Shown: in pieces, positions 1 through 64,000 of the stretch | How the letters are laid out: the number at the start of each line of letters is the position of its first letter | Numbering within the stretch: the stretch's first letter is position 1 | Origin: a virus | Length of the DNA: 64,000 bases | Direction: 5' to 3' (one strand) | IMG/VR virus record: IMGVR_UViG_3300032313_000668 | Span: 54,252-118,251 of that record | Made by a program: the position numbers and the translations under genes | The notes under the pieces: model-generated | Told to the model about the DNA's origin: nothing | The model's input: only the letters and a program-made list of their open reading frames with translations | The model's database searches: none

Positions 1-26
1 TCAATTAGAACGTAAAGACCTTCCAT
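1..26 (-). CDS. 5' end of an unknown gene (partial)
   Basis: The ATG at 24-26 overlaps the TAA stop of the preceding gene (TAATG), the same coupling used throughout this operon. Only eight codons (MEGLYVLI) are in the window, so nothing can be said about function. Confidence 0.5.
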
Positions 27-376
27 TAGATGTAGTCCTCTCCATACTTGGCATCCATAGCATCTGCATATATCTGCTCGTCTGCAATAAGGTCATCAAT
101 TTCATCAGCAGTTTCACCTTCAATAGGGTGTAGTGCAATTCCGTTGATGTTATAGGCAGCAAGAAGAGCCCATCCTTCGGGGGTTGTTGGTATCTCTTCT
201 TCGGGTCTACTTAAAGTCAGTCCTTGAATACGGTCTTGGTCAAAGGCGCTAAAAGCTTCCTTACGACCCTCCGCAACAATATATTGTGCTTGCTTTTCAT
301 TAGCAACAATAGAGAACATGTAGTCCATGTCTCGAATAACATCACCGCTATAGAAGCGATATACCTGTGCAGTCAC
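26..376 (-). CDS. hypothetical protein, virion operon
   Basis: A 116-residue acidic protein that I do not recognise. It starts at a GTG two bases after the stop of the giant virion gene, with an AGGAAGGGAC Shine-Dalgarno inside the end of that gene. It ends by TAATG overlap with the next gene to the left. No signal peptide or membrane segment is seen. Its place in the portal operon suggests a virion or assembly role, which is inference only. Confidence 0.7.
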   Translation of the reverse strand: MTAQVYRFYSGDVIRDMDYMFSIVANEKQAQYIVAEGRKEAFSAFDQDRIQGLTLSRPEEEIPTTPEGWALLAAYNINGIALHPIEGETADEIDDLIADEQIYADAMDAKYGEDYI

Positions 377-377
377 T

Positions 378-3300
378 TTAGTCCCTTCCTGTCATCTTGC
401 GCCATTCATTAACATCAATAGCTTCAATTTCTTTTAGTCTCTGTATGATACGAGCCAACTGAGCAGGGCGCATTTGTCCTGGTTCTAATGACTCAAGATA
501 TTGAATCGCCTGTTGGATGCTCATATCTACAAGTTTCTTGTAAGCCTCAGCGCCTAGCTTCTTGGCCATTTGCTCAACAATAGCGCCACCATCACGTCCA
601 TAGCGACCAATTCTTAAAGCAAATTCCTTTGCATCATACATGTTTCGTGACTTGTCATCGTTAAGAGCAGAAGCAAATCCGTGGTCGATAGGTATGATAT
701 GAGCATTTTCATGTCCGTTATCTCCTACACCAGCAGCGTCAATATTTCCAAACTGGAAATTAACGTGGTGGCGGTCAGTATTACTAATAACTGCATCCAA
801 GATACCCATACGGATAGTGTCGATTAGGGTTGCTTTTTCAGCAGCACCTTCTGTGCGACCAATTTTGTTCTCGACATTAACAAATCCAGTAGCTGGTCCA
901 GTTAGGCGAAGAGTGTCACCAGCAAATGTCTGAACTACAACACCTGGGTCAAGTTCGTGCACCTCGGAGAATACACGACCACCAATTCCAAGAGCAGCAG
1001 TAATACGAGCAACTTCTGCTTCGGCGCGAGCTGCCTGCGGAGTCTGCTCACGTTTGAACATAAACTTCTGTCCAGTGGCTTTGTCAGTTACGAAGAAGTT
1101 CTCTCCGCTGTTAATACCAGTGCTTACCTGCTTGACTGTAAAACCAGTGTCCTGACCATCAATAACTAGGTCTCCATTTGGTCCAGCTTTTTTAGCTGCA
1201 GCAAAGAATTTTTTAGGCTCTATTGTCATTAAGCGAAGGCCAATTGCACCTAAGTCATTACGCTGTGGCTGGTAGAAGTCACGTTCTTGATGAAGCGCTA
1301 TTGCCAAATCAACTAGCTCTGAAGCAGTCTCCTTGTCTTTACCACTACTCTTTAGAAGCTCTGAAACTTTTTGTGCTACGGCTTGACGCTCGCGGAGGTC
1401 AAGTGCAGCCATTGGGTTAGCGTCACCATTGAAGAATTCCTGAATCTTATCTTTGAATGGGCGTAGGAAAGGAGAATCTTCAAAGACTTTATCATCAGCG
1501 AATAACGCTTTTATTTTTTCTTTTGCTTGGAATTTATTCTCCCCCGCTGCAACGCGGTCTTCAGCAAGTGCAATTGGGTCAACTTCTTCTAAGTTAATTC
1601 CAGCAAATGGACGTATAGGACGCTCTAGTACACGACGTACCATGAAGTCTTGCATCTCTTGAAGCTTGTCTCCAAACTCCTTATACTTCTCATCATTGGC
1701 ACCATTTAGACCACGAATTGCTTCGCTTAGGTTACTCATATCTGCTACTAGTGGGTCAGCAGCTGAACTTAAGTTATCGCGGAAGTTACGAAGATTATCT
1801 AGAGCACGAATTGGCTTGCGGTCAGCGTCTTCATCTTCATCTTTTGGAAGACGGTCGATAATTTGCTCAACTAATTTAAGGAAGTCATCCTTAGATTCCT
1901 TACCTTCTCCAGGCATAATGTCTTCTGGAAGCTCAGCGTTACGGCGAGCTAAGAACTTATCGCGGGCTTCACCTTTGAGTAGATTCTTTTTCTCAACTAG
2001 TTGGTCAAGAGCCTTCTGAGCAAACTCAGCAATCTGCTTTTCCTCATCGTTTCCGTATGCATTGACCTTCTCAATAATCTTCTGAAGAGGTGTGTCATCA
2101 AAATTCTTTAGAGCATTTTCGTCTCCATTAGCAAGACGTTCTGCAGCATCGAGACCTTTTTGAGCATATTCGCCAGCGCGACGAACTTGACGGTCTGCAT
2201 CAATTTCATTTGGCTGAGGAAGTTTCTCTTGAAGTGCCTTAAAGATATCTACAAGGTTGTCCTTGTCTAACTCAGCGGGAGTTCCAATAACTAGATTTTC
2301 ATCAAATGGCTTAGCAAGACGTTTCTTGTAAGCAGCAAGACGCTGTTCACGGAAGATAGCCTTGTTATCCTCGACTAGCTTGAGCATGTCCTCAAGCTTC
2401 TGAGCAATCTCATCTTGACGTGGGTCTTTACGACGACGCAATTGTTCAATAGCACGTTTGATTTCATAATCACCGATAGTGTCTGGGTCGTTATTCTCTA
2501 GTTGAGCTCGGTAACTACGGATTCTATCCGCTGCACGATATAAATCATCGTCTGCATCGCGTTCTTCAGATGTCGGAAGAAGTGCAATAACTGCATCAAG
2601 TGCACCAGCAACCTTTTCGCGGTTTAGTTCTTCGGCATTTGCTGGGAAAGCATCATCTGCAAGTGGTTGATTCATACGTTGAATGAACTTAGCGTGACGA
2701 ACTGCACGGTCAGCAAGAGCTTTTTCATTGATAACACCATTTAGTGCCTCAAGTTTATCTGCTAAAGCATTCTGAGCATCAGCATCAATTCCTGCTCTAC
2801 GGATGTACTTGATTGCACTATCTAGATAGTCTGGGTCTAAACGGTCAAAGTCTGCTTCACCAAGACGTTCTAGTTTGTCAATAGCGTTACGAACATACTG
2901 ACCACCTTGATATAAGTCTCGGTCAATGTCATAGTTTTGACGGTTTGGTAGACGGTTGTCGAACTCTTTCAAAACATCAATAACACCTTGACGATTTAGA
3001 GCATCAACATTCTCTGGGATAGCTACACCATCTATAGGATTCTTTAGATTCTCGGCAATTGCATCTGCACGCTTCTTGCGAATCTCTGCTTTCTTAGCAT
3101 CAATATTGTCACGAAGTTTCTCAAGCTCTGGAAGGATTTGAGCCTTTAGAGCAGGGTCAACAATTTTGCTTGCATAACGAATAGCATCGTTAATTTCATA
3201 TGAACCAACTCGGTCAACTGGACCACGACCTAATTCCTCATTCAACTCATCAATACGACGACGTGCCCAACGAGCATTGCGCTCTGCACGATTGTTGCGG

Positions 3301-6300
3301 AACTTGGGCATCTTTGCAGCAAGTTCACCTAGCTTGGCGCGAATTGCTTCGGGGTCTTCTAGGTCAACGAACGGGTCTCCTGCTGCCGCTGCAGGTGCTT
3401 CAGGAACTGGAGCAACCTCTGGAGCAACTTCTTCTACTGCAGGAGCTTCTGCTGCTGGAGCTTGAGGTGCTTCAACTGATGGAGCTTTTTCCTCTATTGC
3501 AGGTGCAGCTGGAACTGCTGGTGCTGCTGGAGCTTCTGCGTTATCCATGCGATAAACATTCGGAAGTTCAAAGCCCTTTGCAATTGGGTTGTACTCCCAC
3601 TGACGACCATTTGGGTACTCAACTTTGATGCGAACTGCACGGTCTAGGTCTTCAATTGCTACAACGCGACCAATGTTCTTGTCACCCTTTGTAGGTAGGA
3701 AGTCACCAACCTTTACATCACCTGCAGCAAAAGCCTGAGGCTTCACATTTTCTTTGAACCAATCAATGTCGTGTACAAATGAAGGCTTAGCAACTGGCTG
3801 TCCTTCTACGGCTTCTGGCACAACGCCATCAGCTACATTCTTTACATCGCCAACAACTTCTTCAACTTCTGCATCAGCAGCATCTACTGCTTCATTACCC
3901 TTACGAGGCTTCTTACGACGCTCTGCAAGTGCGATGTCCATTTCTTCTTGGTTCATCCAGTTAATGCGTGGCTCTGCATCGAAACGCTGCTTAGCAACGG
4001 CACCATCAACGTGACGCTGGAAGCGTGAAGCAAACTTACGAACGTCTCCGTTTGGATACTTAACTAGAACATAGTCAACGTATACAACACCCTTACGTTG
4101 TAGTCCACCAATTTCTCCTTGGACTTTACCAATTACTTCACCCTCGCCATACTTATCTGCCTTGGCTGGGTTTTCGTGAATAACCTTGTCACCAATTGCT
4201 AGTGGGTTACCGTTTGAGTCTGCGTAAAGACCTGCAAGCATGCGTAGGAACACCTGACGACGATACTTCTCAGGGATTGGAGGCAGGTTGCGACGCCCAC
4301 GACCATCTGAGCGAAGAAGCAAACCATCGCGCTGCTCTTTAATTTGCTCAGCAAGTGCATCAGCCATTGCATCAATGTTGTTGCGTCCGCCTTCAGAGGC
4401 TGCCTTGCGGTCAGGGAAGTTCTCAACAATCTGAGCAACTACTTCACCTTCGTCAACAACTTTTGCATCTGACTTGAAAACAATTTCTGCATCTACAAGC
4501 TGCGGAGTAATTTCGTTCTGACCTTCACCAACTGGTAGGTCCTCAACAACTTCAACAACTGGAAGTTGGTCAACGTTTGCTGGTTCCACACCAACAGCAA
4601 CTGACTTCTCTTTAGACTCTGGCTTACCTTCATTACGACGAGCAGCGTCTGCCTGCTCTACAGCAGCGCGACGTAGAAGTGCTTTACCTTCTGCCTCTGC
4701 ACCAGCTTGTGATAAGTAGCGTCCCTCGAATACATAAATTTCATTTCCTTCATTGTCAAGGATTCGACCCTTAGCAATAAATTCATCTCCGTCTTGAGTA
4801 ATCTCAAGTACAGCATTTCCAGCAGCAACAGTAACTGCTTGCTTGTTTACATCTTCAGGTGTGCGCTCTACTTCTGGAAGTGGTTCGCCTGCAAGTTCTG
4901 CACGGTTCTTAGGACGACGAACTTCATCTAGGAATGCATTTTGATTCCAGAAAACAACTTTCTGTTCGCCTTCAGGATTTTGGACAACAATACGGCGCTT
5001 GAATTCCTCGACACCAAATTCTTCTCCACCACGGATGGATACAACTTGGAAGAATTCTTCTTTGTCTTTAATAGCTTTAACAAAGTCTCCAGGACGTAAG
5101 TCATTAGCCTTAATTTCACCACGGAACAGCTGGTCAACCTTCTCAAGGTCATTAGCAAACTCAGGTTCTGCAATGCGCATCTTGCCGTCGGGGAATGCAG
5201 AATCAATCTGCACATCAACAAGGTCAGCTTGTGGCTTTGGAGCCTGCTCTGGATTATCCATTGCACCAACATTGTCGATTGGGCCTTCTGGAAGTGCAGC
5301 AGGAATCTCTTTCTGAATCTCTGCAAGGTCTACTGGCTTACCAGCAAGTCCATCACGAAGAGCCTTCTTTGCAACATAATCTGCAGCGGCTTTATTAAAC
5401 TCATCGATGCGTGGCTGTAGTGCTGCCATCTTTGCATCGTAGGCAGCCTTCTGTGCGTCTGCATCAAGAGCAGCTACACCGAAATCACCACTAGCAGCAA
5501 GGTCAATAAGTTTTGTAAATGCTTGAGCTGTCACTTCTGCATCATTTAGACCATCATGCCAGTTTTCATTTTTAATTCCTAGGAATTCGGCAATTACACC
5601 AAGACCCTTTTTATCTGGAGCATCTGGCGCATCCTTAAAGATTTCTGCAGCCATTCCCATGGTGTCAGCCATGCCAGCAGGGTTCCACTCAAGGCCAAGT
5701 TCTGCAGCCTTACGTTTCATAATTTCGTCGTCAAACTTTGCGTTCTGTGCAATAGCAAGTGGGTTTGCGCCAGCCCATTCTAAGAACTGCGCAAGTCCTT
5801 CTGCTTGACTTGGCTTATCAGCAAAGAACTCATCAGTTAGCGGATTGCCATCTGGGTCTTTTGCATTTTCCCCAGCGTATGTACCCTTAAGACTTCTGCC
5901 TGGGTTCATAAAGATATTGATACGGTCAACAATCTTGCCATCGCGCATCTTAACTGCAGCAATCTGCCAAGGTTCATTGCCGTCTTTTACATCTACGCCA
6001 GTTGTCTCAAAGTCAAAAACAATCAGGTCTTGACCTGCAAGCTTTTTCTTAAACTCTGCCCAATTACCTTGAGCTTCTTTAGCCCACTCAGCAAACTTGC
6101 CCATAAACGCTGGGTATGCAGGTTCGCGGGGTTTTGGTGGAAGTTTAATGTTGTCTTCAAGTTTATTTTCACCAGTAACATCACCAAAAGAAACAATTGG
6201 AAGATTCTCTGGTGGAATCCAACGACCCTTTACTTCTGCAAGCTTTGCTTCATGCTCAGCGTTGAGAGCTGTATCTTCAATTGGGAACCAACCACCCTTA

Positions 6301-9300
6301 GGTCCTCGACCTGCTGGACGGTGTAGCGAACCTTCACCAAGTTGCGGTGCTTGGTCTTCAGGAATGCCACGATAAACTTCAATGCGTGTGTCAGGCTTCC
6401 ACTGCTTCTCTTGTAGACCTTGACCTGGGTAATGACCAACAATAATAATCTTGTCGCCTTCTCCAGCCTTGATATCAACAATGCGGAAGTGGTCCTTAGT
6501 GCTAATGTCGCCAATCTGAAGGTCTTTTGCTTTTACCTTAACAATGAATGGGCCATTTGGTGGTCCACCAGCTGCGGCTGCAGGTAGTGCATCAGCCTGT
6601 GCAGCGTTATCAACAAATCCATCTTCTTCGCGCTTTGTTGGGTCAACAAAGTTTGCGCTAGCGGCTTGTACTGCAGCTTTATGTGCTGCTAGGTCTGCTG
6701 CATATTTTTCTTGTATGGCTGGGTCTTTTGCACCCCACTCGCCGTCAATCTTCTTCATGTCCTTGCGACCACCAACGTAGTCTTCAAGTTTTGGTTTATT
6801 TAGTGGTTCAGCGTTGCCCTTTGCAGGAGCAGCAGCACCACGAATAACTTCAATCTTTCCTTCAGCAAACCAGTCACGGTCTTGTGTTTGGTGACCTGGG
6901 TAATAGCCCTTAACGTTAATACGATTACGGCCCTTATCCTTTTGACCACCCTCACTCAAGTCTGCAGGGGCTGCAACTTCTTCAATAACAAAGAACTCGT
7001 TATCGCGAACTGCAATATCACCAGGCTGTAGATTTTTAGCAGCAACCATTTCACGACGTGGCTCGCCCATTGCAAGGTCAGCCTCTTGTGAACCTAGTCG
7101 TTCGACTCCTTCGGCAGCTTCTGCTCTTCCTTCAGCTCCCTGAGGTGCAATATCTGCTGGTAGTCCTGCCTTTGGTTCAGCGGCGTCGGGTCTTTGCGCG
7201 TTCTGCGGAGCTTGCTGCGGGGCTTCGGCTGGTTCTTCTTGGACATTTTCCCCTTCCAGTGCATCGACAATCTCTTGGTTAGACGGTTCGTTGTCGTTAC
7301 CTTCGGCATAGATGTCTTTAAGCAAGGCGTTTGTATCTTCACCTTGAAGCTGTAGTGCATCACGGATTGCTTCACCTGGAACAGAGGCTTGGTATGCCTC
7401 GCCCTCTGGTGTTTCTTGGGCAAGAATGCCATGTCCTGGCATGTTGTTTGCTGGCTCTACGGCACGACGAAGTTCACCCTTAAGTTCTTCTTTGTCATAT
7501 CCAAGAGCAATATCTACTGGGTTGTTTGAGAAACCTTCTGGAGCATCTGCTGGTACGTCAACGATGGCTTCATTAAATGGCTCGTTGTCTAAAGCAACAT
7601 ATCCCTCGGGGACATCCTGCTCTTGATTTTCTGGCAAATACTTTTTGTAGTCACCATTGTCAATAAAGTCGCGCTGCTCTTCAGGAGTCATGCCCTCGAT
7701 TAGAGGTGGCAATTCTTTTGTAGGAACTTTAGCAACAGGTGCTTCTGCAACGTCTGCTTCAGCAAGTGCATCAGCCATTTCTTTTTTCTCAAACTTGTAT
7801 AGGTCATCAAGGAACTTGTCAACATCGACGCCTTGTTCCTTCAGTGCGTTGTAAAGAGCTTCCGCTGGAACGCGCTCATCGCCTTCTTGGAATGGAAGAC
7901 GGCCAACACCTGTAGCAGGGTCTTCTGGAGTTCCTTCTACGGCATCCTTAAGAGATTCTTGCAACTCTTCTTGGTCAAACTTCTGTGCAAGTTCTGCAGG
8001 GTCATCTGTAAAGTCTGGAGACTCCTGACCATTGATTGGGCCCTCTGGCTTGTACTCATCGCGGTCTACTTCATAAGCACCCTTAGGAGCAAACCTTTCA
8101 CGGATACGCTCCATGAGACCAGGCTCTTCGTCTGGTAAGAAAACCTGACGCTCAGTATTGCGAAGCATCTCGCCAGAATCTCTATCAACGATAGAGCCAT
8201 CTGGAAGAAGCGCCCAGTTCTTACGTGGGTCTAGCGGAACTAGTCCACCATTCTTACGGAAGTCTTTTAGGCTCTTGCGGTACTCGCTTAGCTCTGCGCG
8301 AGATGCCTTCGGGTTACCAGGAATAAACTCTGTGCCCTCAGGGAATTCGCTAGCGCCGTCTTCTGGAAGTTCTGCAACTGGCTTGGCTGGTGGTTTATCT
8401 CCACCATCATCTCCGCCACCCATACGGTCTGGGCTTGGGTTTTCGTTTTTCTCAAAGCGTGGCTCATCTTGTCCAATAAAGTCTTGTACTTCTGCCCATG
8501 ACTGAACAGCAGCAAATGGACGGTCATCTTCTTGTCCTCGACGATTTACTAAAAATACTGGCTTGTTAGGGTCAAGCTCACCATTAGCGCCATCACCCTG
8601 TGCAACAACATTTTGGCCTTCACGCTCACGTTGCTGTGCCATTTCAAACTGGTCTTTAGCAAACTGATTGTTTTCCATTTTGATGACGTCATATGCATCA
8701 TCTGTGTACTTAACTCCGAGGTCAACGTTCTCGCCATAAAGGTCTTGGTCTTCTTTCTTTGGAGACCATGCATCATCGCGACGGAAACCTTCTGGTGCCT
8801 CAATCTCGATAAGGTCTGCTTCGTTAAGTACTGGGTCTTTTGCTGAAGCCTTTGCTGCACCCTTTGAGTAGCCATCCTTGGTCTGCTGACTTGGGATGAT
8901 TGCTTTAATTGCTTCTACATTGCCTGCTGGAACACGGAATAGTCTTCCATCTGGAGTTTCCATATCGAAAGTGTCGCCTTCGATTCCCTGAGAAACAGCG
9001 CGACCATTCAAATTCTGAATCATGCCATTAACACGACGGATAAGTGCACGGAGACCGCCACCCATTTCAGCAAAGCGACCCTTACGGTCACGACGCTGAC
9101 GCATTGCACGAGCACGACGAGCTGCAGAAGAGTTTCCATCTCCTAGAGCTGCAAGAAGTGCATACTGAGGAATTTGTCCTTCTGGGAAAGACTCGAGGCG
9201 AGCAACAGAGTATTCGTACTCTGCAGAAGCTGGGTGTGCAGTAAGTGCAGATGCAAGAAGTGTCTTGATTGCTGCGTCTTTAATAGTTGGGTCATCAGTC

Positions 9301-9740
9301 ACCCAACGGGCACGGGACTGCATCAATGATGCGGTAGTCATATCATGTGCACGAGTTGAACGTGGGTGTGCAACTGGAAGAAGGTCTGTGTGTTCTGGCT
9401 TACCGTTTAGGACACGGTTTTGTTGAGCAAGAGTGACGTACTGAGAAAGTTCTGTAAGAGCGCGGTGCTTGCGAACAGAGAAAGGCTCTGCTTCATTCTT
9501 AGCAATCGAGCGGTCAACAATTGTCAATGCTGCACGAGCTGTAACTAAACGAGTACCAGTAAATTCGGTGTTGGCTTCTTTAACAAGAGCGAGGGCAGCA
9601 TCTTTAATCTTTTGTGTCTGCTCTTCAATAGTGCTGAGATTCTTTGCACGCTTGATAGGTACGCAGTTAGGCACTTTTTTCCCGTTCTTCATTTTCATTC
9701 CGATTTGCTCGTATCCGTCCCAGCAAGGATTCTCAGCCAT
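378..9740 (-). CDS. giant polyvalent virion protein with DnaQ-like exonuclease and HipA-like kinase domains
   Basis: This 3120-residue protein starts by TAATG overlap with the upstream gene. The N-terminus carries a CWDGYEQIGMKMKNGKKVPN segment typical of phage head-associated proteins, then a helical domain ending in DLLPVAHPRST (about 118-128) that is shared with its neighbour. Acidic low-complexity linkers follow. Four small beta-type modules each open with an A-x-D-L-x-x-GD-like signature (about 903, 1075, 1546, 2012). A DEDDh exonuclease fold spans about 1235-1410 (DFETTG; NAKFDDE; HDGLNDAE). Pro/Ala-rich linkers lead into four or five helical repeats of about 130 residues (2145-2700). 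The C-terminus (about 2860-3060) has a HipA/PI3K-like kinase core with NTDRHHVNF and IPIDHGF. Family knowledge suggests a polyvalent protein packaged in the head and injected with DNA. Substrates of both enzymes are unknown. Confidence 0.85.
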   Translation of the reverse strand: MAENPCWDGYEQIGMKMKNGKKVPNCVPIKRAKNLSTIEEQTQKIKDAALALVKEANTEFTGTRLVTARAALTIVDRSIAKNEAEPFSVRKHRALTELSQYVTLAQQNRVLNGKPEHTDLLPVAHPRSTRAHDMTTASLMQSRARWVTDDPTIKDAAIKTLLASALTAHPASAEYEYSVARLESFPEGQIPQYALLAALGDGNSSAARRARAMRQRRDRKGRFAEMGGGLRALIRRVNGMIQNLNGRAVSQGIEGDTFDMETPDGRLFRVPAGNVEAIKAIIPSQQTKDGYSKGAAKASAKDPVLNEADLIEIEAPEGFRRDDAWSPKKEDQDLYGENVDLGVKYTDDAYDVIKMENNQFAKDQFEMAQQREREGQNVVAQGDGANGELDPNKPVFLVNRRGQEDDRPFAAVQSWAEVQDFIGQDEPRFEKNENPSPDRMGGGDDGGDKPPAKPVAELPEDGASEFPEGTEFIPGNPKASRAELSEYRKSLKDFRKNGGLVPLDPRKNWALLPDGSIVDRDSGEMLRNTERQVFLPDEEPGLMERIRERFAPKGAYEVDRDEYKPEGPINGQESPDFTDDPAELAQKFDQEELQESLKDAVEGTPEDPATGVGRLPFQEGDERVPAEALYNALKEQGVDVDKFLDDLYKFEKKEMADALAEADVAEAPVAKVPTKELPPLIEGMTPEEQRDFIDNGDYKKYLPENQEQDVPEGYVALDNEPFNEAIVDVPADAPEGFSNNPVDIALGYDKEELKGELRRAVEPANNMPGHGILAQETPEGEAYQASVPGEAIRDALQLQGEDTNALLKDIYAEGNDNEPSNQEIVDALEGENVQEEPAEAPQQAPQNAQRPDAAEPKAGLPADIAPQGAEGRAEAAEGVERLGSQEADLAMGEPRREMVAAKNLQPGDIAVRDNEFFVIEEVAAPADLSEGGQKDKGRNRINVKGYYPGHQTQDRDWFAEGKIEVIRGAAAPAKGNAEPLNKPKLEDYVGGRKDMKKIDGEWGAKDPAIQEKYAADLAAHKAAVQAASANFVDPTKREEDGFVDNAAQADALPAAAAGGPPNGPFIVKVKAKDLQIGDISTKDHFRIVDIKAGEGDKIIIVGHYPGQGLQEKQWKPDTRIEVYRGIPEDQAPQLGEGSLHRPAGRGPKGGWFPIEDTALNAEHEAKLAEVKGRWIPPENLPIVSFGDVTGENKLEDNIKLPPKPREPAYPAFMGKFAEWAKEAQGNWAEFKKKLAGQDLIVFDFETTGVDVKDGNEPWQIAAVKMRDGKIVDRINIFMNPGRSLKGTYAGENAKDPDGNPLTDEFFADKPSQAEGLAQFLEWAGANPLAIAQNAKFDDEIMKRKAAELGLEWNPAGMADTMGMAAEIFKDAPDAPDKKGLGVIAEFLGIKNENWHDGLNDAEVTAQAFTKLIDLAASGDFGVAALDADAQKAAYDAKMAALQPRIDEFNKAAADYVAKKALRDGLAGKPVDLAEIQKEIPAALPEGPIDNVGAMDNPEQAPKPQADLVDVQIDSAFPDGKMRIAEPEFANDLEKVDQLFRGEIKANDLRPGDFVKAIKDKEEFFQVVSIRGGEEFGVEEFKRRIVVQNPEGEQKVVFWNQNAFLDEVRRPKNRAELAGEPLPEVERTPEDVNKQAVTVAAGNAVLEITQDGDEFIAKGRILDNEGNEIYVFEGRYLSQAGAEAEGKALLRRAAVEQADAARRNEGKPESKEKSVAVGVEPANVDQLPVVEVVEDLPVGEGQNEITPQLVDAEIVFKSDAKVVDEGEVVAQIVENFPDRKAASEGGRNNIDAMADALAEQIKEQRDGLLLRSDGRGRRNLPPIPEKYRRQVFLRMLAGLYADSNGNPLAIGDKVIHENPAKADKYGEGEVIGKVQGEIGGLQRKGVVYVDYVLVKYPNGDVRKFASRFQRHVDGAVAKQRFDAEPRINWMNQEEMDIALAERRKKPRKGNEAVDAADAEVEEVVGDVKNVADGVVPEAVEGQPVAKPSFVHDIDWFKENVKPQAFAAGDVKVGDFLPTKGDKNIGRVVAIEDLDRAVRIKVEYPNGRQWEYNPIAKGFELPNVYRMDNAEAPAAPAVPAAPAIEEKAPSVEAPQAPAAEAPAVEEVAPEVAPVPEAPAAAAGDPFVDLEDPEAIRAKLGELAAKMPKFRNNRAERNARWARRRIDELNEELGRGPVDRVGSYEINDAIRYASKIVDPALKAQILPELEKLRDNIDAKKAEIRKKRADAIAENLKNPIDGVAIPENVDALNRQGVIDVLKEFDNRLPNRQNYDIDRDLYQGGQYVRNAIDKLERLGEADFDRLDPDYLDSAIKYIRRAGIDADAQNALADKLEALNGVINEKALADRAVRHAKFIQRMNQPLADDAFPANAEELNREKVAGALDAVIALLPTSEERDADDDLYRAADRIRSYRAQLENNDPDTIGDYEIKRAIEQLRRRKDPRQDEIAQKLEDMLKLVEDNKAIFREQRLAAYKKRLAKPFDENLVIGTPAELDKDNLVDIFKALQEKLPQPNEIDADRQVRRAGEYAQKGLDAAERLANGDENALKNFDDTPLQKIIEKVNAYGNDEEKQIAEFAQKALDQLVEKKNLLKGEARDKFLARRNAELPEDIMPGEGKESKDDFLKLVEQIIDRLPKDEDEDADRKPIRALDNLRNFRDNLSSAADPLVADMSNLSEAIRGLNGANDEKYKEFGDKLQEMQDFMVRRVLERPIRPFAGINLEEVDPIALAEDRVAAGENKFQAKEKIKALFADDKVFEDSPFLRPFKDKIQEFFNGDANPMAALDLRERQAVAQKVSELLKSSGKDKETASELVDLAIALHQERDFYQPQRNDLGAIGLRLMTIEPKKFFAAAKKAGPNGDLVIDGQDTGFTVKQVSTGINSGENFFVTDKATGQKFMFKREQTPQAARAEAEVARITAALGIGGRVFSEVHELDPGVVVQTFAGDTLRLTGPATGFVNVENKIGRTEGAAEKATLIDTIRMGILDAVISNTDRHHVNFQFGNIDAAGVGDNGHENAHIIPIDHGFASALNDDKSRNMYDAKEFALRIGRYGRDGGAIVEQMAKKLGAEAYKKLVDMSIQQAIQYLESLEPGQMRPAQLARIIQRLKEIEAIDVNEWRKMTGRD

Positions 9741-11077
9741 TACATATCTCCCTTAGGTAGCAAATCAGCATCGAGGCTGTCGTGTTTCATTGTTGCGAGC
9801 ATTGATGCACGCTTAAATGGGTCTTCACCATTCTTAACTGCGCGAAGCCATGAGGCACGGAATGCTGGCTCTGCTTCGTATCCCAAACCAGAGAACTCTG
9901 TAAGAGCAAGAATTGCCTGCTCTGGTGTTTCATAGTTAAGGTCTACAGTCAATTGAGTCTCTGCATATGCAGATGCAAGAAGAAGTTCTAGGTTGTCATC
10001 ACGACGCTGTGGAACATCGTAACCAGATACTGAACCTTCTGGAAGAACAGCGAAACGGCACTTGCCATCTGCTTCAACTTCAAGAGAGATAATCTGACAC
10101 TTGTTAGGGCCTTGGAAGAATACGCAGTTTGAACACTTAACGCCGATGTCTTTAACTTCGTTCTCATAAGCAGGTGTGTAACCAGCCCACACTCCGTCGC
10201 CATCTTGGTCAAATGGACCGTGCTTCTGAGTAATTGCAATAAGTGCATCTGCTAAATCTTGTTCTTCTGGAATCAAACCAGATGCTGTGACTGCCTGACC
10301 CTTAGAACTAACTTTTGTAGAACGTGGGTGTGAAACTGGTAGAAGGTCGTTGTCTGCTTTGTAGGAAGCGTTAAGTGGCTTACCTGCGCTAAGTAAACGA
10401 AGGAATGCATCAACACGAGTCATTGCCCAACGACTACGAGTTGTTCCTTGGTGTTGTGAAACTGAGAATGAAGATGCGCCACGACGGTAAACAGCTTTAA
10501 CCATTGCAACAGATGCTTTACGGTCAGATGCTGCGTACTTGTTGTAGTCCTCAACTTTTTTCTTTAATGCTTTTTCTGCACGAACACCAAATCCAACTGT
10601 GTAAGCAACGGCTTTAGGCTCTGCTGGTTCGGACACAGCGGCAGGTGTTGGTTCTTCTGTCTTCTCTTCTGTTACTGGACCACCAGCAACCCAAGCGCGG
10701 CAGGTGCGTGCTGATGCACACTTAAAATCAAATGCTTCGCAGTAGCCAAGTTCGCCTGCTGCATCAATTGCATCAAACTCATCTGCGTTATCGGTTAGAC
10801 CAGTCTCAATGCATGAAAGCATCTCTGGTGTCTGAATGAATACAGCGCAATTTCCGCAAGTCTGCTTCTTCGCAGTCTCTACATCAACGCCCCACTCGCC
10901 TCCAAGTGCAGTCCAATACTCTTCGTTTGGCTCTGCTGGATTAAGTGGACCGTACATTGCTGTATCGATTGCGTTCTTGCGGTTCTTAAGATTAAGTGCG
11001 ATATCTTGTGTCGCAGGTGGGCAACCTTCTGCTGCTGCAGTTACAGGAGTTATTGGGATTAACTTCTTTTCAGACAT
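9740..11077 (-). CDS. virion-operon protein with two HiPIP-like cysteine motifs
   Basis: A 445-residue protein between portal and the giant protein, linked to both by TAATG overlaps. The N-terminal half has CGNC, then GYCEAFDFKCASARTC (about 74-135). The C-terminal half has CSNCVFFQGPNKC and GKCRF (about 312-345), a pattern like high-potential iron-sulfur proteins seen in other phage head operons. Between them, residues about 170-255 form a helical domain ending in NDLLPVSHPRST. The same domain sits at the start of the giant protein, so the two share a duplicated module. It is probably a minor head component; iron-sulfur binding is inferred from cysteine spacing only. Confidence 0.7.
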   Translation of the reverse strand: MSEKKLIPITPVTAAAEGCPPATQDIALNLKNRKNAIDTAMYGPLNPAEPNEEYWTALGGEWGVDVETAKKQTCGNCAVFIQTPEMLSCIETGLTDNADEFDAIDAAGELGYCEAFDFKCASARTCRAWVAGGPVTEEKTEEPTPAAVSEPAEPKAVAYTVGFGVRAEKALKKKVEDYNKYAASDRKASVAMVKAVYRRGASSFSVSQHQGTTRSRWAMTRVDAFLRLLSAGKPLNASYKADNDLLPVSHPRSTKVSSKGQAVTASGLIPEEQDLADALIAITQKHGPFDQDGDGVWAGYTPAYENEVKDIGVKCSNCVFFQGPNKCQIISLEVEADGKCRFAVLPEGSVSGYDVPQRRDDNLELLLASAYAETQLTVDLNYETPEQAILALTEFSGLGYEAEPAFRASWLRAVKNGEDPFKRASMLATMKHDSLDADLLPKGDM

Positions 11078-12840
11078 TACTGCGCTGCCTCTGGTGTCTC
11101 AGGTGTTACACCTTCTGCTTCAGGTGTTGCACCTTCTTCTGGTGCAGGAGTTTCTCCAGCAAGAACATCTGCAACGTTGGCTGGTAGAGGTGCAACTGAT
11201 GCAGCCTGTTGAGCAGCCTTAACTGCGTTCATCATGTCTGGAGCAACAGCAGCAAGCATTGCTTCTGTTAGCTCAGGTGTCATTGCACCCTTTTCAGTCA
11301 TCATGCGAAGTGCAAGTTCATTTGGAGTTGGTGCATCTTGGTCTGAGAATCCGTGAGCACGACGCCATGTGTCAGAAGAAACTGCCATACGGTCATAACC
11401 TGCATCTGCATCTGCAGCGCGGTCGTTACGTGTGGAAACTGCTGATGGGTCATACCAAACTGTGATTCGGTTTGCTTCAGACTCTGTGTAACCATTTGCC
11501 ATGAGGTATGGACGTAAGTAAACAACTGTGAGTGAGTCACAGATAAGAAGCATCATTGGCTCGATGTGTGCCTTGTAAAGTGCTTCGTCAATCTGTAGAG
11601 CGTTTGAGTACTTAACGTTTGCTAGACCTGTTACAACATCCTTTGGAACATCTAGTCCCTGCAAGATGCGCTCTAGTACACGGTCTGAACGCTCAGCAAG
11701 TGCTGGGTCGAATGAACGCTCGAACTTGAACTGCTTAATCTTGTCACCAAGTTCTGCAGGACCACGAATGATAAGCGGAACAACTGCTGATGCGGACTCT
11801 TCGTCACGAATCGGAGTTGTCATCGCATCGATTAGTTGTTCTTCGAATTCATCTTCTGCTTCTTCAGCAGTAAAGCCTGCGCCGACGCCATCCTCAGAAT
11901 CGTATGGGTAGTCTGGGTCCGCTTGCGCCGCAACCGAGAGACCATCTGGAAGATAAAGAGCACCAGCATTGAGGCGAGAGCGAGCCGTCGCACGGAATGT
12001 CCTGTTCAGTAGTAGGAGTTCAGCACATAGGTCTAGTAGACCGCGTAGTGATGAGTCAGCTTCGTCAGAGAATCGTGGGTGTGAACGCCAGATGCGTCCT
12101 ACGAAAGCTTTGTTGCCAAGACGAGAAACACCGAATGCTTGTCCTTGTCCTTGAGTTTGCTCACGGCGACCGATGACATTAAGTCCACCCTTTGCGTCAG
12201 TGATAACTTCATCAACGGAACGGACGTCCCAAGATTCAGGAGTTCCTGTTCCAACCTTTGCTGGCATCTGTACTAAGTAGCACTCACCTGCAACAGAAAG
12301 ATTTAGAGCTGCATCTTTTAGAAGACCTGCTTGTCCACCGTATGCAGAGTTAAGGCGCTCAAGTGCACGCTCTGCAGCAGATGCAAGTTGTTGGTCAACA
12401 ACACGAGACTCGTTTACTGAAACTGGAGCCTGTGATGCATCGTCAACAGCAGCGGCGAAAATTCGGATTCGTGAAACTACAGATGCAACAAGATTGAATG
12501 CATACTTGATTTCACCGATTGCGTCGTAGTATTCCCAAGCTTCTTGTTGCCATGCGCTAGAAGATGCGTGACGACGAGTTTTAAACTGCTCAAATTCTCC
12601 TTTGTCGTTAACTTTTACCTGCGCAGCGGCAGCAGTCATTGAACGGGGAGCGTTATATGAAAGTGGTTTAGGAGTGTTTGCTCCTGAAGTAAAGATTGAT
12701 GAAAGACCAGTTGGCTTAGGTGCCTGTTGGTTGATGACTACTTGAGTCGAACGATTCGTGGAGCGCTTTTTACGAGGTTTGCTTGTTGCAGCAGGAGCCA
12801 CTGGCTCTACTACTGGCTCTTCTTTTTTGAATACGCTCAT
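11077..12840 (-). CDS. portal protein
   Basis: 587 residues, the size of SPP1/HK97-type portals. After a basic, disordered N-terminus (KPRKKRSTNRS), the segment WEYYDAIGEIKYAFNLVASV (about 100) and the later GLDVPKDVVTGLANVKYSNA region are characteristic of actinophage portal proteins. The C-terminus is Ala/Pro/Glu rich and likely flexible. The start has a GAGGAGA Shine-Dalgarno. Portals form the dodecameric DNA gate at one capsid vertex. The gene heads the TAATG-coupled virion operon, although no large terminase lies directly upstream, where one would often be found. Confidence 0.85.
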   Translation of the reverse strand: MSVFKKEEPVVEPVAPAATSKPRKKRSTNRSTQVVINQQAPKPTGLSSIFTSGANTPKPLSYNAPRSMTAAAAQVKVNDKGEFEQFKTRRHASSSAWQQEAWEYYDAIGEIKYAFNLVASVVSRIRIFAAAVDDASQAPVSVNESRVVDQQLASAAERALERLNSAYGGQAGLLKDAALNLSVAGECYLVQMPAKVGTGTPESWDVRSVDEVITDAKGGLNVIGRREQTQGQGQAFGVSRLGNKAFVGRIWRSHPRFSDEADSSLRGLLDLCAELLLLNRTFRATARSRLNAGALYLPDGLSVAAQADPDYPYDSEDGVGAGFTAEEAEDEFEEQLIDAMTTPIRDEESASAVVPLIIRGPAELGDKIKQFKFERSFDPALAERSDRVLERILQGLDVPKDVVTGLANVKYSNALQIDEALYKAHIEPMMLLICDSLTVVYLRPYLMANGYTESEANRITVWYDPSAVSTRNDRAADADAGYDRMAVSSDTWRRAHGFSDQDAPTPNELALRMMTEKGAMTPELTEAMLAAVAPDMMNAVKAAQQAASVAPLPANVADVLAGETPAPEEGATPEAEGVTPETPEAAQ

Positions 12841-12879
12841 TGGCGATTCTCCTCGTCATGTTTGTTACGGAGCATGAAG

Positions 12880-13167
12880 TTATTTATCCTCATACGCAGT
12901 TAACAGCCCTGCTACTGCGGATAAGGCGAATACCGAAGCCACAGCAATAGTTACTGTAGTAATGATAGCAAAGCCTAGAAGGATTGATGCTACCCAAATG
13001 GACAAACACCACTCACAGGTTAACAGGTATCCGAGTTTTTTAGACTCGGGTGGGAACTTGCTCCACCACCAGTTGCGGAACCCTTCGGTAATAACGTCCC
13101 GCGTTAATAGTCTGGTAATTCTGTAAGTTGCTAGGGCAAGAATAATAAAGCTAAACCAATCAAGCAT
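12880..13167 (-). CDS. DUF1360-type small membrane protein
   Basis: 95 residues with the features of the DUF1360 family: an N-terminal ATYRITRLLTRD stretch, the conserved LLTCEWCLSIWV segment and a hydrophobic C-terminal half forming two membrane helices. The ATG overlaps the TGA of the preceding gene. DUF1360 genes are common beside portal genes in actinophages but their role is unknown. Confidence 0.75.
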   Translation of the reverse strand: MLDWFSFIILALATYRITRLLTRDVITEGFRNWWWSKFPPESKKLGYLLTCEWCLSIWVASILLGFAIITTVTIAVASVFALSAVAGLLTAYEDK

Positions 13168-13531
13168 TTGGGTCCTCGCTCGAGGTCACGATGGCAGAAC
13201 CCCGAGGATTCCAGCCACGTAGTCGAGAACCACAGCCGCAGTTGTCGTCTCGGAGGATGGCAATGATTTTTCCTGAATCAGTCAAGATATGGGTAGTTTT
13301 GCCTTCGTTAGACATTTCTTTTACTTGCTCTCTAAAAATGACCTTTGGGCCTTCTGGGGAGTCTTGAGCAATAAGAAGGATGTTCTCAATTACTACGGCA
13401 CGAGTTCTATCAACTCGACGCGTCCCCTGAGGGGCATCGCCAGTAGTTTTAAGCTGGGTATAGTCATCTAAGGACCCAGGCTCAGCTAGTCGAACGACGG
13501 CGGGGAAAATATCTACATGCTTGCGCATCAT
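13160..13531 (-). CDS. conserved phage protein with DNCGCGSRLRGW motif
   Basis: 123 residues. The C-terminal DDNCGCGSRLRGWNPRG motif suggests a small metal site or structural turn; proteins of this kind sit next to DUF1360 genes in other actinophages. It overlaps the genes on both sides (ATGA type), so the three are translationally coupled. Function unknown. Confidence 0.65.
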   Translation of the reverse strand: MMRKHVDIFPAVVRLAEPGSLDDYTQLKTTGDAPQGTRRVDRTRAVVIENILLIAQDSPEGPKVIFREQVKEMSNEGKTTHILTDSGKIIAILRDDNCGCGSRLRGWNPRGSAIVTSSEDPNA

Positions 13532-13860
13532 TCAACATACTCCGATGGAACATAAAAGTTATCCCAGCCCCAAGCGAGCTTGGCAACTTCTAGCGGAACA
13601 ACTAATGGATGGGTGCGCTTAGTATTCTGAATCATTTCGTAAACCTCGTCACGAGTATGTACAAATGTCGCATTTCGCCATGAACGGTTAGTTGTAAGGC
13701 TCTTAATAGGGAAAGCCATTGGATAACGGCTGTTTTCGGAGGTCATTGTCTCAAGTGCTCGTGATTGTCTTGAACTCTTGGATTTCGGGTTCATCCACAC
13801 AACAATGGCTAATTCATTCTCTGCGTAGGTGCCTGTAAGTGTCTTGTATTGACGGCTCAC
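13528..13860 (-). CDS. hypothetical protein
   Basis: 110 residues with a GTG start that overlaps the stop of the upstream gene (TAGTG). No recognised domain, signal peptide or membrane segment. Trp-rich C-terminus (LAWGWDNFYVPSEYVE). Co-transcribed with the portal operon by position. Confidence 0.65.
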   Translation of the reverse strand: MSRQYKTLTGTYAENELAIVVWMNPKSKSSRQSRALETMTSENSRYPMAFPIKSLTTNRSWRNATFVHTRDEVYEMIQNTKRTHPLVVPLEVAKLAWGWDNFYVPSEYVE

Positions 13861-14357
13861 TACTTACTCAACCTTCTAGCCATGGCTCGGTAAGAAACTC
13901 CTGCTGCTTCAGCAATAGAGGCGGTTGGAACGCCCATAGAACGCAGTGTGCGTGCTACAGCGGTCAATTCATCGTTAGCCTGCGCCAAGGGGCTATCAGG
14001 GGCTGTCTTAGCCCTATAACGCTTTGCTAGGTCTGAAAGCTGCTTAAGGCGTGGTCTCATGTCTGTGGGGACTCCAGGGCTGATTGAGCGTAGGCGCGGA
14101 GCAGACTTGGTAGGAACTGAAGTTGTTAAGGATTTAGGTGGAGGGGCAGGGATTGCTCTCTGCTGCTCAATAGTCGCGGCTCGCTTTACCCAGAAGTGGA
14201 TAGTTGTCTTAGGGCGTTGTGGATTAAGGGAATTACCAAGAACTTGAAGAGACCAGCCAGCTTCCCAGAGGGAGCGGAGGCGGGACTCAGCTTCTGGACG
14301 TGGCAATGCCGCGATGAAAGTAACTTCATCCTGGGGCAATTGATTCTTTAGGTCCAT
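13860..14357 (-). CDS. putative HTH DNA-binding protein
   Basis: 165 residues with a helix-turn-helix-like segment at the C-terminus (MGVPTASIAEAAGVSYRAM) and a second possible one near the N-terminus (LRSLWEAGWSLQVLGNSLN), separated by a Pro/Ser-rich linker. It is the first gene of the leftward operon and lies beside clustered GTAC-containing sites. It could be an autoregulator of the divergent region or, less likely, a small terminase. I see no convincing Shine-Dalgarno before the ATG. Confidence 0.65.
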   Translation of the reverse strand: MDLKNQLPQDEVTFIAALPRPEAESRLRSLWEAGWSLQVLGNSLNPQRPKTTIHFWVKRAATIEQQRAIPAPPPKSLTTSVPTKSAPRLRSISPGVPTDMRPRLKQLSDLAKRYRAKTAPDSPLAQANDELTAVARTLRSMGVPTASIAEAAGVSYRAMARRLSK

Positions 14358-14859
14358 TCACTTATCGTACAGTATTTTGAGGTTGGTGTACGGGAAAACT
14401 ACGAGGGGCATAGTCATTGTACGAAGCGGACGCTTCTCTGAACCTTTACGTTAAAATGCTTTTGACCTGTGAGACGGAAGTGCTATATTTTGGGACTTCT
14501 TCAAATCGTTTCCAAGTTCTTTTTCTGGATTTTTGTAGTCGATTGGATTTTTGCTTTTTGCTTGCTTTCTGGGCTTTGTGATGCGCTTTTAGTTTTATTT
14601 CTGGCTCTGAGACTACATTTCAATAGGCATAGGCACTAATAGTTCTTTTGTTGTGTATCTAGTCAATGCTTTTAGTGCCTAGTGAGTCTTTATTATGTGT
14701 TTGTAGTCTTAGATGAGCAACTAGTTCATGATGTTGATGTTGTTGTGATGTCTACCAAGATGACTAGTGTGTCTGACTTGACAACTATCAAATAAGTCTT
14801 TGCACTCTCACACCTAGAGTGCTAATGCCAACTAGAAACGACACACCTAGTAGATAGAC
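14358..14859. other. divergent non-coding region
   Basis: About 500 bases without a supportable gene between the leftward virion operon and the rightward cassettes. The left end holds three GTAC-type sites. The middle (14500-14760) is T-rich on the plus strand and unusually rich in CTAG. A possible TTGACA at 14778 lacks a good -10. It could be an origin or a control region; nothing decisive is seen. Confidence 0.5.
14365..14425. promoter_or_regulatory. cluster of GTAC-core operator-like sites
   Basis: TCGTACAGTA (14365), GTGTACGGG (14386) and ATTGTACGAA (14416) lie just upstream of the HTH gene. ATTGTACGAA recurs exactly, and TGTAC/CGTAC sites cluster again, at 62274-62362. Likely binding sites of one regulator; this is inference from repetition. 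Confidence 0.4.
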
Positions 14860-14887
14860 TTGACAAAGTGCAGGGAAGTATTATGAT
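14860..14887 (+). promoter_or_regulatory. promoter, TGCAGG class
   Basis: TTGACA (14860), 16-base spacer containing AAGTGCAGGGAAG, then TATGAT (14882). It is followed by the GAAACGACGAAGGG leader that precedes the gene at 14932. First of three near-identical rightward promoters. Confidence 0.8.
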
Positions 14888-14931
14888 TGTATTAGTAGGA
14901 CAAGCCTACGAAACGACGAAGGGAATCAAGG

Positions 14932-15164
14932 TGCCTAAGCACACACACCTAGTAGTTGCCTACAACCACGAAACCAAGACCTTTTGGTTCGATGGTGATG
15001 GGTCAAGGGAATGGATACGCAGAGCCATGGAGATAGAAACTAATACATGGTCAGACGAAGACGAAGCCTATGTGTCAATAGACAAGGCTTTAGAAGATGA
15101 AGCAGTCGAAGCACTCGACCGCATGGGTATAGCAGTAGAACAAAACAACTGGCAGGAAAGGTAA
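14932..15164 (+). CDS. hypothetical protein
   Basis: 77 residues from a GTG start. That start is chosen because the leader GAAACGACGAAGGGAATCAAG before it is the same one that precedes the ATG at 16211; upstream in-frame starts would lie inside the promoter. Trp- and acid-rich, no known domain. First gene of a two-gene cassette ending at the terminator near 15560. Confidence 0.65.
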
Positions 15165-15169
15165 TCCGC

Positions 15170-15544
15170 ATGAAACTCGCAATTAGAATCACAACCGCAG
15201 GCACTATCGAAGAGTTAGACCTATCAGGGGACAACAGCCTAGACACACTACAGACAGCCGTAGGTGGGTGGGTGCAGGCTATTGACCTAGATGAGTCCCT
15301 CACTATGTGGCTAAACGAAGAGGGAAAGCTTGTGGGACTACCGCACAACCCGTATGCACAGTTCGCATGGGATAAAAGGTTCGGGGCTCACACAGATTAC
15401 ACAGTCGGAGATGTAGTCTTCACAGGTGGAACAGACGACGAGGGCTATACCCTAGGGCTTGACCAAGACACCGCAGACCAAATCCGCATGATGGTTCAGC
15501 AAGTGGCACAGATAATCGAGCCAAGAATCGAAGTAGTCTTCTAA
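15170..15544 (+). CDS. DUF3846 family protein
   Basis: 124 residues matching the DUF3846 layout: a short beta start (KLAIRITTAGTIEELDL), TLQTAVGGWVQAIDL, then LNEEGKLVGLPHNPYAQF. These proteins are frequent in phages and plasmids of actinobacteria and their function is not established. Second gene of the first rightward cassette. Confidence 0.75.
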   Translation: MKLAIRITTAGTIEELDLSGDNSLDTLQTAVGGWVQAIDLDESLTMWLNEEGKLVGLPHNPYAQFAWDKRFGAHTDYTVGDVVFTGGTDDEGYTLGLDQDTADQIRMMVQQVAQIIEPRIEVVF

Positions 15545-15556
15545 TAACTCACGGGA

Positions 15557-15585
15557 AGAGCCCTCCGCAAGGGGGGCTTTTTTCG
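15557..15585 (+). terminator. rho-independent terminator
   Basis: AGCCCTCC-gcaa-GGGGGGCT hairpin followed by TTTTTTC. The terminators at 16083 and 16698 close the next two cassettes in the same way. Confidence 0.85.
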
Positions 15586-15601
15586 TTATCAAACCGTTAT
15601 A

Positions 15602-15650
15602 CGACACGCAGGTAAATCAGTTTGACAAAGTGCAGGAAGGTTAGTATCTT
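15602..15650 (+). promoter_or_regulatory. composite promoter: CGACACGC box plus TGCAGG-class promoter
   Basis: CGACACGC at 15602, TTGACA at 15622, 17-base spacer AAGTGCAGGAAGGTTAG, TATCTT at 15645, then an AGAAACGACGAAGGGG leader before the ATG at 15698. Confidence 0.85.
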
Positions 15651-15697
15651 TATTACATAGGCACAAAGCCTAGACAGAAACGACGAAGGGGAAACAG

Positions 15698-15922
15698 ATG
15701 TATAAGAATTACGGCATCAAGGTAACCGCACTAGGCACTACTTACTATTTCGTAGTAGACACTCTAGACAAGGTTCGTGAGTTGTATGAAGGTTCACACA
15801 GCATCACACTATTCGAGGTGACTGAAGAAACTCTCACAACAGGTGAGCCAACAGTCTTCCGCATCATGTCAGACCGTGAAGTTGCAGATGCTATCTTCAC
15901 AACCGAGGGTGCAACCCTCTAA
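15698..15922 (+). CDS. hypothetical protein
   Basis: 74 residues, beta-rich by eye (YGIKVTALGTTYYFVVDTLD), no recognised domain. The start is fixed by the conserved AACGACGAAGGGG leader seven bases upstream. First gene of the second cassette. Confidence 0.7.
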   Translation: MYKNYGIKVTALGTTYYFVVDTLDKVRELYEGSHSITLFEVTEETLTTGEPTVFRIMSDREVADAIFTTEGATL

Positions 15923-15945
15923 ACCGTAACGAAGGAAGAACACCC

Positions 15946-16071
15946 ATGGACACTACGGTAGAAACAGAATGTGCTTGCAGGTCATGTTGCAAGACAGAGT
16001 TATACAGCAGGCTCTATTGCCAAGATTGCTACGACATGGCTTGTAGCAAGACAGACGAAGACCAGCACTAA
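15946..16071 (+). CDS. tiny cysteine-rich zinc-ribbon-like protein
   Basis: 41 residues (start MDTTVETECACRSCCKTELY) with seven cysteines including CACRSCC and YCQDC, a likely zinc knuckle. AAGGAAG Shine-Dalgarno upstream of the ATG. It sits between a gene and a terminator in the second cassette, which supports it being real. Function unknown. Confidence 0.65.
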   Translation: MDTTVETECACRSCCKTELYSRLYCQDCYDMACSKTDEDQH

Positions 16072-16082
16072 GACTCAAGAAG

Positions 16083-16110
16083 GAGCCTCCCGCAAGGGGG
16101 GCTTTTTCTT
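16083..16110 (+). terminator. rho-independent terminator
   Basis: AGCCTCCC-gcaa-GGGGGGCT hairpin followed by TTTTTCTTTT; same core as the terminator at 15557. Confidence 0.85.
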
Positions 16111-16113
16111 TTG

Positions 16114-16175
16114 CGACACGCCGAGAAAAATAAATGCAGAATAGACTTGACAAAGTGCAGGAAGGTTGCAATACT
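16114..16175 (+). promoter_or_regulatory. composite promoter: CGACACGCCGA box plus TGCAGG-class promoter
   Basis: CGACACGCCGA at 16114, A-rich stretch, TTGACA at 16147, 17-base spacer AAGTGCAGGAAGGTTGC, AATACT at 16170, then the AACGACGAAGGGAATCAAG leader. Confidence 0.85.
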
Positions 16176-16210
16176 TAGACCACAAGCAAGAAACGACGAA
16201 GGGAATCAAG

Positions 16211-16402
16211 ATGATTGACTTAGTTCAAGACCTAATGGGAGTAAGACTAAACAAGCGTGGGCGCATAGTTATCGGCACACTAATGTTCGTAGCGTTCCTA
16301 ATGTTGTGGGCGTTCCTAGACAACGCAACAACTCCAGAGATGTGCAAGGTTCCAACAGAGCAGATGAGTCAGTTCTGCCTAGACCTTCTCTACCCTAACT
16401 AA
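16211..16402 (+). CDS. small single-pass membrane protein
   Basis: 63 residues with one strong membrane helix (RIVIGTLMFVAFLMLWAFL, about 18-36) and a cysteine-containing outer part. The ATG directly follows the conserved leader. Unknown function. Confidence 0.75.
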   Translation: MIDLVQDLMGVRLNKRGRIVIGTLMFVAFLMLWAFLDNATTPEMCKVPTEQMSQFCLDLLYPN

Positions 16403-16422
16403 GAGAAACGAAAGGACACACC

Positions 16423-16683
16423 GTGAGCAACTATCCAGCAGGCGTGACAGGCAACGAGTATCAGATTGCAGGTGCAGACGCTGAATACACAGAGGAGCGC
16501 ACCGTCCGTTGCGATAACGAAGAGTGCAGTCAGTTCGAGATTGAGATTGACGCTGAGGTGGACATACAGTCTTACCGCTACGAAGAGTGGTGGTCATGGA
16601 CATGTCCAGAGTGCAAGACAAGCGCAGACTACGAAGGTGCAGTTCGTGAGTTCGAGCAAGAGTATGAGCCAGATTTAGACTAA
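16423..16683 (+). CDS. zinc-ribbon protein
   Basis: 86 acidic residues from GTG (GAAAGGA Shine-Dalgarno). Two cysteine pairs, CDNEEC and CPEC, spaced by about 30 residues form a probable zinc ribbon. WWSWTCPEC is the second knuckle. Last gene of the third cassette; unknown role. Confidence 0.75.
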   Translation: MSNYPAGVTGNEYQIAGADAEYTEERTVRCDNEECSQFEIEIDAEVDIQSYRYEEWWSWTCPECKTSADYEGAVREFEQEYEPDLD

Positions 16684-16697
16684 CCGCAGAAACGGAG

Positions 16698-16730
16698 AAA
16701 CCCCCAAGGTAAAAAATACCAAGGGGGTTC
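16698..16730 (+). terminator. terminator with GGTAAAAAATACC loop
   Basis: AACCCCC / GGGGGTT stem enclosing AAGGTAAAAAATACCAA, whose GGTA/TACC can also pair. The loop holds a plus-strand copy of the GGTAAAAAA word dispersed through 17-35 kb. It lies between convergent genes. Confidence 0.7.
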
Positions 16731-16743
16731 CTCATTTGCAGGT

Positions 16744-17022
16744 CTAGTTCCCTGAAGACGCAGCCTTCCGAGCTGAGTTCTTCTTATCTACGGCATTGAA
16801 TACCTCGTTTATTTCCTCAGTAGTCAGTTTGCCATCTTGTAGATACGCACGACTTAGCCCCTCAACCACAGTCGCAACTCCTCCGATACCTGCCATCAAA
16901 ACAGCCTGCCAGAGTTCGACGCCAGCGATTGCGCCAGCACCTACAACCGACAGACCAGATGCTGCAAATACTGCCAAGACTCTATTGAGAATCTGAACAG
17001 TCTTTCCTTTGTTTATTGCCAT
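16744..17022 (-). CDS. putative holin
   Basis: 92 residues starting at MAINKGKTVQILNRV. Two hydrophobic helices (about 14-32 and 37-54) with a short turn are followed by a charged tail. This resembles actinophage holins, which open the cytoplasmic membrane for lysis enzymes. It is third in a leftward cassette after a secreted transglycosylase and a PG-binding protein, which supports the lysis role. The start follows GGAAGGAC, 11 bases upstream. Confidence 0.6.
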   Translation of the reverse strand: MAINKGKTVQILNRVLAVFAASGLSVVGAGAIAGVELWQAVLMAGIGGVATVVEGLSRAYLQDGKLTTEEINEVFNAVDKKNSARKAASSGN

Positions 17023-17070
17023 AAGTGCCGTCCTTCCATGGTCGCACCTAAGCGTTGTGCAAGGACGCAA

Positions 17071-17113
17071 CAACGCCCAGCACCTCTAATGGTAAGAGAG
17101 ATACTGGGCGTTG
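17071..17113 (-). terminator. strong stem-loop between lysis genes
   Basis: CAACGCCCAG (17071) and CTGGGCGTTG (17104) form a perfect 10-bp stem around a 23-base loop. No U-tract follows, so it may be an attenuator, an mRNA-stability element or a rho-type stop rather than a classic terminator. Confidence 0.5.
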
Positions 17114-17124
17114 ATTGGTAAAAA

Positions 17125-17568
17125 CTAAGCGATGACTTCTACCGCAGTGCCTTTGAATAGGGCGACAATGACTGATTGGTCGGTGCAGTTATCTGCTTTG
17201 ACTTTTGAGTCCTTGTGAAACTCGCAGAGGGCTTCAAGTGTTGAATCACCAAAGGTTCCCCGCTTGTCTTCACCCGCAACAGAGAAACCAAGTTCAATAA
17301 GTCGAGACTGAACAGACGCAACTGAACGAGAGTTCTTTGCACGAGACCCATGCTTCAGAGCTGAGAGCTGAACGAACACACCAGCACCTGCCAATTTTTT
17401 ACCTTCAGATGCAACAGCAGGAGCTGACGCGGCAGCTTCTTTCTTCGCAACAACTTCAGGTTCCTTGACTGGTTCTGGCTTTGCTTCTACAACTACCGCA
17501 GGGATAGTCTTTGGTTCTACGGCGAGCGCGACTGGCTCAGCCTTTACTTCTGGTCTGATGTCTTCCAC
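17125..17568 (-). CDS. peptidoglycan-binding-domain protein
   Basis: 147 residues. The N-terminal half is a Glu/Val/Pro/Ala-rich linker (EPKTIPAVVVEAKPEP). The C-terminal half fits a PG_binding_1 fold: VASVQSRLIELGFSVAG, RGTFGDSTLEALCEFH. No catalytic domain and no clear signal peptide. A GTG start at 17568 is preferred because AGGA sits five bases before it and just after the stop of the transglycosylase gene. It probably works with that enzyme. Confidence 0.7.
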   Translation of the reverse strand: MEDIRPEVKAEPVALAVEPKTIPAVVVEAKPEPVKEPEVVAKKEAAASAPAVASEGKKLAGAGVFVQLSALKHGSRAKNSRSVASVQSRLIELGFSVAGEDKRGTFGDSTLEALCEFHKDSKVKADNCTDQSVIVALFKGTAVEVIA

Positions 17569-17573
17569 GAATC

Positions 17574-18194
17574 CTACTTTCCTTCTGGGTATTGGTCGAG
17601 CCACTTGTAGTAAGAGCCAACCGTTCCACCATTGTAAGCGTTAGGGCCTATACCCCATGCTCCAAAATCCTTACCACCATTTGACATGTGATAAGCAATC
17701 TCCGCATTGAGAACGGGGTTCCAGAGGTCAGAGTTCTGCTCCAAATCAAACTTCTCACGGCGGTCTTCTCCAAGCCCACCAATCATGTTGATTTGGAATA
17801 GCCCGTATGAGTTGTCGCCTGTGTTTGAGTTGCCATTATGGGACTTAGGGCGTCCTGTGGACTCCTTCATCGCAATAGCCCAAGCAGACCTGAGAGCACT
17901 GCCCTCAAACCCAACGAGGCTCAGCAGTTCCTTCAGCTCAAGAGGGGTAAGTTGTTCTCTCTGATTTGCATACTTCTCGAGGGTTCGTGATGGCTTTTGC
18001 TGTCTAGCGAGTAAGTTCTCCATCTTTTTTACCTCAGCGATGGGGGAGATACTGACCGCAGCAACTTGGTTCTTTGCTTCGAGTAGTTCTTCTGATGCTT
18101 GTGCATGTGCAACAGCAACAGTTGTAGTGCTAGCGAGCAGGAACACAGCAACCATAAGGATTACTGCATCTGTTTTTACTGTAAATGATTTCAT
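17574..18194 (-). CDS. secreted lytic transglycosylase-like protein
   Basis: 206 residues with a clear signal peptide (hydrophobic AVILMVAVFLLASTTTVAVA, cleavage near AHAQA). The C-terminal domain has the lysozyme-like SLT layout: WAIAMKESTGRP with the catalytic Glu, NSYGLFQIN, then LWNPVLNAEIAYHM and FGAWGIGPNAYNGG. It would cut the glycan strand outside the membrane. It heads a cassette with a PG-binding protein and a holin-like protein. Confidence 0.85.
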   Translation of the reverse strand: MKSFTVKTDAVILMVAVFLLASTTTVAVAHAQASEELLEAKNQVAAVSISPIAEVKKMENLLARQQKPSRTLEKYANQREQLTPLELKELLSLVGFEGSALRSAWAIAMKESTGRPKSHNGNSNTGDNSYGLFQINMIGGLGEDRREKFDLEQNSDLWNPVLNAEIAYHMSNGGKDFGAWGIGPNAYNGGTVGSYYKWLDQYPEGK

Positions 18195-18321
18195 CTCGGT
18201 GCTCCTTCTTTAGGGGATAGGGCAGATTGCAGAATTACGCAACCATTGGGGCTACCGAAAGCCCACATGTCAATTTGTCTAATGCGTCGCTCATGTATAA
18301 ACCTTACCAGAGGGTCAAAGA

Positions 18322-18364
18322 GACCCCCAGACCTGCTAAGCGTAGGTCTAAGGGTTCTTTTTTG
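18322..18364. terminator. hairpin downstream of the DUF6011-like gene
   Basis: AGACCT-gctaagcgt-AGGTCT stem inside ACCC/GGGT. The T-run (TTCTTTTTTG) follows on the plus strand, so it would stop rightward antisense reading best and may act in both directions. No TTGACA promoter with a convincing -10 was found for the 18194 gene in the adjacent 18195-18320. Confidence 0.5.
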
Positions 18365-18368
18365 TGAC

Positions 18369-18977
18369 TTATTTCACAAACCCAAATGCCCTTCGGCAGT
18401 CAGGTCCAAGCATGAGTTCCCGCGAGCGCGGGTCTGTCAGGTCTGCACCACACTTGCCACAGCACTTGTAATGTTCAGCAAACATGCGTGCGTATTTGTA
18501 AGGGTCTTTCTGGACTATCCGCACAAACGCGAGGGCATCCTCAACGTCAGGTCGTACACGAGTGAACGCTCCAACTGAACCAAACAACTTGTTCATTTGC
18601 AGACGCTTCATGTATTCTTTCACCTCAAGAAATACTAGGTCGCCATGCACAGGCTTCTTCATAAAGTCAAGCATCAACTCCGAAACAGGGATTGCATACT
18701 TGCTTTTAGGGATTGTCTGAAGTGCCTCATTTAGTTCCGCAAATAGACGCTGACGAGCTTCCTGCTCAGGGGTTAGCCCAGCAGGAGACTTTTTTACCTC
18801 GACAGCATTAGGGAACCCCAGGAACATCGAGATGTATCCTGATGCCTGCTTCTTGCTCAGAGATGCCCTCTGCTCAAGAAACACATTGAGAATAACCGCA
18901 GGGATTTCTCTTTGAACCATAAGGTCGTCAAGAAACTTCACCTGCTTCTCAGATGCAACTTCTAATACTTGTGTCAT
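18369..18977 (-). CDS. DUF6011-like zinc protein
   Basis: 202 residues. The N-terminus (SEKQVKFLDDLM) is common to phage proteins of this kind. The C-terminus has CCGKCGADLTDPRSRELMLG followed by PDC, a zinc-binding DUF6011 pattern. Role unknown; often linked to early phage genes. Driven by the degenerate TGCAGG-class promoter at 18991-19030. Confidence 0.75.
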   Translation of the reverse strand: MTQVLEVASEKQVKFLDDLMVQREIPAVILNVFLEQRASLSKKQASGYISMFLGFPNAVEVKKSPAGLTPEQEARQRLFAELNEALQTIPKSKYAIPVSELMLDFMKKPVHGDLVFLEVKEYMKRLQMNKLFGSVGAFTRVRPDVEDALAFVRIVQKDPYKYARMFAEHYKCCGKCGADLTDPRSRELMLGPDCRRAFGFVK

Positions 18978-18990
18978 TTTCGTCCTTCCG

Positions 18991-19030
18991 TAATGATGTA
19001 ATACATAACCTACCTGACTTTTGCAGGAAA
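18991..19030 (-). promoter_or_regulatory. degenerate TGCAGG-class promoter
   Basis: On the minus strand CTGCAA, spacer AAGTCAGGTAGGTTATG (17 bases), TATTAC, then GGAAGGACG before the start at 18977. The -35 is poor but the spacer word matches the class. Confidence 0.55.
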
Positions 19031-19038
19031 GTCAAATA

Positions 19039-19188
19039 CTACTTTTCTCTTGATGCAAGTAGAGCAGATGCCACCGACATAAAGCCAAGTGCAACCACTA
19101 ACTCGCTCTCACCTAAGACCGCATAGATGACTGAGCCCACACTAGCGAGCGCAGAGATAACCGCAGTCCATACGATTCCTTTAGACAT
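19039..19188 (-). CDS. small two-helix membrane protein
   Basis: 49 residues (MSKGIVWTAVISALASVGSV) with two hydrophobic stretches. The ATG overlaps the TAA stop of the HTH gene upstream, so translation is coupled. Could be a holin-like or membrane regulator protein; not recognised. Confidence 0.6.
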   Translation of the reverse strand: MSKGIVWTAVISALASVGSVIYAVLGESELVVALGFMSVASALLASREK

Positions 19189-19384
19189 TTTCAACAGTCC
19201 TTTGCTTGTCTGGACGAGTCCTGCCAACCAGTCTTGCACTTGGGTCACGAAGTGTTACTCCTTTCATGTTGATTGCCTTCCTTGCTGTTCTATACGCCAC
19301 ACCAAGTTCAGATGCAACCGTTTCGATTGCCATGCCCTTGCTGTAGAGCTCCGCAGCTTGTTCGGCTATTCGAGTGCTCTTCAT
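19181..19384 (-). CDS. small helix-turn-helix protein
   Basis: 67 basic residues with a resolvase-type HTH: AAELYSKGMAIETVASELGV, then AYRTARKAI. It starts with AAAGGTAAAAAATG, one of the many start sites carrying the GGTAAAAAA word. A candidate DNA-binding regulator of the promoter network in this region; that link is inference. Confidence 0.7.
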   Translation of the reverse strand: MKSTRIAEQAAELYSKGMAIETVASELGVAYRTARKAINMKGVTLRDPSARLVGRTRPDKQRTVENV

Positions 19385-19404
19385 TTTTTACCTTTCGTCA
19401 TTGT

Positions 19405-19599
19405 TTACTTCCCAAAGATGTCTGGGAAACATTTATCCATTGTGTCAAAGCAATAGCCCTGACCCTCAACCCACCAAATACGAGTTGAAACATAATACAA
19501 ACCCATAAACGCAATAACCGCAAGCACAACCGCGAGCGCGAACGCCCAGCGACGGCGCAAGATGTATTTCCTGTCCATAAGCATTATGTAGTTTTTCAT
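19405..19599 (-). CDS. small membrane protein
   Basis: 64 residues with one long membrane helix (AFALAVVLAVIAFMGLYYV) after a basic RRR cluster. The ATG at 19599 is chosen because the AATGACGAAAGGAAAC leader precedes it. Confidence 0.7.
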   Translation of the reverse strand: MKNYIMLMDRKYILRRRWAFALAVVLAVIAFMGLYYVSTRIWWVEGQGYCFDTMDKCFPDIFGK

Positions 19600-19637
19600 T
19601 TGTTTGTTTCCTTTCGTCATTTGTGTCTCTTGGGTCA

Positions 19638-19689
19638 ATTGTTTCAACCTTCCTGACATTTGTCAAGGAATTAGTTCTTCGGCGTGTCG
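19638..19689 (-). promoter_or_regulatory. composite promoter for the 19599 gene
   Basis: Minus strand: CGACACGCCGA box (19679-19689), TTGACA (19661-19666), 17-base spacer AATGTCAGGAAGGTTGA, AACAAT (19638-19643). The box lies inside the 3' end of the upstream phosphatase gene. Confidence 0.8.
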
Positions 19690-20306
19690 CTTCCGTATGA
19701 GTCGCCTTGCCAAACCTTCGGGTCTTGTTCAAGTAAGAACTTCTCAAAGGACTTGTTGCATAGTGCCCACTCGCTTCGCTTCTCACGAATAAGGTCAATG
19801 GCTTCACGAGCACCCATGCCCTCACGAATAAGAACCAATGCTGTGATGAGCCCTGAACGATTCCAACCAGCCTGACAACGAATAAGAACTCGCTTGCCAC
19901 GCTTCCAATCGGCATGAGCCAATCGCACAATGTCAAACAACTCTGCGGTATTCATCTTGTTGATGTCTGAGTCCCAAACTCCATAACGGAATTCTTTTAC
20001 AAACCAATCAACAGGATTAGCGTCCGCATACATTGTGATAACGGTGTCAAAGTTCTTTGGTGTAATCATTGGAACTTTTAGCTGTCTATCAACATCAAGG
20101 TCATCTGTTCCACCTTGCCAAAGTCCATTGAGCACCTCTGACCACAATGGGTCGTAGTAGCGTCGTCCAGCCTGACCGTAGTCTGGTCTCTCCAGATTTA
20201 CTAAGTCTGCTTCGTCTTCGGCATTGAGGTTCTCCCATAGAACTTGCGCTGACGCAACCTCTAGGTCTTCCCACTCTTTGTCTGTCATTTCTTTCACCTT
20301 CTTCAT
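19671..20306 (-). CDS. dual-specificity / tyrosine phosphatase-like protein
   Basis: 211 residues. The signature VLIRCQAGWNRSG (about 143-155) is the CX5R active-site loop of cysteine phosphatases, with a plausible general-acid Asp in VWDSDINKM upstream. The fold order (beta strand, loop, helix LITALVLIREG) agrees with the dual-specificity group. Substrate unknown: phosphoprotein, phosphoinositide or nucleotide are all possible. Starts after a perfect AACGACGAAAGG leader. Confidence 0.75.
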   Translation of the reverse strand: MKKVKEMTDKEWEDLEVASAQVLWENLNAEDEADLVNLERPDYGQAGRRYYDPLWSEVLNGLWQGGTDDLDVDRQLKVPMITPKNFDTVITMYADANPVDWFVKEFRYGVWDSDINKMNTAELFDIVRLAHADWKRGKRVLIRCQAGWNRSGLITALVLIREGMGAREAIDLIREKRSEWALCNKSFEKFLLEQDPKVWQGDSYGSDTPKN

Positions 20307-20334
20307 TTCTTTCCTTTCGTCGTTGATGTATTTA

Positions 20335-20363
20335 TTATTTCATACCTCCCTGCATTTTGTCAA
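20335..20363 (-). promoter_or_regulatory. TGCAGG-class promoter for the phosphatase gene
   Basis: Minus strand TTGACA (20358-20363), spacer AAATGCAGGGAGGTATG, AAATAA (20335-20340). It is embedded in the last codons of the gene at 20340-20561, whose stop falls at the -10. Confidence 0.75.
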
Positions 20364-20561
20364 GTGCAGGTGCTTGTAGTAGCCATGCTTCTTATAGAAC
20401 AAAGCACGAGCCTTCTGCGCTTTACGGCGAGCAAAGAACTTACTAACCGCACGGAACAGGAAGATGAAGTCGTCAATGCTTACTTCTGTCTTCTTTCCCC
20501 TGCCCGCCTTGCTAAGACGCTTTGCTGTTCCTACTAATGCGCTATCTGGAAATCCATACAT
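20340..20561 (-). CDS. basic small hypothetical protein
   Basis: 73 residues, strongly basic (KAGRGKKTEVSIDDF; FARRKAQKARALFYKKHGYY). No known domain; could bind nucleic acid. Its C-terminal residues are encoded by the promoter of the next gene. The start follows AACGACGAAAGGACACACA. Confidence 0.65.
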   Translation of the reverse strand: MYGFPDSALVGTAKRLSKAGRGKKTEVSIDDFIFLFRAVSKFFARRKAQKARALFYKKHGYYKHLHLTKCREV

Positions 20562-20586
20562 TGTGTGTCCTTTCGTCGTTATAGCA

Positions 20587-20616
20587 ATAATAACAGAAAG
20601 TGCAGGAAGATGTCAA
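20587..20616 (-). promoter_or_regulatory. promoter with inverted TGCAGG word
   Basis: Minus strand TTGACA (20611-20616), 18-base spacer TCTTCCTGCACTTTCTGT, TATTAT (20587-20592). The spacer carries the reverse complement of AAGTGCAGGAAG. Confidence 0.75.
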
Positions 20617-20673
20617 GTCCATTTAGGAAAGTTATTTGGAAGTGTCGGGGGGTAGCCCCCAGACATGAACGAA

Positions 20674-21237
20674 CTACCCAGACTGGGAGATTACATAGAT
20701 TGGTTCGCCAGAGGAGGGGTCTAGTCGAGTCGCAACTCCAACCGCACTCTTCACGGCGCTGCGTGCTGCGCTGATGGTGCGTTTTTTACCTTCAAGGGAG
20801 GTGTGCATTGAACCAAGAGCATAACCAGCTCCAGAACCCATTGAGTAAATGCCTGACTCGTCTGATGCCCAGTCGTAACCACCACCAATTTCATAGATGC
20901 GTCCGTGTATAACTACCAGCACGGAGGAGTCTTGTTCGCCCTTTTCCCCGTATTGAGCATCATCAAAACATTGTTTCAGAGCAGGAACGAACTTAGAAGA
21001 GATGAACTTGTCTAACTTGACGCCATACTCTGTTGCTGTTGGGACAGGAGGCTTGAAGGTATGTGCAAGTAGATTGACCGCACGCATGTCTCCCGCAGCG
21101 CCAAAGATGTATGCGCCATTTTTTACCACCTTGCCAGCATCTTTCGGCAGCACAAAGATGCGATTGTCTTCGGTAACTCGGCTGTCGTAGCCAATCACCG
21201 CCCAACCTTCGCCCTGGATAGCTGCAATCGTGGTCAA
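20674..21237 (-). CDS. proteasome beta / HslV-like Ntn hydrolase
   Basis: 187 residues if translation begins at the TTG at 21237, giving MTTIAAIQGEGWAVIGYDSR. Removal of the initiator Met exposes Thr1; Asp17, Ser18 and Arg19 fall exactly where proteasome/HslV peptidases have them. GAAGDMRAV matches the AGG-type strand, and SMGSGAGYALGSM the conserved GSG turn near residue 129. Length agrees with HslV (about 175). GGAG lies 11 bases before the TTG. Longer in-frame starts (ATG 21334) would overlap the upstream gene and put an unusual residue before the Thr. No unfoldase of the HslU type is seen nearby. Confidence 0.8.
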   Translation of the reverse strand: MTTIAAIQGEGWAVIGYDSRVTEDNRIFVLPKDAGKVVKNGAYIFGAAGDMRAVNLLAHTFKPPVPTATEYGVKLDKFISSKFVPALKQCFDDAQYGEKGEQDSSVLVVIHGRIYEIGGGYDWASDESGIYSMGSGAGYALGSMHTSLEGKKRTISAARSAVKSAVGVATRLDPSSGEPIYVISQSG

Positions 21238-21295
21238 GTTATTCTCTTCTCCCTGGAGCTGCTGCAACGCAGCTTGCGTATTTTTTACCTGAGCT

Positions 21296-21547
21296 TTAGT
21301 CTTCCCACAATAACTCACGCAGCGAATCTTCATGCTTATCGGCATGGTGATGTGCGTTGTTTTTTGCAGAGATGTCTTCCTCGTCAATGAGCCTGTCAAG
21401 AGAAAGAACCGCAACGCAGCCTTCCTCCTCGAACATCACAACAAGTTTGGTTTCCCCATCATTTGGGTCGTCAATGATTGCTGCTATGAACGGCGTGGCA
21501 GAGCCATTTTGGTGGAAGGACTTATCTACGATACTTGGTCTCAACAT
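21296..21547 (-). CDS. hypothetical acidic protein
   Basis: 83 residues with a beta-rich core (ETKLVVMFEEEGCVAVLSLD) and a His cluster (NNAHHHADKHED). Ends 58 bases before the proteasome-like gene and is probably co-transcribed with it. An AGGAGAGG Shine-Dalgarno lies 12 bases upstream of the ATG. Unknown function. Confidence 0.6.
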   Translation of the reverse strand: MLRPSIVDKSFHQNGSATPFIAAIIDDPNDGETKLVVMFEEEGCVAVLSLDRLIDEEDISAKNNAHHHADKHEDSLRELLWED

Positions 21548-21585
21548 AGGTCTACTTTACCTCTCCTGCTAGGAGATGATTGTAA

Positions 21586-21612
21586 AAGAAAAGCCCCTCC
21601 GAAGAGGGGCGT
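21586..21612 (-). terminator. rho-independent terminator
   Basis: Minus strand GCCCCTC-ttc-GGAGGGGC followed by TTTTCTTTT. It ends the leftward unit that starts upstream of 22388. A second hairpin (GGTGGG-aggtaga-CCCACC region, 21671-21691) lies just before it. Confidence 0.8.
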
Positions 21613-21779
21613 TTCTATAATAGATTTCTACAAAACACCTATCCCCCGCAGGGAGTCAAGGGATAGATGCGGTGGGAGGTAGAACCCACCTCATCACGAG
21701 AGTGCGAGACTAACTCAAGCAACTGCCGTGGAACTCTAGGATAAATGATTTTTTACCTAGTGATTCCACCGCGAGCGCG

Positions 21780-22019
21780 TTAGTCTTCCTCTTCCTCATC
21801 GTCAATGCCTATACCAATCTCATGTGATACCGCACCAACGTCCCAGCCGTAGTATTCCTTTAGCCAAACATTTGCAAGTCTTGATGCGAAGTCGTGGTCA
21901 TCTTCGCCTTCCTCCCGCAACTGCTCGTCAAGAACAACTGTGGTCATCAGGGTGAAATAGTCACCAACAAAAATAACTTCCTTCGTCAGCTCTATGTGGT
22001 CAATCTCAGGCAGCGACAT
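21780..22019 (-). CDS. hypothetical acidic protein
   Basis: 79 residues, very acidic with a DDEEEED tail. The start GATGAGGTAAAAAATG has the GAGG Shine-Dalgarno fused to the GGTAAAAAA word. It overlaps the upstream gene by 14 bases. Not recognised. Confidence 0.65.
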   Translation of the reverse strand: MSLPEIDHIELTKEVIFVGDYFTLMTTVVLDEQLREEGEDDHDFASRLANVWLKEYYGWDVGAVSHEIGIGIDDEEEED

Positions 22020-22245
22020 TTTTTACCTCATCTACTATTTCGACTAATAGTTCGGCAGCATCGCTTTGCCAACCAAACTCTCCATCTTCATACTTCACAA
22101 CAACATCAGCCCACTCTTCATCTGTGATGGGAGGAACATCGTTGCCTCGGTATCCATCAACACAATCCTTGTCCCAGTAAGCCACAATGAGTTCCGCGTC
22201 ATCTGGATAACTTTCTAATTGCTTCTTCAGGTCTTTGACTAACAT
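22006..22245 (-). CDS. small phage protein (VKDLKKQLESYPDDAEL type)
   Basis: 79 residues. The N-terminus VKDLKKQLESYPDDAELIVA is a familiar pattern in many phage and plasmid proteins of unknown role. The gene is part of a tightly packed run; its Shine-Dalgarno lies in the end of the preceding gene. Confidence 0.65.
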   Translation of the reverse strand: MLVKDLKKQLESYPDDAELIVAYWDKDCVDGYRGNDVPPITDEEWADVVVKYEDGEFGWQSDAAELLVEIVDEVKNVAA

Positions 22246-22247
22246 TT

Positions 22248-22388
22248 TTACCTAGCCTCCTCTGGGCAATCTGCGTATGGGTTTTCATTTCCTTCATTGT
22301 CTTCGCATGTGCAGAAACCAAACTTCTCTACCTGTGTCTTGTGGGTCAAGTCCGCAAGGTCGCTCCAATACATAACTTCTTTGCTCAT
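22248..22388 (-). CDS. tiny cysteine-containing protein
   Basis: 46 residues (MSKEVMYWSDLADLTHKTQV start; FCTC and a later single Cys). Its ATG overlaps the stop of the upstream gene (TAATG) and its 3' end supplies the Shine-Dalgarno of the next gene. Coupling on both sides supports it being translated. Confidence 0.6.
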   Translation of the reverse strand: MSKEVMYWSDLADLTHKTQVEKFGFCTCEDNEGNENPYADCPEEAR

Positions 22389-22522
22389 TACTCCTCCACC
22401 TCACAATCATGTCCAGCGTGCCACTCGCTTGCTTGCTCTTCATCGAACATGTCGAACTTGCGTCCGCACTCGATACAGATTTGATTTGACTGCTCTAGAA
22501 CAATCCGCATGATGTCTTGCAT
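22388..22522 (-). CDS. tiny zinc-finger-like protein
   Basis: 44 residues with CIECGRKF and WHAGHDC, a likely C2HC-type zinc site. Starts after AGGAGAAGTAAAAATG and ends by TAATG overlap. Unknown role. Confidence 0.6.
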   Translation of the reverse strand: MQDIMRIVLEQSNQICIECGRKFDMFDEEQASEWHAGHDCEVEE

Positions 22523-22524
22523 TT

Positions 22525-22776
22525 TTACTTCTCCTGCTCTGCTAGATACTGTGCAATTTCTTCTTGGGTTGTGCCCTGTGCTTTTTGCAAGTTAGCCCAT
22601 AGATTTCCAGCGGTGGCATACATGTCCATAAGTGAGAACAATTTTTCCATGCTGTAATCTTTGTGGTTGCGGTGCTTCTCAATGTATTCGGTAAGCATTT
22701 GCATAACCGCACTTACTCCCTGTGTGGCAAGGTGTAATTCAACCCTGTCTAATTCAACTACTATCTTTTCGTCCAT
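22525..22776 (-). CDS. hypothetical protein
   Basis: 83 residues (MDEKIVVELDRVELHLATQG start), mostly helical by eye. The ATG at 22776 is chosen because AACGACGACAGGGAGAAG lies immediately before it. First gene of the run 22776-20674 under the composite promoter at 22814. Confidence 0.65.
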   Translation of the reverse strand: MDEKIVVELDRVELHLATQGVSAVMQMLTEYIEKHRNHKDYSMEKLFSLMDMYATAGNLWANLQKAQGTTQEEIAQYLAEQEK

Positions 22777-22813
22777 TTTCTTCTCCCTGTCGTCGTTTTT
22801 ACTTCTTGCTACT

Positions 22814-22864
22814 ATTCTACGACTTACCTGCATTTTGTCAAGCTTTTGTTTTATCGGCGTGTCG
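22814..22864 (-). promoter_or_regulatory. composite promoter for the 22776 run
   Basis: Minus strand CGACACGCCGA (22854-22864), TTGACA (22836-22841), 16-base spacer AAATGCAGGTAAGTCG, TAGAAT (22814-22819), AACGACGACAGGG leader. Confidence 0.8.
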
Positions 22865-22865
22865 T

Positions 22866-22903
22866 AAAGAGAAACCCCCCGACTCTGGGGGAGAGTCGAG
22901 GGG
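22866..22903 (-). terminator. rho-independent terminator
   Basis: CCCCTCGACTCT / AGAGTCGGGGG stem with a CCCCC loop on the minus strand, followed by TTTCTCTTT. It separates the 22927 gene from the next promoter. Confidence 0.8.
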
Positions 22904-22926
22904 CTTCGGTGTGAAATAAGGGGGGC

Positions 22927-23271
22927 TTACTTCACAACCAGAACCACATAATCTGTGGCGGTCTGAGTGGCTTCATAAGCCTCGGGGAAAGCAAGTGCTA
23001 ACTTCTTTGAGTCCACGCCTGTGCGTGAACGCTTCTGGGCTTCGATACGGATTTTTCCGTCTACGATTCCAACTTCGGCGTCTCCAAGAACTTCCTTGAT
23101 TTGTGCTTCAAGTTCTTTCTTGGTCTTTTCCAATTCGGTAATCATTGTGCGTGTTGCCACGAACTGGTCAATTACTGCTTGGGTGTCTGCGTTGAGTTCT
23201 ACTGATGTGTTCTCAACCTTTGCGATGTTTACTACTTTTACTACTTCTACTGCTACTGATGCCTTAGACAT
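22927..23271 (-). CDS. YqaJ-C-terminal-like protein
   Basis: 114 residues: a coiled-coil stretch (MITELEKTKKELEAQIKEVL) followed by VDGKIRIEAQKRSRTGVDSK and KLALAFPEAYEATQTAT. This second half resembles the domain found at the C-terminus of phage YqaJ-type exonucleases and their stand-alone relatives. No nuclease domain here. Possibly a recombination accessory; weak inference. Confidence 0.6.
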   Translation of the reverse strand: MSKASVAVEVVKVVNIAKVENTSVELNADTQAVIDQFVATRTMITELEKTKKELEAQIKEVLGDAEVGIVDGKIRIEAQKRSRTGVDSKKLALAFPEAYEATQTATDYVVLVVK

Positions 23272-23350
23272 AACTAAGACTCCTTTTCATTTTGTCATTA
23301 TCCCGAACCCAATGTTGGGGACTTTTTGCTAGGTTTCCCTAACAAGAACT

Positions 23351-23389
23351 ACATTACACGACCTCTCTGACATTTGTCAAGCCGTGTCG
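23351..23389 (-). promoter_or_regulatory. composite promoter for the 23271 gene
   Basis: Minus strand CGACACGG (23382-23389), TTGACA (23375-23380) directly after it, 18-base spacer AATGTCAGAGAGGTCGTG, TAATGT (23351-23356). Upstream (23415-23462) lie two GGAAAATTTCC-type palindromes about 34 bases apart. Confidence 0.75.
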
Positions 23390-23480
23390 CAACTTTTTTG
23401 ATAACAGTTTGATAACGGAAATTTTCCCATTTTCGGTAAGTAAGTTGGAAATTTTCCAGCCCCCAACTTGCCAATAACTT

Positions 23481-23600
23481 TTACGCTACCCGAAGGGGTT
23501 GGTGGTCTGAGTCTTTTGTGCACATAGGGTTTTCGGTGGAATCCACCCAACGACCGAAGTCGAGGTGGATTTCCCAACCGCATGATTGACATGTTGTCAT
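23481..23600 (-). CDS. tiny zinc-knuckle protein
   Basis: 39 residues (MTTCQSCGWEIHLDFGRWVD start) with CQSC near the N-terminus and one later Cys. TAATG overlap with the upstream gene. Last of a three-gene run of very small zinc proteins. Confidence 0.6.
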   Translation of the reverse strand: MTTCQSCGWEIHLDFGRWVDSTENPMCTKDSDHQPLRVA

Positions 23601-23824
23601 TAGTGAGTCCCGAACATCTCTGTCCAACACTTGGGGTGAGTTCCTGAAAGAATTTGCTCACGGAGAGCTTTATCCATCTCAGGAAAGCACTCTTGAATTG
23701 GTGCTTTGAGTTGTCTAGCAAGGAAACCAGCCGTAGGAACTTCTACTTCGCCAATGTCTCCGCACCATGAACATTTTGGTGTTGCCATCATTACAGTTTT
23801 ATCGTTTAGTGAAATGCCTATCAT
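23600..23824 (-). CDS. small zinc-binding protein
   Basis: 74 residues with CSWCG near residue 18 and later single Cys and His residues. The ATG at 23824 (AAGGGGAG Shine-Dalgarno) overlaps the TGA of the upstream gene. Function unknown. Confidence 0.65.
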   Translation of the reverse strand: MIGISLNDKTVMMATPKCSWCGDIGEVEVPTAGFLARQLKAPIQECFPEMDKALREQILSGTHPKCWTEMFGTH

Positions 23825-23958
23825 TTTTCTCCCCTTATACATTTGTCGCAAGATGCGCCGTGGTTGTAGTCTCTTTCTGCAATCTGAAATGTCTCACCGC
23901 ACAACCAGCAACCAATGTAAATCATTACTTGCTTGCGTGCCTTTGTCTTTGTAGCCAT
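23821..23958 (-). CDS. tiny zinc-ribbon protein
   Basis: 45 residues with CWLC and CDKC pairs separated by about 20 residues, a compact zinc ribbon. Starts after a perfect AACGACGAAAGGAC leader. First gene of the run to 23481. Confidence 0.65.
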   Translation of the reverse strand: MATKTKARKQVMIYIGCWLCGETFQIAERDYNHGASCDKCIRGEK

Positions 23959-23993
23959 TTCCTGTCCTTTCGTCGTTTTGCCTTACAAAAGAA

Positions 23994-24021
23994 ATAATAC
24001 TCTTTTATGCAGAGAAGTCAA
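23994..24021 (-). promoter_or_regulatory. promoter for the zinc-protein run
   Basis: Minus strand TTGACT (24016-24021), 16-base spacer TCTCTGCATAAAAGAG, TATTAT (23994-23999). It lies in the last codons of the upstream gene. A CGGCGTGTC word (minus strand) lies a few bases upstream. Confidence 0.65.
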
Positions 24022-24469
24022 GCGAAGACACGCCGAAGTTTTCAATTTCTTTTGCGTTCGCTATCTCCTCGTCAAGCCAAGCCATCGCAGATTGAAGAGC
24101 CTCGTTGATGTCGTGGGTCACGCAATCTAGGTGCTCACCCTGAACATACAAATCGAACCACGGGTTGTTGATGTGTTGGAGTTCTTCCGCCTCGATGGCA
24201 TCTGTGAATTTTTTATCTGTGTCGTAGCCCGCAGCAAGTAAGTCACCCCCATCGTAGATGCTGATGTCTTGCTCCCCCTTGCGATACCGCATGTCGCCAT
24301 CAAGATAGATGTCCACCAAGAAGCCTTCTTTTTTTACCTCACATACGAGCGAGGTGCTGCACTTGTAGAACTCTGAAGCTGTCTGGTCGCCAGGCAGCGG
24401 GAAGCCGAAGCTCCAGGAAACATCAAAGCCTTCGGTATCAACCAGGAACACTATTGGTCGTATCGTCAT
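24005..24469 (-). CDS. hypothetical protein
   Basis: 154 acidic residues with alternating strands (PIVFLVDTEGFDVSWSFGF) and a C-terminal helix. No domain recognised. Starts with GGAGGTAAAAAATG and contains another in-frame copy of the GAGGTAAAAAA word (CEVKKEGF). Confidence 0.65.
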   Translation of the reverse strand: MTIRPIVFLVDTEGFDVSWSFGFPLPGDQTASEFYKCSTSLVCEVKKEGFLVDIYLDGDMRYRKGEQDISIYDGGDLLAAGYDTDKKFTDAIEAEELQHINNPWFDLYVQGEHLDCVTHDINEALQSAMAWLDEEIANAKEIENFGVSSLDFSA

Positions 24470-24614
24470 TTTTTACCTCCGTCGTTTTGAGAAACGAAGA
24501 GCCCCGCCGTTTTCTGTGAGGGACGACGAGACTCTCCGTTTTTACCACAACTCTCTCCGCAGGTTTGGACACACGCTGGAAGGACGCATACCCGCTTTGA
24601 GAGGTCTATTGAGT

Positions 24615-26426
24615 TTAGGCGTTGAGCCTACCCACATTTGTAAGTTCCCCAGCAGCACGCCTACCGATTTCGGAAGCAGCGCCTGTTGGGTCTAGCACTC
24701 CTGACATGACCGCCACCTTGCCGTGTCGTGTCAGTCTCTCAGCATAATGCCCTCCGTCAAACGGAAGCCATAAAATGGCTACGCCTGACTCGTTGCATCT
24801 AGCAATCCACTTCCTTGCAAACTCTCGTTCTTCGGTAGTGTATTGACCATCTGAGACGACAACCAGCAGTCTAGCACCGCTTCCGTTCAGAAGATTGAGG
24901 CTTCCGTCAAGTGCTCGAAAAGCCTTGTCGAACTTCTCCGTGCCATCAGGTGCATTATAGACATTTACATCTTCTAGGTGTTGCCCTGACTTTAGGGTCG
25001 GAAACACATCTGAGCCGTAATAAACCATCGCACACTTGCCTTGCACACGGCGAACCGCCTCCGACATAACCCACGCTGTGGTTGCCATTGGTTGCATCGC
25101 AGAACCCATCGAACCTGAGATGTCCACCATCACGCCAACTGTAAGTGTTGGGTCTTCGGTGTGCTTGCGAACTGTGCGACGAAACGGCGCAACCTGTTGC
25201 ATCACGCCACGCTCTTTGAGTGCTCGACCTTGAACCATCTGTCGAGTGCGTAGACGCCCTGGAGGTGTGATGCTTGCAATCTCTACCGCATCACGCTCAC
25301 GATACTTTGCCTTTTCTAGCATCTGTGCAATCTGAACAGCAGCAATTCTCTCTTGTGGAGTTGGCTTGCGAGTCTCAACTAGGCGAGAGCCAGTCTTTGA
25401 TGTGCCGACACCTGTGGATTTGTCAAACACCTCTTTTGCAGTATCTCTGTTCTTCTGTTGCTCTTTCGACTCTGCTTGCTTATCTTTTACTTCTTGTTCC
25501 CACTCTTCGGCTTGCTCTTGGTCTGCGAGCGCATCTGCGTTGCCAATCGAAATAACCGCACCTGCTTCTTCTAGTGCGTCCATCAGCATCTTTGCAAACT
25601 CTTTAGACATACCACTTGAGCCTTCGCCATCTTCGCCTGACTCAGGTTTGCCATCTTCTCCCTGACCATCGCCTTTTTCTTCGGCAACTTCACGAATAAT
25701 CTTTGCCCACTCTTTAGCAAGTGGATAAAGAGGTTCGGCATTGGCATGCATTGTGTGTGCTTGGAATTTGTGTGCAATCGCACGCAACTTCGCAATAACT
25801 TCGGGAGTCATGTAGCCATCTACTAACTCGACTAAATCTTTTACTTCATCGGCATCGAGGATACCCGCATCTATACGAGCATGAACTGTTGCCACCAAAA
25901 AAGCAGCACTCTGAGTATTTGATGAGGTCTCGAACTTTTCTTTGGCATCTGAGATAACGATGTCCATCGCACATGCACGCAGGAAGTTGAGAGACTCAGG
26001 CATCGCCAAAAGCCCCTGAGCTTCAATACGACTTTCCTCTAATAGGACAAGTGCTTGGTGCTCATCTTTTTCTAAATCTTTGTATGCTTTTTCTAAATCC
26101 CAATTAGAGAACTTTGCGTGAAACGCCTCATGCATAATTGCACCAGTTGCTTTTGCAAACTCGAACTGTGTTGCTCTTTCAGTAAGGTCTCCAACTTGCT
26201 CAGGGGAAACCATCTTGCCAAAAGCAATCGCTGTATCTACTTCAATCTCTGCGAGCGCAGGGTTGTAGCACGCTGGTGCTCCATGTCCTGCATCTGTTCC
26301 AACATAACCAACTAGGTCATGGCGCTCACTCCATTTGTTAGCAAGTTCGCCAATCGCACGACCTACGGCAAGCCACTCAGGTGGAGTGTTGCTTGCTCTG
26401 TTCTCGCTGTGCTTTAGATGTGCCAT
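24615..26426 (-). CDS. VWA-domain protein with HExxH motif (CobT/MoxR-partner type)
   Basis: 603 residues. The N-terminal part has AIMHEAFHAKF (about 98), an HExxH zinc-protease-like motif in a helical domain. The middle is acidic and Gly/Ser/Glu rich (about 250-340). The C-terminal VWA domain (about 430-600) has the MIDAS motif MVDISGSMGSAM and VVVSDGQYTTEE. It pairs with the AAA+ gene immediately upstream in the leftward transcript, as MoxR ATPases pair with VWA proteins in metal-chelatase and chaperone systems. Phage copies are often annotated as cobaltochelatase subunits CobT/CobS; the true substrate is unknown. Confidence 0.8.
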   Translation of the reverse strand: MAHLKHSENRASNTPPEWLAVGRAIGELANKWSERHDLVGYVGTDAGHGAPACYNPALAEIEVDTAIAFGKMVSPEQVGDLTERATQFEFAKATGAIMHEAFHAKFSNWDLEKAYKDLEKDEHQALVLLEESRIEAQGLLAMPESLNFLRACAMDIVISDAKEKFETSSNTQSAAFLVATVHARIDAGILDADEVKDLVELVDGYMTPEVIAKLRAIAHKFQAHTMHANAEPLYPLAKEWAKIIREVAEEKGDGQGEDGKPESGEDGEGSSGMSKEFAKMLMDALEEAGAVISIGNADALADQEQAEEWEQEVKDKQAESKEQQKNRDTAKEVFDKSTGVGTSKTGSRLVETRKPTPQERIAAVQIAQMLEKAKYRERDAVEIASITPPGRLRTRQMVQGRALKERGVMQQVAPFRRTVRKHTEDPTLTVGVMVDISGSMGSAMQPMATTAWVMSEAVRRVQGKCAMVYYGSDVFPTLKSGQHLEDVNVYNAPDGTEKFDKAFRALDGSLNLLNGSGARLLVVVSDGQYTTEEREFARKWIARCNESGVAILWLPFDGGHYAERLTRHGKVAVMSGVLDPTGAASEIGRRAAGELTNVGRLNA

Positions 26427-26474
26427 TTTGTATCCTTCCGTTTTATGTCTCGGTGTCCAATCGAGTAATGCAAT

Positions 26475-26502
26475 TCTATAATGAAAAGTTGTTGGGTGTC
26501 AA
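26475..26502 (-). promoter_or_regulatory. promoter for the VWA gene
   Basis: Minus strand TTGACA (26497-26502), 16-base spacer, TATAGA (26475-26480). The spacer lacks the TGCAGG word, unlike most neighbours. CGGAAGGATAC precedes the start. Confidence 0.65.
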
Positions 26503-26569
26503 GTTAGGGTGGGAGAGGAGCGACACCCATGAAGCCCCTCCCCCTCAGCGAAATCTAAAACGAGGAGGA

Positions 26570-27604
26570 TTAGATTTTCGCTGGCTTGCACTCGGTGGCA
26601 TACACACGAGTCAAGACATCAGCCACAATGGCTCTGTCCAACTCAGGTGAAGCAGCGAGCAGATTAGAAATCGCAAACTCAGTTCCGAAAGTTTCTGCGA
26701 TGTCACGGAACGCAAGTAGTTCACGCATCTGTGGCGACCATGAAACTTCACGAGCCAGTTGCTTCTTTGCCAAGTTTTGAGCAGCAGTCACCAATGGTGT
26801 TGGCACGCCCATCTTGCGAGACAAGTTCCAGTCGGTAGTCATTTCAACCTGCAAGGTGAAACGAGATAGCAACGCCTCAGAGAGACGAACTCCTGGAGCA
26901 TTTGGGTTAGTTGCAGCAACTACAAAGAACTCGGGGTGAGCCTTGATAGTTCCTCGCTCAGGGTTTGCTGTGATTGTAAGTTCACGGCGTCCGTCCATCA
27001 GTCCGTAGACGATTGAAAGAACCTTAGGGTCAATCAAACCAATCTCGTCAATGAAGTAAACGCCACCAGTTTCGGCTGCTTTTACCAAGTCGCCATCAAC
27101 CCACTCGAAGCCACCCGCAGGTGTCTGAACATAGCCACCAATCATGTCGGCAACTTCTGTATCGCCAGTTCCCATCAAGGTGTAAACATCTGAGTAAGCA
27201 GCTTCGACGAGTGCAGTTTTACCGCACCCTGGAGCGCCATAGAGAAGTGCGAACATCGCAGAACCTCCAGAGCCAGCAAACACTTTCGATGTTGCCTCAC
27301 GAGCCTTGCGTAGTGTTAGAACATCTGAGTGTCCACCCCACTTGCGACCAAAATACTGTGAACCATTTGGACGAGTGTAAGCCTCTTCGCCTTCCATGCC
27401 ATCAACCGCAACTGCTTGGTCAATCGCCTTCTTGCGAGGTGCACGCTCTGCACCTGATGCACGAGCAACATAGCGACCTGTTGGGTTCACTTTTGCGCTC
27501 AGTTGAACAGATGCTTCTTCGTTTCCGAACTGAGAAACAGTATCTATTACTGCGTCCCAAAATCCTGCGCCAATGTCGGCGTAGCGTTCTTTTAGAGTTT
27601 CCAT
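26570..27604 (-). CDS. MoxR/CobS-like AAA+ ATPase
   Basis: 344 residues. Walker A GAPGCGKTA (about 126), Walker B VYFIDEIG, sensor-1 ATNPN and an arginine-finger region (LLSRFTLQVEM) are all present, in MoxR order. It uses ATP to drive remodelling by its VWA partner encoded next. Starts after AGGAGAAGTAAAAATG. Together with the 27623 gene and the VWA gene it forms one leftward group. Confidence 0.85.
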   Translation of the reverse strand: METLKERYADIGAGFWDAVIDTVSQFGNEEASVQLSAKVNPTGRYVARASGAERAPRKKAIDQAVAVDGMEGEEAYTRPNGSQYFGRKWGGHSDVLTLRKAREATSKVFAGSGGSAMFALLYGAPGCGKTALVEAAYSDVYTLMGTGDTEVADMIGGYVQTPAGGFEWVDGDLVKAAETGGVYFIDEIGLIDPKVLSIVYGLMDGRRELTITANPERGTIKAHPEFFVVAATNPNAPGVRLSEALLSRFTLQVEMTTDWNLSRKMGVPTPLVTAAQNLAKKQLAREVSWSPQMRELLAFRDIAETFGTEFAISNLLAASPELDRAIVADVLTRVYATECKPAKI

Positions 27605-27622
27605 TTTTACTTCTCCTCGTTC

Positions 27623-28075
27623 TTATGCAATCTCGGCTGGGAAGCCAAGAGCGTCTCTTGTTTGGTTGATGCGATACATCAACTTGTTGGGTGTCTTAGA
27701 TAGTTTGACATCATCAAGGTCTTTCTTAGATGTCTCAATGAATAGAGTGTCCTTAGTCAATGTCCAGCCACCATTTTTGATGCCATCGAACAACTGAACT
27801 GCGAAACTCATACGAGTCTCTGTGAACTTCTCTTTTGCATCATTTGCGAGCGCCTCACCATTTAGGTCTGAGACTGCACGCCATGACAAGCCAGAACTGC
27901 GCCATTGTTTCTTTGGAGTCAATGGAGTAGTGACCCTGCGATAAAGTGATGCAGGAACTTCTTTTCCATCATTGGCGTAGCCATCAGGAGTGATGAGTAT
28001 TTGCATCATCGCCCCAGGTTTGCGGAACTCCGCATAAAGTGCAATTCCTTGCACATCTTTCGTTGCATCTAGCAT
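27623..28075 (-). CDS. hypothetical protein, MoxR-VWA operon
   Basis: 150 residues, unrecognised; begins MLDATKDVQGIALYAEFRKP. 18 bases upstream of the ATPase gene and first in the transcript, so it may be an adaptor or substrate for the ATPase-VWA pair (inference). Confidence 0.65.
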   Translation of the reverse strand: MLDATKDVQGIALYAEFRKPGAMMQILITPDGYANDGKEVPASLYRRVTTPLTPKKQWRSSGLSWRAVSDLNGEALANDAKEKFTETRMSFAVQLFDGIKNGGWTLTKDTLFIETSKKDLDDVKLSKTPNKLMYRINQTRDALGFPAEIA

Positions 28076-28129
28076 CTTGTTTCCTTTCGGGTTATGGGTG
28101 TCTGCTAGGACTTATTTAGTTATGTTCTT

Positions 28130-28159
28130 ATCATAGAGAGGAGTGCAGGAAGATGTCAA
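28130..28159 (-). promoter_or_regulatory. promoter with inverted TGCAGG word
   Basis: Minus strand TTGACA (28154-28159), 18-base spacer TCTTCCTGCACTCCTCTC, TATGAT (28130-28135). Drives the MoxR operon. A TTGTTATCAAG word lies upstream, as near 23400. Confidence 0.8.
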
Positions 28160-28191
28160 GTCCAAACACCCCTCTCTTGATAACAATTTGA

Positions 28192-28647
28192 TTACGAGGT
28201 GAAGACCTTTGCTAAATCAGGATACTTAGCAAGGAACTCTTCGTTCTTTTGCTTGTCCAATTCCATTGTTGAATTAGGAACTAGAACTTCGTAATTCGAG
28301 ATGTAATCATCGAAGCTAATTTCTGCAAGCACATTGTCTGAGTTGTCGTTTTCACAAACCAAAACCATTTGCTTTTCAAAATCTGCAATCAAGATGTAGT
28401 TGTAATCTGCACCATGTGAAGTGCCACCTACATAAAGACCAAAACCAGTTTCGCTAGTCCATTGGTCTCCAACTAACTGCGAAACCATAATGCGTGTTGC
28501 ATAAGAGTCATCTGACCAGCGTGGTCGTGCTGCCCCTAATGCCTCAGCAAACCAGCGATTTTGTTCTTCGCCAGACCAATGCTGATACAAAAAGATTGTT
28601 GGTGTTGCAGACTTTGCTCTAAAACCTGCTACTGCTCTATCTCCCAT
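28192..28647 (-). CDS. hypothetical protein
   Basis: 151 residues. A region LYVGGTSHGADYNYILIADF suggests a compact beta fold. No recognised family. The 5' leader is CGACGATAAGGACAC, a variant of the usual one. Confidence 0.65.
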   Translation of the reverse strand: MGDRAVAGFRAKSATPTIFLYQHWSGEEQNRWFAEALGAARPRWSDDSYATRIMVSQLVGDQWTSETGFGLYVGGTSHGADYNYILIADFEKQMVLVCENDNSDNVLAEISFDDYISNYEVLVPNSTMELDKQKNEEFLAKYPDLAKVFTS

Positions 28648-28693
28648 GATGTGTCCTTATCGTCGTTATCCCTGCCTGTGTGGCATTGAGATA

Positions 28694-28755
28694 AGTATTG
28701 CATCATCTCCCTGCACTTGTCAAGTCCATTTGAAAAAATCTTTTTCGGCGTGTCG
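28694..28755 (-). promoter_or_regulatory. composite promoter for the 28647 gene
   Basis: Minus strand CGACACGCCGA (28745-28755), A-rich stretch, TTGACA (28718-28723), 18-base spacer AGTGCAGGGAGATGATGC, AATACT (28694-28699). Confidence 0.8.
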
Positions 28756-28840
28756 CGGAAATGTTAGTGAGCCAGTTTTATCACGACATGGCTCAGGTCG
28801 GTGTTCAGGAGGAAACGACGAAGAAACCTCCCGAAGTTTT

Positions 28841-29110
28841 TTACTTCTCGAACTCTGTCAGGTTTACGCCAAGACTGTCAAGTCGAGCACGTAGTGCTTC
28901 TTCCGAAGCTCCAGGTTCGTAAGACTCTGTGAGAACTCTTGCTACTTCAGGTCGAGCCCAGTCTGATGCACCTTCAATGATTGCCCAGTCAGTTTCGTCC
29001 CAATGGGTGGTCTCCATAATGGTTAGACCAGATGCGTTGCCGTAGCTGCCGTCTTCAGCAAAGTAATGCAAAGAGCGAACAGCTTCTTCTGTGTTTTTTA
29101 CCTCGGTCAT
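28841..29110 (-). CDS. hypothetical acidic protein
   Basis: 89 residues beginning MTEVKNTEEAV, where GAGGTAAAAAA is read as Glu-Val-Lys-Asn. AAGGAGA Shine-Dalgarno. Ends just upstream of a GGAGG/CCTCC hairpin (28809-28832). Unknown function. Confidence 0.6.
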   Translation of the reverse strand: MTEVKNTEEAVRSLHYFAEDGSYGNASGLTIMETTHWDETDWAIIEGASDWARPEVARVLTESYEPGASEEALRARLDSLGVNLTEFEK

Positions 29111-29159
29111 TTGAATCTCCTTCCGTGTCTAGTGTATCTGTTTTTTACCTGCGCTCGCC

Positions 29160-29184
29160 ATAAGAAAGGGGGCTCTCGCCCCCT
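29160..29184 (-). terminator. rho-independent terminator
   Basis: AGGGGGC-gaga-GCCCCCT on the minus strand followed by TTTCTTA, just after the 29202 gene. Confidence 0.8.
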
Positions 29185-29201
29185 CCCTCACGCCGTAAGT
29201 T

Positions 29202-29906
29202 TTACTCTTGCCCGACAAGCATCTCAGAGATTTCTTCTATCTCCGATACTGCTTTCTCGGTTGCCTTCTTGTTATTAGGGCAATCGTCATACCAATCTTC
29301 TTCATCCCAGCCCTGAGCACAAGCACATCCGTCCTCGTTGTCTCGGCTTACATAGTCTGCGTGGCTTTGTGGAATGTCCCACTCGTCGCTTACCGATAAC
29401 TCGCCGTCCGTGCCCTCGAACTCCACGCCCCAGCCTTGTTCCTCTTCGCAGTGGAACTTGAAGGTAAGGGTCGGGAACTGTTCAACCATTGCTCGGTATG
29501 CTCCCTCCGCAGGAGACCAAGCCGTGCTGAAACTGTATTGAAGTTCAGTAGGACTGTCCGTGCCGAGGTCGGGGTCGGAAGCATCCCACTTCGTGCCCCA
29601 GTTGCGAATGTTCCAGTCATACCAGCCGTCGGACTTGAACTGCATAGAGAGAGCCATCTTCTCTTCCATAGATAGTTCGTCGTATCCCTCGGGTTTGTAA
29701 TCGCTCGCCCCAAAATACAGTTGCTTGTTTTCTGGCTCTATGAAGTTCCAGAACTGTATGACGCCTTCGTGTGTTCCTTCTACTTGTTGATTTGTTTTGT
29801 AATCTTCGTAGTAGGTGGTGTAAGGCTTTGATGCAAGTTCCTTGAACTCCGCAATCGCTTTTTCATCACCAGTTATGGTGAGGTTGTTATAGACCCAATT
29901 TGGCAT
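29202..29906 (-). CDS. YubB-like ferredoxin-fold protein
   Basis: 234 residues. The opening MPNWVYNNLTITGDEKAIAE, the WNIRNWGTKWDASD motif and FSTAWSPAEGAYRAMVEQFP are hallmarks of the Api92/YubB family found in phages and plasmids. The C-terminus is acidic with a CACAQGW motif. Function of the family is not known. Preceded by the AACGACGAAAGGA leader. Confidence 0.8.
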   Translation of the reverse strand: MPNWVYNNLTITGDEKAIAEFKELASKPYTTYYEDYKTNQQVEGTHEGVIQFWNFIEPENKQLYFGASDYKPEGYDELSMEEKMALSMQFKSDGWYDWNIRNWGTKWDASDPDLGTDSPTELQYSFSTAWSPAEGAYRAMVEQFPTLTFKFHCEEEQGWGVEFEGTDGELSVSDEWDIPQSHADYVSRDNEDGCACAQGWDEEDWYDDCPNNKKATEKAVSEIEEISEMLVGQE

Positions 29907-29959
29907 TTTATTTCCTTTCGTCGTTTTGGTTAGTAAGGGAGGAAGCCCCTACGAGTTCT

Positions 29960-29988
29960 ATCATAAAGGCTTCCTCATCTGTTGTCAA
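29960..29988 (-). promoter_or_regulatory. promoter for the YubB-like gene
   Basis: Minus strand TTGACA (29983-29988), 17-base spacer ACAGATGAGGAAGCCTT, TATGAT (29960-29965). Just downstream of the 29992 stop. Confidence 0.75.
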
Positions 29989-29991
29989 GTA

Positions 29992-30147
29992 TTACGCCTC
30001 GAAGTCCCAGCGAGCGCCGACTTCATAATCCTTGAAGTCATCCGCAATCCAGTCGTCAAGTTGTTTGATGGCATCCATACCATCCTCCGCCTCGACCTCA
30101 ACTTCATAATTTTTAGTGAGTGTTGCTCTTACAGTTATCTTCGTCAT
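29992..30147 (-). CDS. small acidic protein
   Basis: 51 residues (MTKITVRATLTKNYEVEVEA start), a beta-hairpin-like start followed by an acidic helix. Two bases separate it from the upstream gene; both share one leader and promoter. Confidence 0.6.
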   Translation of the reverse strand: MTKITVRATLTKNYEVEVEAEDGMDAIKQLDDWIADDFKDYEVGARWDFEA

Positions 30148-30149
30148 TT

Positions 30150-30350
30150 TTACTCCTTTGCCAATGCAACTGTGTTTAGTAATTCAAGTGCTGGAAGATA
30201 CTCTGTTTCGTAATCTTCTTCACGCCACTCTTGTTTTTCTTCGTCATAGAGTGAGCCTTCGTGAAACTTTGCTGTGAAGGTGTCGTCGTCAATGTGGACT
30301 GACTTGTTGTCAATGTCCACTGCAATCACAAAATGAACTGTGCGTGCCAT
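30150..30350 (-). CDS. small hypothetical protein
   Basis: 66 residues starting MARTVHFVIAVDIDNKSVHI, beta-rich then acidic. Perfect AACGACGAAAGGA leader. Not recognised. Confidence 0.65.
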   Translation of the reverse strand: MARTVHFVIAVDIDNKSVHIDDDTFTAKFHEGSLYDEEKQEWREEDYETEYLPALELLNTVALAKE

Positions 30351-30386
30351 CTTGTTTCCTTTCGTCGTTTGTTGATGGTGAACTTA

Positions 30387-30446
30387 TTATTACACCTTCC
30401 TGCACACTTGTCAAGTTTTGTTGGGAAAAAGTTTTTCGGCGTGTCG
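30387..30446 (-). promoter_or_regulatory. composite promoter for the 30350 pair
   Basis: Minus strand CGACACGCCGA (30436-30446), A/T-rich stretch, TTGACA (30409-30414), spacer AGTGTGCAGGAAGGTG, TAATAA (30387-30392). Confidence 0.8.
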
Positions 30447-30525
30447 TTCAGTTGACGAGGGCCCTGGAATTAAAGAAGGAAAGTTATTGTGAAGTTAGTG
30501 CAGGAAACTTGCTGACATCAACGAA

Positions 30526-30699
30526 CTACTCCTCTGGAGTTTGTTCCTCAATCGCTGTGCGATTTTTTACCTCACGAGTTCGCATCCGCTTTGTGCGTCG
30601 GTCTTCAAATACCTGGGACTTCTGATTCTGAACATAGTTTCCAGGCACGCCTTTAGTTATCCGCTTGATGCGCTCGCGTTCCCGCTTCTTCTCGTCCAT
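30526..30699 (-). CDS. small basic protein
   Basis: 57 residues, highly charged (MDEKKRERERIKRITKGVPG start). Contains in-frame GAGGTAAAAAA (REVKNR). GTAAAATTTAAAG precedes the ATG, with GGGG further upstream. It may bind nucleic acid; no family recognised. Confidence 0.55.
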   Translation of the reverse strand: MDEKKRERERIKRITKGVPGNYVQNQKSQVFEDRRTKRMRTREVKNRTAIEEQTPEE

Positions 30700-30720
30700 C
30701 TTTAAATTTTACCCCGTCAA

Positions 30721-30766
30721 AGAAAAACGACCCGCCAAGTCCCGTCGCTGCGGGTGCTTATTGGCG
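30721..30766 (-). terminator. rho-independent terminator
   Basis: Nested stem: CGCCAA/TTGGCG outside and CCCG/CGGG inside; on the minus strand it is followed by GGTCGTTTTTCTTT. It ends the five-gene run 31733-30786. Confidence 0.7.
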
Positions 30767-30785
30767 AGCCGTTAAATTTTTTTAC

Positions 30786-30911
30786 TTACTCTGAATCCCT
30801 GGCCGTATCAGCTTTCTCGAGCATTGCATCCGTGAACTCTTCTGCGGTTGGTTCCCAGTCTTCGGGCTTATCGCGAGCCGTGCTCTCAAGCCACTCTACG
30901 TATCCGCGCAT
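30786..30911 (-). CDS. tiny acidic protein
   Basis: 41 residues (MRGYVEWLESTARDKPEDWE start). TAATG overlap with the gene before it. It contains the ACGGCTCGC word seen in each neighbour of this run. Unknown. Confidence 0.55.
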   Translation of the reverse strand: MRGYVEWLESTARDKPEDWEPTAEEFTDAMLEKADTARDSE

Positions 30912-31108
30912 TACGCCACCTCCTCTAGAAACTCTACCTTTACCGCATCTCCCAGTTCGTTCATTTTTACCAAGCCGTAGATGTCTTCTATAAAAGTCTC
31001 ACGGGCATAGTCCGCAAACTCTTTGTCCGTCATGGTTGTATCCATGCCGTCTTCTAGAAACGCTTTGTCGAATTCAAAAGTGATGTGCGCTTTTACATAC
31101 CTGCCCAT
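30911..31108 (-). CDS. hypothetical protein
   Basis: 65 residues (MGRYVKAHITFEFDKAFLED start), linked on both sides by TAATG overlaps. No known domain. Confidence 0.65.
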   Translation of the reverse strand: MGRYVKAHITFEFDKAFLEDGMDTTMTDKEFADYARETFIEDIYGLVKMNELGDAVKVEFLEEVA

Positions 31109-31287
31109 TACTTCACCAACTCAAGCCGTTGACCCAACCCGAGTCCTAGCTTGCCCGTGCCGTTAAGTTCAAAACAACTTTGGCACATGTAGGCCCAAGG
31201 GCCCATTACAGTGGCGGCATCATAGCGAGCCGTTTCACCGCAATTGAAATCGCACTGTGGCATTACTGCTACGCGAGCCGTTTCCAT
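31108..31287 (-). CDS. small zinc-ribbon protein
   Basis: 59 residues with CDFNC and CQSC pairs about 20 residues apart. TAATG overlaps at both ends. Reads ACGGCTCGC twice (ETAR). Unknown role. Confidence 0.65.
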   Translation of the reverse strand: METARVAVMPQCDFNCGETARYDAATVMGPWAYMCQSCFELNGTGKLGLGLGQRLELVK

Positions 31288-31733
31288 TATGCGCTCACCT
31301 CTTCTGGTGTCATTGGGTTCTCAGCGGTCAGGCCCGTTGCGTTGCGGTAGAGGCGTGCACCGTCAGACCACTCTGACCAGTATCCGTCCGAGCCGATATC
31401 CACTGCATCACCGTAAACATCTTTGAGGTGGATAAGGCAAGCCGTAACTACTGGGTCATACGATTTGCGTGCCGTCTTGCAGAAATTGAATCCGCTAGCG
31501 TCCACGGCCCAATAAAAGGTTTCGTGAGAATCCGCGCCGTATCCATTGAATGAAACTAATGAATCGGAAATCTCCCACCCACCTAGCTTCTCGCCCATGC
31601 CGTCAGCGATTTGAATGTTGTCGTGTTGTGTTGCGTATTCAATAATCGTGCGAGCGCCGCGAGCAAACATTTCGAATCGCAGTGCATCATCGCGAGTAGT
31701 GCCTACCTTTGAGAAATAGTGTGTGTATCCCAC
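31287..31733 (-). CDS. conserved phage-type hypothetical protein
   Basis: 148 residues starting MGYTHYFSKVGTTRDDALRF. Proteins with this MGYTHYF opening are widespread in phages and uncharacterised. First gene of the TAATG-coupled run ending at 30786. Leader ATGAAGGAGACA. Confidence 0.7.
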   Translation of the reverse strand: MGYTHYFSKVGTTRDDALRFEMFARGARTIIEYATQHDNIQIADGMGEKLGGWEISDSLVSFNGYGADSHETFYWAVDASGFNFCKTARKSYDPVVTACLIHLKDVYGDAVDIGSDGYWSEWSDGARLYRNATGLTAENPMTPEEVSA

Positions 31734-31785
31734 TTGGGTGTCTCCTTCATCGTTTTTGTTATTAGGGGGTTCCCTAATATTTTCT

Positions 31786-31815
31786 ATTATAGAGTGTTGA
31801 CTTAATACTTGTCAA
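31786..31815 (-). promoter_or_regulatory. promoter for the 31733 run
   Basis: Minus strand TTGACA (31810-31815), 18-base spacer, perfect TATAAT (31786-31791). No TGCAGG word in the spacer. It overlaps the end of the 31802 gene. Confidence 0.8.
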
Positions 31816-32035
31816 GTGCTTTCTGCATTTTTATCAAAGATTTATCAAAATCTCTTTGAACATTTCTATACTTCCTTTGATACTTCCTGCCCTCAATTGA
31901 AGGTGGGATGTAGGTGCTTCTTCTTATCTGTCGTCTATAGCTTGGCTTAAAGTGGATTACTGCCCAAACAAATAAAGTCAGACCACTACCAATTAACATT
32001 CCAGCAATTAATAGAATGAGTTCTCTTGTTTCCAT
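31802..32035 (-). CDS. small membrane protein
   Basis: 77 residues: one N-terminal membrane helix (ILLIAGMLIGSGLTLFVWAV) and a long basic cytoplasmic tail (RRQIRRSTYIPPSIEGRKYQ). Unknown function. Confidence 0.7.
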   Translation of the reverse strand: METRELILLIAGMLIGSGLTLFVWAVIHFKPSYRRQIRRSTYIPPSIEGRKYQRKYRNVQRDFDKSLIKMQKALDKY

Positions 32036-32038
32036 TTT

Positions 32039-32287
32039 TTATCCTTTTGTCATTTCTGCTGTTTCTATAAACCCAGCGCCGTTTAGTTCAGGGTCGCGGG
32101 CAGGTATTAAGACGTGACCATTATCAAAAATTAAAACAATCGCGCCTTCTGAATCGTATTCGTCCCAGCCGAAAGCTTCAAGTTCTGATTCTGTCATAGG
32201 GCGTACCGAAACTAACTTCGCTCCAATAGCGCCTTTGCACTGGTCCGCATAGAACTGTTTCACTTCGTCTTTTGTTTTTATGTTCAT
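32039..32287 (-). CDS. hypothetical protein
   Basis: 82 residues; GAIVLIFDNGHVLIPARDPE suggests a small beta fold. Three bases before the membrane-protein gene, so one transcript. AGGAGGAAAG Shine-Dalgarno. Confidence 0.7.
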   Translation of the reverse strand: MNIKTKDEVKQFYADQCKGAIGAKLVSVRPMTESELEAFGWDEYDSEGAIVLIFDNGHVLIPARDPELNGAGFIETAEMTKG

Positions 32288-32303
32288 CTTTCCTCCTAAA
32301 TCT

Positions 32304-32333
32304 ATTATAGAACAACAGATTTACATTTGTCAA
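32304..32333 (-). promoter_or_regulatory. promoter for 32287-31802
   Basis: Minus strand TTGACA (32328-32333), 18-base spacer, perfect TATAAT (32304-32309). Confidence 0.8.
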
Positions 32334-32644
32334 CTATTTGATAAAACTTCTTTTGTGATGAGAATAAAGGCAACCACTGACATTATTAAACCAACAACCC
32401 AATAAAAACTATCTTGAGCAATGAAGATTCCCAGGGATGTAAATGTGCTGGTTATGCCTAGGGCCCAACCCCACTCAACACCAAGACGCTTCCATAGGAG
32501 AAGCCACATCGATAGTGGCCATATAAGAATCTGCAGCATTGCCCAAACGGGCAGCAAGCCGCTAGGCGTGAAGTCGTCATCGTATCCGTTGTTAGCGTCA
32601 GCTCGAGCCGCGGCTACGTTCCAAAGTATAAATAGTTCAATCAT
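32330..32644 (-). CDS. multi-pass membrane protein
   Basis: 104 residues with three hydrophobic helices (LPVWAMLQILIWPLSMWLLL; SLGIFIAQ region; GLIMSVVAFILI). Unknown; a holin-like role is possible but unsupported. Confidence 0.7.
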   Translation of the reverse strand: MIELFILWNVAAARADANNGYDDDFTPSGLLPVWAMLQILIWPLSMWLLLWKRLGVEWGWALGITSTFTSLGIFIAQDSFYWVVGLIMSVVAFILITKEVLSNS

Positions 32645-32650
32645 ATGTTT

Positions 32651-32679
32651 ATCATAGAGCGAACGGGTACCGTTGTCAA
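32651..32679 (-). promoter_or_regulatory. promoter for the 32644 gene
   Basis: Minus strand TTGACA (32674-32679), 17-base spacer ACGGTACCCGTTCGCTC with a GGTACC palindrome, TATGAT (32651-32656). The start follows almost at once, so the mRNA may be leaderless. A second TTGACA-17-TAGGAT lies at 32786-32814. Confidence 0.7.
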
Positions 32680-32689
32680 CCTGGTTAAA

Positions 32690-33325
32690 TTTAAGTTACC
32701 AGCTGATAGCTCGCCGTTTTAAAAAGTTATTTGTTTCTCGGGCGGGCCGCGGGTTAGTTTCTCGGCCGCTCGGTTGAGAAACCTAATCCTACCCACCGTG
32801 TCAAGTCCTGTCAAGCAGCAAACCGTTTCATAGGTTGTTCAACTTGGGCGAGCCGCTGTGGGCTACATCCAAACAACTCACCGTCAACCAGGCAGCTGTA
32901 CCTTCAGAGCTCGCCGTTAAAGTTATTCGGTTCTGCTTACCTGGCCGCCAACTTCAGAACCCATTCTGAACTCTCACCGTTAATACTTGGCGCAGCTATA
33001 CCAGGCCGCTTTAAATTTTTTACCTCCCTGATTTTTTACCGTCAGCAGCTGAGCTGCGGCCGCCAGGTCAACATCGCAATAACTCTCCGTTATACGCGGG
33101 CCGCCTGGTTTTTCCGCCCGTCCGTTCCAGATGGTGAGCTCGCCGCCAGGTAAAAGTTATTGGGATGTTTGGTAACCAAGGTACCCCGAGCTCGCCGTCC
33201 CATACAAACTTAGTTCTAAGGTTGTACGGCAAGTTCTATGATGGGAACCTTAAGCTCCAGTCCGCTGCCGTTAAAGTTATTTGAATGTTCCGTCAGCAAT
33301 GTCGGTGGTTACCGTTATGCTGGAT
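32690..33325. repeat. non-coding region dense in CCGTT and GGCCGC words
   Basis: About 640 bases with no convincing gene. CTCGCCGTT or CTGCCGTT followed by AAAGTTATT recurs at 32709, 32915 and 33264, with a variant at 33140. GGCCGC flanked by CCAGG recurs at about 32940, 33002, 33057, 33100 and 33455. Two ATTTTTTACC copies lie at 33014 and 33031. Reads as a field of imperfect repeats; origin, partition or decoy sites are all possible. Confidence 0.55.
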
Positions 33326-33327
33326 GT

Positions 33328-33498
33328 ATGAATATCTATGCTCATCCCGTTGGGGCAGACCCGTTCCACCTACACGAAGTCCTTATTGCGCTCGCCGCTT
33401 TTGGAACAACGGGTATCGCTTTCCTGTGGTGGGGATTCAAAGACCAGCTCAAGCGGGCCGCTGCCTGGTTTAGGAAGTTGTTTCGTTCTCGCCGTTAG
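33328..33498 (+). CDS. small membrane protein on the opposite strand
   Basis: 56 residues starting at the ATG that gives MNIYAHPVGADP. One membrane helix (VLIALAAFGTTGIAFLWWGF) and a basic tail (AAAWFRKLFRSRR), a layout seen in small actinophage membrane proteins. GGATG precedes the start. It is the only rightward gene among leftward ones, and its end overlaps the 33470-33604 gene. Confidence 0.6.
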   Translation: MNIYAHPVGADPFHLHEVLIALAAFGTTGIAFLWWGFKDQLKRAAAWFRKLFRSRR

Positions 33499-33604
33499 CT
33501 GCAGCTGCGATGTCAATGTCCGTTGAGCATTTAGGGCATCGGTCATGCAGGCCGAGTTCATAAACCTCGCCGCACCAGAAACAATCCTTTAATACTTTTC
33601 CCAT
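33470..33604 (-). CDS. tiny zinc-ribbon protein
   Basis: 44 residues with CFWC and CPKC knuckles separated by 12 residues, a clean zinc ribbon. It starts by TAATG overlap with a possible tiny ORF upstream and overlaps the rightward membrane gene tail to tail by 29 bases. Confidence 0.65.
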   Translation of the reverse strand: MGKVLKDCFWCGEVYELGLHDRCPKCSTDIDIAAAANGENETTS

Positions 33605-33684
33605 TAACTTGGTAACTCATCCATTCTGTCTACCCAGTCCGTTGGGTCTTCCTCTTGGTCACACTTGCCGTTTGATTTTGGCAC
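33604..33684 (-). CDS. possible 26-residue leader ORF
   Basis: GTG start, acidic (MPKSNGKCDQEEDPTDWVDR start), ending TAATG into the zinc-ribbon gene. The coupling argues for translation; the size and lack of a Shine-Dalgarno argue against it. Confidence 0.3.
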   Translation of the reverse strand: MPKSNGKCDQEEDPTDWVDRMDELPS

Positions 33685-33699
33685 TTGACAAACCGTTAA

Positions 33700-33735
33700 T
33701 TACTAGTTAGCATTGGAAATGCTTACTAGTTATTA
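33700..33735. repeat. inverted repeat
   Basis: TTACTAGTTAGCATT and AATGCTTACTAGTTA are near-perfect reverse complements (13 of 15) around GGA. It overlaps the stop of the 33726 gene. Possible operator or transcription stop; TTGACA at 33685 on the plus strand lies beside it. Confidence 0.5.
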
Positions 33736-33908
33736 ACTTGCTCCGTTGCCTCTAGTTGAAACCTCTTCAGGCCGTTAAGGAGATTAGCCGCCTCATTTGC
33801 CCTCGCCGTTACGCGGATGTGTTCATCGCGAGTTCGGCACTCAATAATGTCTGATTGAAGGCGGGCCGCAAGCTGCGCCGCCTCTTCGATAAGTTGTTCT
33901 ACCGTCAT
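33726..33908 (-). CDS. small helical protein
   Basis: 60 residues from the ATG that overlaps the TGA of the terminase-like gene. Helical throughout (TVEQLIEEAAQLAARLQSDI). Unknown. Confidence 0.6.
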   Translation of the reverse strand: MTVEQLIEEAAQLAARLQSDIIECRTRDEHIRVTARANEAANLLNGLKRFQLEATEQVNN

Positions 33909-34906
33909 CACAGCTCGTCGAGCTCCTCTGCTGTTATGGTCTCTGACTCGACGGTTGTCTCATCCGTATTTTTTACCTCGGCGCTCGCCGTGGTTTCCTG
34001 AGGTAAAATTTCTATATCTTCGACTTCAGCATCGATAACATCAGCATCATTAACATCTACCGTTCCTCCCAGGAGGATGGCGGTATTGGCGGCTCCTTGC
34101 CGTAGGCGGTTGAGGCGGTCAAGCACAATCTCTGCTGGGGAGCGACCGTCAGTCACCTGGACGTCCACCCCAATATCCACGCCGCCTCGCACGCCTGCGC
34201 GGTCAAGGATTTCGGCTGCGGCTTTAAGGCGCACGGGTTCGGAGACAGCCGTCTCCATAAGTTCTTCCATCACATCTACCGCATAAGGTGCGGATTGCAT
34301 TAGCTTCTTGCGAGCACGTTCGACATCCTCGCCAGGCTTCCGTTGACTGCGGAGGTGGACGCGACACAAGCCGTCATCTTTCAGACGCCCGCTAGACCAG
34401 AGCATGCAGCGCAAGCCGTCGCCCTTAATGATTCGACAGCGGTGGGGCAGAGCGGCAGGCGCTCGCTTTGCTGATTTCGGGCCGCCGTCTGCCTGTTCCT
34501 TCTGCCAAGTCTTAGTAGCACCGACAACCCAGGGAGGTGTAATACGACACGCCGATTCATCAACTATCAGGTCCAGGCCCGTTAAGTAGTCGGAGTTATT
34601 GTCAAGTGGGTTTGAGAGCAGCGGCTTCTTTTCCGCCAGGGAAAGGACACGCCGTTCTTTCATTTGTTCTTGAGAGCGGGCAGCAATAAGCCCCGTTGGT
34701 TGACCCGTCTGTGAATAGACAGGGTCCCAGTTCATTAACGCGCCGCGAAGTATTTGACGGTTCTCGTAGGTGTCCTCGACAACGCCGCGTTCCATCTCAA
34801 CCATGCCGATTGCCGTCAGGTCAGGACGGAAATCTAAGGGAGTATCAACTGCGGGTTCAAGGTCTTCCTCTTCCTTCGGTTCCTCGAAGGGAAGTAGGTC
34901 AGACAT
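33908..34906 (-). CDS. putative terminase small subunit
   Basis: 332 residues. A central CRIIKGDGLRCMLW...CRVHL block looks like a zinc site (about 157-182). The following helical part contains SEPVRLKAAAEILDRAGVRG (about 223-242), the pattern typical of actinophage small terminases. N- and C-termini are acidic and disordered. Small terminases recognise the packaging site. No large terminase is adjacent, which lowers confidence. Starts AGAAGTAAAAAATG. Confidence 0.6.
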   Translation of the reverse strand: MSDLLPFEEPKEEEDLEPAVDTPLDFRPDLTAIGMVEMERGVVEDTYENRQILRGALMNWDPVYSQTGQPTGLIAARSQEQMKERRVLSLAEKKPLLSNPLDNNSDYLTGLDLIVDESACRITPPWVVGATKTWQKEQADGGPKSAKRAPAALPHRCRIIKGDGLRCMLWSSGRLKDDGLCRVHLRSQRKPGEDVERARKKLMQSAPYAVDVMEELMETAVSEPVRLKAAAEILDRAGVRGGVDIGVDVQVTDGRSPAEIVLDRLNRLRQGAANTAILLGGTVDVNDADVIDAEVEDIEILPQETTASAEVKNTDETTVESETITAEELDEL

Positions 34907-34916
34907 TTTTTACTTC

Positions 34917-35111
34917 TTAAGCTTCACGTGCAGATGCGAGGTGGTCGTTCAATTCTTGCCGCTTTGTTTGGAGGACAGCGCTGATAGCTTCCTTCTCAAC
35001 CTTTGTGCGGTATTCCTGGTTTGAGAGCATATCAACGTAGCTCTGAATCTCAGCGCGAAGTTCTAGTTCGCGGTCTGCGTGGGCTCTTGCCTCTTCGATG
35101 CTTAGTGCCAT
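34917..35111 (-). CDS. short coiled-coil protein
   Basis: 64 residues, almost wholly helical and charged (ALSIEEARAHADRELELRAE). Directly upstream of the putative small terminase. AGGAGAAA Shine-Dalgarno. Unknown. Confidence 0.65.
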   Translation of the reverse strand: MALSIEEARAHADRELELRAEIQSYVDMLSNQEYRTKVEKEAISAVLQTKRQELNDHLASAREA

Positions 35112-35149
35112 CTTTTTCTCCTATGTCGGTGAGGTAAAAAATATGGAGA

Positions 35150-35170
35150 GCGGGGCCCGCGAAGGCCCCA
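35150..35170 (-). terminator. possible terminator
   Basis: GGGGCC-ttcgcg-GGCCCC on the minus strand; the T-run (ATATTTTTTACC) follows after about ten bases and contains the GGTAAAAAA word on the plus strand. Confidence 0.4.
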
Positions 35171-35182
35171 CTTCCCAATAAC

Positions 35183-35488
35183 TTATTTCTTTGTTGTGGT
35201 CTTCTTGGCAGCTGGCTTCTTCGCGCTCGCGGCAGCTGTGGATAACTTCTTGCCAACCTCAGCGGCAGCTACCTCTGCGACACGCCCGAAAGCAGGGTCT
35301 TTAGAGTTGAGCCAACGAAGGGCGGTTGGGATTAGGGAGGCCCATAGGGCGTTGGCTACAAGGAGCCACTCGGCACCTGTGAAGTCAAGGGGTGAAGCTG
35401 TTGCTGACATCTCCATAACAATGAAGATGGCTCCGACTACCTGACCAAGCAGGTTGCGGAGGTAGGACTCAATTGCGAGTTTGTTCAT
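35183..35488 (-). CDS. membrane-associated protein with Lys/Ala tail (holin-like)
   Basis: 101 residues: two hydrophobic segments (about 13-30 and 42-58) and a C-terminal tail AKKPAAKKTTTKK. The layout is like actinophage holins that end in a basic tail. Because a better holin candidate lies by the transglycosylase at 16744, the role is uncertain. GAAGGACG leader. Confidence 0.5.
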   Translation of the reverse strand: MNKLAIESYLRNLLGQVVGAIFIVMEMSATASPLDFTGAEWLLVANALWASLIPTALRWLNSKDPAFGRVAEVAAAEVGKKLSTAAASAKKPAAKKTTTKK

Positions 35489-35693
35489 TTGGTTTTCGTC
35501 CTTCTTTCGAGGGCTAGATAATTTTTACCTAGTACCACTAGAGTAAGGCATCTTCGGACGAATTTTTTGGAAAAGTTGCGTGATATTTACCCCCTTTTAT
35601 AAACAACCAATTTTGAAATGGTCAATTTCCCTGTGGAAATAAGGGGTTTTGGATTTCGGACGGGACATCAAATTGATGAACAAAAAAGTGTTT

Positions 35694-35915
35694 CTAGACT
35701 TCCGCTTTTCGCCATTCAAAGTAGCTTTTGATATAGACAAAGGCATAAGCGATTGCCATCACAATAAATCCATATTGCTGGGTGACGAGGGCATAAACGA
35801 CCCAGATGACTTCATTAGCTAGTAAGACCAGCCATCCCCAAACGGTTTTCTTTCCGACAAAGTACATTCCAGATACGCCAAGGATAGCCAACAGCCAAGA
35901 CCAATATTCAGTCAT
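35694..35915 (-). CDS. small multi-pass membrane protein
   Basis: 73 residues, three hydrophobic helices with Trp-rich turns (LLAILGVSGMYFVGKKTVWG). Similar small proteins occur in phages near PnuC-type transporters; here it stands alone. The 205 bases on its left (35489-35693) are T/A-rich and hold no gene I can support. Confidence 0.65.
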   Translation of the reverse strand: MTEYWSWLLAILGVSGMYFVGKKTVWGWLVLLANEVIWVVYALVTQQYGFIVMAIAYAFVYIKSYFEWRKAEV

Positions 35916-35981
35916 GTTGACTCCTTTTTCAAATTGTGGGTAGTTCCCAAGGCTATCAGGAATCGTTATCAGATGTGATAA

Positions 35982-36236
35982 CTATTTGTCGTTGGCATCC
36001 ATCTTAAACCAGTTGTGGTCCATCGCAGGATGGTCGACTTTGATGGTGTCTTCAAAGACATACTCAGTCAAGATGTCATGGACTCCCCAAAAGGTAGGGC
36101 TAGTTCCTTCACAGAATGTTTCACCCTTGACTACCAGTTCACCCTCCCAATGTGAGAACTCACCGTCATAGTGAACCTGTCTGATATTGAACGATACATC
36201 TCCATCAAAATGAAGTTTAGGTAAGTTGTTGTCCAT
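35982..36236 (-). CDS. hypothetical protein
   Basis: 84 residues, beta-rich (LHFDGDVSFNIRQVHYDGEF). It overlaps the upstream zinc gene by 20 bases. Unknown. Confidence 0.65.
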   Translation of the reverse strand: MDNNLPKLHFDGDVSFNIRQVHYDGEFSHWEGELVVKGETFCEGTSPTFWGVHDILTEYVFEDTIKVDHPAMDHNWFKMDANDK

Positions 36237-36606
36237 TATTTTTCTCTAGCCTTTTTATATTGCAGTCTTCACAGAGGGTGACAATCCAGTAGGTGTCATT
36301 ACGAATCTCTCCGTATTTCCCACAGCTTTCGCAAGTTGAAGCTGAGCAACTTTCTGCCCATTGTTCGATTGCTTCCATGATGTCGTACTCGATAGTTTCG
36401 TACTTTTTAGTTGTTGCGAAGTAGTAGCGCAAGGTACCGAACTTTTCCTTGATTTGGTGGATTTCATAGTCAGGGTCAATAAAGGCAAACATCTCGTCAG
36501 CCTTCAGAATTATGTCTTTCCACCCATCAGGTGCGATACATCCATACCAGCCAGAAGTCTTTACTCGCTTGGCATTAAGTTCTTGTTGCCAGCTTTGCTC
36601 TTCCAT
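36217..36606 (-). CDS. zinc-finger protein
   Basis: 129 residues. The N-terminal part (GWYGCIAPDGWKDIILKADE; HQIKEKFGTLRYYF) is a pattern seen in phage proteins of unknown role. The C-terminal STCESCGKYG and LCEDC pairs make a zinc ribbon. Confidence 0.7.
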   Translation of the reverse strand: MEEQSWQQELNAKRVKTSGWYGCIAPDGWKDIILKADEMFAFIDPDYEIHQIKEKFGTLRYYFATTKKYETIEYDIMEAIEQWAESCSASTCESCGKYGEIRNDTYWIVTLCEDCNIKRLEKNNGQQLT

Positions 36607-36607
36607 C

Positions 36608-36802
36608 TCAGTCCTTCTTGTTTTCCCATTTGGTCAGGTGATAGCCACCATGGACTTCACATTTGTACCAAGTCAGCTTGACACCCTGTTCTTGCTGGGT
36701 CGTCAAAATAACTGAAAGTAGAGTCCCATGGTTTTTATAAATCATCTTGTTCCCATGAGAGTTGCATCGATTGACTAACTCTCCCTTAAGGTTGTATGGC
36801 AC
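36608..36802 (-). CDS. hypothetical protein
   Basis: 64 residues from a GTG (MPYNLKGELVNRCNSHGNKM) chosen because GGAG lies seven bases upstream; the longer frame to 36883 would overlap the previous gene by nearly 100 bases. Unknown, with scattered Cys and His. Confidence 0.55.
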   Translation of the reverse strand: MPYNLKGELVNRCNSHGNKMIYKNHGTLLSVILTTQQEQGVKLTWYKCEVHGGYHLTKWENKKD

Positions 36803-37109
36803 TTCCCTGCTCCTGTTCGTCAGGTGTATCTGGCTTCTCCAAGATAGGAAGTTGTGAGTAGGCAGTCTTCTCTTGAACGACATCTACTGCTCGACGAAGA
36901 CCTAGTGAGTATAGAGAGTTGTCTCCCGAGTCCATAACTAGTTCCCACTCTTTTATCATATCTTCTAAGGTATTCACTTTGGATACAATCCAGGAGTCAA
37001 CAGAAGTCTCAATAACTTCGTGAACTTTTATCAGAGCTTCTGGTGTCATCTCACCTCGTTGGGCAAGTTGTCTTAGTTGTTCGACGATGCTGTTTGTTAG
37101 CTGACTCAT
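36786..37109 (-). CDS. helical hypothetical protein
   Basis: 107 residues, mostly helical (NSIVEQLRQLAQRGEMTPEA). TAATG-type overlap with the gene before. Unknown. Confidence 0.65.
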   Translation of the reverse strand: MSQLTNSIVEQLRQLAQRGEMTPEALIKVHEVIETSVDSWIVSKVNTLEDMIKEWELVMDSGDNSLYSLGLRRAVDVVQEKTAYSQLPILEKPDTPDEQEQGSAIQP

Positions 37110-37573
37110 TAGACTTCCTCCATACAGGTGTCACATAAAAGAGCATCTAGTCCAGTTGCTTCATACGCAACAGTCTTTGAGGCACCGTTGATTGGTACAG
37201 GCATAATCCGTCCCTCAGTTGTATTACAACGGTCACACTTAATCTGGTCCAACCATCTGGCTTCTTTGCCAACTTGAGCCAATGCGCTAATCCCACGGAC
37301 TAGGGCATGTTCAACTCCAGGTCCAGATGTCTTACGTAAGAACAACCTAGTGTCCTCAACTTCAATTACTGGTCTGATGTTCTTGCATGGGCAGTACATA
37401 CGAGATGGCTGGCAAGTGATAATCCCAGCAGGAGTTGTGTGTTTATTAATAGCATGACCGCAGAGACAAACCCTTGGGTCACGGGGTTTACGGTCTTTTA
37501 GTTTTTCATCTGCTTCATGTGCTTCTTCAGTAGTAATACCTAAAGCTGCTAAAGCTTCTTTGGCACTCGTCAT
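37109..37573 (-). CDS. zinc-cluster phage protein
   Basis: 154 residues. VCLCGHAINKHTTPAGIITC with CPCKNIRPV, then CDRCNT and LLCDTC, suggest two zinc sites. The CGHA..H..C..CPC pattern is common in actinophage proteins of unknown function. Confidence 0.7.
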   Translation of the reverse strand: MTSAKEALAALGITTEEAHEADEKLKDRKPRDPRVCLCGHAINKHTTPAGIITCQPSRMYCPCKNIRPVIEVEDTRLFLRKTSGPGVEHALVRGISALAQVGKEARWLDQIKCDRCNTTEGRIMPVPINGASKTVAYEATGLDALLCDTCMEEV

Positions 37574-37773
37574 TTTCTTCCCTCATCTTCCTCAAAGCGT
37601 TTTACCAAATCTCCGAACTTAATCTCAGTTGAGATTTTGTCCTCCATCTGGTTTAAGAATTCATCCACAAACTTTCGCTTGCGTTGTATATCAATCCATC
37701 TCAGAAGCGATACCGCTCCTAGTACAGACATGAAGTTCAGAACTGCTAACAGTCCAAACTGAATCCAAGTCAT
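37570..37773 (-). CDS. small membrane-anchored protein
   Basis: 67 residues from the ATG at 37773 (CGGAGTTACAA before it). One membrane helix (FGLLAVLNFMSVLGAVSLL) and a charged cytoplasmic tail. The upstream ATG at 37818 is rejected because it sits inside the -10 of the promoter. Confidence 0.65.
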   Translation of the reverse strand: MTWIQFGLLAVLNFMSVLGAVSLLRWIDIQRKRKFVDEFLNQMEDKISTEIKFGDLVKRFEEDEGRK

Positions 37774-37816
37774 TTGTAACTCCGTCTCTTTGTCTTTGAA
37801 GTTTCCTTCATAGAGC

Positions 37817-37846
37817 ATCCTAGACCCGTTGTGTCAAACTTGTCAA
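37817..37846 (-). promoter_or_regulatory. promoter for the 37773-35982 run
   Basis: Minus strand TTGACA (37841-37846), 18-base spacer, TAGGAT (37817-37822). Rightmost promoter of the leftward field. Confidence 0.65.
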
Positions 37847-37849
37847 CTA

Positions 37850-38463
37850 AAAAATCAAACACTTAAACACCTACTTCCTAAAGGGCTGGTTCCCCTGCTT
37901 TACTATACACTATACACTATAACACTAGATTTTAAATATCTTAATTCTCAACCTTTCTTTCAGTACGTGTAAGGAAAAAAATTCCTGAGTGACTGGAAAT
38001 TAAGTTAAGACTTAACATATTAAAGCATAGTTGTATAGTTGCACTAACTCCTTTTTTTCTTGAAAGACATTCAAAAAAGTATAGTATCTCAACCTTCCTG
38101 CAAAATCATCCAAAAAAGATACTAACAATTTTTTCCTACCTTTTATCCTACAGCTTCTCTCTTTTTTGCAGGAAGGTCTCGTCCGATGACGGAACTAGAG
38201 TCGACCTATTTTAAAGTCTCAACCATACTCAACCTAACTCAAGGAAAGGGAGATACTAACTAAAAGTGCAGGAAGATAAATTCAAAACTTAAGTACAGGA
38301 GTCCAGAAGTTATTCGGAAGTCATTTATTTTTTTAGTTTTTCAGTTTTTAGTTTTTTAGTTTTTCAGTCTAGAAAGACCAATCCCCAAAAGTAAACCGAA
38401 GGGTGATAGCTCCAACGCACAGCCCAAACCACAGAAACCAGACCCACTTAGGAAAACTAACCA
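37850..38463. other. AT-rich intergenic region with repeats; possible origin
   Basis: About 610 bases without a gene. Three tandem ACTATAC units (37902-37922); GTTAAGACTTAAC palindrome (38004-38016); three copies of the GCAGGAAGGT promoter word (38091, 38167, 38260) without good -35 boxes; AGATACTA three times in either orientation; and a run of TTTTTAG/TTTTTCAG units (38327-38371). Lies at the switch from leftward to rightward transcription. Confidence 0.5.
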
Positions 38464-39123
38464 TTAGACCGTTAGTACCATTTCCTTCATATGCTCAACC
38501 CTCACCAAAGGATGTAGCCAAATAGAAAACCCTGCTTCTTTAGCCCCAACGCACCAAGAGTAGTCCTCACCTAGGTCCACCTTGAAAGGAGCAGTCTCAA
38601 TCGATATCTGCCTTACCCGAAACCAAGGGCGTTCTATCTTTTCAAAAACCCCAGCCTTTACAGCTAAGAAGCCAAAACCAACCCCATCTACCTCAAAGGG
38701 CTCACCCTCTACAATGAAGTTTCGGCTATTAAGGGAGACAGGGTTTCCAGCCTCATTTAGCTTCATAGCCCCAAATCTGCCAGTTCTATCTACGGCAACC
38801 ATTCCAGACACAATGTCTAAATCTGTATCAAGGAGAGTCTGCAAGGCTTCCACAGTCCAACTAACGTCAGAGTCAATCCAGACAATTCGGTCATAAGTAA
38901 ACTTTCCTGCACCAAAGGCAACCGCTTCCCAATCTGCCCCATAGGAGTCCGTCGCAGTATTTTCCCTAGCACTCGGGACAAAAGAAGAGAACTGGTTGAC
39001 AAAGTGGTACGAGACCCCAAGAGAGTTTAGATAAGTTGTACTTATCAAAAGGGACTTGACATACTCCTTATGCATGGAGTGTCCAGGGGTAGCAATCACT
39101 ACGTTGTAATGAGGAACAGTCAT
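38464..39123 (-). CDS. GT-A family glycosyltransferase
   Basis: 219 residues. The fold start NVVIATPGHSMHKEYVKSLL and the metal-binding WIDSDVSW (DxD) are characteristic of nucleotide-sugar glycosyltransferases of the anp1-like group. A later VGFGFLAVKAGVFEKI acceptor region and HPLVRVEH complete it. Its target could be phage or host glycan, or modified DNA. It diverges from the amidase gene. Confidence 0.8.
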   Translation of the reverse strand: MTVPHYNVVIATPGHSMHKEYVKSLLISTTYLNSLGVSYHFVNQFSSFVPSARENTATDSYGADWEAVAFGAGKFTYDRIVWIDSDVSWTVEALQTLLDTDLDIVSGMVAVDRTGRFGAMKLNEAGNPVSLNSRNFIVEGEPFEVDGVGFGFLAVKAGVFEKIERPWFRVRQISIETAPFKVDLGEDYSWCVGAKEAGFSIWLHPLVRVEHMKEMVLTV

Positions 39124-39169
39124 AACCTCACTCTACTGCAAAAACACCCAAATCTGCTATGGTGTCGAA

Positions 39170-39769
39170 ATGACATGGAACCCTGATTATTTAATCGAGT
39201 CAGCAATGCGTGCAGGTGTCAACTTTGAAGTTGAGTCGGATTGGCTCAAGGTTGACCCATACGGCAAAAAGTTTCAACCCGTAGGTGTTGTTTGGCACCA
39301 CACAGGTTGTCCCACTTTTGCCAGAGGCAATATGCCTTCTCTTAACTATTGCAAGAACCCTGGCATCTATGCAGGTCAAGCAAGAGCATGTCACCTTGTC
39401 GTAGGACGTAATGGAAAGATTCAAATCATTGCAGGCAGGGGTGCATACCACGCAGGAACTGGTGGACCTATGACTGTAAACAAGAAGAGAATTCCAGAAG
39501 ACTTAGGAAACTACTATTTAATCGGAATAGAGTTTGAAGCGCACTCATCTACCAAGATTAATAAGCGCAACATCTCAACACCTAAGACTGGCTTAAACCC
39601 CGCACAAATTACCGCCGCCTCCAAGTGGAGCGCAGAACTTTTTGACATGCTCGGTTGGCCTACTGAATCTGCTATCCGTCATTCAGACTGGGCACCAGGA
39701 AGAAAGACTGATGTGGGTATTTCTCTAGAAGTTATTCGTAGTCGTATTGACAGCTTCAGAAAGTCATAG
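39170..39769 (+). CDS. N-acetylmuramoyl-L-alanine amidase (Amidase_2)
   Basis: 199 residues, a single amidase domain. VWHHTGCPTFARG holds the first zinc His; ACHLVVGRNGKIQIIAGRGA, IGIEFEAHSS and SAIRHSDWAPGRKTDVG supply the rest of the active site. It cuts the bond between muramic acid and the stem peptide. No signal peptide, so it needs a holin or acts from the virion. Best candidate for the main endolysin. Confidence 0.85.
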   Translation: MTWNPDYLIESAMRAGVNFEVESDWLKVDPYGKKFQPVGVVWHHTGCPTFARGNMPSLNYCKNPGIYAGQARACHLVVGRNGKIQIIAGRGAYHAGTGGPMTVNKKRIPEDLGNYYLIGIEFEAHSSTKINKRNISTPKTGLNPAQITAASKWSAELFDMLGWPTESAIRHSDWAPGRKTDVGISLEVIRSRIDSFRKS

Positions 39770-39829
39770 TTATCTAAAAGTTATACTCATTGCGCTCCGT
39801 AGTCCTTGCTTTTCTATAAGCTAGAGGCT

Positions 39830-40279
39830 ATGGAGCGTAATGTTTTAGTAGGAGGCTTAGCCCTCTTAACCCATGAAGCAGGGACATGCTTAGGGGAGTT
39901 CTGCACCATCCACAACCCTTCAGACCATCACATGGTTAAGTGGAAACAAGACTGGCTTGAGCAAGAAAAATACATGGTGCGTATATGCGCACATTCTCAG
40001 GCTCACCCAGACCCAGACGAGATTAGCGTCAATATCCCAGAGAATCACGGATGTGATGGTTGCTGTGACACAGCGTCTCAATTTGCGGACGATTTCAAAG
40101 AACTAACCAAACAATACGAAAAGCCAGATTACCTAACCCCCACCTCCATTGGACCGTTCTATTCAGGTAGTTCCATCGAGGTTCCTGCTGAACCAGATGA
40201 TTATTTCTTCGATGATATTCTTACTAAACTAGATGACCTTTCAATTAGAAAAACTGTTGTAAATGACATAAGGAGCTGA
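39830..40279 (+). CDS. cysteine/histidine-rich hypothetical protein
   Basis: 149 residues starting MERNVLVGGLALLTHEAGTC. CLGEFCTIHNPSDHHMVKW and HGCDGCCD may bind metal. AGAGG lies three bases before the ATG, a tight spacing. Two bases upstream of the His-rich gene. Not recognised. Confidence 0.6.
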   Translation: MERNVLVGGLALLTHEAGTCLGEFCTIHNPSDHHMVKWKQDWLEQEKYMVRICAHSQAHPDPDEISVNIPENHGCDGCCDTASQFADDFKELTKQYEKPDYLTPTSIGPFYSGSSIEVPAEPDDYFFDDILTKLDDLSIRKTVVNDIRS

Positions 40280-40280
40280 C

Positions 40281-40838
40281 ATGAGCGCAATAGACAGAAT
40301 CAAAGAAACCATCACTGAAGCGTTGATGAACTCCCGCGGCTTTGATGAACTTAGTAAAGAGCAAACCCCACTTGAGTGGAATCCAGAAGTAGAAGATTCT
40401 CAATACTCTCTATTAAAAGAAGACGTCGACTTCGTAGTTGATGAGTTTTTAGAAGAGATTCAAAAAGTAGATGAAGATGAAGATGAAGACGAAGATGAAC
40501 ATACACACGACCACGGACATGGACATGACCACACACATGAACATGAAAACATCTTTGACGAGTATGGCCACATTAAACGTACTCAAACCAACACAACTTC
40601 GGCAGTAGTATTTATTTTTATGGATGCAGGTACAGGGAAACCACGTTACGTCTCAGATGTAAAAGAGTGGCTTGCAAGAGTTGAACGTCTTGGTATTCCA
40701 GATAATACAGAGATTGAAGGAACTCTCCATTTATCTGTTGACATAAATGAACCCTACATAGAAAGAATTGAGTGTGGAGGGTGCGGAACAAAAGACGTTC
40801 TTCTCACCGTTCACTCCTGTGAGGAAACACCTTGTTAG
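40281..40838 (+). CDS. protein with Asp/Glu tract and His-rich metal-binding tract
   Basis: 185 residues. At about 62-91 a run of alternating Asp and Glu is followed by HTHDHGHGHDHTHEHEN, a sequence type found in nickel, cobalt and zinc handling proteins. The C-terminal ECGGCGTKDVLL may add a cysteine site. The rest (TTSAVVFIFMDAGTGKPRYV) looks like a small globular domain. It lies upstream of the cobalamin-dependent reductase; a cobalt or zinc storage role is speculation. Confidence 0.7.
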   Translation: MSAIDRIKETITEALMNSRGFDELSKEQTPLEWNPEVEDSQYSLLKEDVDFVVDEFLEEIQKVDEDEDEDEDEHTHDHGHGHDHTHEHENIFDEYGHIKRTQTNTTSAVVFIFMDAGTGKPRYVSDVKEWLARVERLGIPDNTEIEGTLHLSVDINEPYIERIECGGCGTKDVLLTVHSCEETPC

Positions 40839-41203
40839 GTCCGCTCTTCGGTTCCATCATGATGAGGGAGGCGTATCGCAATGGTGACCGCTTCCACATC
40901 TACCTATCAGGTCCCATGACGGGATTACCTGACTACAACCGTCCTGCATTCGACAAAGTAGCAAAAGAACTTCGTGCTCAAGGTAAGTCTGTATTCAACC
41001 CAGCAGACATCGGACCAAAAGAGAACATCATGCCTAGAGCGTGGTACATGCGTAAGGATTTAGAAGGATTGATGAAATCTGACTCTGTTTATGTCCTTCC
41101 AGGTTGGGATACGTCAGAGGGAGCGAAGCTAGAAGTTGCTATTGCTAAAGAGCTTGAGCTTCCAATAATATTCACCACCACCCTCAAGAAAAAGGATGTA
41201 TAA
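40832..41203 (+). CDS. DUF4406 / nucleoside deoxyribosyltransferase-like protein
   Basis: 123 residues from a TTG overlapping the previous stop (GAGG seven bases upstream). FHIYLSGPMTGLPDYNRPAF, AKELRAQGKSVFNPADIG and DSVYVLPGWDTSEGAKLEVA match the DUF4406 branch of the nucleoside 2-deoxyribosyltransferase fold. It is followed by nucleotide-metabolism genes, so a base-exchange or nucleotide-hydrolysis role fits. Confidence 0.75.
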   Translation: MLGPLFGSIMMREAYRNGDRFHIYLSGPMTGLPDYNRPAFDKVAKELRAQGKSVFNPADIGPKENIMPRAWYMRKDLEGLMKSDSVYVLPGWDTSEGAKLEVAIAKELELPIIFTTTLKKKDV

Positions 41204-41205
41204 CC

Positions 41206-41439
41206 ATGAGCGAATCGTCAGGACCAACTTGGAGCAGTTTGGAAACAATTCGTAGTGAAGCGGAGTACAACACTCGTCTTAAACTTGCAGACAACATTCA
41301 AGTAGTAGTTGACCGTTCCATTGAGCGTGGACTCAATAATCACTTCATCTCTGGTTTAGAGTTAGCCAAAGGGATTGTGCTTGGTCTCACAGACACCCCT
41401 GCTGAAAGTCCAAGATTGGACACCGCTACTCTTTTCTAG
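41206..41439 (+). CDS. hypothetical protein
   Basis: 77 residues, helical (LKLADNIQVVVDRSIERGLN). Two bases after the DUF4406 gene and 79 before the reductase, so probably one operon. Unknown. Confidence 0.65.
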   Translation: MSESSGPTWSSLETIRSEAEYNTRLKLADNIQVVVDRSIERGLNNHFISGLELAKGIVLGLTDTPAESPRLDTATLF

Positions 41440-41517
41440 AAGAATAGACAAAGACGTAAACTAGTTCTCCCTAAGGGAACCAAATTCTTTACACAACAAC
41501 AACTGTTTGGAGCAGAC

Positions 41518-43560
41518 GTGGCTATTGCATTCTCATTTCGTCTTTCAGAAGACTTCGTTTCAGGTTTCAAAAGCAAGACAGCACCATTCGGTTATCGAGA
41601 TGCAGGTGGCAACTCTGTAGGAGAAATTACTTTTCTTCGTACCTATTCTCGTAAGAAAGAGGATGGAACTAAAGAAACTTGGGCAGAAGTTTGCGAGCGC
41701 GTAACTAACGGTACGTACTCCCTTCAGAAGGACTATGCGAAGCAACAGCGTCTTCCATGGTCTGATGCAAAAGCACAGTCATCTGCTAAAGAGTTCTACG
41801 AGCGTCTATTTGAGTTAAAGTGGACACCTCCAGGTCGTGGACTTTGGGTAATGGGAACTGACATTGTTAACGTCCAGAAGAATTCTGCAGCACTCCAAAA
41901 CTGCGCATTTGTTTCTACTCAAGAAATGACAAAGTTAAATCCAGGAAAGCCTTTTGCTTTTTTGATGGAGGCATCAATGCTTGGCGTTGGCGTTGGCTTT
42001 GACCAACTTGGCGCTGACAAAGACTTCACTATCTATGAGCCACAGGGTGAAGATATCTACCTAATTCCTGACACTCGTGAAGGATGGCAGGAGTCAACCG
42101 TTGCACTTATCAACTCTTTCTTGAAAGAGAACCAGAAGTCAATTGAATTTGATTATGCAGAGATTCGTCCATACGGAGCACCTATTAAGTCATTTGGTGG
42201 AACAGCATCAGGACCAGAGCCACTAGTTCTTCTACACGAAGTTATTCGTAAGATGTTTACAGGACGAGCTGGAGAAAAGCTAACTCGCACAGACATTGCT
42301 GACATTGGTAATTTGATTGGACGTTGTGTAGTATCTGGCAATGTTCGCAGAAGCGCAGAGTTGCTCATCGGTCGCATTGACGACGAAGACTTCCTCAACC
42401 TTAAGAATTCAGAACGTTTCCCTGAAAGAAACTCATACGACCCAGAAAATCCTGGATGGGGATGGATGTCTAACAACTCTGTCGTTGCAGAAGTTGGAAC
42501 TGACTTTGCGCCTATCGTTGACGGAATCGTTCGCAACGGTGAGCCAGGTGTCTTATGGATGGACGTATCTCGTAAGTACGGTCGTCTCGCAGACCCAATT
42601 AACAACAAAGACCACCGCATCATGGGATACAACCCTTGTGCAGAGCAGTCCCTCGAGTCCTATGAAATGTGTACGCTCGTCGAGACATACCTCAACCGTC
42701 ACGAAACAAAAGAAGATTACCTACGCACTCTAAAGTTTGCGTACCTTTACGCTAAGACTGTAACTCTTCTACCAACACATTGGGAAGAGACCAACGCAAT
42801 CATGCAGCGTAACCGTCGCATCGGCACGTCGATGTCTGGCGTTGCTAACTTTGCTGACCGCGTTGGTCTTCCAGTCCTCCGTGAATGGATGGACGAGGGC
42901 TACACTACCGTAAAGAAATATGACGAAGTGTATTCAGAATGGCTCGGTATTCGTGAGTCAATCAAGACCACGACCGTTAAGCCATCAGGCACCGTTTCAA
43001 TTCTTGCAGGTGAATCTCCAGGAGTTCACTGGACTCCAGGTGGTAAGTTCTTTAATCGTGCAATTCGTTTCTCTAATAGCGACCCAATGCTTCCGTTGTT
43101 TACACTTGCGAACTACCGCATTGAACCAGCATCAGAGTCTCCAGATACAACCTCAGTAGTGTTTTTCCCAATCAAGTCATTGGCAGAGCGTGCAGAGCGT
43201 GACGTATCAATCTTCGAGAAGATGTCATTGGCTGCAACTGCACAGCACTACTGGTCAGATAACTCGGTATCAGTAACAATCAGCTTTGACCCTGAGACAG
43301 AAGCTAAGGATGTACCTACAGTTCTTCATATGTTCGATGGACAGTTGAAGACAGTTTCCTTCCTACCCTCAGGAAACTTTACATATCCACAGATGCCTTA
43401 CACACAAATCACCGAGGAAGAGTACGAGAAATACTCAAGCGAACTTTTCCCAATTGACTTTGCTGGGGTCTACGCAGGGCTTGCAGCAGACGCGATTGGT
43501 GAGGCTTACTGCACCACAGACGCTTGCGAAATCAAGCTTGTAACTGAGAACAATAAGTAA
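41518..43560 (+). CDS. nrdJ: adenosylcobalamin-dependent ribonucleoside-triphosphate reductase (class II)
   Basis: 680 residues, close to the monomeric Lactobacillus-type enzyme (739). PPGRGLWVMGT, QNCAFVST (first active-site Cys), GYNPCAEQSLESYEMC with the radical Cys and Glu, and TTTVKPSGTVSILAGESPGV are diagnostic. The C-terminal YCTTDACEIK provides the redox-active cysteines. It reduces ribonucleotides using adenosylcobalamin. A GTG start with GGAG five bases upstream. Partners in the window are NrdH (49018), the cobalamin adenosyltransferase (50772), dCMP deaminase and ThyX. Confidence 0.92.
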   Translation: MAIAFSFRLSEDFVSGFKSKTAPFGYRDAGGNSVGEITFLRTYSRKKEDGTKETWAEVCERVTNGTYSLQKDYAKQQRLPWSDAKAQSSAKEFYERLFELKWTPPGRGLWVMGTDIVNVQKNSAALQNCAFVSTQEMTKLNPGKPFAFLMEASMLGVGVGFDQLGADKDFTIYEPQGEDIYLIPDTREGWQESTVALINSFLKENQKSIEFDYAEIRPYGAPIKSFGGTASGPEPLVLLHEVIRKMFTGRAGEKLTRTDIADIGNLIGRCVVSGNVRRSAELLIGRIDDEDFLNLKNSERFPERNSYDPENPGWGWMSNNSVVAEVGTDFAPIVDGIVRNGEPGVLWMDVSRKYGRLADPINNKDHRIMGYNPCAEQSLESYEMCTLVETYLNRHETKEDYLRTLKFAYLYAKTVTLLPTHWEETNAIMQRNRRIGTSMSGVANFADRVGLPVLREWMDEGYTTVKKYDEVYSEWLGIRESIKTTTVKPSGTVSILAGESPGVHWTPGGKFFNRAIRFSNSDPMLPLFTLANYRIEPASESPDTTSVVFFPIKSLAERAERDVSIFEKMSLAATAQHYWSDNSVSVTISFDPETEAKDVPTVLHMFDGQLKTVSFLPSGNFTYPQMPYTQITEEEYEKYSSELFPIDFAGVYAGLAADAIGEAYCTTDACEIKLVTENNK

Positions 43561-43607
43561 TAGAATAAAAGAGTTCGCCCCCTAATCTTAGGGACAGACG
43601 ACGGAAA

Positions 43608-43636
43608 AGCCCCTCTTTACGGAGGGGTTTTTCTTT
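43608..43636 (+). terminator. rho-independent terminator
   Basis: CCCCTC-tttacg-GAGGGG followed by TTTTTCTTTT, 48 bases after the reductase gene. Confidence 0.85.
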
Positions 43637-43651
43637 TGGTACGCTTCCACC

Positions 43652-43819
43652 ATGACACTTTTGACAACAGACATACTGGCAATCATTATTGCCCTCATTG
43701 CATCATCGGGGCTCATGCTGTGGACCCTTCGAATTAATTGGCTTTTAAGGAAAGAAAATCTTGACTTAAGGCAAGCACTCCTTCGATACACTAAGGGCCG
43801 CTCAAACAAGAGCGACTAG
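43652..43819 (+). CDS. small membrane protein
   Basis: 55 residues: one membrane helix (DILAIIIALIASSGLMLWTL) and a basic cytoplasmic tail. It lies between the terminator and the CHAP gene in the right orientation. May assist export or lysis; unproven. Confidence 0.6.
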   Translation: MTLLTTDILAIIIALIASSGLMLWTLRINWLLRKENLDLRQALLRYTKGRSNKSD

Positions 43820-43843
43820 TCGATTCGAATAGAGGTAACCAAA

Positions 43844-44668
43844 GTGCCTGAAGCTAAAGGTACGGCAGCTCGAATTATTGAAGTTGCTAAAGCAGAAGTC
43901 GGAACTATTGAAGGACCGAAAGACAACGAAACAAAGTATGGCAAGTGGACTGGAATGAACTTCCAACCTTGGTGTCAATCATTTGTTTCTTGGTGTGGAT
44001 TCACATCAGGACTAGACCCAAAAAAGTATCCAAAATCAGCAGCAACAATTGCAGCTTCCGACTGGTTTAAGAAGAACAACCGTTGGGCAGATGCTCGCAA
44101 TGATGACCCAACTCCTGGCGATTGGATTTATTTTGACTTCCCAGATGATGGTGTCAATCGAATCTCTCACGTTGGTATCTGTATCAAGAACAACGGTAAT
44201 GGAACTATCCAAGTTATTGAAGGCAACACTTCAGGAACTGCAAAGGGAGACCAGCGCAATGGCGGAATGTGCGTAGAGAAAACTCGCGCATATGTTAAGG
44301 ACAACAAGCTAAAGCTTCTAAATGCTGTAGTTGGTTGGGGTCGTCCAGTTTATGTTGGTGAAGAGAATCTCCCATTACTTTCAAAGGTTGGCTCATCTGA
44401 TGCACCTGTTGCAAAAGCTCCAACTGCAAAAAAGCCAGTGCCTGTTGCGCAACACGCAACACCTGCAGCCTTTACACCATTTAAAAAAGGTGCAAAAGGT
44501 CCTAAGGTTAAAAAGGTACAGACTGCACTAAAACTTAAGGCAGACGGAATTTTTGGTGATGCCACAGAGAAAGCAGTAATTGCCTTTCAAAAAGCAAACA
44601 ACCTTGAATCTAACGGAACTGTCGGTCCAAAGACTTGGGCTGCTATTGTTAAGTTAGGAGGTAAATAA
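43844..44668 (+). CDS. CHAP-domain endolysin with peptidoglycan-binding domain
   Basis: 274 residues. The CHAP peptidase has MNFQPWCQSFVSWCGF (catalytic Cys about 43), HVGICIKNNG (His) and VIEGNTSG. A Pro/Ala/Lys linker (about 185-215) leads to a PG_binding_1 domain (KKVQTALKLKADGIFGDATE; GTVGPKTWAAI). It cleaves stem peptide or cross-bridge. GTG start. Confidence 0.85.
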   Translation: MPEAKGTAARIIEVAKAEVGTIEGPKDNETKYGKWTGMNFQPWCQSFVSWCGFTSGLDPKKYPKSAATIAASDWFKKNNRWADARNDDPTPGDWIYFDFPDDGVNRISHVGICIKNNGNGTIQVIEGNTSGTAKGDQRNGGMCVEKTRAYVKDNKLKLLNAVVGWGRPVYVGEENLPLLSKVGSSDAPVAKAPTAKKPVPVAQHATPAAFTPFKKGAKGPKVKKVQTALKLKADGIFGDATEKAVIAFQKANNLESNGTVGPKTWAAIVKLGGK

Positions 44669-44856
44669 TGAAAAACGCATTGAAGCGACTAGGGCTATTC
44701 CTAGGATTAACTGAAGGCTACAAAGCTAATGCTATTGACCGCGACGGCGACGGGATTGTTCAAGAAGGAACAAAAAGCGAGCGTCCAGTTGCAAAGAAAA
44801 AAGCACCAGCTAAAAAGCCAGCTGCAAAGAAACCAGCAGCACCAAAGAAAAAGTAA
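44668..44856 (+). CDS. small protein with EF-hand-like loop and Lys/Ala tail
   Basis: 62 residues, TAATG-coupled to the CHAP gene. DRDGDGIVQEGT resembles a calcium-binding loop, and the tail repeats KKPAAKKPAA like histone H1. Possibly a cell-wall or DNA-binding accessory of the endolysin; not recognised. Confidence 0.65.
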   Translation: MKNALKRLGLFLGLTEGYKANAIDRDGDGIVQEGTKSERPVAKKKAPAKKPAAKKPAAPKKK

Positions 44857-44877
44857 AGTAGACGTAGAGAGGCTGAC

Positions 44878-45387
44878 ATGAGGTTTAGGGATTTCGGGGA
44901 GACCAAGCAAACCGTTAAACTTTCCGACGACCTCGTGTCAGTTTCTACTAGTTCTTTTCAAGATTCAGCACACATCAACTATTTGATGGCAGTAAATAAA
45001 ACGCACTTAGAACCCTGGAAAACGACGGAATCACCAACAGAGTCTCCAGAGAACTACTTCTTTACTGTGAAATACAAACACGTGACAGTCGGGCAAGTAG
45101 TTCTCTGGCGTTTCAAAGATAATCCAAAGTCATGCTCTATTAGCTATTGGATTGGTTTGGAGTTCTGCGGTCGAGGATTGGCCACTGCTGCTGTTAACTT
45201 AGTAACAACTTACGCATTTGAAAAGCTGGCTGTAACCTCCATAGAAGCCATGATTCATGAGGATAACCTCTCCAGTATTCGGGTTGCTGAGAAGGCGAAA
45301 TTTACAAAATCAAAAACACTTAATAATTTAACTGTTACCAGTCAGCTGGCTACAGGACAGGTCTTGTACACACTTATACAAAAATAG
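44878..45387 (+). CDS. GNAT-family N-acetyltransferase
   Basis: 169 residues of the RimJ/RimL type: strand-helix start, ISYWIGLEFCGRGLATAAVN with the acetyl-CoA pyrophosphate loop (GRGLAT), then IEAMIHEDNLSSIRVAEKAK. It moves an acetyl group to an amine; substrate unknown. Confidence 0.8.
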   Translation: MRFRDFGETKQTVKLSDDLVSVSTSSFQDSAHINYLMAVNKTHLEPWKTTESPTESPENYFFTVKYKHVTVGQVVLWRFKDNPKSCSISYWIGLEFCGRGLATAAVNLVTTYAFEKLAVTSIEAMIHEDNLSSIRVAEKAKFTKSKTLNNLTVTSQLATGQVLYTLIQK

Positions 45388-45464
45388 ACCAACTCCTTAA
45401 TTGTTACCGTTATTTGGTAGTAACACACATTCCAAATAATTACGGAAAACTAAGGAGACACATA

Positions 45465-46136
45465 ATGTCAACATGGATAAGGCCAGTAGATGGCGGTTCA
45501 ATTACTCACGACTTCACAAAGCACAAGACTCGTACGCCAGCATCAAAGAACCCTGGAACTGATTACGCTGTCGCAACTGGTACACCCATCAAGGCAGTTG
45601 CTGATGGAACCATCACTGGAATTGTAACAACCTTTACTGGCTCTGGTGGTCGAATGATTTTCCAGAGCTTCCCATCAGGCCACAACGCAGACTACCTACA
45701 CCTATCACGCATTGATGTTGTTGCTGGTCAGCAAGTCAAACAGGGTCAGGTCATCGGACTGGTTGGTGGCTCAGGCTTAGGTAAAGAAAACGGCTACGGC
45801 GCACACCTTCACTTCTCATTCCGAGTTGGTGGCAAACCAACAATGGGCGCAGGCAACATTGATTACGAAGTTTTCCGTGGAGCACCTACAAGTGCTGCAC
45901 CTGCAGCTCCAAGTGTTGCACCTGCTAAAGCTGGAACAAGAGCGTATCCAGGAAGAATGCTTAAAAAAGGAGAACCTGCTAACGCAGATGTTCTTTACCT
46001 ACAAAATAAACTAGGCGTAAACCCTACTGGTCCATTTGGTCCAAAGACTCACGCTGCTGTTGTTTCTTTCCAGGCGTCAAAAGGTTTGACCGCAGATGGA
46101 ATTGTTGGCCCTAAAACTTGGGCAGCATTAGGTTAA
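45465..46136 (+). CDS. M23 peptidase with peptidoglycan-binding domain
   Basis: 223 residues starting MSTWIRPVDGGSITHDF (TAAGGAG Shine-Dalgarno). The LytM/M23 core has NPGTDYAVATGTP, ADYLHLSRIDVVAGQQV and AHLHFSFRVGG, giving the zinc His/Asp set. PG_binding_1 at the C-terminus (LGVNPTGPFGPKTHAAVVSF; GIVGPKTWAALG). It cuts peptide cross-links in the wall. Confidence 0.85.
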   Translation: MSTWIRPVDGGSITHDFTKHKTRTPASKNPGTDYAVATGTPIKAVADGTITGIVTTFTGSGGRMIFQSFPSGHNADYLHLSRIDVVAGQQVKQGQVIGLVGGSGLGKENGYGAHLHFSFRVGGKPTMGAGNIDYEVFRGAPTSAAPAAPSVAPAKAGTRAYPGRMLKKGEPANADVLYLQNKLGVNPTGPFGPKTHAAVVSFQASKGLTADGIVGPKTWAALG

Positions 46137-46152
46137 TAAAGAAAGGTTTTTA

Positions 46153-47136
46153 ATGAGTTGGTACCCAAACGTTTCAGGAGTACAAGATAATGGATTTGGA
46201 GGCAGTCGTAACGGACAGCCAATAAACGGAGTGGTTATCCACCACGTTGCAGGTACCAATGGATTATCTTATGTAGCTAATGCTAATACTAGAAACTCCC
46301 ACCCTACATATCACATTGCCAGAAGTGGGGCTGTTACTGGAATTGTAAATCCTAGTCGCAGACCTCACTCAACTGGTGGTGCTCCAGACCCAAACGCTGT
46401 TTCTTTCGAAGTAGATAATTCATCTACTGGAGGAGATTGGCCTATCTCTTCTGAGTCTTTAAATTCTTTGATTGATGTGATTGTTTATCACGCAAGTCAG
46501 TCTCCTAGAGCAGGTAGAGGTTTTGCTAAGAATCAACCATCTGTAGCTCAATCTGAGTTCTTTATTGCATGGCACTCACAGTACAAAGCAACTGCTTGTC
46601 CTGGACCATTCATAATGTCTCAACTTGACTACATAGTTGATGAGTGCAACAAAAGAGCTTCAGGTGTTTCACCTTCCGCTCCAGCACCAGCACCAGTTAG
46701 CAATTCAGGAAAGCCTGCTTTGTCTAGCCCGCTGAAAATAGGCTCGACAGGGGAAGTAGTTAAGTACATTCAGTCTGTTCTAGGAATCACAGCAGACGGT
46801 CAGTTTGGACCCATTACTGACAGAGCAGTGAGAGCATTCCAGTCAGCAAACGGTCTACAAGTAGATGGGGTAGTTGGACCAATTACTTATGGCAGATTAA
46901 GTGCTCCTACCCCCACCCCAACCCCAACCCCAGTGTCAACAAAGCCAAGATTATCTAGCTCGCTAAAGAGGGGCTCAACTGGAGCAAACGTTAGGTATCT
47001 ACAATCTGCTCTTGGAATTAAATCCGATGGTCAGTTTGGGCCTATTACCGACAAAGCAGTTAGAGCTTTTCAAAAAGAACAAGGTCTAAAAGTAGATGGG
47101 ATTGTTGGTCCGCTTACCTGGGGAAGAATTGCATAA
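46153..47136 (+). CDS. amidase with two peptidoglycan-binding repeats
   Basis: 327 residues. Amidase_2 domain (VVIHHVAGTN; SHPTYHIARSGAVTGIV; WHSQYKATACPGP), then two PG_binding_1 repeats (ITADGQFGPITDRAVRAFQS and IKSDGQFGPITDKAVRAFQK) separated by a PTPTPTPT linker. It lies 16 bases after the M23 gene. Third of five hydrolase genes in 43.8-49.9 kb. Confidence 0.87.
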   Translation: MSWYPNVSGVQDNGFGGSRNGQPINGVVIHHVAGTNGLSYVANANTRNSHPTYHIARSGAVTGIVNPSRRPHSTGGAPDPNAVSFEVDNSSTGGDWPISSESLNSLIDVIVYHASQSPRAGRGFAKNQPSVAQSEFFIAWHSQYKATACPGPFIMSQLDYIVDECNKRASGVSPSAPAPAPVSNSGKPALSSPLKIGSTGEVVKYIQSVLGITADGQFGPITDRAVRAFQSANGLQVDGVVGPITYGRLSAPTPTPTPTPVSTKPRLSSSLKRGSTGANVRYLQSALGIKSDGQFGPITDKAVRAFQKEQGLKVDGIVGPLTWGRIA

Positions 47137-47176
47137 CGCAATAAACAAAAAGTAAAAGACAAGGAAAATAAAAACA

Positions 47177-47824
47177 ATGGCAAAATCGCAGTACCCTATT
47201 GATGGAAAAAAGGGTAAGGCTTGGAAAATTACAAGTCCGTTTGGATGGCGTATACATCCCATAGAAAAAACTAAAAAGCATCATAATGGCGATGACATTT
47301 GGGGTAGCAACCCAAAGATTTACATCGAAGCATGGCACGATGGAACGGTGGTATATGCAGGTCCCTCAAAGTTAAAAAACTCTGATGGCTCTCTAGGTGG
47401 CATCGGATACTACGTGGATATTCGTTCAAAGATTAATGGCAAGTGGTATGTCGCTCGCTCTGGTCACATGGCTGAAGGCTCACTAAAAGTTAAGACTGGT
47501 CAAAAGGTTGAGGCTGGAACGATTCTTGGAATCATGGGAAACACTGGCGCATCTGCTGGTCGTCACCTTCACTTTGAAATTGTTGAAGGTAAGACCCACC
47601 GCTGGGACCTAAACGGTAAGGGTTTTGTTAGCCCAATTAAATTTGTTGAGACCGTTATGGAGTGGGAAAAGATGAAGGCATCTGCTCAGGAAATAACTCC
47701 TGAAGATGTAGTTTCTACTGCTGCTCCAAGTCTTGACGTTGACAAGCTCAAAGCAAAGCCTAAACCAAGCAAAAAAGAAAAGCTTGTAAACCCAGTACCA
47801 GGCTTTGCAAAAAAGACTAAATAG
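47177..47824 (+). CDS. M23 peptidase
   Basis: 215 residues. ITSPFGWRIHPI, HHNGDDIWG, ARSGHMAEGSLKVKTGQKVE and GRHLHFEIVEG give the complete LytM zinc site. A Lys/Pro-rich tail follows and there is no signal peptide. AAGGAAAATAAAAACA before the start. Confidence 0.85.
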   Translation: MAKSQYPIDGKKGKAWKITSPFGWRIHPIEKTKKHHNGDDIWGSNPKIYIEAWHDGTVVYAGPSKLKNSDGSLGGIGYYVDIRSKINGKWYVARSGHMAEGSLKVKTGQKVEAGTILGIMGNTGASAGRHLHFEIVEGKTHRWDLNGKGFVSPIKFVETVMEWEKMKASAQEITPEDVVSTAAPSLDVDKLKAKPKPSKKEKLVNPVPGFAKKTK

Positions 47825-47849
47825 GCTATACTTTTAAATAGTTCGAAAA

Positions 47850-47887
47850 TAACCCCCGCCTTTACCTCCATAAAGGTGGGGGTTTTC
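47850..47887 (+). terminator. rho-independent terminator
   Basis: AACCCCCGCCTTTA-cctcca-TAAAGGTGGGGGTT stem followed by TTCGC, at the end of the hydrolase run. Confidence 0.85.
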
Positions 47888-47910
47888 GCTTCTCATAGTA
47901 GAATATTTTG

Positions 47911-48084
47911 ATGGCAACCTATGAATACAAGTGCGACAAGGAGCACATCTATACTGAAGTCAGAGGTATGACTGAAGACCAAAAGGTCACAAAATGCCCT
48001 GAGTGCAGTGGAGATTTGAAGCGCATCTTCTATTCAGCCCCTGTACAGTTCAAGGGGCGCGGCTTTTATAAAACAGGAGGATAA
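47911..48084 (+). CDS. FmdB-type zinc-ribbon protein
   Basis: 57 residues: MATYEYKCDKEHIYTEVRGM, then CPECSGDLKRIFYSAP. This is the FmdB/CxxC putative regulatory family. It ends GGAGGATAA, giving the Shine-Dalgarno of the next gene. Confidence 0.75.
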   Translation: MATYEYKCDKEHIYTEVRGMTEDQKVTKCPECSGDLKRIFYSAPVQFKGRGFYKTGG

Positions 48085-48309
48085 ATGCAAACCGAGATTT
48101 ACTATCTACTTTGTTACGATGTTGTTGAAAGAAAATGGTACGCGGCTGACCAAATGCTTGGCAACCTTACTCACAACAAAGGTCAAGTTTTAGAGGGAGA
48201 GGGAGCAGAGGGTAAGTTTCGACCACTCGAAGGCGACCTGGAAATTGATATTGACTTTGATAACACAGAAGCTTTAAGCGAGTTTATTAGAAACCAAAAC
48301 AATGCCTAA
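48085..48309 (+). CDS. hypothetical acidic protein
   Basis: 74 residues starting MQTEIYYLLCYDVVERKWYA, acidic C-terminal half. The ATG directly abuts the FmdB stop, with GGAGG at optimal spacing. Unknown. Confidence 0.65.
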   Translation: MQTEIYYLLCYDVVERKWYAADQMLGNLTHNKGQVLEGEGAEGKFRPLEGDLEIDIDFDNTEALSEFIRNQNNA

Positions 48310-48493
48310 GGCTAAAAAGCCACCTAGCCCGATGGTTCTCGAGGTTGTTGATGACTATCCTGAGTGGAAGCATAAAATTCTTAAGCTTGTTGCACGCTTG
48401 TTATTTTTAAAAAGAACAAATTATGTGATACTTATTCACACTATAAAGACAGAGGATAAAAATGGACGAAAACCTAGAGCACGAGTTTCTTAA
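48302..48493 (+). CDS. small basic protein
   Basis: 63 residues, basic, with a hydrophobic middle (ILKLVARLLFLKRTNYVILI). Overlaps the genes on both sides. Unknown. Confidence 0.55.
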   Translation: MPKAKKPPSPMVLEVVDDYPEWKHKILKLVARLLFLKRTNYVILIHTIKTEDKNGRKPRARVS

Positions 48494-48638
48494 CCTAGAG
48501 TTCCGTATTCTTGTTGCAGAAGAAGCTATTCAAGATGTGCAGAAAAGAGCAACAGCACTTCTGTCCGATATACAAGACTGGAAGAAGAAGTATGCAACTG
48601 CTATAAGCGATGACGAAGAATACTGGAAGGCTGACTAG
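48462..48638 (+). CDS. small helical protein
   Basis: 58 residues (MDENLEHEFLNLEFRILVAE start), a likely helical hairpin. GAGGATAAAA before the ATG; the stop overlaps the GTG start of the deaminase gene. Confidence 0.65.
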   Translation: MDENLEHEFLNLEFRILVAEEAIQDVQKRATALLSDIQDWKKKYATAISDDEEYWKAD

Positions 48639-49021
48639 TGGTTAGACCAGACTGGGACACTTACTATCTAGGTATTGCTAAGGCAGTCTCTGCTCGAGGT
48701 GATTGTGTCCGTGCTCAACATGGAGCAGTTGTTGTTAAAGACTACAAGATTGTTAGCACTGGTTATAACGGAACACCTCCAGGTGATGACCGTTCTTGTG
48801 GTGCTACAGGTCAATGTCCCCGTGCACTTGACCCAACTGCTAAACACGCAGAAGGAAACTATGACCTTTGTTGGTCAACTCACGCAGAGGCAAATGCTCT
48901 TTTAAGAGCAGGCTGGTGGTCAGAATTAAATAAAGCCACTATTTACATCACAGGTAAGCCTTGTCCTGGATGTCTTAAACTTATTAACTCGGCAGGAATC
49001 GAAAGGATTGTCCACGCATGA
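48638..49021 (+). CDS. dCMP deaminase
   Basis: 127 residues. The zinc sites are THAEANALLRAG (His and catalytic Glu) and GKPCPGCLKLI (two Cys); VRAQHGAVVVKDYKIVSTGY and NGTPPGDDRSCG are typical of deoxycytidylate deaminases. It makes dUMP for ThyX. GTG start. Confidence 0.88.
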   Translation: MVRPDWDTYYLGIAKAVSARGDCVRAQHGAVVVKDYKIVSTGYNGTPPGDDRSCGATGQCPRALDPTAKHAEGNYDLCWSTHAEANALLRAGWWSELNKATIYITGKPCPGCLKLINSAGIERIVHA

Positions 49022-49242
49022 CGGTAACTCTCTACACCACACCCAACTGTGTACAGTGCAACGCAACTAAAAAGCATTTAGACCGCAGAGATATTCCATA
49101 CGAAGTTGTTGACCTAACAGAGAACCCAGACAAGTTAGAGATGTTTCTTTCTCAAGGTTTACGCACGGCTCCAATTGTTGTAACTGATAATGGAATCTGG
49201 AGCGGGTATCGTCCTGCAGAGATTGACGCCATAAAAAAGTAA
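49018..49242 (+). CDS. nrdH: NrdH-like glutaredoxin
   Basis: 74 residues, thioredoxin fold: TLYTTPNCVQCNATKKHLDR with redox CVQC, and GLRTAPIVVTDNGIWSGYRP. It overlaps the deaminase gene by four bases (ATGA). Probably reduces the class II reductase or other phage enzymes. Confidence 0.85.
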   Translation: MTVTLYTTPNCVQCNATKKHLDRRDIPYEVVDLTENPDKLEMFLSQGLRTAPIVVTDNGIWSGYRPAEIDAIKK

Positions 49243-49254
49243 TCAAACAGCCAA

Positions 49255-49330
49255 TGGACCGTAGCTCAGTTGGCAGAGCGGGGCACTGTTAATGCCTAGG
49301 TCACAGGTTCGAGCCCTGTCGGTCCAGCCA
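49255..49330 (+). tRNA. tRNA-Asn (GTT)
   Basis: Acceptor TGGACCG/CGGTCCA, D arm GCTC-AGTTGGCA-GAGC, anticodon loop CTGTTAA, T arm ACAGG-TTCGAGC-CCTGT, encoded CCA at 49328-49330. Confidence 0.92.
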
Positions 49331-49331
49331 A

Positions 49332-49409
49332 GCGGGTGTCGCACATTCGGAGGTGTACTCAGTTTATAGGATGGCTGGGAGGAAGTTGGTTCGATTCCAA
49401 CCACCCGCA
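49332..49409 (+). tRNA. tRNA-like element with abnormal anticodon arm
   Basis: Acceptor GCGGGTG/CACCCGC, a possible D arm (GCAC/GTGT) and a perfect T arm (GTTGG-TTCGATT-CCAAC) are present. The anticodon arm closes only as CTCAG/CTGGG around 12 bases or CAGTT/GGCTG around 8. Two bases after tRNA-Asn. A decayed tRNA or an expanded-loop one; isotype not assignable. Confidence 0.5.
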
Positions 49410-49500
49410 CTTTCAATCTCACACAATATTTCAAACGGTAAAATTTTTCTATGAAGTAAATTACTTCAGCAAGACAAGCACAGAAATTGAGAGTGAGCAT

Positions 49501-49908
49501 ATGGCACTTCCAATTGCTGGAGGCAAGATAACTACACCCTTCGCTAAGCCAGGAAAGATGTGGTCAACAGGAAGACACGAAGGTGTGGATTTCGCTTGCC
49601 CCAAAGGAACACCAGTCCTTGCTTGTGCAGATGGCACTGTCGTCGGTACAGGTATTTGGGGTGGTGCTTACGGAAAACATTCGTTAGTCATCAGGCATAA
49701 AGTTGGAGAGCAAACCCTCTTCACAATGTATGCACATGGACAAAAACTTCATGTGAAAAAAGGTGACAAGGTGGTTAAGGGACAGCATGTTCTGGACGCA
49801 GGAGCAGAAGGAAATGTAACTGGTCCTCATCTCCACCTAGAGTGTCAAGCAAAGCCAACATGGACTAGGGGTGGAGGAATCAACCCAGCAGGTCTATTGG
49901 CTCTGTAA
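49501..49908 (+). CDS. M23 peptidase
   Basis: 135 residues, a minimal LytM domain: GRHEGVDFACPKGTPVLACA, MYAHGQKLHVKKGDKVVKGQ, GPHLHLECQA. No signal peptide and no binding domain. ATG chosen at MALPIAGGKIT; upstream frame runs through the tRNA-like element. Confidence 0.85.
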   Translation: MALPIAGGKITTPFAKPGKMWSTGRHEGVDFACPKGTPVLACADGTVVGTGIWGGAYGKHSLVIRHKVGEQTLFTMYAHGQKLHVKKGDKVVKGQHVLDAGAEGNVTGPHLHLECQAKPTWTRGGGINPAGLLAL

Positions 49909-49920
49909 TAAAACAAAGCA

Positions 49921-49954
49921 AACGGGATAGGTTGTTGAAACCTGTCCCGTTTTG
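49921..49954 (+). terminator. rho-independent terminator
   Basis: AACGGGATAGG-ttgttgaaa-CCTGTCCCGTT followed by TTG. Confidence 0.8.
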
Positions 49955-49970
49955 CATTAGGCTTTTAGAT

Positions 49971-50432
49971 ATGAAGAAACCAGTTATTGCAACAATTGTT
50001 CTTGCTTTACTAGGTGTAGGAGTTGTCTCCTTATACCAGCCACCAGCAGATTGCGTAAGCATTTATATCGACTATGGCTCCCTTGATTCTGCCGCTACTT
50101 TAGAGAAGTGCATTCCCACTTCAGGAGAAGCTCATGCCCTTGAGCTTTTAGCTAGTGCTAAAATTACTACCGAGGGAACCCAGAAATACGGCAACGCTGT
50201 TCTTTGTCGTCTTAATGGTCTTCCTGATGCCACAGTAGAAAGCTGCGAAGAAATGCCTCCCGCAGAAGCATATTGGGCAGTGTATGTAAAAGAGCACGAA
50301 GTATTCCCGATTCCTTTCAATACTGCAGGTGAGTGGGGTTGGGCACAGACTGGAATCGACGAAGTTCACCTTCACAATGGTGATTCGCTTGGTTTAGTAT
50401 TTATTGAAAACGGAGAAGTTAGGTACCCATGA
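49971..50432 (+). CDS. secreted protein with transcobalamin-C/DUF4430-like domain
   Basis: 153 residues. Signal-anchor helix (VIATIVLALLGVGVVSLY). The exported part ends AYWAVYVKEHEV, EWGWAQTGIDEVHLHNGDSL and GLVFIENGE, the strand order of the DUF4430/transcobalamin C-terminal domain. Four cysteines could form disulphides. Cobalamin binding is not shown; the domain also occurs in other secreted proteins. Confidence 0.55.
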   Translation: MKKPVIATIVLALLGVGVVSLYQPPADCVSIYIDYGSLDSAATLEKCIPTSGEAHALELLASAKITTEGTQKYGNAVLCRLNGLPDATVESCEEMPPAEAYWAVYVKEHEVFPIPFNTAGEWGWAQTGIDEVHLHNGDSLGLVFIENGEVRYP

Positions 50433-50602
50433 TTACAAAGACACGTCCTTCAGAGACTGTAACGACAGAAGTCAAAGAAGAGGCGCGTCTTGATTGGGAA
50501 CAAATCGCCAAGGCTACAATTCAGCTAGGGTTTGTCATTGCAACTATGTTTGTTGCACATTCGCTTTACATATCTGTGTGGCGTATGATGACAGGACACT
50601 AA
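50429..50602 (+). CDS. small membrane protein
   Basis: 57 residues, ATGA-coupled to the secreted-protein gene. One C-terminal membrane helix (ATIQLGFVIATMFVAHSLYI). tRNA-Glu starts at the next base. Confidence 0.65.
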   Translation: MITKTRPSETVTTEVKEEARLDWEQIAKATIQLGFVIATMFVAHSLYISVWRMMTGH

Positions 50603-50675
50603 GCCTCGGTCGTCTAGCGGTTAGGACATCTCCCTCTCACGGAGAAGGTCGTGGGTTCGAATCCCATCCGAGGTA
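50603..50675 (+). tRNA. tRNA-Glu (CTC)
   Basis: GCCTCGG/CCGAGGT acceptor, anticodon stem TCTCC/GGAGA around CTCTCAC, T arm GTGGG-TTCGAAT-CCCAT. CCA not encoded. Confidence 0.92.
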
Positions 50676-50684
50676 CGGAAACTA

Positions 50685-50755
50685 TCCCTGTTCGTCTAAT
50701 GGCAAGACTCTGGTTTCTGGCACCAGCAATTGAGGTTCGAGTCCTTGGCAGGGAG
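50685..50755 (+). tRNA. tRNA-Gln (CTG)
   Basis: TCCCTGT/GCAGGGA acceptor, anticodon stem CTGGT/ACCAG around TTCTGGC, T loop TTCGAGT. CCA not encoded. Confidence 0.9.
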
Positions 50756-50771
50756 CATATTAAGGAGAAAA

Positions 50772-51338
50772 ATGGTAAACCTAACTCGCATTTACACCAA
50801 GACTGGTGACGACGGAACAACTTCACTTGGCGACATGAGTCGCACATCTAAGAATGACCCAAGACTTGAAGCGTTCGCTACCGTCGATGAAGCAAACTCT
50901 TATATAGGAGTTGCTCTTCTACATGTAGATAACTACAACATTCGTACCTTGCTAGTTAAAATTCAAAATGACATGTTTGATGTTGGTGCTGATTTATGTA
51001 CTCCAGTAGTTGAAGAACCAAAGATTACCCCCCTTCGCGTTACACAAGAGCAAATTGACTCATTAGAAGCAGAGATTGATAAATACAACTCAGCACTAAA
51101 GCCACTTCGTTCTTTTGTTCTGCCAAGTGGAACTCCAGCATCTGCACATCTACATGTTGCTCGCACAGTTGTTCGTCGCGCAGAACGAGCAACCTGGCAC
51201 GCTATTCACCAGTTCGGTGAAGGTGTTAGTGTGTTAACTGCTAAGTACTTAAATCGTCTTAGTGACCTTTTGTTTGTTCTGGCTCGATACGAAAACCGTG
51301 AGCTAGGAGATGACCTCTGGGTTCCAGGTGGTCTATAA
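50772..51338 (+). CDS. ATP:cob(I)alamin adenosyltransferase, PduO type
   Basis: 188 residues. RIYTKTGDDGTTSLGDMSRT at the start and VARTVVRRAERATWHA, then LTAKYLNRLSDLLFVLARYE, are signature segments of PduO enzymes, which form trimers and bind ATP at the N-terminus. Makes adenosylcobalamin, the cofactor of the reductase at 41518. Start after AAGGAGAAAA. Lies between tRNA-Gln and tRNA-Thr. Confidence 0.9.
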   Translation: MVNLTRIYTKTGDDGTTSLGDMSRTSKNDPRLEAFATVDEANSYIGVALLHVDNYNIRTLLVKIQNDMFDVGADLCTPVVEEPKITPLRVTQEQIDSLEAEIDKYNSALKPLRSFVLPSGTPASAHLHVARTVVRRAERATWHAIHQFGEGVSVLTAKYLNRLSDLLFVLARYENRELGDDLWVPGGL

Positions 51339-51348
51339 TCGAAACACC

Positions 51349-51423
51349 GCCCTGATAGCTCAGTGGTAGAGCATTCGCCTTGTAAGCGAAGGGTCGTCAG
51401 TTCAATCCTGACTCGGGGCTCCA
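51349..51423 (+). tRNA. tRNA-Thr (TGT)
   Basis: GCCCTGA/TCGGGGC acceptor, anticodon stem TTCGC/GCGAA around CTTGTAA, T arm GTCAG-TTCAATC-CTGAC, encoded CCA. Confidence 0.92.
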
Positions 51424-51442
51424 CTTAGACTAGACTCATTAC

Positions 51443-52231
51443 ATGATAAGTCAGCCTTATAAAGACATTCCAGACAGCATCTCTTTGCTTATGGACCAGC
51501 TAATTGACCCCGCAGACTCTTATCATCTTGGGCACGCTCGTCGCCACGCTCGTACGGTTCAAACTCTTCTAGACCAAAAACCAAAGGGAAAGCTCCTAGA
51601 ACTAGGTACTAGCCATCTTGTTCCAATTATGTTGAACCATCTTGCTCCTAAACTTGAGATTCATGTGACTGACTTTGACTTAGATAAGCCAAAGAAGGGA
51701 AAGATGTTTGTATCTATGGGAGCTGACAAGCTAGAAGTTCCCGTCTACCGTGTAGACCTAGAGACCCAACAACTTCCAGTTGATGATGCCACTTTTGACT
51801 ATGTACTTTGTTGTGAAGTCATAGAGCACCTGGAGCTAGACCCAATGTTTATGATTTCTGAGATTAATCGAGTGTTAAAGCCAGGTGGCACCCTTATCCT
51901 CACCACCCCCAACATCACAAGTAGTCGAGCTATTTGGAAGATTCTTCGTGGACTTGAGCCTTACTTTTACATGCAGTATCGCCACAAGCCAGCTTTATAT
52001 CGTCACAACTATGAATACAGCCCATACACCATAACTCAAGTGCTCAAAGCTGGTGGATTTGACGGTTCGGTGTGGACTGAAGATTCTTTTGAAGACGGGA
52101 CAACAGAAGATATAGCAAAATTAAAGTCTGTAGGCTACGCTATGAGTAGTCTTGGAGACAACATTTTTGTTGTAGCTAAAAAAGTGAACACAGTAATTAA
52201 CCGCCATCCAGCAGTAATTTACGCAGACTAG
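51443..52231 (+). CDS. class I SAM-dependent methyltransferase
   Basis: 262 residues. GKLLELGTSHLVPIMLNHLA is motif I, TFDYVLCCEVIEHLE motif II region, INRVLKPGGTLILTTPN motif III. This resembles small-molecule or sugar methyltransferases next to glycosyltransferase genes. Substrate unknown; may modify a surface glycan. Confidence 0.8.
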   Translation: MISQPYKDIPDSISLLMDQLIDPADSYHLGHARRHARTVQTLLDQKPKGKLLELGTSHLVPIMLNHLAPKLEIHVTDFDLDKPKKGKMFVSMGADKLEVPVYRVDLETQQLPVDDATFDYVLCCEVIEHLELDPMFMISEINRVLKPGGTLILTTPNITSSRAIWKILRGLEPYFYMQYRHKPALYRHNYEYSPYTITQVLKAGGFDGSVWTEDSFEDGTTEDIAKLKSVGYAMSSLGDNIFVVAKKVNTVINRHPAVIYAD

Positions 52232-52238
52232 GATAACG

Positions 52239-53192
52239 ATGCCAAAGCAAGACGAGAGCTACCCAACAATCCATCAAATCGGTGGAGTGATTACCGATGT
52301 GCGCCGTCTAGTTGACCCTACAAATAAAAACTGGGGAGCGACAAATCCTTCTATTGGTTACCATCCTAAAAAAGGACTTGCTGTAGCAATTCGTTCTAGT
52401 AACTATGTCATTATGGGAAATGGTTCTTATACCGTCACAGAGGGAACAACCATTAAGTCCCATGTTTGGTTTGCTGAATTAGATAAAGAGCTTAAGTGTA
52501 AAAACCTTAGACGAATTGACGTCTCTGGAACCGATATCAAAATCGAACGCGGTCTCGAGGACCCAAAGTTATTTTGGCGTGACGGTGGTTGGTACTTCAC
52601 ATGCGTGACTATGGAGCAGGGACACACCCCCGTTGCTCGCATGGCAATTGCAAAGCTTGATGCAAAGTGCACAAAAGTTGTTGAGTTGACGAAGTTTGCG
52701 GGCGTCGATGCAGAACGTCCCGAAAAGAACTGGATGTTGCCATACGAACCAAACGAAAACTTTGACTTTATTTATGGTCCCAACGCAACCATAAAAGACG
52801 GGCTTTTAATAACTCGTATGAGTGACCACCCAGCAATTTCTATGCTTCGTGGTAATACAAATCTTCACTTAATGGAAGACGGAACATACCTTGGGGTCAT
52901 GCATCGAACCTTTGTAAAGCAGCAGACCAACTGGGTACCAACCACCTTCGGAACAACTTCTGTATATCTTCGTACTTATGTCCACTATTTCGTACAGTTT
53001 GATAGTAAGGGCATGATTATTGCTCTCTCAAGGGGTTTTAACTTCCACAAGCCAGGAGTCGAATTTGCTGCTGGATTAGTAGTCAAAGATAAAAATGCTC
53101 TTATATCTTTTGGTAGAGAGGATATATCTAGCCACATTGCCACTATGCCAATGGAGACAATCCTCAAATCACTACTGCCAGTGAAGTACTAA
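52239..53192 (+). CDS. five-bladed beta-propeller glycosidase-like protein
   Basis: 317 residues, repeated strands through the length. RGLEDPKLFWRDGGWYF carries the E-D-P motif of GH32/43/130-type propellers, and NFDFIYGPNATIKDG and GVEFAAGLVVKD are later blades. Might cut or rearrange (phosphorylase) glycans, or only bind them. Seven bases after the methyltransferase gene, so one operon. Confidence 0.65.
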   Translation: MPKQDESYPTIHQIGGVITDVRRLVDPTNKNWGATNPSIGYHPKKGLAVAIRSSNYVIMGNGSYTVTEGTTIKSHVWFAELDKELKCKNLRRIDVSGTDIKIERGLEDPKLFWRDGGWYFTCVTMEQGHTPVARMAIAKLDAKCTKVVELTKFAGVDAERPEKNWMLPYEPNENFDFIYGPNATIKDGLLITRMSDHPAISMLRGNTNLHLMEDGTYLGVMHRTFVKQQTNWVPTTFGTTSVYLRTYVHYFVQFDSKGMIIALSRGFNFHKPGVEFAAGLVVKDKNALISFGREDISSHIATMPMETILKSLLPVKY

Positions 53193-53201
53193 ACTGGAGA
53201 T

Positions 53202-53441
53202 ATGAAACCACTTCTAGGCTCAGGTACCTCGTATCAAGAGGACATCAAAACATACACTGAAGATGGTGACCACGAGCGCCACGCCCACTACGCCCCTAAA
53301 GACGAGGTAATGTACTCTCTAGTTGAAGGGGTCCCAATTATGGCTTTATGTGGAAAGATATGGATTCCTAATAGAGACCCTAAAAAGTTCCCAATCTGCC
53401 CAACCTGTAAAGAGATTTACGCGGGAATGCAGAGTGAGTGA
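53202..53441 (+). CDS. DUF3039 family protein
   Basis: 79 residues. HERHAHYAPKDEVMYSLVEG, PIMALCGKIWIPNRDPKKFP and ICPTCKEIYAG match the actinobacteria-specific DUF3039 zinc protein. A strong indicator of the host phylum. Function unknown. Confidence 0.85.
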   Translation: MKPLLGSGTSYQEDIKTYTEDGDHERHAHYAPKDEVMYSLVEGVPIMALCGKIWIPNRDPKKFPICPTCKEIYAGMQSE

Positions 53442-53667
53442 GCAGGGGACTGCAGAGCTAGAGCTTGAACCAACAGAGCCCATCTCTGAAGAGGTTGAGT
53501 CATATACTCGCCTAGAACGCTGTGACCAGTGCGCTGTAGCTCAGGCTTTTTACAGAGTTGAATTTGAATCAGGCTTTTTATTTTTGTGTCGTCATCATTA
53601 TTTAAAGCATGAAGCAAAGATTTTTGAAACAGCCGTTGACGTTGTAGACGAGTCAGACCTTCTCTAG
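53434..53667 (+). CDS. DUF7455-like zinc protein
   Basis: 77 residues from a GTG overlapping the end of the DUF3039 gene by eight bases. LERCDQCAVAQAFYRVEFES, then LFLCRHHYLKHEAKIF, has the C-x2-C / C-x-HH pattern of actinobacterial DUF7455 proteins. Often next to DUF3039 in hosts. Confidence 0.75.
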   Translation: MSEQGTAELELEPTEPISEEVESYTRLERCDQCAVAQAFYRVEFESGFLFLCRHHYLKHEAKIFETAVDVVDESDLL

Positions 53668-53676
53668 AATAGAAGG

Positions 53677-54168
53677 ATGACTAAGAAGTTTTTAGTAATT
53701 CCTGTAGCTGTAGCGTTTTTTATCTTTCAAACAACTTTTCCACTTTCTGCAGCTTCTAAAGAGAAAGTTCAATGGAAGTCTGAGAATCCTCAATGGATTC
53801 AAGCAAACAAATGGACAACTTTAGATTTTGATGGCAAGAAAGCTATAACCAAACTTGATAGGAATCGAGCACTTTATTGTGCCCAAGTTGGTCTTAAATA
53901 TAAGAAAAAGCCTAAGTACGTCAAAATAAGATTTGCTCGTCTACTACCAAATGGCACACGAGACACTACCGCCACCAACACCTGGGTTATGGGTAAAAAC
54001 TCGCCAAAGACTTTTCATGGCTCAATGTGCTGGTCTATTAGCACCAAGCATCCAGTTGTCGTACAAGTGAAAATAGGCGGGACTGGTAAATACCAATCCC
54101 ACCTACGTCAGTTTAAAGCGTGGTCTCCATCATCTGATATTGCAGATGACATTATGGAGTTTAATTAA
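53677..54168 (+). CDS. secreted hypothetical protein
   Basis: 163 residues with a signal peptide (KFLVIPVAVAFFIFQTTFPL, cleavage near SAAS). The mature part is basic and beta-rich, with two Cys likely disulphide-bonded. No family recognised. It could alter the infected-cell surface. Confidence 0.7.
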   Translation: MTKKFLVIPVAVAFFIFQTTFPLSAASKEKVQWKSENPQWIQANKWTTLDFDGKKAITKLDRNRALYCAQVGLKYKKKPKYVKIRFARLLPNGTRDTTATNTWVMGKNSPKTFHGSMCWSISTKHPVVVQVKIGGTGKYQSHLRQFKAWSPSSDIADDIMEFN

Positions 54169-54482
54169 GCCTCTTCTACAACTTCCACAACTGTGTCAAT
54201 TTCTAGCTCACCGACTGGTTCTTCAGATGGAAGATAGGTCATTTCAGCAATTTGACGAATGTCAACTGCTTTGACCTCAGGAGCTGGTTCAAAACGATGC
54301 ATGGTAACTTCCATGTCAAGGTCATCTTCCTGAACATCTGACACTACAAAGAACTCGTGGTCGCGCCAAACAATCTTCTTTTCATCTGCAGGAGCAGCTA
54401 CTGAGCAGCTTTCAACGTGCCTAGATAGGACAGTAACGTTGTCTGGGTATTCACTGAACCCACATGCTGGTAGACATTTCAT
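54165..54482 (-). CDS. hypothetical protein with N-terminal zinc-like motif
   Basis: 105 residues: MKCLPACGFSEYPDNVTVLS and RHVESC make a possible C2HC site; the rest is acidic. Overlaps the end of the opposite-strand secreted-protein gene. GGAGGAAA leader. Confidence 0.65.
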   Translation of the reverse strand: MKCLPACGFSEYPDNVTVLSRHVESCSVAAPADEKKIVWRDHEFFVVSDVQEDDLDMEVTMHRFEPAPEVKAVDIRQIAEMTYLPSEEPVGELEIDTVVEVVEEA

Positions 54483-54506
54483 GATTTTCCTCCAATGATG
54501 GTGTTT

Positions 54507-54821
54507 TTATTCTACACTTCTTTTGTCTACCTTATTAGGTCGTATCTTGGTTTTCCAGTGGACTGTCTTAATTCGGACTGGCGCGAAGGAGCGGAACTGC
54601 TTTGCGCCCTTGGACCCCCCAACAACGTCAATCCACTCAACATCAAGTTTCGGGTTGTAGACGTGCCTAATAAACTGAAACCGACCTCTTTCGTCTTGTA
54701 TAGAAAGTTCTGTGCCTTTAACCAGTTTTCTTCCATGCGCCGTCCATTCTTCACTTATCACCCAATGAGATGATGGATTTAAGTGCTCTTCCCTTTGTAC
54801 GGGTTTCTTCTTTCTAGCCAT
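54507..54821 (-). CDS. conserved actinophage-type protein
   Basis: 104 basic residues. HGRKLVKGTELSIQDERGRF, VEWIDVVGG and FAPVRIKTVHWKTK are strongly patterned and resemble a family often found in actinophages and actinobacteria. Role unknown. Diverges from the 54928 gene across a 106-base AT-rich spacer with CAACTTA repeats. Confidence 0.7.
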   Translation of the reverse strand: MARKKKPVQREEHLNPSSHWVISEEWTAHGRKLVKGTELSIQDERGRFQFIRHVYNPKLDVEWIDVVGGSKGAKQFRSFAPVRIKTVHWKTKIRPNKVDKRSVE

Positions 54822-54927
54822 GATTCTATGATGGCCTTCCTGCTATAAATAATCAAGTATTAATTAACAACTTACAACTTACAATAGTAGCTCTCTTAGC
54901 TATTACGACTTACTGTAAACTATACAA

Positions 54928-55179
54928 ATGAGCGAGAAGCCAGAAGAGCCAGATTTTAACGCACTCGAAGATGAGATGCGTATGAGCCCCATGGACCAAG
55001 ATGCAGTTCAGATGCACGAGCTCTATCAATCTCTTGCTAGAGCAGGCTTCCGCGAAAAAGCGGCTCTCTACCTTGTAGCCATGATTGTTAACGAATCCAT
55101 GGAAGAACCTGCTGGAATCACCTTTACCCTTGACCCTGAAGGAATGGAAGATGATTCCGAAGATGATGACGGAACGTGA
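54928..55179 (+). CDS. hypothetical acidic protein
   Basis: 83 residues with an acidic tail (DDSEDDDGT) and a helical core (LYQSLARAGFREKAALYLVA). Unknown. Confidence 0.65.
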   Translation: MSEKPEEPDFNALEDEMRMSPMDQDAVQMHELYQSLARAGFREKAALYLVAMIVNESMEEPAGITFTLDPEGMEDDSEDDDGT

Positions 55180-55203
55180 GCCTGAAAAATCACATTTTTG
55201 GTT

Positions 55204-55518
55204 TTAGTCTTTCTGACTTAGACCATCGTCTTTTGTAAGATACTCAATCACTTCAGACTCTTCTGCATCGTAGTAGCCAATCTTTCCATCTATGTAACCC
55301 TTGATTACTCTTGGCGCTATAAAGGATAAAATTTCTCGGCTCTCACATACGTTGCAGGCACAGAACGGAATACCGCTTTCTGTAAACGGGTCTGCCTCAG
55401 GAGTGCCTTCTTCAGCATCCACCGAGTCATACAGGGTTCCCATATATTCTTCTAGACCGTTTTGCAGGTCTTGAGCCCATGCAGGGTCTCTAATCTCAAA
55501 CTTCATAAATTCTTGCAT
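55204..55518 (-). CDS. hypothetical acidic protein
   Basis: 104 residues with CACNVC in the middle (possible metal site). Convergent with the 54928 gene. Not recognised. Confidence 0.65.
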   Translation of the reverse strand: MQEFMKFEIRDPAWAQDLQNGLEEYMGTLYDSVDAEEGTPEADPFTESGIPFCACNVCESREILSFIAPRVIKGYIDGKIGYYDAEESEVIEYLTKDDGLSQKD

Positions 55519-55572
55519 GTATCAATAATGCCGCTCTTTGTAATAATCCGCAAGTACTCTATACTCAGTTCT

Positions 55573-55812
55573 ATGATTTATGCACGCATCCCAGAGTACG
55601 ACGTTTACGTCTTCCGCACCGAGTCTGGACCAGTCCAGTGCTCGCTTTGTTCCTTTGGGGACATGCTTGAAGCATTCTTTAGAGCAGAGAGCACACAAGA
55701 GATGGTTGACCACCTCAAGGCCCACGAGCGCAAAGGTGACAACATCCCAGGTCACATCTACGACATGCTTTGGACAGACGACCCAACCAACTACCCCCTC
55801 CCTAAAAAGTAA
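55573..55812 (+). CDS. C2H2-type zinc-finger protein
   Basis: 79 residues. CSLCSF then HLKAHERKGDNIPGH forms a C2H2-like finger in a pattern common in actinophages. ATG chosen at MIYARIPEYDVYVF; the longer frame would overlap the divergent 55518 gene. Confidence 0.7.
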   Translation: MIYARIPEYDVYVFRTESGPVQCSLCSFGDMLEAFFRAESTQEMVDHLKAHERKGDNIPGHIYDMLWTDDPTNYPLPKK

Positions 55813-55826
55813 CTCGTCCGCTTCTT

Positions 55827-55841
55827 ATAACGGAACGGAAG
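55827..55841 (+). repeat. AACGGAATG-type dispersed element, copy 1
   Basis: ATAACGGAACGGAAG, ten bases before the TTG start of the nucleotidyltransferase gene. The GCGAAAAA half is degenerate. Confidence 0.5.
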
Positions 55842-55850
55842 TCCAGAGAA

Positions 55851-56513
55851 TTGACATTTACAGCAATTGTGCTGGCAGCAGGAGAAGGCAAACGCTGGGG
55901 CAACTACACAGGCGTTCCCAAACATCTTTTAGAGATAGAGGGCGAATCTTTAATCCAGCGCACAACTAGGCAGATTTCTGCATATGCAGATAAAACCTTT
56001 GTTGTTGGAACGGACAGCTCTTACAAGACTGACTTCTCAGAGTTATTTGTACCTGAACAAAAGCAGCCAGCTCTGGAGATGCACAAGTTTTCATCATCTC
56101 AAGAACTATGGTCCGAGCGGACAGTTTTGCTATTTGGAGATACTTACTACACAGATGAAGCCATCTCCACGATTGTTCAAGATACCGAGGATTTTACTTT
56201 CTTCTTGCGAAGTGGCCCCTCTAGTTTTACTCAAAAACCCCACGGGGAGATTTACGCTTTTTCTTTTTGGGACTCTGTTCACGAAAGACTTCAACAAAGC
56301 ATTGACAATCTTTTAAGACAGCAGGATATCTACAGTGCTGGTGGCTGGGCTCTTATGAGACATCTTCTAGGAGTAAGCCACAGAAGCAGAACTAAAACTC
56401 ATCTGTCTAAAGGACACTACATAGAAATAGATGGCTGGACGGAAGACTTTGACTTCCCAGTGGATTTAGATAGGTGGCTAGAGGCTAGGACTGATTGGCA
56501 ATCCAAGCTGTAA
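55851..56513 (+). CDS. sugar nucleotidyltransferase-like protein
   Basis: 220 residues from a TTG start giving MTFTAIVLAAGEGKRWGNYT; the AAGxGxR loop and PKHLLEIEGESLIQRT are the nucleotide- and sugar-phosphate-binding motifs of GlmU/RmlA-type enzymes. Activates a sugar for glycan synthesis. Shorter than typical (about 240-300). Confidence 0.75.
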   Translation: MTFTAIVLAAGEGKRWGNYTGVPKHLLEIEGESLIQRTTRQISAYADKTFVVGTDSSYKTDFSELFVPEQKQPALEMHKFSSSQELWSERTVLLFGDTYYTDEAISTIVQDTEDFTFFLRSGPSSFTQKPHGEIYAFSFWDSVHERLQQSIDNLLRQQDIYSAGGWALMRHLLGVSHRSRTKTHLSKGHYIEIDGWTEDFDFPVDLDRWLEARTDWQSKL

Positions 56514-56727
56514 TCAGCTTGTGCCACTCACGAACATCTGCAATTCCTGCACCAAAAGGAGCACCCTGCGTAACTCCAACTTCAGCTTGATACTTTTCAT
56601 TGTCGTCTAAATCAATGAGCTTCAAAATCCCGCGGGTTTGGTTATTAGGGATAGACACGACAACCGCCGTATACCTACCTTTGTCCACACTACCTTCCCA
56701 GATAGTGGTTTCGCTCTGCTCGTTCAT
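56485..56727 (-). CDS. hypothetical protein
   Basis: 80 residues, beta-rich (GRYTAVVVSIPNNQTRGILK). It overlaps the end of the nucleotidyltransferase gene. Unknown. Confidence 0.65.
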   Translation of the reverse strand: MNEQSETTIWEGSVDKGRYTAVVVSIPNNQTRGILKLIDLDDNEKYQAEVGVTQGAPFGAGIADVREWHKLITAWIANQS

Positions 56728-56735
56728 AGATTAAT

Positions 56736-56760
56736 GATAACGGAATGAGAGTGCGAAGAA
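56736..56760 (+). repeat. AACGGAATG-type dispersed element, copy 2
   Basis: GATAACGGAATGAGAGTGCGAAGAA. The only copy flanked by leftward genes. Confidence 0.6.
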
Positions 56761-56761
56761 T

Positions 56762-57475
56762 TCACTTTTTACGTAGAGAGTTATGCCATTCGCGACCTTC
56801 TACAACGTCATTAACAAACACAGGATTTCCCAATCCCTCTGCCGCAAACCAGTCAAACCACTTAGGTGGACAGTCCACAACATCGCTTAGTAACGGGGCA
56901 AATGGCACTCCGTAGGCGTGTGCAACCATGCAAGCATGCATAGAGCCAGAGAGAACAAATCTAGCGCCAGATATCTTTTGAATGAACTCTAAGATGTCTG
57001 AATAGGTCTCAACAACAGGGCTAAAAAGTGCGTCGGCTTTTAGCTCATGAATGGTATTTGGGCTATATTCTGCAGAATCCATGATGTGTCTGACAACAAT
57101 TGCTAACCCATTTGGAGCACCCTTGGTATAGAGGTTAGGAAGCTCGTAGGCGGGGTCATGTGTCACTTTTACATCAATACCGTGCTTAGCCAATTCCCCC
57201 TGCGTATGAGGCCCGCGAGCGCCTCTAAACTCACATTGAGCAACAAGGTCGTCATCTAGCTCTTCCCCGCGCCAACCGCAGTTTATAAAGATTGGGTTAA
57301 ATCCAGCCCTAAGCGTCTCATCCATAACCTCATTACAGATGACAGACCCAATGAGGAAGTACATATTTTCAGGGTCTTGGTAGAGCTCTTCTAGCATTGC
57401 TGTTGGGTAGAGAACTTCTGCTAGAGCGTCGCCAAAGTTACGCGTTACTCCGTCAAGTTTCCACTCATAAATCAT
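56762..57475 (-). CDS. polysaccharide pyruvyltransferase-like protein
   Basis: 237 residues. RNFGDALAEVLYP near the start, RGARGPHTQGELAKHGIDVK and VLSGSMHACMVAHAYGVPFA are typical of the CsaB/WcaK family, which adds pyruvate or is a GT-B relative. Fits with the other glycan genes. ATGA-coupled to the tiny gene upstream. Confidence 0.75.
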   Translation of the reverse strand: MIYEWKLDGVTRNFGDALAEVLYPTAMLEELYQDPENMYFLIGSVICNEVMDETLRAGFNPIFINCGWRGEELDDDLVAQCEFRGARGPHTQGELAKHGIDVKVTHDPAYELPNLYTKGAPNGLAIVVRHIMDSAEYSPNTIHELKADALFSPVVETYSDILEFIQKISGARFVLSGSMHACMVAHAYGVPFAPLLSDVVDCPPKWFDWFAAEGLGNPVFVNDVVEGREWHNSLRKK

Positions 57476-57594
57476 TCTTCTAGTTTACCCTCACCGTGGC
57501 ATTTACAGGAGCAAACATACTGCTTTTCAGCGCTAGTAAACTCGACGATGCAACTGGTGTGATGCCCAGTGCTGCACCAACCAAATAAAGACAT
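57472..57594 (-). CDS. tiny Cys/His-rich protein
   Basis: 40 residues (MSLFGWCSTGHHTSCIVEFT start; later CSCKCH). Six Cys/His in a pattern shared by small actinophage proteins. Overlaps neighbours on both sides (TAATG and ATGA). Confidence 0.65.
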   Translation of the reverse strand: MSLFGWCSTGHHTSCIVEFTSAEKQYVCSCKCHGEGKLEE

Positions 57595-57707
57595 TAATCC
57601 TCTAACTTAGAACGAGTACGTTCCCATATGTCTAGTTTATGGATTCCCAGACCAAACGCATAGCCAATCACAAACCCACACCCTAAACCAATCAACAACA
57701 ACTCCAT
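57594..57707 (-). CDS. tiny membrane protein
   Basis: 37 residues, a single hydrophobic helix (LLLIGLGCGFVIGYAFGLGI) and a charged end. Strong GGAAGGAGGGG Shine-Dalgarno. First of a three-gene run. Confidence 0.6.
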   Translation of the reverse strand: MELLLIGLGCGFVIGYAFGLGIHKLDIWERTRSKLED

Positions 57708-57734
57708 CACCCCTCCTTCCGTCGTCTTCGTATC

Positions 57735-57763
57735 ATAACGGAATGAGAGGGCGAAAAATCGGG
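57735..57763 (+). repeat. AACGGAATG-type dispersed element, copy 3
   Basis: ATAACGGAATGAGAGGGCGA followed by AAAATCGGG, upstream of the nuclease gene. Confidence 0.65.
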
Positions 57764-57820
57764 TTTTTGAATCCCTGTCATACTAAAGATACCCACTGGA
57801 CACGGGCTATGGAGGATTTT

Positions 57821-58228
57821 ATGTTTACTTACTACGTTAAAAAAGTGACCAAGATTGTTGATGGCGACACTATTGATGTTGATATTGACTTAGGCTTTAA
57901 TATCTCTTTCTCACAAAGAGTGCGACTTGCTGGCATCGATACACCAGAGTCTCGTACCACTAACAAAGCTGAGAAAGAACTTGGCCTTGAGGTAAAGAAG
58001 AAGCTTGGCGAGTTAATTGCTAGTGCTAAAACTATTGTTATTAAAACTGAGAAGCCAGACTCAACCGAGAAGTATGGTCGCATCCTTGGCTGGCTCTACT
58101 TAGATGGCGCAGAGCAGTCTGTTAACGAAGCACTAATTGCAAGTGGATACGCTTGGGGTTACATGGGTGAGACTAAGGTCAAAGACTTCGAAGCTTTAAA
58201 AGCTAAGCGAGCTACTTCTTCTTTTTAG
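57821..58228 (+). CDS. thermonuclease (staphylococcal nuclease family)
   Basis: 135 residues from the ATG after GGAGG. VTKIVDGDTIDVDID, RVRLAGIDTPES (catalytic Arg), EKELGLEVKKKL and KYGRILGWLYLDGAE (catalytic Glu/Arg region) are the SNase set. Not obviously secreted. Cuts DNA and RNA; may degrade host nucleic acid. Confidence 0.85.
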   Translation: MFTYYVKKVTKIVDGDTIDVDIDLGFNISFSQRVRLAGIDTPESRTTNKAEKELGLEVKKKLGELIASAKTIVIKTEKPDSTEKYGRILGWLYLDGAEQSVNEALIASGYAWGYMGETKVKDFEALKAKRATSSF

Positions 58229-58625
58229 GAAGTCGGTCTAGCGGAATCTTTCCTTTTGGGACCTGAAACATCTCTGTTGGGGCAGGAAGAGTTTTGTGCT
58301 CTATGTAGTCTTCCTCATGCGAAAGAATGTATGTCTTACCTTCGGTAGTTGAAAAAGCTGCAGAGTTACGAACTGACTGCCACAGTTTACTTTTTTGCTC
58401 TGTGTACTCCGTGACATCTAACCATTCTGCTGGGTCATCGGTTAGCGGAGTTAGATTCTTGTAGCGCAGGAGTTGCTCAAGCACCCGAGTGGTGTATTCG
58501 GCGCTCTCACCTGTGTGGCCAAACTCAGCAAAGGTCTCAACAACTTTTACATACCAGTCAATAATCTCGGGCTCTTCCCCAACAAGCTCCAACTCATACC
58601 TGGCATGGCTTCCTAAATGACTCAT
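58212..58625 (-). CDS. hypothetical protein
   Basis: 137 residues from the ATG giving MSHLGSHARYELELVG. Ends in a KKKK tail that overlaps the nuclease gene end. Not recognised. Confidence 0.6.
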   Translation of the reverse strand: MSHLGSHARYELELVGEEPEIIDWYVKVVETFAEFGHTGESAEYTTRVLEQLLRYKNLTPLTDDPAEWLDVTEYTEQKSKLWQSVRNSAAFSTTEGKTYILSHEEDYIEHKTLPAPTEMFQVPKGKIPLDRLPKKKK

Positions 58626-58663
58626 GCTTGTAATACTAGCGGAAAGAGAGCCCAAAAAAAACG

Positions 58664-58690
58664 AAACCCGCCTCTTTCGAAGCGGGTCTC
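58664..58690 (-). terminator. rho-independent terminator
   Basis: Minus strand ACCCGC-ttcgaaagag-GCGGGT followed by TTCGTTTTTTTT; stops the leftward unit starting at 59765. Confidence 0.85.
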
Positions 58691-58697
58691 ATTTTGA

Positions 58698-58955
58698 CTA
58701 CTTTTTAGGGGGTCTTAGTCCCTTAAGTTTTGACTTTTGAAGTGTCAAGAACTTTGGCTTTTCTGCATACCTAGCCCACTCATATACAAAGATACAAAAT
58801 GCAATGAGAAGCCCGAGAGATATCGACTGCACTACGTAATAGGGAGTCGGGTCAATCAGGTAGGTGCTCCAAGGGAACGTGTACGCCACTACTGGAAACG
58901 CAATGATGTTTCCAAAAACTACAGCGACGACGATGCTCTTATATATGTTTTTCAC
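58698..58955 (-). CDS. small membrane protein
   Basis: 85 residues with two membrane helices (IVVAVVFGNIIAFPVVAYTF; SISLGLLIAFCIFVYEWA) and a basic tail (LKGLRPPKK). 15 bases after the NlpC/P60 gene in the same transcript; may help its export or act as a holin. Confidence 0.7.
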   Translation of the reverse strand: MKNIYKSIVVAVVFGNIIAFPVVAYTFPWSTYLIDPTPYYVVQSISLGLLIAFCIFVYEWARYAEKPKFLTLQKSKLKGLRPPKK

Positions 58956-58970
58956 TATGTCATTCCTTCT

Positions 58971-59765
58971 TTAGTTGTTTGTTTCTATAATACGAGTATA
59001 TACAATCTCGCTGTTATTATTGTCTTTAGCCCAGCCACTAATGGAGATTATTGAAGTTCTATCTCCTGCTTTACCACCAGAGTGAATCATCTCATCGGGG
59101 CCTAGATAGATTCCAGAGTGGTAGGCACTGCTTGAACCTCTGTAATTAAAGGACACAATGTCTCCAATTTTAGGTTCAGTGACGATAGTTCCAGAATCTC
59201 TCTGAGTATTAGCACTGTGTCTAAGGTCTATACCCAAATTACCATATGTCCATCGGACAAGACCAGAACAGTCCCAGCCCATCGGGGTAGAGCCACTAAA
59301 CACATAAGCAGTTCTGCCAACTTGGTTTTTGACCAAGACAAGCGTCTCGTTTAGTTTTTTGGTGTTAGAAACAATGTTCTCTAGCTCAGCGATTCTTGCT
59401 TCTAATTCAGCTTGTATTCTGGCAGCTTTTTCTTCAAGAGCAGCCTGCGCCTGAGCAGCTTCCAACCTAAGCTGGTCTTTAGCGGCTTTTTCCTGAGCCA
59501 TCCAGTCATAGGAACCAACAATAGGTGCCTCTGACTTTAGGACAGGGCCCGAAGCCACCTCGGGTGATGTTACAGGTCCAGAGAGAATAACTTTCTTTTG
59601 TATAGGAGAGTTAATTACTTCAGCTGGCTTTGTTACTAGTTGTACTGATACTTCTTCGTTGCTTGGTGCAAATGCACCAGTTTCTGTTAGAGCTCCGTAT
59701 GCTGCGCTGGAGCTTGTCATTACTAGTGCGATAACACTAATTGCAATGAACCTTTTTCTTTCCAT
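58971..59765 (-). CDS. secreted NlpC/P60 endopeptidase with coiled coil
   Basis: 264 residues. Signal peptide (FIAISVIALVMTSSSAAYGA), a linker, a coiled coil (about 88-130), and a C-terminal NlpC/P60 domain: MGWDCSGLVRWTYGNLGIDL (catalytic Cys), YHSGIYLGPDEMIHSGG (His). This is the plan of host RipA-like hydrolases rather than a typical phage lysin. Regulated by the CRP-like promoter at 59860 and a structured leader. Confidence 0.87.
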   Translation of the reverse strand: MERKRFIAISVIALVMTSSSAAYGALTETGAFAPSNEEVSVQLVTKPAEVINSPIQKKVILSGPVTSPEVASGPVLKSEAPIVGSYDWMAQEKAAKDQLRLEAAQAQAALEEKAARIQAELEARIAELENIVSNTKKLNETLVLVKNQVGRTAYVFSGSTPMGWDCSGLVRWTYGNLGIDLRHSANTQRDSGTIVTEPKIGDIVSFNYRGSSSAYHSGIYLGPDEMIHSGGKAGDRTSIISISGWAKDNNNSEIVYTRIIETNN

Positions 59766-59766
59766 T

Positions 59767-59862
59767 TGGCGACCTACCTTTCCTTGGTAGTTAGTACTCG
59801 GTCGTTGAGTGTTGAGTGAGAGGTTCTCTCATCGGTGTTCTATTCAGTTATGAACCCCCAGC
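59767..59862 (-). promoter_or_regulatory. structured 5' leader of the NlpC/P60 gene; possible riboswitch
   Basis: On the minus strand three stems can form: GGTTC/GAACACC, GAGAG/CTCTC, and CGAC..CTACC/GGTAG..GTCG just before the start. Actinobacterial hydrolase genes often have c-di-AMP (ydaO) leaders. The segment CCGAGTACTAAC recalls part of that motif but the rest does not fit clearly. Confidence 0.35.
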
Positions 59863-59888
59863 TTAGTGTGATTCAAATCACATCTCAA
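59860..59888 (-). promoter_or_regulatory. promoter with CRP/GlxR-type operator
   Basis: Minus strand TTGAGA (59883-59888), exactly 17-base spacer, TAAGCT (59860-59865). The spacer is filled by TGTGATTTGAATCACA (59867-59882), a perfect TGTGA-N6-TCACA palindrome as bound by Crp/GlxR proteins. Placement between -35 and -10 suggests repression. Confidence 0.7.
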
Positions 59889-60026
59889 CTAGAGGTTGTT
59901 CCACTTTATCATAGCGTTTCCGTTAAATGGAAGATATCTTCGGTTTATAAGTAGTGTTTAGCCCCAACTCCCCAGTAAACACCTAAAATCCCCCCTTTTT
60001 CCTTTTTGCCCCGTTTTTTCGTCTTT
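59889..60026. other. divergent intergenic stretch
   Basis: No gene. T- and C-rich from 59950, between the NlpC/P60 promoter and the next rightward gene; with the leader and repeat copy 4 it makes the 59766-60075 gene-free block. Confidence 0.5.
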
Positions 60027-60053
60027 TTACGGAATGGGAGTCGACAAAATAGA
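60027..60053 (+). repeat. AACGGAATG-type dispersed element, copy 4
   Basis: TTACGGAATGGGAGTCGACA then AAATAGAC, 23 bases before the 60076 start. Confidence 0.55.
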
Positions 60054-60075
60054 CTTTTTGTATTATTGTTTTGAT

Positions 60076-60474
60076 ATGACACTAGAGACGCACAACGGCC
60101 CCAAGTTCGATATTGACCTCGAGCGTGGGAAGGTGGGGGAAGACTCCCACAAAGAATTTCTCGTGGGTAAGCACGAAGTCAAGACTGACTACCGCACTAT
60201 TGAAACTGGCAACGTCTACATCGAATACAACCAACTCAATGGCAACGGCTACAAGCCCTCGGGCATCGAAGTCACAGAGGCTGACTTCTGGGTGCAGGCA
60301 AGCCCCAAAGGCGTAGGTGGTATCTACATAAAGACCGAGGTGCTCAGGGAGCTTATTGCCGAGAACAACTTTCCCGTCAAGCCCCAGCCAATCCGAGACG
60401 CAAACACCAACGCATCCGTTGGACACCTTATCCCCCTTACCTCCCTCCTTCAGAAACTAGGCTTCGTCCTATAA
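60076..60474 (+). CDS. putative PD-(D/E)XK-like protein
   Basis: 132 residues starting MTLETHNGPKFDIDLERGKV. GKVGEDSHKEF (Glu), HEVKTDYRTIETGNVYIEYN (Asp, then I-E-Y in place of E-x-K) and GIEVTEADFWVQAS are arranged as in small Holliday-junction or RecB-like nucleases. The Lys position is replaced, so activity is uncertain. Confidence 0.5.
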   Translation: MTLETHNGPKFDIDLERGKVGEDSHKEFLVGKHEVKTDYRTIETGNVYIEYNQLNGNGYKPSGIEVTEADFWVQASPKGVGGIYIKTEVLRELIAENNFPVKPQPIRDANTNASVGHLIPLTSLLQKLGFVL

Positions 60475-60501
60475 CGGAATGGAAGCGCGAAAAAACGGAT
60501 T
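60471..60501 (+). repeat. AACGGAATG-type dispersed element, copy 5
   Basis: ATAACGGAATGGAAGCGCGA then AAAAACGGATT. It begins in the stop codon of the 60076 gene and is followed by TTGACT and TACTAT at 17-base spacing. Confidence 0.7.
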
Positions 60502-60555
60502 TGACTCTAACAAAGCTCTATAATACTATTTAATCACCTAAAGAAAGAGACACAA

Positions 60556-61131
60556 ATGACATCAAAGAGCAACAGCACCACAACATACATTCCAGCTAGT
60601 AGCGGTTGGTTTGCTCACCATCTAATTTGGCTACCTGTAGATGAGAACGTACACGACCAGGATTCTTGGAAGTTCTTTGTTAAGGTATCTCCTGTTGCAC
60701 TATGGGCCAAGACCGATGAAGACACAATGAATCTGGAGCCTGTAGTTCCTGACACCTCTCCTATGAGCGCCCTGCAAAACGGTGGCTTCATGTCCGCCAC
60801 AATGAACTACGCCTTTATCGGTGTCTTTCACCACGACTCGTATCGCATGGGCGATGTTGTTGCCCTATCGTACGACTACAACCCGATAGAGGTATTAGAC
60901 AGCGAATACGTTAAGGGCGGGGTGTCTAGTGACGACCTTAGCGAAATCATGATAAACATAAGAGACACTGCTTTAGACCTAAAAGAAGAAGTAGGCGAGG
61001 AAAGAAGAAAAGAGCAGTTCGCCAACAAGATGAGGCTGATGGAAGAAAAAGCAGCCATCGATGAAGAGTTACGCATAGCCACACTTGTCTTAGAGCTAAA
61101 TGAATCTGGCGGGGGCATAGCTAGCCAATAG
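60556..61131 (+). CDS. hypothetical protein with coiled-coil C-terminus
   Basis: 191 residues: a globular N-terminal two-thirds (WFAHHLIWLPVDENVHDQDS) and a charged helix (RKEQFANKMRLMEEKAAIDE). Unknown. GAAAGAGACAC before the ATG. Confidence 0.65.
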   Translation: MTSKSNSTTTYIPASSGWFAHHLIWLPVDENVHDQDSWKFFVKVSPVALWAKTDEDTMNLEPVVPDTSPMSALQNGGFMSATMNYAFIGVFHHDSYRMGDVVALSYDYNPIEVLDSEYVKGGVSSDDLSEIMINIRDTALDLKEEVGEERRKEQFANKMRLMEEKAAIDEELRIATLVLELNESGGGIASQ

Positions 61132-61152
61132 GGGAGCGCGGAAAAACTAGTT
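61125..61152 (+). repeat. AACGGAATG-type dispersed element, copy 6 (degenerate)
   Basis: CCAATAGGGGAGCGCGGAAA then AACTAGTT; keeps the AGCGCGGAAAAA half. Confidence 0.45.
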
Positions 61153-61188
61153 TTAGGCTAGTGTTATGTATCTATCGAAAGGAAAGCA

Positions 61189-61371
61189 ATGCTAAGTGTG
61201 TACAGCTTTAAAGTCTCAATGGAGGTCCATGTCTTTGAGACTAATGAAGACCTAGCCCGCGAACAGCTCGACAAGTCTGGTGGGTATGTAACCCGTCGAG
61301 ACATCGAACTTGTGGCTTCAACCAACATCCCAACCACCGACCTTCCAGACGAAACCTCGTCCGACAACTAG
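61189..61371 (+). CDS. hypothetical small protein
   Basis: 60 residues, beta-helix start (VYSFKVSMEVHVFETNEDLA), acidic end. CGAAAGGAAAGCA before the ATG. Unknown. Confidence 0.65.
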   Translation: MLSVYSFKVSMEVHVFETNEDLAREQLDKSGGYVTRRDIELVASTNIPTTDLPDETSSDN

Positions 61372-61378
61372 GAGCATC

Positions 61379-61489
61379 ATGGCCCAGAAATCAAAGGGAA
61401 CACGCAACGACGCAAGGAACTGCGGAAAAGCCTCCAAGAAACGACCTAAGCAATTTGACCCTCAGAAACGACGCCTCGTCACCGTATAA
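61379..61489 (+). CDS. tiny basic protein
   Basis: 36 residues, strongly basic (MAQKSKGTRNDARNCGKASK start). TAGGAG at good spacing. Likely nucleic-acid binding if expressed. Its stop lies in repeat copy 7. Confidence 0.6.
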   Translation: MAQKSKGTRNDARNCGKASKKRPKQFDPQKRRLVTV

Positions 61490-61519
61490 CGGAACGGGAG
61501 CGCGAAAAACTGGATTTTA
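61485..61519 (+). repeat. AACGGAATG-type dispersed element, copy 7
   Basis: TATAACGGAACGGGAGCGCG then AAAAACTGGATTTTA, directly before the Shine-Dalgarno of the 61531 gene. Confidence 0.7.
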
Positions 61520-61530
61520 GAAAGGAAGCG

Positions 61531-61740
61531 ATGTCTCAACCAAACATGTATGACTTAGCACAAGAAGAACAGATTGACACCCTAATTCGTCGAGAAAAGT
61601 ATGAAGAGGTCGCTATTGTCTATCTAGCCAAAGCACACGTCCATGCAGAGCGAAACACAGAGCAGGCGCAAGTCTACGCAACTATAGCTCAGGCTTTTGC
61701 CACCCTTGAAACCGCGAGAGCACATTGGTCTGGTAGCTAA
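61531..61740 (+). CDS. small helical (TPR-like) protein
   Basis: 69 residues, two amphipathic helices (VAIVYLAKAHVHAERNTEQA) like a short TPR pair. Directly abuts the next gene (TAAATG). Unknown. Confidence 0.65.
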   Translation: MSQPNMYDLAQEEQIDTLIRREKYEEVAIVYLAKAHVHAERNTEQAQVYATIAQAFATLETARAHWSGS

Positions 61741-62256
61741 ATGACAAGAGGAAAGCACAAGACGCTGTCAGAGCGTCGCAAAGAGGTATCAGAAGAGTTA
61801 AACAATCTTTCTATTCTCAAAAGACAACTGCTGGATATGACCAAAGAGAATGCTCTTTTAAAGGAGCAGATTAACTCTGACCAGCAGTCATATAAGCAGG
61901 AAGTTCGCAGGCTTAATGACCGTATCGTTGAAGGCGCTTCGGTAGAGCTAGAAGATATGCGTGAGATAAACGGCATTCTTATCTCAAAACTAAATGAGAC
62001 CAAGCAAGAGTACGAAAGCGTCCACGACAGGTGGACCAAGGCTTTTACAAACCTCAGAGAGTATGTACGAGAAATAGAAGGTCTTACCGATGTGGAGTCT
62101 TTGGAGAGAGTAATAGCACTAGTCGGGGACCCTAGTCTCAAAGACCGTGTTCTAGATGTAGGTGACTTTGCTAAGCACATTAAGAAAGACGGCCTATCTC
62201 CAGAAGATGTTAAGAAGCGAATTATTCAACTTCAAAAAGCCAGAGGCATCCGATAA
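61741..62256 (+). CDS. coiled-coil protein
   Basis: 171 residues, long coiled coil (about 10-115: LSILKRQLLDMTKENALLKE) and a helical end with SPEDVKKRIIQLQKARGI. It could be a scaffold, measuring or regulatory protein; not recognised. Confidence 0.65.
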   Translation: MTRGKHKTLSERRKEVSEELNNLSILKRQLLDMTKENALLKEQINSDQQSYKQEVRRLNDRIVEGASVELEDMREINGILISKLNETKQEYESVHDRWTKAFTNLREYVREIEGLTDVESLERVIALVGDPSLKDRVLDVGDFAKHIKKDGLSPEDVKKRIIQLQKARGIR

Positions 62257-62273
62257 AGCTAGTATTTATCCTA

Positions 62274-62362
62274 TATTGTACGAAAACCGACCGTACTGTA
62301 CAATATATGAACATTAAGAATACCGTACAGGCTGTACAATCTTAGGTCTAAGAGTGTACAAT
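62274..62362. promoter_or_regulatory. cluster of TGTACAAT / CGTAC operator-like sites
   Basis: TATTGTACG (62274), CGTACTGTACAATAT (62292), CGTACAGGCTGTACAAT (62324) and TGTACAAT (62355) lie in 90 bases. TACAAT at 62335 or 62357 may be the -10 of the 62390 gene. Same core as the sites at 14365-14425. Confidence 0.55.
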
Positions 62363-62389
62363 GTAATCACCTAGAAAGGTAGTAAACAT

Positions 62390-62593
62390 ATGACAATCGA
62401 TTGGCAAGCACCGTTTCAGCTGGCATGGCAGTTAGGTTTGTTCCTCGCTGGAGCAATCGCTATCCTGCTAGTAATAATCGTTTCAATCTTGGTTACCTAC
62501 GGACTCGTTAAGGGTTTTGTTTTGGCAATCAAGCGAGCACGCGCTCCCAAGGAGTCTGATGCTCCTAAGAACAAGCTAAAAGCTGTCAACTAA
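62390..62593 (+). CDS. small membrane protein
   Basis: 67 residues: one long membrane helix (LGLFLAGAIAILLVIIVSIL) and a basic tail. First gene of the ThyX operon; unknown role. Confidence 0.7.
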   Translation: MTIDWQAPFQLAWQLGLFLAGAIAILLVIIVSILVTYGLVKGFVLAIKRARAPKESDAPKNKLKAVN

Positions 62594-62856
62594 TGAGTGG
62601 GCGAGACCCTAGGCCCAAAAGCCCAGAGCGTCTTGATTTACTAAGAGTTGACTCTGCTGGTTATGTAGAGGGCTCTGTTGAAGTGACCGTAACCTACCGC
62701 TACGACTCGTGGTGTTGTAATGGCTTCCACGAAGTCGCAGACGGAGTGCAAGCAGTACACCAGATGTTAGATAAGTCAGCAGAACGCGCCCACAAAAAAC
62801 GGATTGACAAAATCAATTCAGAGTATCGAGAAATTACAGAGGACTTAGAAATCTAA
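62593..62856 (+). CDS. hypothetical protein
   Basis: 87 residues. TAATG overlap with the membrane gene; directly abuts thyX. Contains WCCNGFHEV. Unknown. Confidence 0.65.
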   Translation: MSGRDPRPKSPERLDLLRVDSAGYVEGSVEVTVTYRYDSWCCNGFHEVADGVQAVHQMLDKSAERAHKKRIDKINSEYREITEDLEI

Positions 62857-63579
62857 ATGACCGTATTCAACTCCCACATGACCGTCGAGTTAGTCAAGCA
62901 CAGTGCTTCAGACCAGGACATCATCTTTGCTGCTCGAGTCTCAACCCAGGGCGAAAGGTCTATGAACCTCGCCACGGGGTTTTCGATGGGAGAGGTAGAG
63001 AAGAACTACGGTCTAATTAACTATCTAATGCGTGACCGACATGGCTCACCATTCGAACACTCGGTTTTCACTTTTTACGTCAAGGCTCCTATTTTTGTTT
63101 GGCGAGAGCACATGCGCCATCGCATGGCTTCCTATAACGAAGAGTCAGGACGCTATCGTCAGCTCGATGCAGAGTTTTATCTTCCAGCCAGAGACCGTAA
63201 ATTGGTCCAAGTCGGTAAGACAGGCTCTTACACGTTTGAAGATGGCACGGACGAGCAGTATGCCGTCACGGTCCAGATGTTCCGAAAGTCCTGCGAAGAT
63301 GCGTATGAGAACTACATCAACATCCTTGATTCGGGGGTAGCCCGAGAGGTGGCCCGTGGAGTGCTTCCAGTGACAATTTACTCTTCTGCATATGTCACCA
63401 TGAACGCTCGTGCTCTTATGAACTTCCTCAGCCTGCGCCAAAACGCAGAAGGTCAAACTTTCCCTTCCTTCCCCCAGCGAGAGATTGAGATGGTTGCCGA
63501 TAAGTATGAAGACATCTTTAAACAACTTATGCCACTGACCCACAAGGCTTTTGTGGAAAACGGGAGGGTCGCTCCATAG
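62857..63579 (+). CDS. thyX: flavin-dependent thymidylate synthase
   Basis: 240 residues, the usual ThyX length. RHGSPFEHSVFTFYVKAPIF, the signature RHRMASYNEESGRY (RHRx7S) and ARGVLPVTIYSSAYVTMNAR are all present. Methylates dUMP to dTMP with FAD and folate. Works with the dCMP deaminase at 48638. Confidence 0.93.
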   Translation: MTVFNSHMTVELVKHSASDQDIIFAARVSTQGERSMNLATGFSMGEVEKNYGLINYLMRDRHGSPFEHSVFTFYVKAPIFVWREHMRHRMASYNEESGRYRQLDAEFYLPARDRKLVQVGKTGSYTFEDGTDEQYAVTVQMFRKSCEDAYENYINILDSGVAREVARGVLPVTIYSSAYVTMNARALMNFLSLRQNAEGQTFPSFPQREIEMVADKYEDIFKQLMPLTHKAFVENGRVAP

Positions 63580-63788
63580 TGGGAAAGATGAAAGATAAGT
63601 TACTTGAAAGCCAATCGACTGGCTATGACAGGGGATATGTAAGTGGGTACTACGACGCTATTGCAGAGCAGTCTTGGGACTGCGGAGACTGTGGCAATAC
63701 CTATGATATTTCTGTTCAATATTGTCCTAATAAATATCTAGACCAAGCAATAGTTAACTTAAAGAGTAAAGGTGTGGGACATGAGTGA
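63579..63788 (+). CDS. small zinc-ribbon-like protein
   Basis: 69 residues, GTG overlapping the thyX stop. CGDCGNTY and a later single Cys. GYDRGYVSGYYDAIA is a repeated Tyr/Gly stretch. ATGA-type overlap with the recombinase gene. Unknown. Confidence 0.65.
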   Translation: MGKMKDKLLESQSTGYDRGYVSGYYDAIAEQSWDCGDCGNTYDISVQYCPNKYLDQAIVNLKSKGVGHE

Positions 63789-64000
63789 AGGTATAGCCTA
63801 TTGCTACGCTCGTGTGTCTACTCAGATGCAGGTAGAAGACGGCATGAGCCTGGGTGCGCAAGAAAAGCAGCTTATCTCTGCAGCTGAAGCAGCTGGCTAC
63901 ACCCCCGTGATTCTTCGAGAGGAAGGTCGTTCAGGTAAAAGTATATCTGGTCGTCCCATTCTCAAACAAGCTCTTGAGGATTTAGATGCAGGCAAAGCAC
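63781..64000 (+). CDS. serine recombinase, N-terminal part (runs off the window)
   Basis: 73 codons visible: AYCYARVSTQMQVEDGMSLG with the catalytic Ser in ARVST, and GRSGKSISGRPILKQAL, the resolvase/invertase catalytic domain. Whether it is a large phage integrase or a small resolvase depends on sequence beyond base 64000. Confidence 0.85.
   Translation, partial: MSEGIAYCYARVSTQMQVEDGMSLGAQEKQLISAAEAAGYTPVILREEGRSGKSISGRPILKQALEDLDAGKA

What the first reader, a model, noticed from the sequence alone, without database searches (positions are those of the whole stretch)
20674..21237. Phage proteasome-beta/HslV-like peptidase whose TTG start would expose the catalytic Thr
Starting at the TTG, the protein begins M-T-T-I with Asp17, Ser18 and Arg19 in register with HslV and proteasome beta subunits, and has the GSG turn. 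Initiator removal would give a mature Thr1 with no propeptide, as in HslV. No alpha subunit or HslU is seen. It may use host ATPases, form a self-standing ring, or alter the host proteasome that many actinobacteria have.
Basis: partly seen in the sequence, partly recalled or inferred. Interest (0 to 1): 0.8.

Follow-up and report, generated by a model that had tools for sequence, protein, structure and literature searches.

The report
Phage proteasome-like threonine peptidase
A virus of freshwater actinobacteria carries a gene for a small relative of the proteasome/HslV protein-cutting enzymes that starts directly with its predicted cutting residue; this kind of viral gene has been described before, but here it is shown to be widespread and, in one abundant related phage group, an optional, swappable accessory gene.

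Summary
It is a real proteasome-fold (Ntn-hydrolase) peptidase: PHROG 1040 "peptidase HslV family" E=1e-26; profile match to BPH and HslV over the whole length; AlphaFold pLDDT 92; best Foldseek hits BPH, then HslV. Of 131 distinct relatives, all read M-T-T and 125 have no possible upstream start codon, so Thr1 follows the initiator Met with no propeptide. Thr1, Asp17 and the Lys33 equivalent are essentially invariant; dN/dS is 0.05–0.12.

It is not HslV or PrcB: scores lie far below their curated cut-offs. Its own record shows one proteasome-fold match only, and none of 34 phage records holds a ClpX/HslU-type ATPase. It fits the "group I" proteasome homologs of Fuchs et al. 2021, probably AAH; exact subfamily untested.

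New here: in abundant ~40-kb freshwater actinophages the gene sits directly after the portal gene, in two alleles only 31% identical although portals are 75% identical, and 9 of 68 close relatives lack it there. So it is accessory, not an obligate capsid protease. Most likely a propeptide-less, ATPase-independent ring peptidase used against host proteins. Function untested. New member of a known kind.

The parts
20674..21237 (-). proteasome-like (group I) N-terminal threonine peptidase, 187 aa
   Evidence: purifying selection dN/dS 0.05-0.12
21235..21237 (-). TTG start codon (initiator Met, predicted removed)
   Evidence: start position conserved as M in 131/131 relatives, forced in 125/131
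21246..21254 (-). Shine-Dalgarno-like AGGGAGAAG, 8 nt before TTG
   Evidence: sequence; SD-like motif in 130/131 relatives
21232..21234 (-). codon of predicted nucleophile Thr1
   Evidence: 131/131 relatives
21184..21186 (-). codon of Asp17
   Evidence: D in 130/131, E in 1
21130..21132 (-). codon of the Lys33 equivalent (mature 35)
   Evidence: K in 131/131
21091..21093 (-). codon of the oxyanion-hole Gly47 equivalent (mature 48)
   Evidence: G in 131/131
20830..20838 (-). G-S-G turn with the Ser129 equivalent
   Evidence: GSG or GTG in all complete rows (S 103, T 27)
20719..20721 (-). codon of the Asp166 equivalent (D-x-x-S-G)
   Evidence: D 99, N 21, S 9 of 131
21296..21547 (-). upstream 83-aa gene, no known family; a homologue lies near the peptidase gene in 14 loci; context only
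19671..20306 (-). downstream dual-specificity phosphatase-like gene; context only
   Evidence: PF00782 E=9e-11
26570..27604 (-). AAA_5/CobS-like (MoxR-type) ATPase, not a shown partner
   Evidence: PF07728 E=2e-20; no match above cut-off in the small phages that carry the peptidase
24615..26426 (-). CobT/VWA-like protein next to the AAA_5 ATPase
   Evidence: weak VWA_CoxE match; 49% identical to DSL-LC01 'cobalamin biosynthesis protein'

Best explanation
A phage-encoded group I proteasome homolog (HslV/BPH-like N-terminal threonine peptidase). Steps: (1) translation from TTG gives fMet-Thr-Thr...; host methionine aminopeptidase removes Met and exposes Thr1 (start shown by comparison; Met removal inferred from the established preference of that enzyme for small second residues). 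(2) Thr1, with Asp17 and Lys33, attacks peptide bonds (residues shown; activity inferred). (3) Subunits assemble into a ring or double ring made of one kind of subunit, like BPH, with an acidic loop at the pore instead of an ATPase gate (fold shown by prediction; assembly inferred). (4) It works without a dedicated unfoldase and cleaves peptides, unfolded proteins or one particular host protein during infection, as an accessory host-interaction function and not in capsid maturation (accessory status shown in a related phage group; target unknown). Identity of the enzyme class about 0.95; ATPase-independent about 0.6; host-directed accessory role about 0.5.
For: Fold and family. Start and catalytic set. 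No alpha subunit or second proteasome-fold gene in the own record and no ClpX/HslU-type ATPase in 34 phage records. Loop after helix 2 is mostly 11-18 aa with net charge down to -5, aligning with the acidic loop of BPH; Fuchs 2021 links a long acidic pore loop to independence from an unfoldase. Accessory and exchangeable: portals of B- and C-type phages 75% identical while the peptidase in the same slot is 31% identical; 59 of 68 portal-anchored loci carry it, 9 have the flanking genes directly joined, two of them on 39.9- and 37.5-kb contigs with no copy anywhere. Separate capsid maturation proteases are annotated in DSL-LC01, Pitbull and WaterT. One phage (G050) carries two diverged types, both M-T-T.
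Against: No biochemical data on any phage member were found. Ring assembly was not modelled. The accessory evidence comes from ~40-kb relatives, not from the window's own lineage, where presence is also patchy but contigs are fragments. A host ATPase partner cannot be excluded. The Asp166 equivalent is N or S in about a quarter of relatives.
Confidence: 0.55

Rival explanations
1. Head-assembly (prohead) protease: it cleaves scaffold, portal or capsid proteins during maturation.
For: In ~40-kb relatives the gene lies directly after the portal gene and upstream of the scaffold-like and major head genes, the usual slot of prohead proteases; no other protease was recognised among ten head-module proteins of OX376640.
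Against: Nine close relatives lack it with flanking genes intact; peptidase alleles are swapped while the portal stays conserved (major head protein 75-84% identical in the one pair compared); phages with other gene orders have separate annotated capsid maturation proteases. In the window's lineage it sits among small genes kilobases from the portal.
Confidence: 0.12
2. It relies on a host machine: it docks with host ClpX/ClpC/Mpa-type ATPases or mixes with host PrcB rings.
For: No own ClpX/HslU-type ATPase; hosts are actinobacteria, many of which have a proteasome (general knowledge).
Against: Mpa docks on alpha rings, and no alpha subunit is encoded (established knowledge); sequence is far from PrcB; the acidic loop resembles unfoldase-independent BPH. 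Relatives occur in phages of hosts not known for proteasomes, e.g. Vibrio and Psychrobacter.
Confidence: 0.15
3. A highly specific Ntn enzyme (self-processing, ligase or amidase, like connectase) and not a general peptidase.
For: The family includes the monomeric protein ligase connectase (PMC8665760).
Against: No connectase-type helical insertion is predicted, and the first pair of helices, which connectase lacks, is present.
Confidence: 0.13
4. Inactive remnant or spurious ORF.
For: TTG start, frame open upstream.
Against: dN/dS 0.05-0.12, invariant catalytic residues, hundreds of relatives.
Confidence: 0.01

Closest known systems
Group I proteasome homologs of Fuchs et al. 2021 (AAH; also CPH, PPH), PMC8665760
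   Same: Compact proteasome fold, Thr1/Asp17/Lys33, no propeptide, known in phages, no AAA+ partner found
   Different: The paper found no Actinobacteria-specific phage with AAH; here the family is abundant in WhiB-carrying phages. Exact subfamily not testable here. PPH is ~140 aa and lacks H2, unlike this one
BPH (5OVS, 5OVT, 5OVU)
   Same: Best PDB profile hit (E=1.7e-12) and best Foldseek hit (TM 0.77); acidic loop after H2
   Different: Only 16-17% identity in the best structural alignments; bacterial, not phage
HslV (ClpQ)
   Same: M-T-T start without long propeptide, GSG turn, fold (Foldseek E about 2e-11)
   Different: 24 bits against an equivalog cut-off of 157.75; no HslU; longer acidic loop
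PHROG 1040 'peptidase HslV family'; DSL-LC01 WJZ48484.1 annotated HslV; Microbacterium and Arthrobacter phage genes annotated 'protease'
   Same: Same family; DSL-LC01 protein 46% identical in a related phage
   Different: Annotation only; no function tested

Membership tests
Proteasome-like Ntn hydrolases (superfamily) | N-terminal Thr nucleophile with Asp17, Lys33 and oxyanion Gly | tested here: met
   131/131 T, 130/131 D, 131/131 K, 131/131 G
Proteasome-like Ntn hydrolases (superfamily) | proteasome-type Ntn fold | tested here: met
   pLDDT 92, pTM 0.87; the 50 Foldseek hits listed are all proteasome-family chains
HslV | passes the HslV equivalog cut-off | tested here: not met
   24.3 bits vs 157.75 (TIGR03692), 25.7 vs 137 (NF003964)
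HslV | paired with HslU ATPase | tested here: not met
   no AAA_2 match in 34 records
Bacterial proteasome beta (PrcB) | PrcB equivalog cut-off, propeptide, alpha partner | tested here: not met
   12.3 vs 191.9 bits; no propeptide; one proteasome-fold gene in own record
PPH (Fuchs 2021) | ~140 residues, lacks helix H2 | tested here: not met
   187 aa; helices 51-59 and 72-93 both predicted (definition)
AAH (Fuchs 2021) | clusters with AAH sequences (KEGG OC.661151) | not testable with these tools
   reference set not held; alphaproteobacterial and Streptomyces plasmid relatives are compatible
BPH | sequence similarity over the full length and acidic pore loop | tested here: inconclusive
   profile hit E=1.7e-12 over the whole length but 16-17% identity in the Foldseek alignment
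BPH / HslV | double-ring assembly | not testable with these tools
   no complex prediction offered
Anbu | C-terminal H5 helix extension | tested here: not met
   chain ends with strand 180-186 (definition)
Prohead (capsid maturation) protease | retained in all phages with the same head module | tested here: not met
   absent from 9 of 68 loci with 84-96% identical portal; tested in ~40-kb relatives, not in the window's lineage

The most novel reading that the evidence does not exclude
A mobile set of phage proteasome homologs, swapped between deeply diverged alleles at a fixed genomic slot, acts as ATPase-free proteolytic rings that destroy specific host defence or regulatory proteins during infection.
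Probability: 0.25. Interest if true: 0.75.

Novelty: new member of a known kind. Interest (0 to 1): 0.42.

Why it matters
The function of viral proteasome homologs is open. The comparison made here supplies (a) a firm start site with Thr1 exposed, (b) natural phage pairs that differ by presence or absence, or by allele, of this one gene, and (c) cultured actinophages (Pitbull, Hum25, Pumpernickel, WaterT) that carry it and could be tested by deletion. It also updates the 2021 statement that no actinobacterial phages carry AAH-type genes, if the AAH assignment holds.

Tried and rejected
Two scans of 84,980 bacterial/archaeal genomes (peptidase alignment, phage RNR) found no relative by short conserved patterns, so cellular relatives come from plasmids only and no host genome could be used as a centre. 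A viral scan with the Pumpernickel protein found nothing. The broad alignment A1 was too diverse for pattern searching. Literature searches gave only Fuchs 2021 on viral proteasome homologs and the DSL-LC01 paper as useful. The CobS-like AAA_5 ATPase 5 kb away was considered as a partner and dropped because small phages with the peptidase have no match above cut-off. The prohead protease idea, raised by the gene order in ~40-kb phages, was dropped as an obligate role after the presence/absence survey.

Full report
WHAT IS THERE. The gene lies on the minus strand, 21237→20674, start TTG, 187 aa. The + strand of the same stretch has stops throughout. A purine-rich AGGGAGAAG lies 8 nt before the TTG. 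The window is bases 54252-118251 of a 118-kb virus record. The record shares many genes, in partly conserved blocks, with Actinomycetia phage DSL-LC01 (MCP 76%, RNR 78%, helicase 76%, peptidase 46%). It has two WhiB genes, so the host is very probably an actinobacterium.

FAMILY AND FOLD. PHROG 1040 'peptidase HslV family' matches at E=9.8e-27. Pfam Proteasome is weak for the single protein (E=0.008) but passes 1e-3 in 17 of 30 relatives. A profile of 30 relatives finds 148 PDB sequences at E≤0.01, and the 60 listed are all HslV, BPH or proteasome beta; BPH is best (E=1.7e-12, full length). AlphaFold2 gives pLDDT 92.1, pTM 0.87. Foldseek: BPH 5OVS/5OVT E=3e-12, TM 0.77, then HslV. Among viral models the best is a phage protein annotated HslV (TM 0.94). 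HslV and PrcB equivalog cut-offs are missed by wide margins.

THE N-TERMINUS. The window alone cannot fix the start because the frame is open about 66 codons upstream. Relatives can. 131 distinct complete proteins all read M-T-T; start codons vary (ATG 112, GTG 14, TTG 5); in 125 of 131 no start codon is possible upstream (median 4 codons to the preceding stop); 130 have an SD-like motif. Annotated starts in WaterT, Pitbull, Pumpernickel and Tunturi_5 coincide. Cellular relatives on Sinorhizobium, Mesorhizobium, Paraburkholderia and Streptomyces plasmids also begin M-T. Met removal before Thr is expected from the known specificity of methionine aminopeptidase (inference). Absence of a propeptide is the rule in these families, according to Fuchs 2021, so it is not a surprise.

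CATALYTIC SET. Thr1 131/131, Asp17 130/131, Lys33 equivalent 131/131, Gly47 equivalent 131/131, GSG or GTG, Asp166 equivalent D 99/N 21/S 9. dN/dS against close relatives is 0.05-0.12.

PARTNERS. The own record has one proteasome-fold match only. None of 34 phage records has a ClpX/HslU-type AAA_2 domain, while all 14 control genomes do. A CobS-like AAA_5 ATPase with a CobT/VWA partner lies 3-6 kb away and also occurs in DSL-LC01, but strong matches are confined to the large phages, so it is not a required partner. [quoted passage not shown]

CONTEXT AND EVOLUTION. Scans found at least 199 and 144 viral contigs for two relatives; 28 of 34 records tested carry WhiB. In ~40-kb phages of two peptidase types (B and C) the gene sits directly after the portal gene and upstream of the scaffold-like and major head genes. 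This is the slot of prohead proteases, and that was tested. Portals of B- and C-type phages are 75% identical on average (66-88%), yet the peptidases in that slot are 31% identical (27-35%); within B both are about 77-78%. So alleles have been exchanged, or this one gene has diverged extremely fast. In a portal-anchored sample (portals 84-96% identical), 59 of 68 loci with enough downstream sequence have the peptidase and 9 have the two following genes joined directly to the portal; contigs of 39.9 and 37.5 kb among these nine have no copy anywhere. The gene is therefore dispensable there. In the window's lineage, 8 of 13 contigs carrying the neighbouring phosphatase gene have the peptidase, but contigs are fragments. 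One 122.9-kb contig has two copies, one of the window's type and one C-like, both M-T-T. A tree puts the window protein with L006/L007 and then other A-type sequences; deep branches, isolates and plasmid sequences are poorly resolved.

MECHANISM. Most likely: initiator Met removed, Thr1 exposed, assembly into a BPH-like ring, ATPase-independent peptidolysis directed at host peptides or proteins as an accessory infection function. Shown: start, catalytic residues, predicted fold, lack of phage-encoded unfoldase of the ClpX/HslU type, accessory status in the related group. Inferred: Met removal, ring, activity, target.

KNOWN OR NEW. Fuchs, Alva and Lupas 2021 (PMC8665760) described viral proteasome homologs (PPH, AAH, CPH), found no AAA+ partner, and reported no Actinobacteria-specific phage with AAH. 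This protein is not PPH (187 aa, helix 2 present). AAH is likely but could not be tested against their set. Phage members are already annotated in GenBank and PHROGs. So: new member of a known kind, with a useful addition on abundance, allele exchange and dispensability.

Noticed in passing
L115, L132, L083 and other ~40-kb phages; L213 7500-8036: Peptidase slot directly after the portal gene holds one of two alleles only ~31% identical although the portals are ~75% identical; 9 of 68 related loci have a clean absence.
   Followed up: yes
L311 2648-3226 and L312 2977-3549 (contig G050, 122.9 kb): One phage carries two diverged proteasome-like genes, both with Met-Thr-Thr.
   Followed up: partly
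L313 3001-3546: Relative of the peptidase, annotated only as hypothetical protein, on a Sinorhizobium plasmid between nifQ and nifS; similar genes on other rhizobial plasmids.
   Followed up: partly
24615-27604: CobS-like AAA_5 ATPase and CobT/VWA-like protein pair in the phage, also in DSL-LC01; AAA_5 also in other large relatives; role unknown.
   Followed up: partly
19671-20306: Dual-specificity protein phosphatase-like gene downstream of the peptidase, also near it in related phages.
   Followed up: partly
378-9740: Very long minus-strand ORF (about 3,120 aa) of which only part matches a large DSL-LC01 protein (35% over 292 aa).
   Followed up: no
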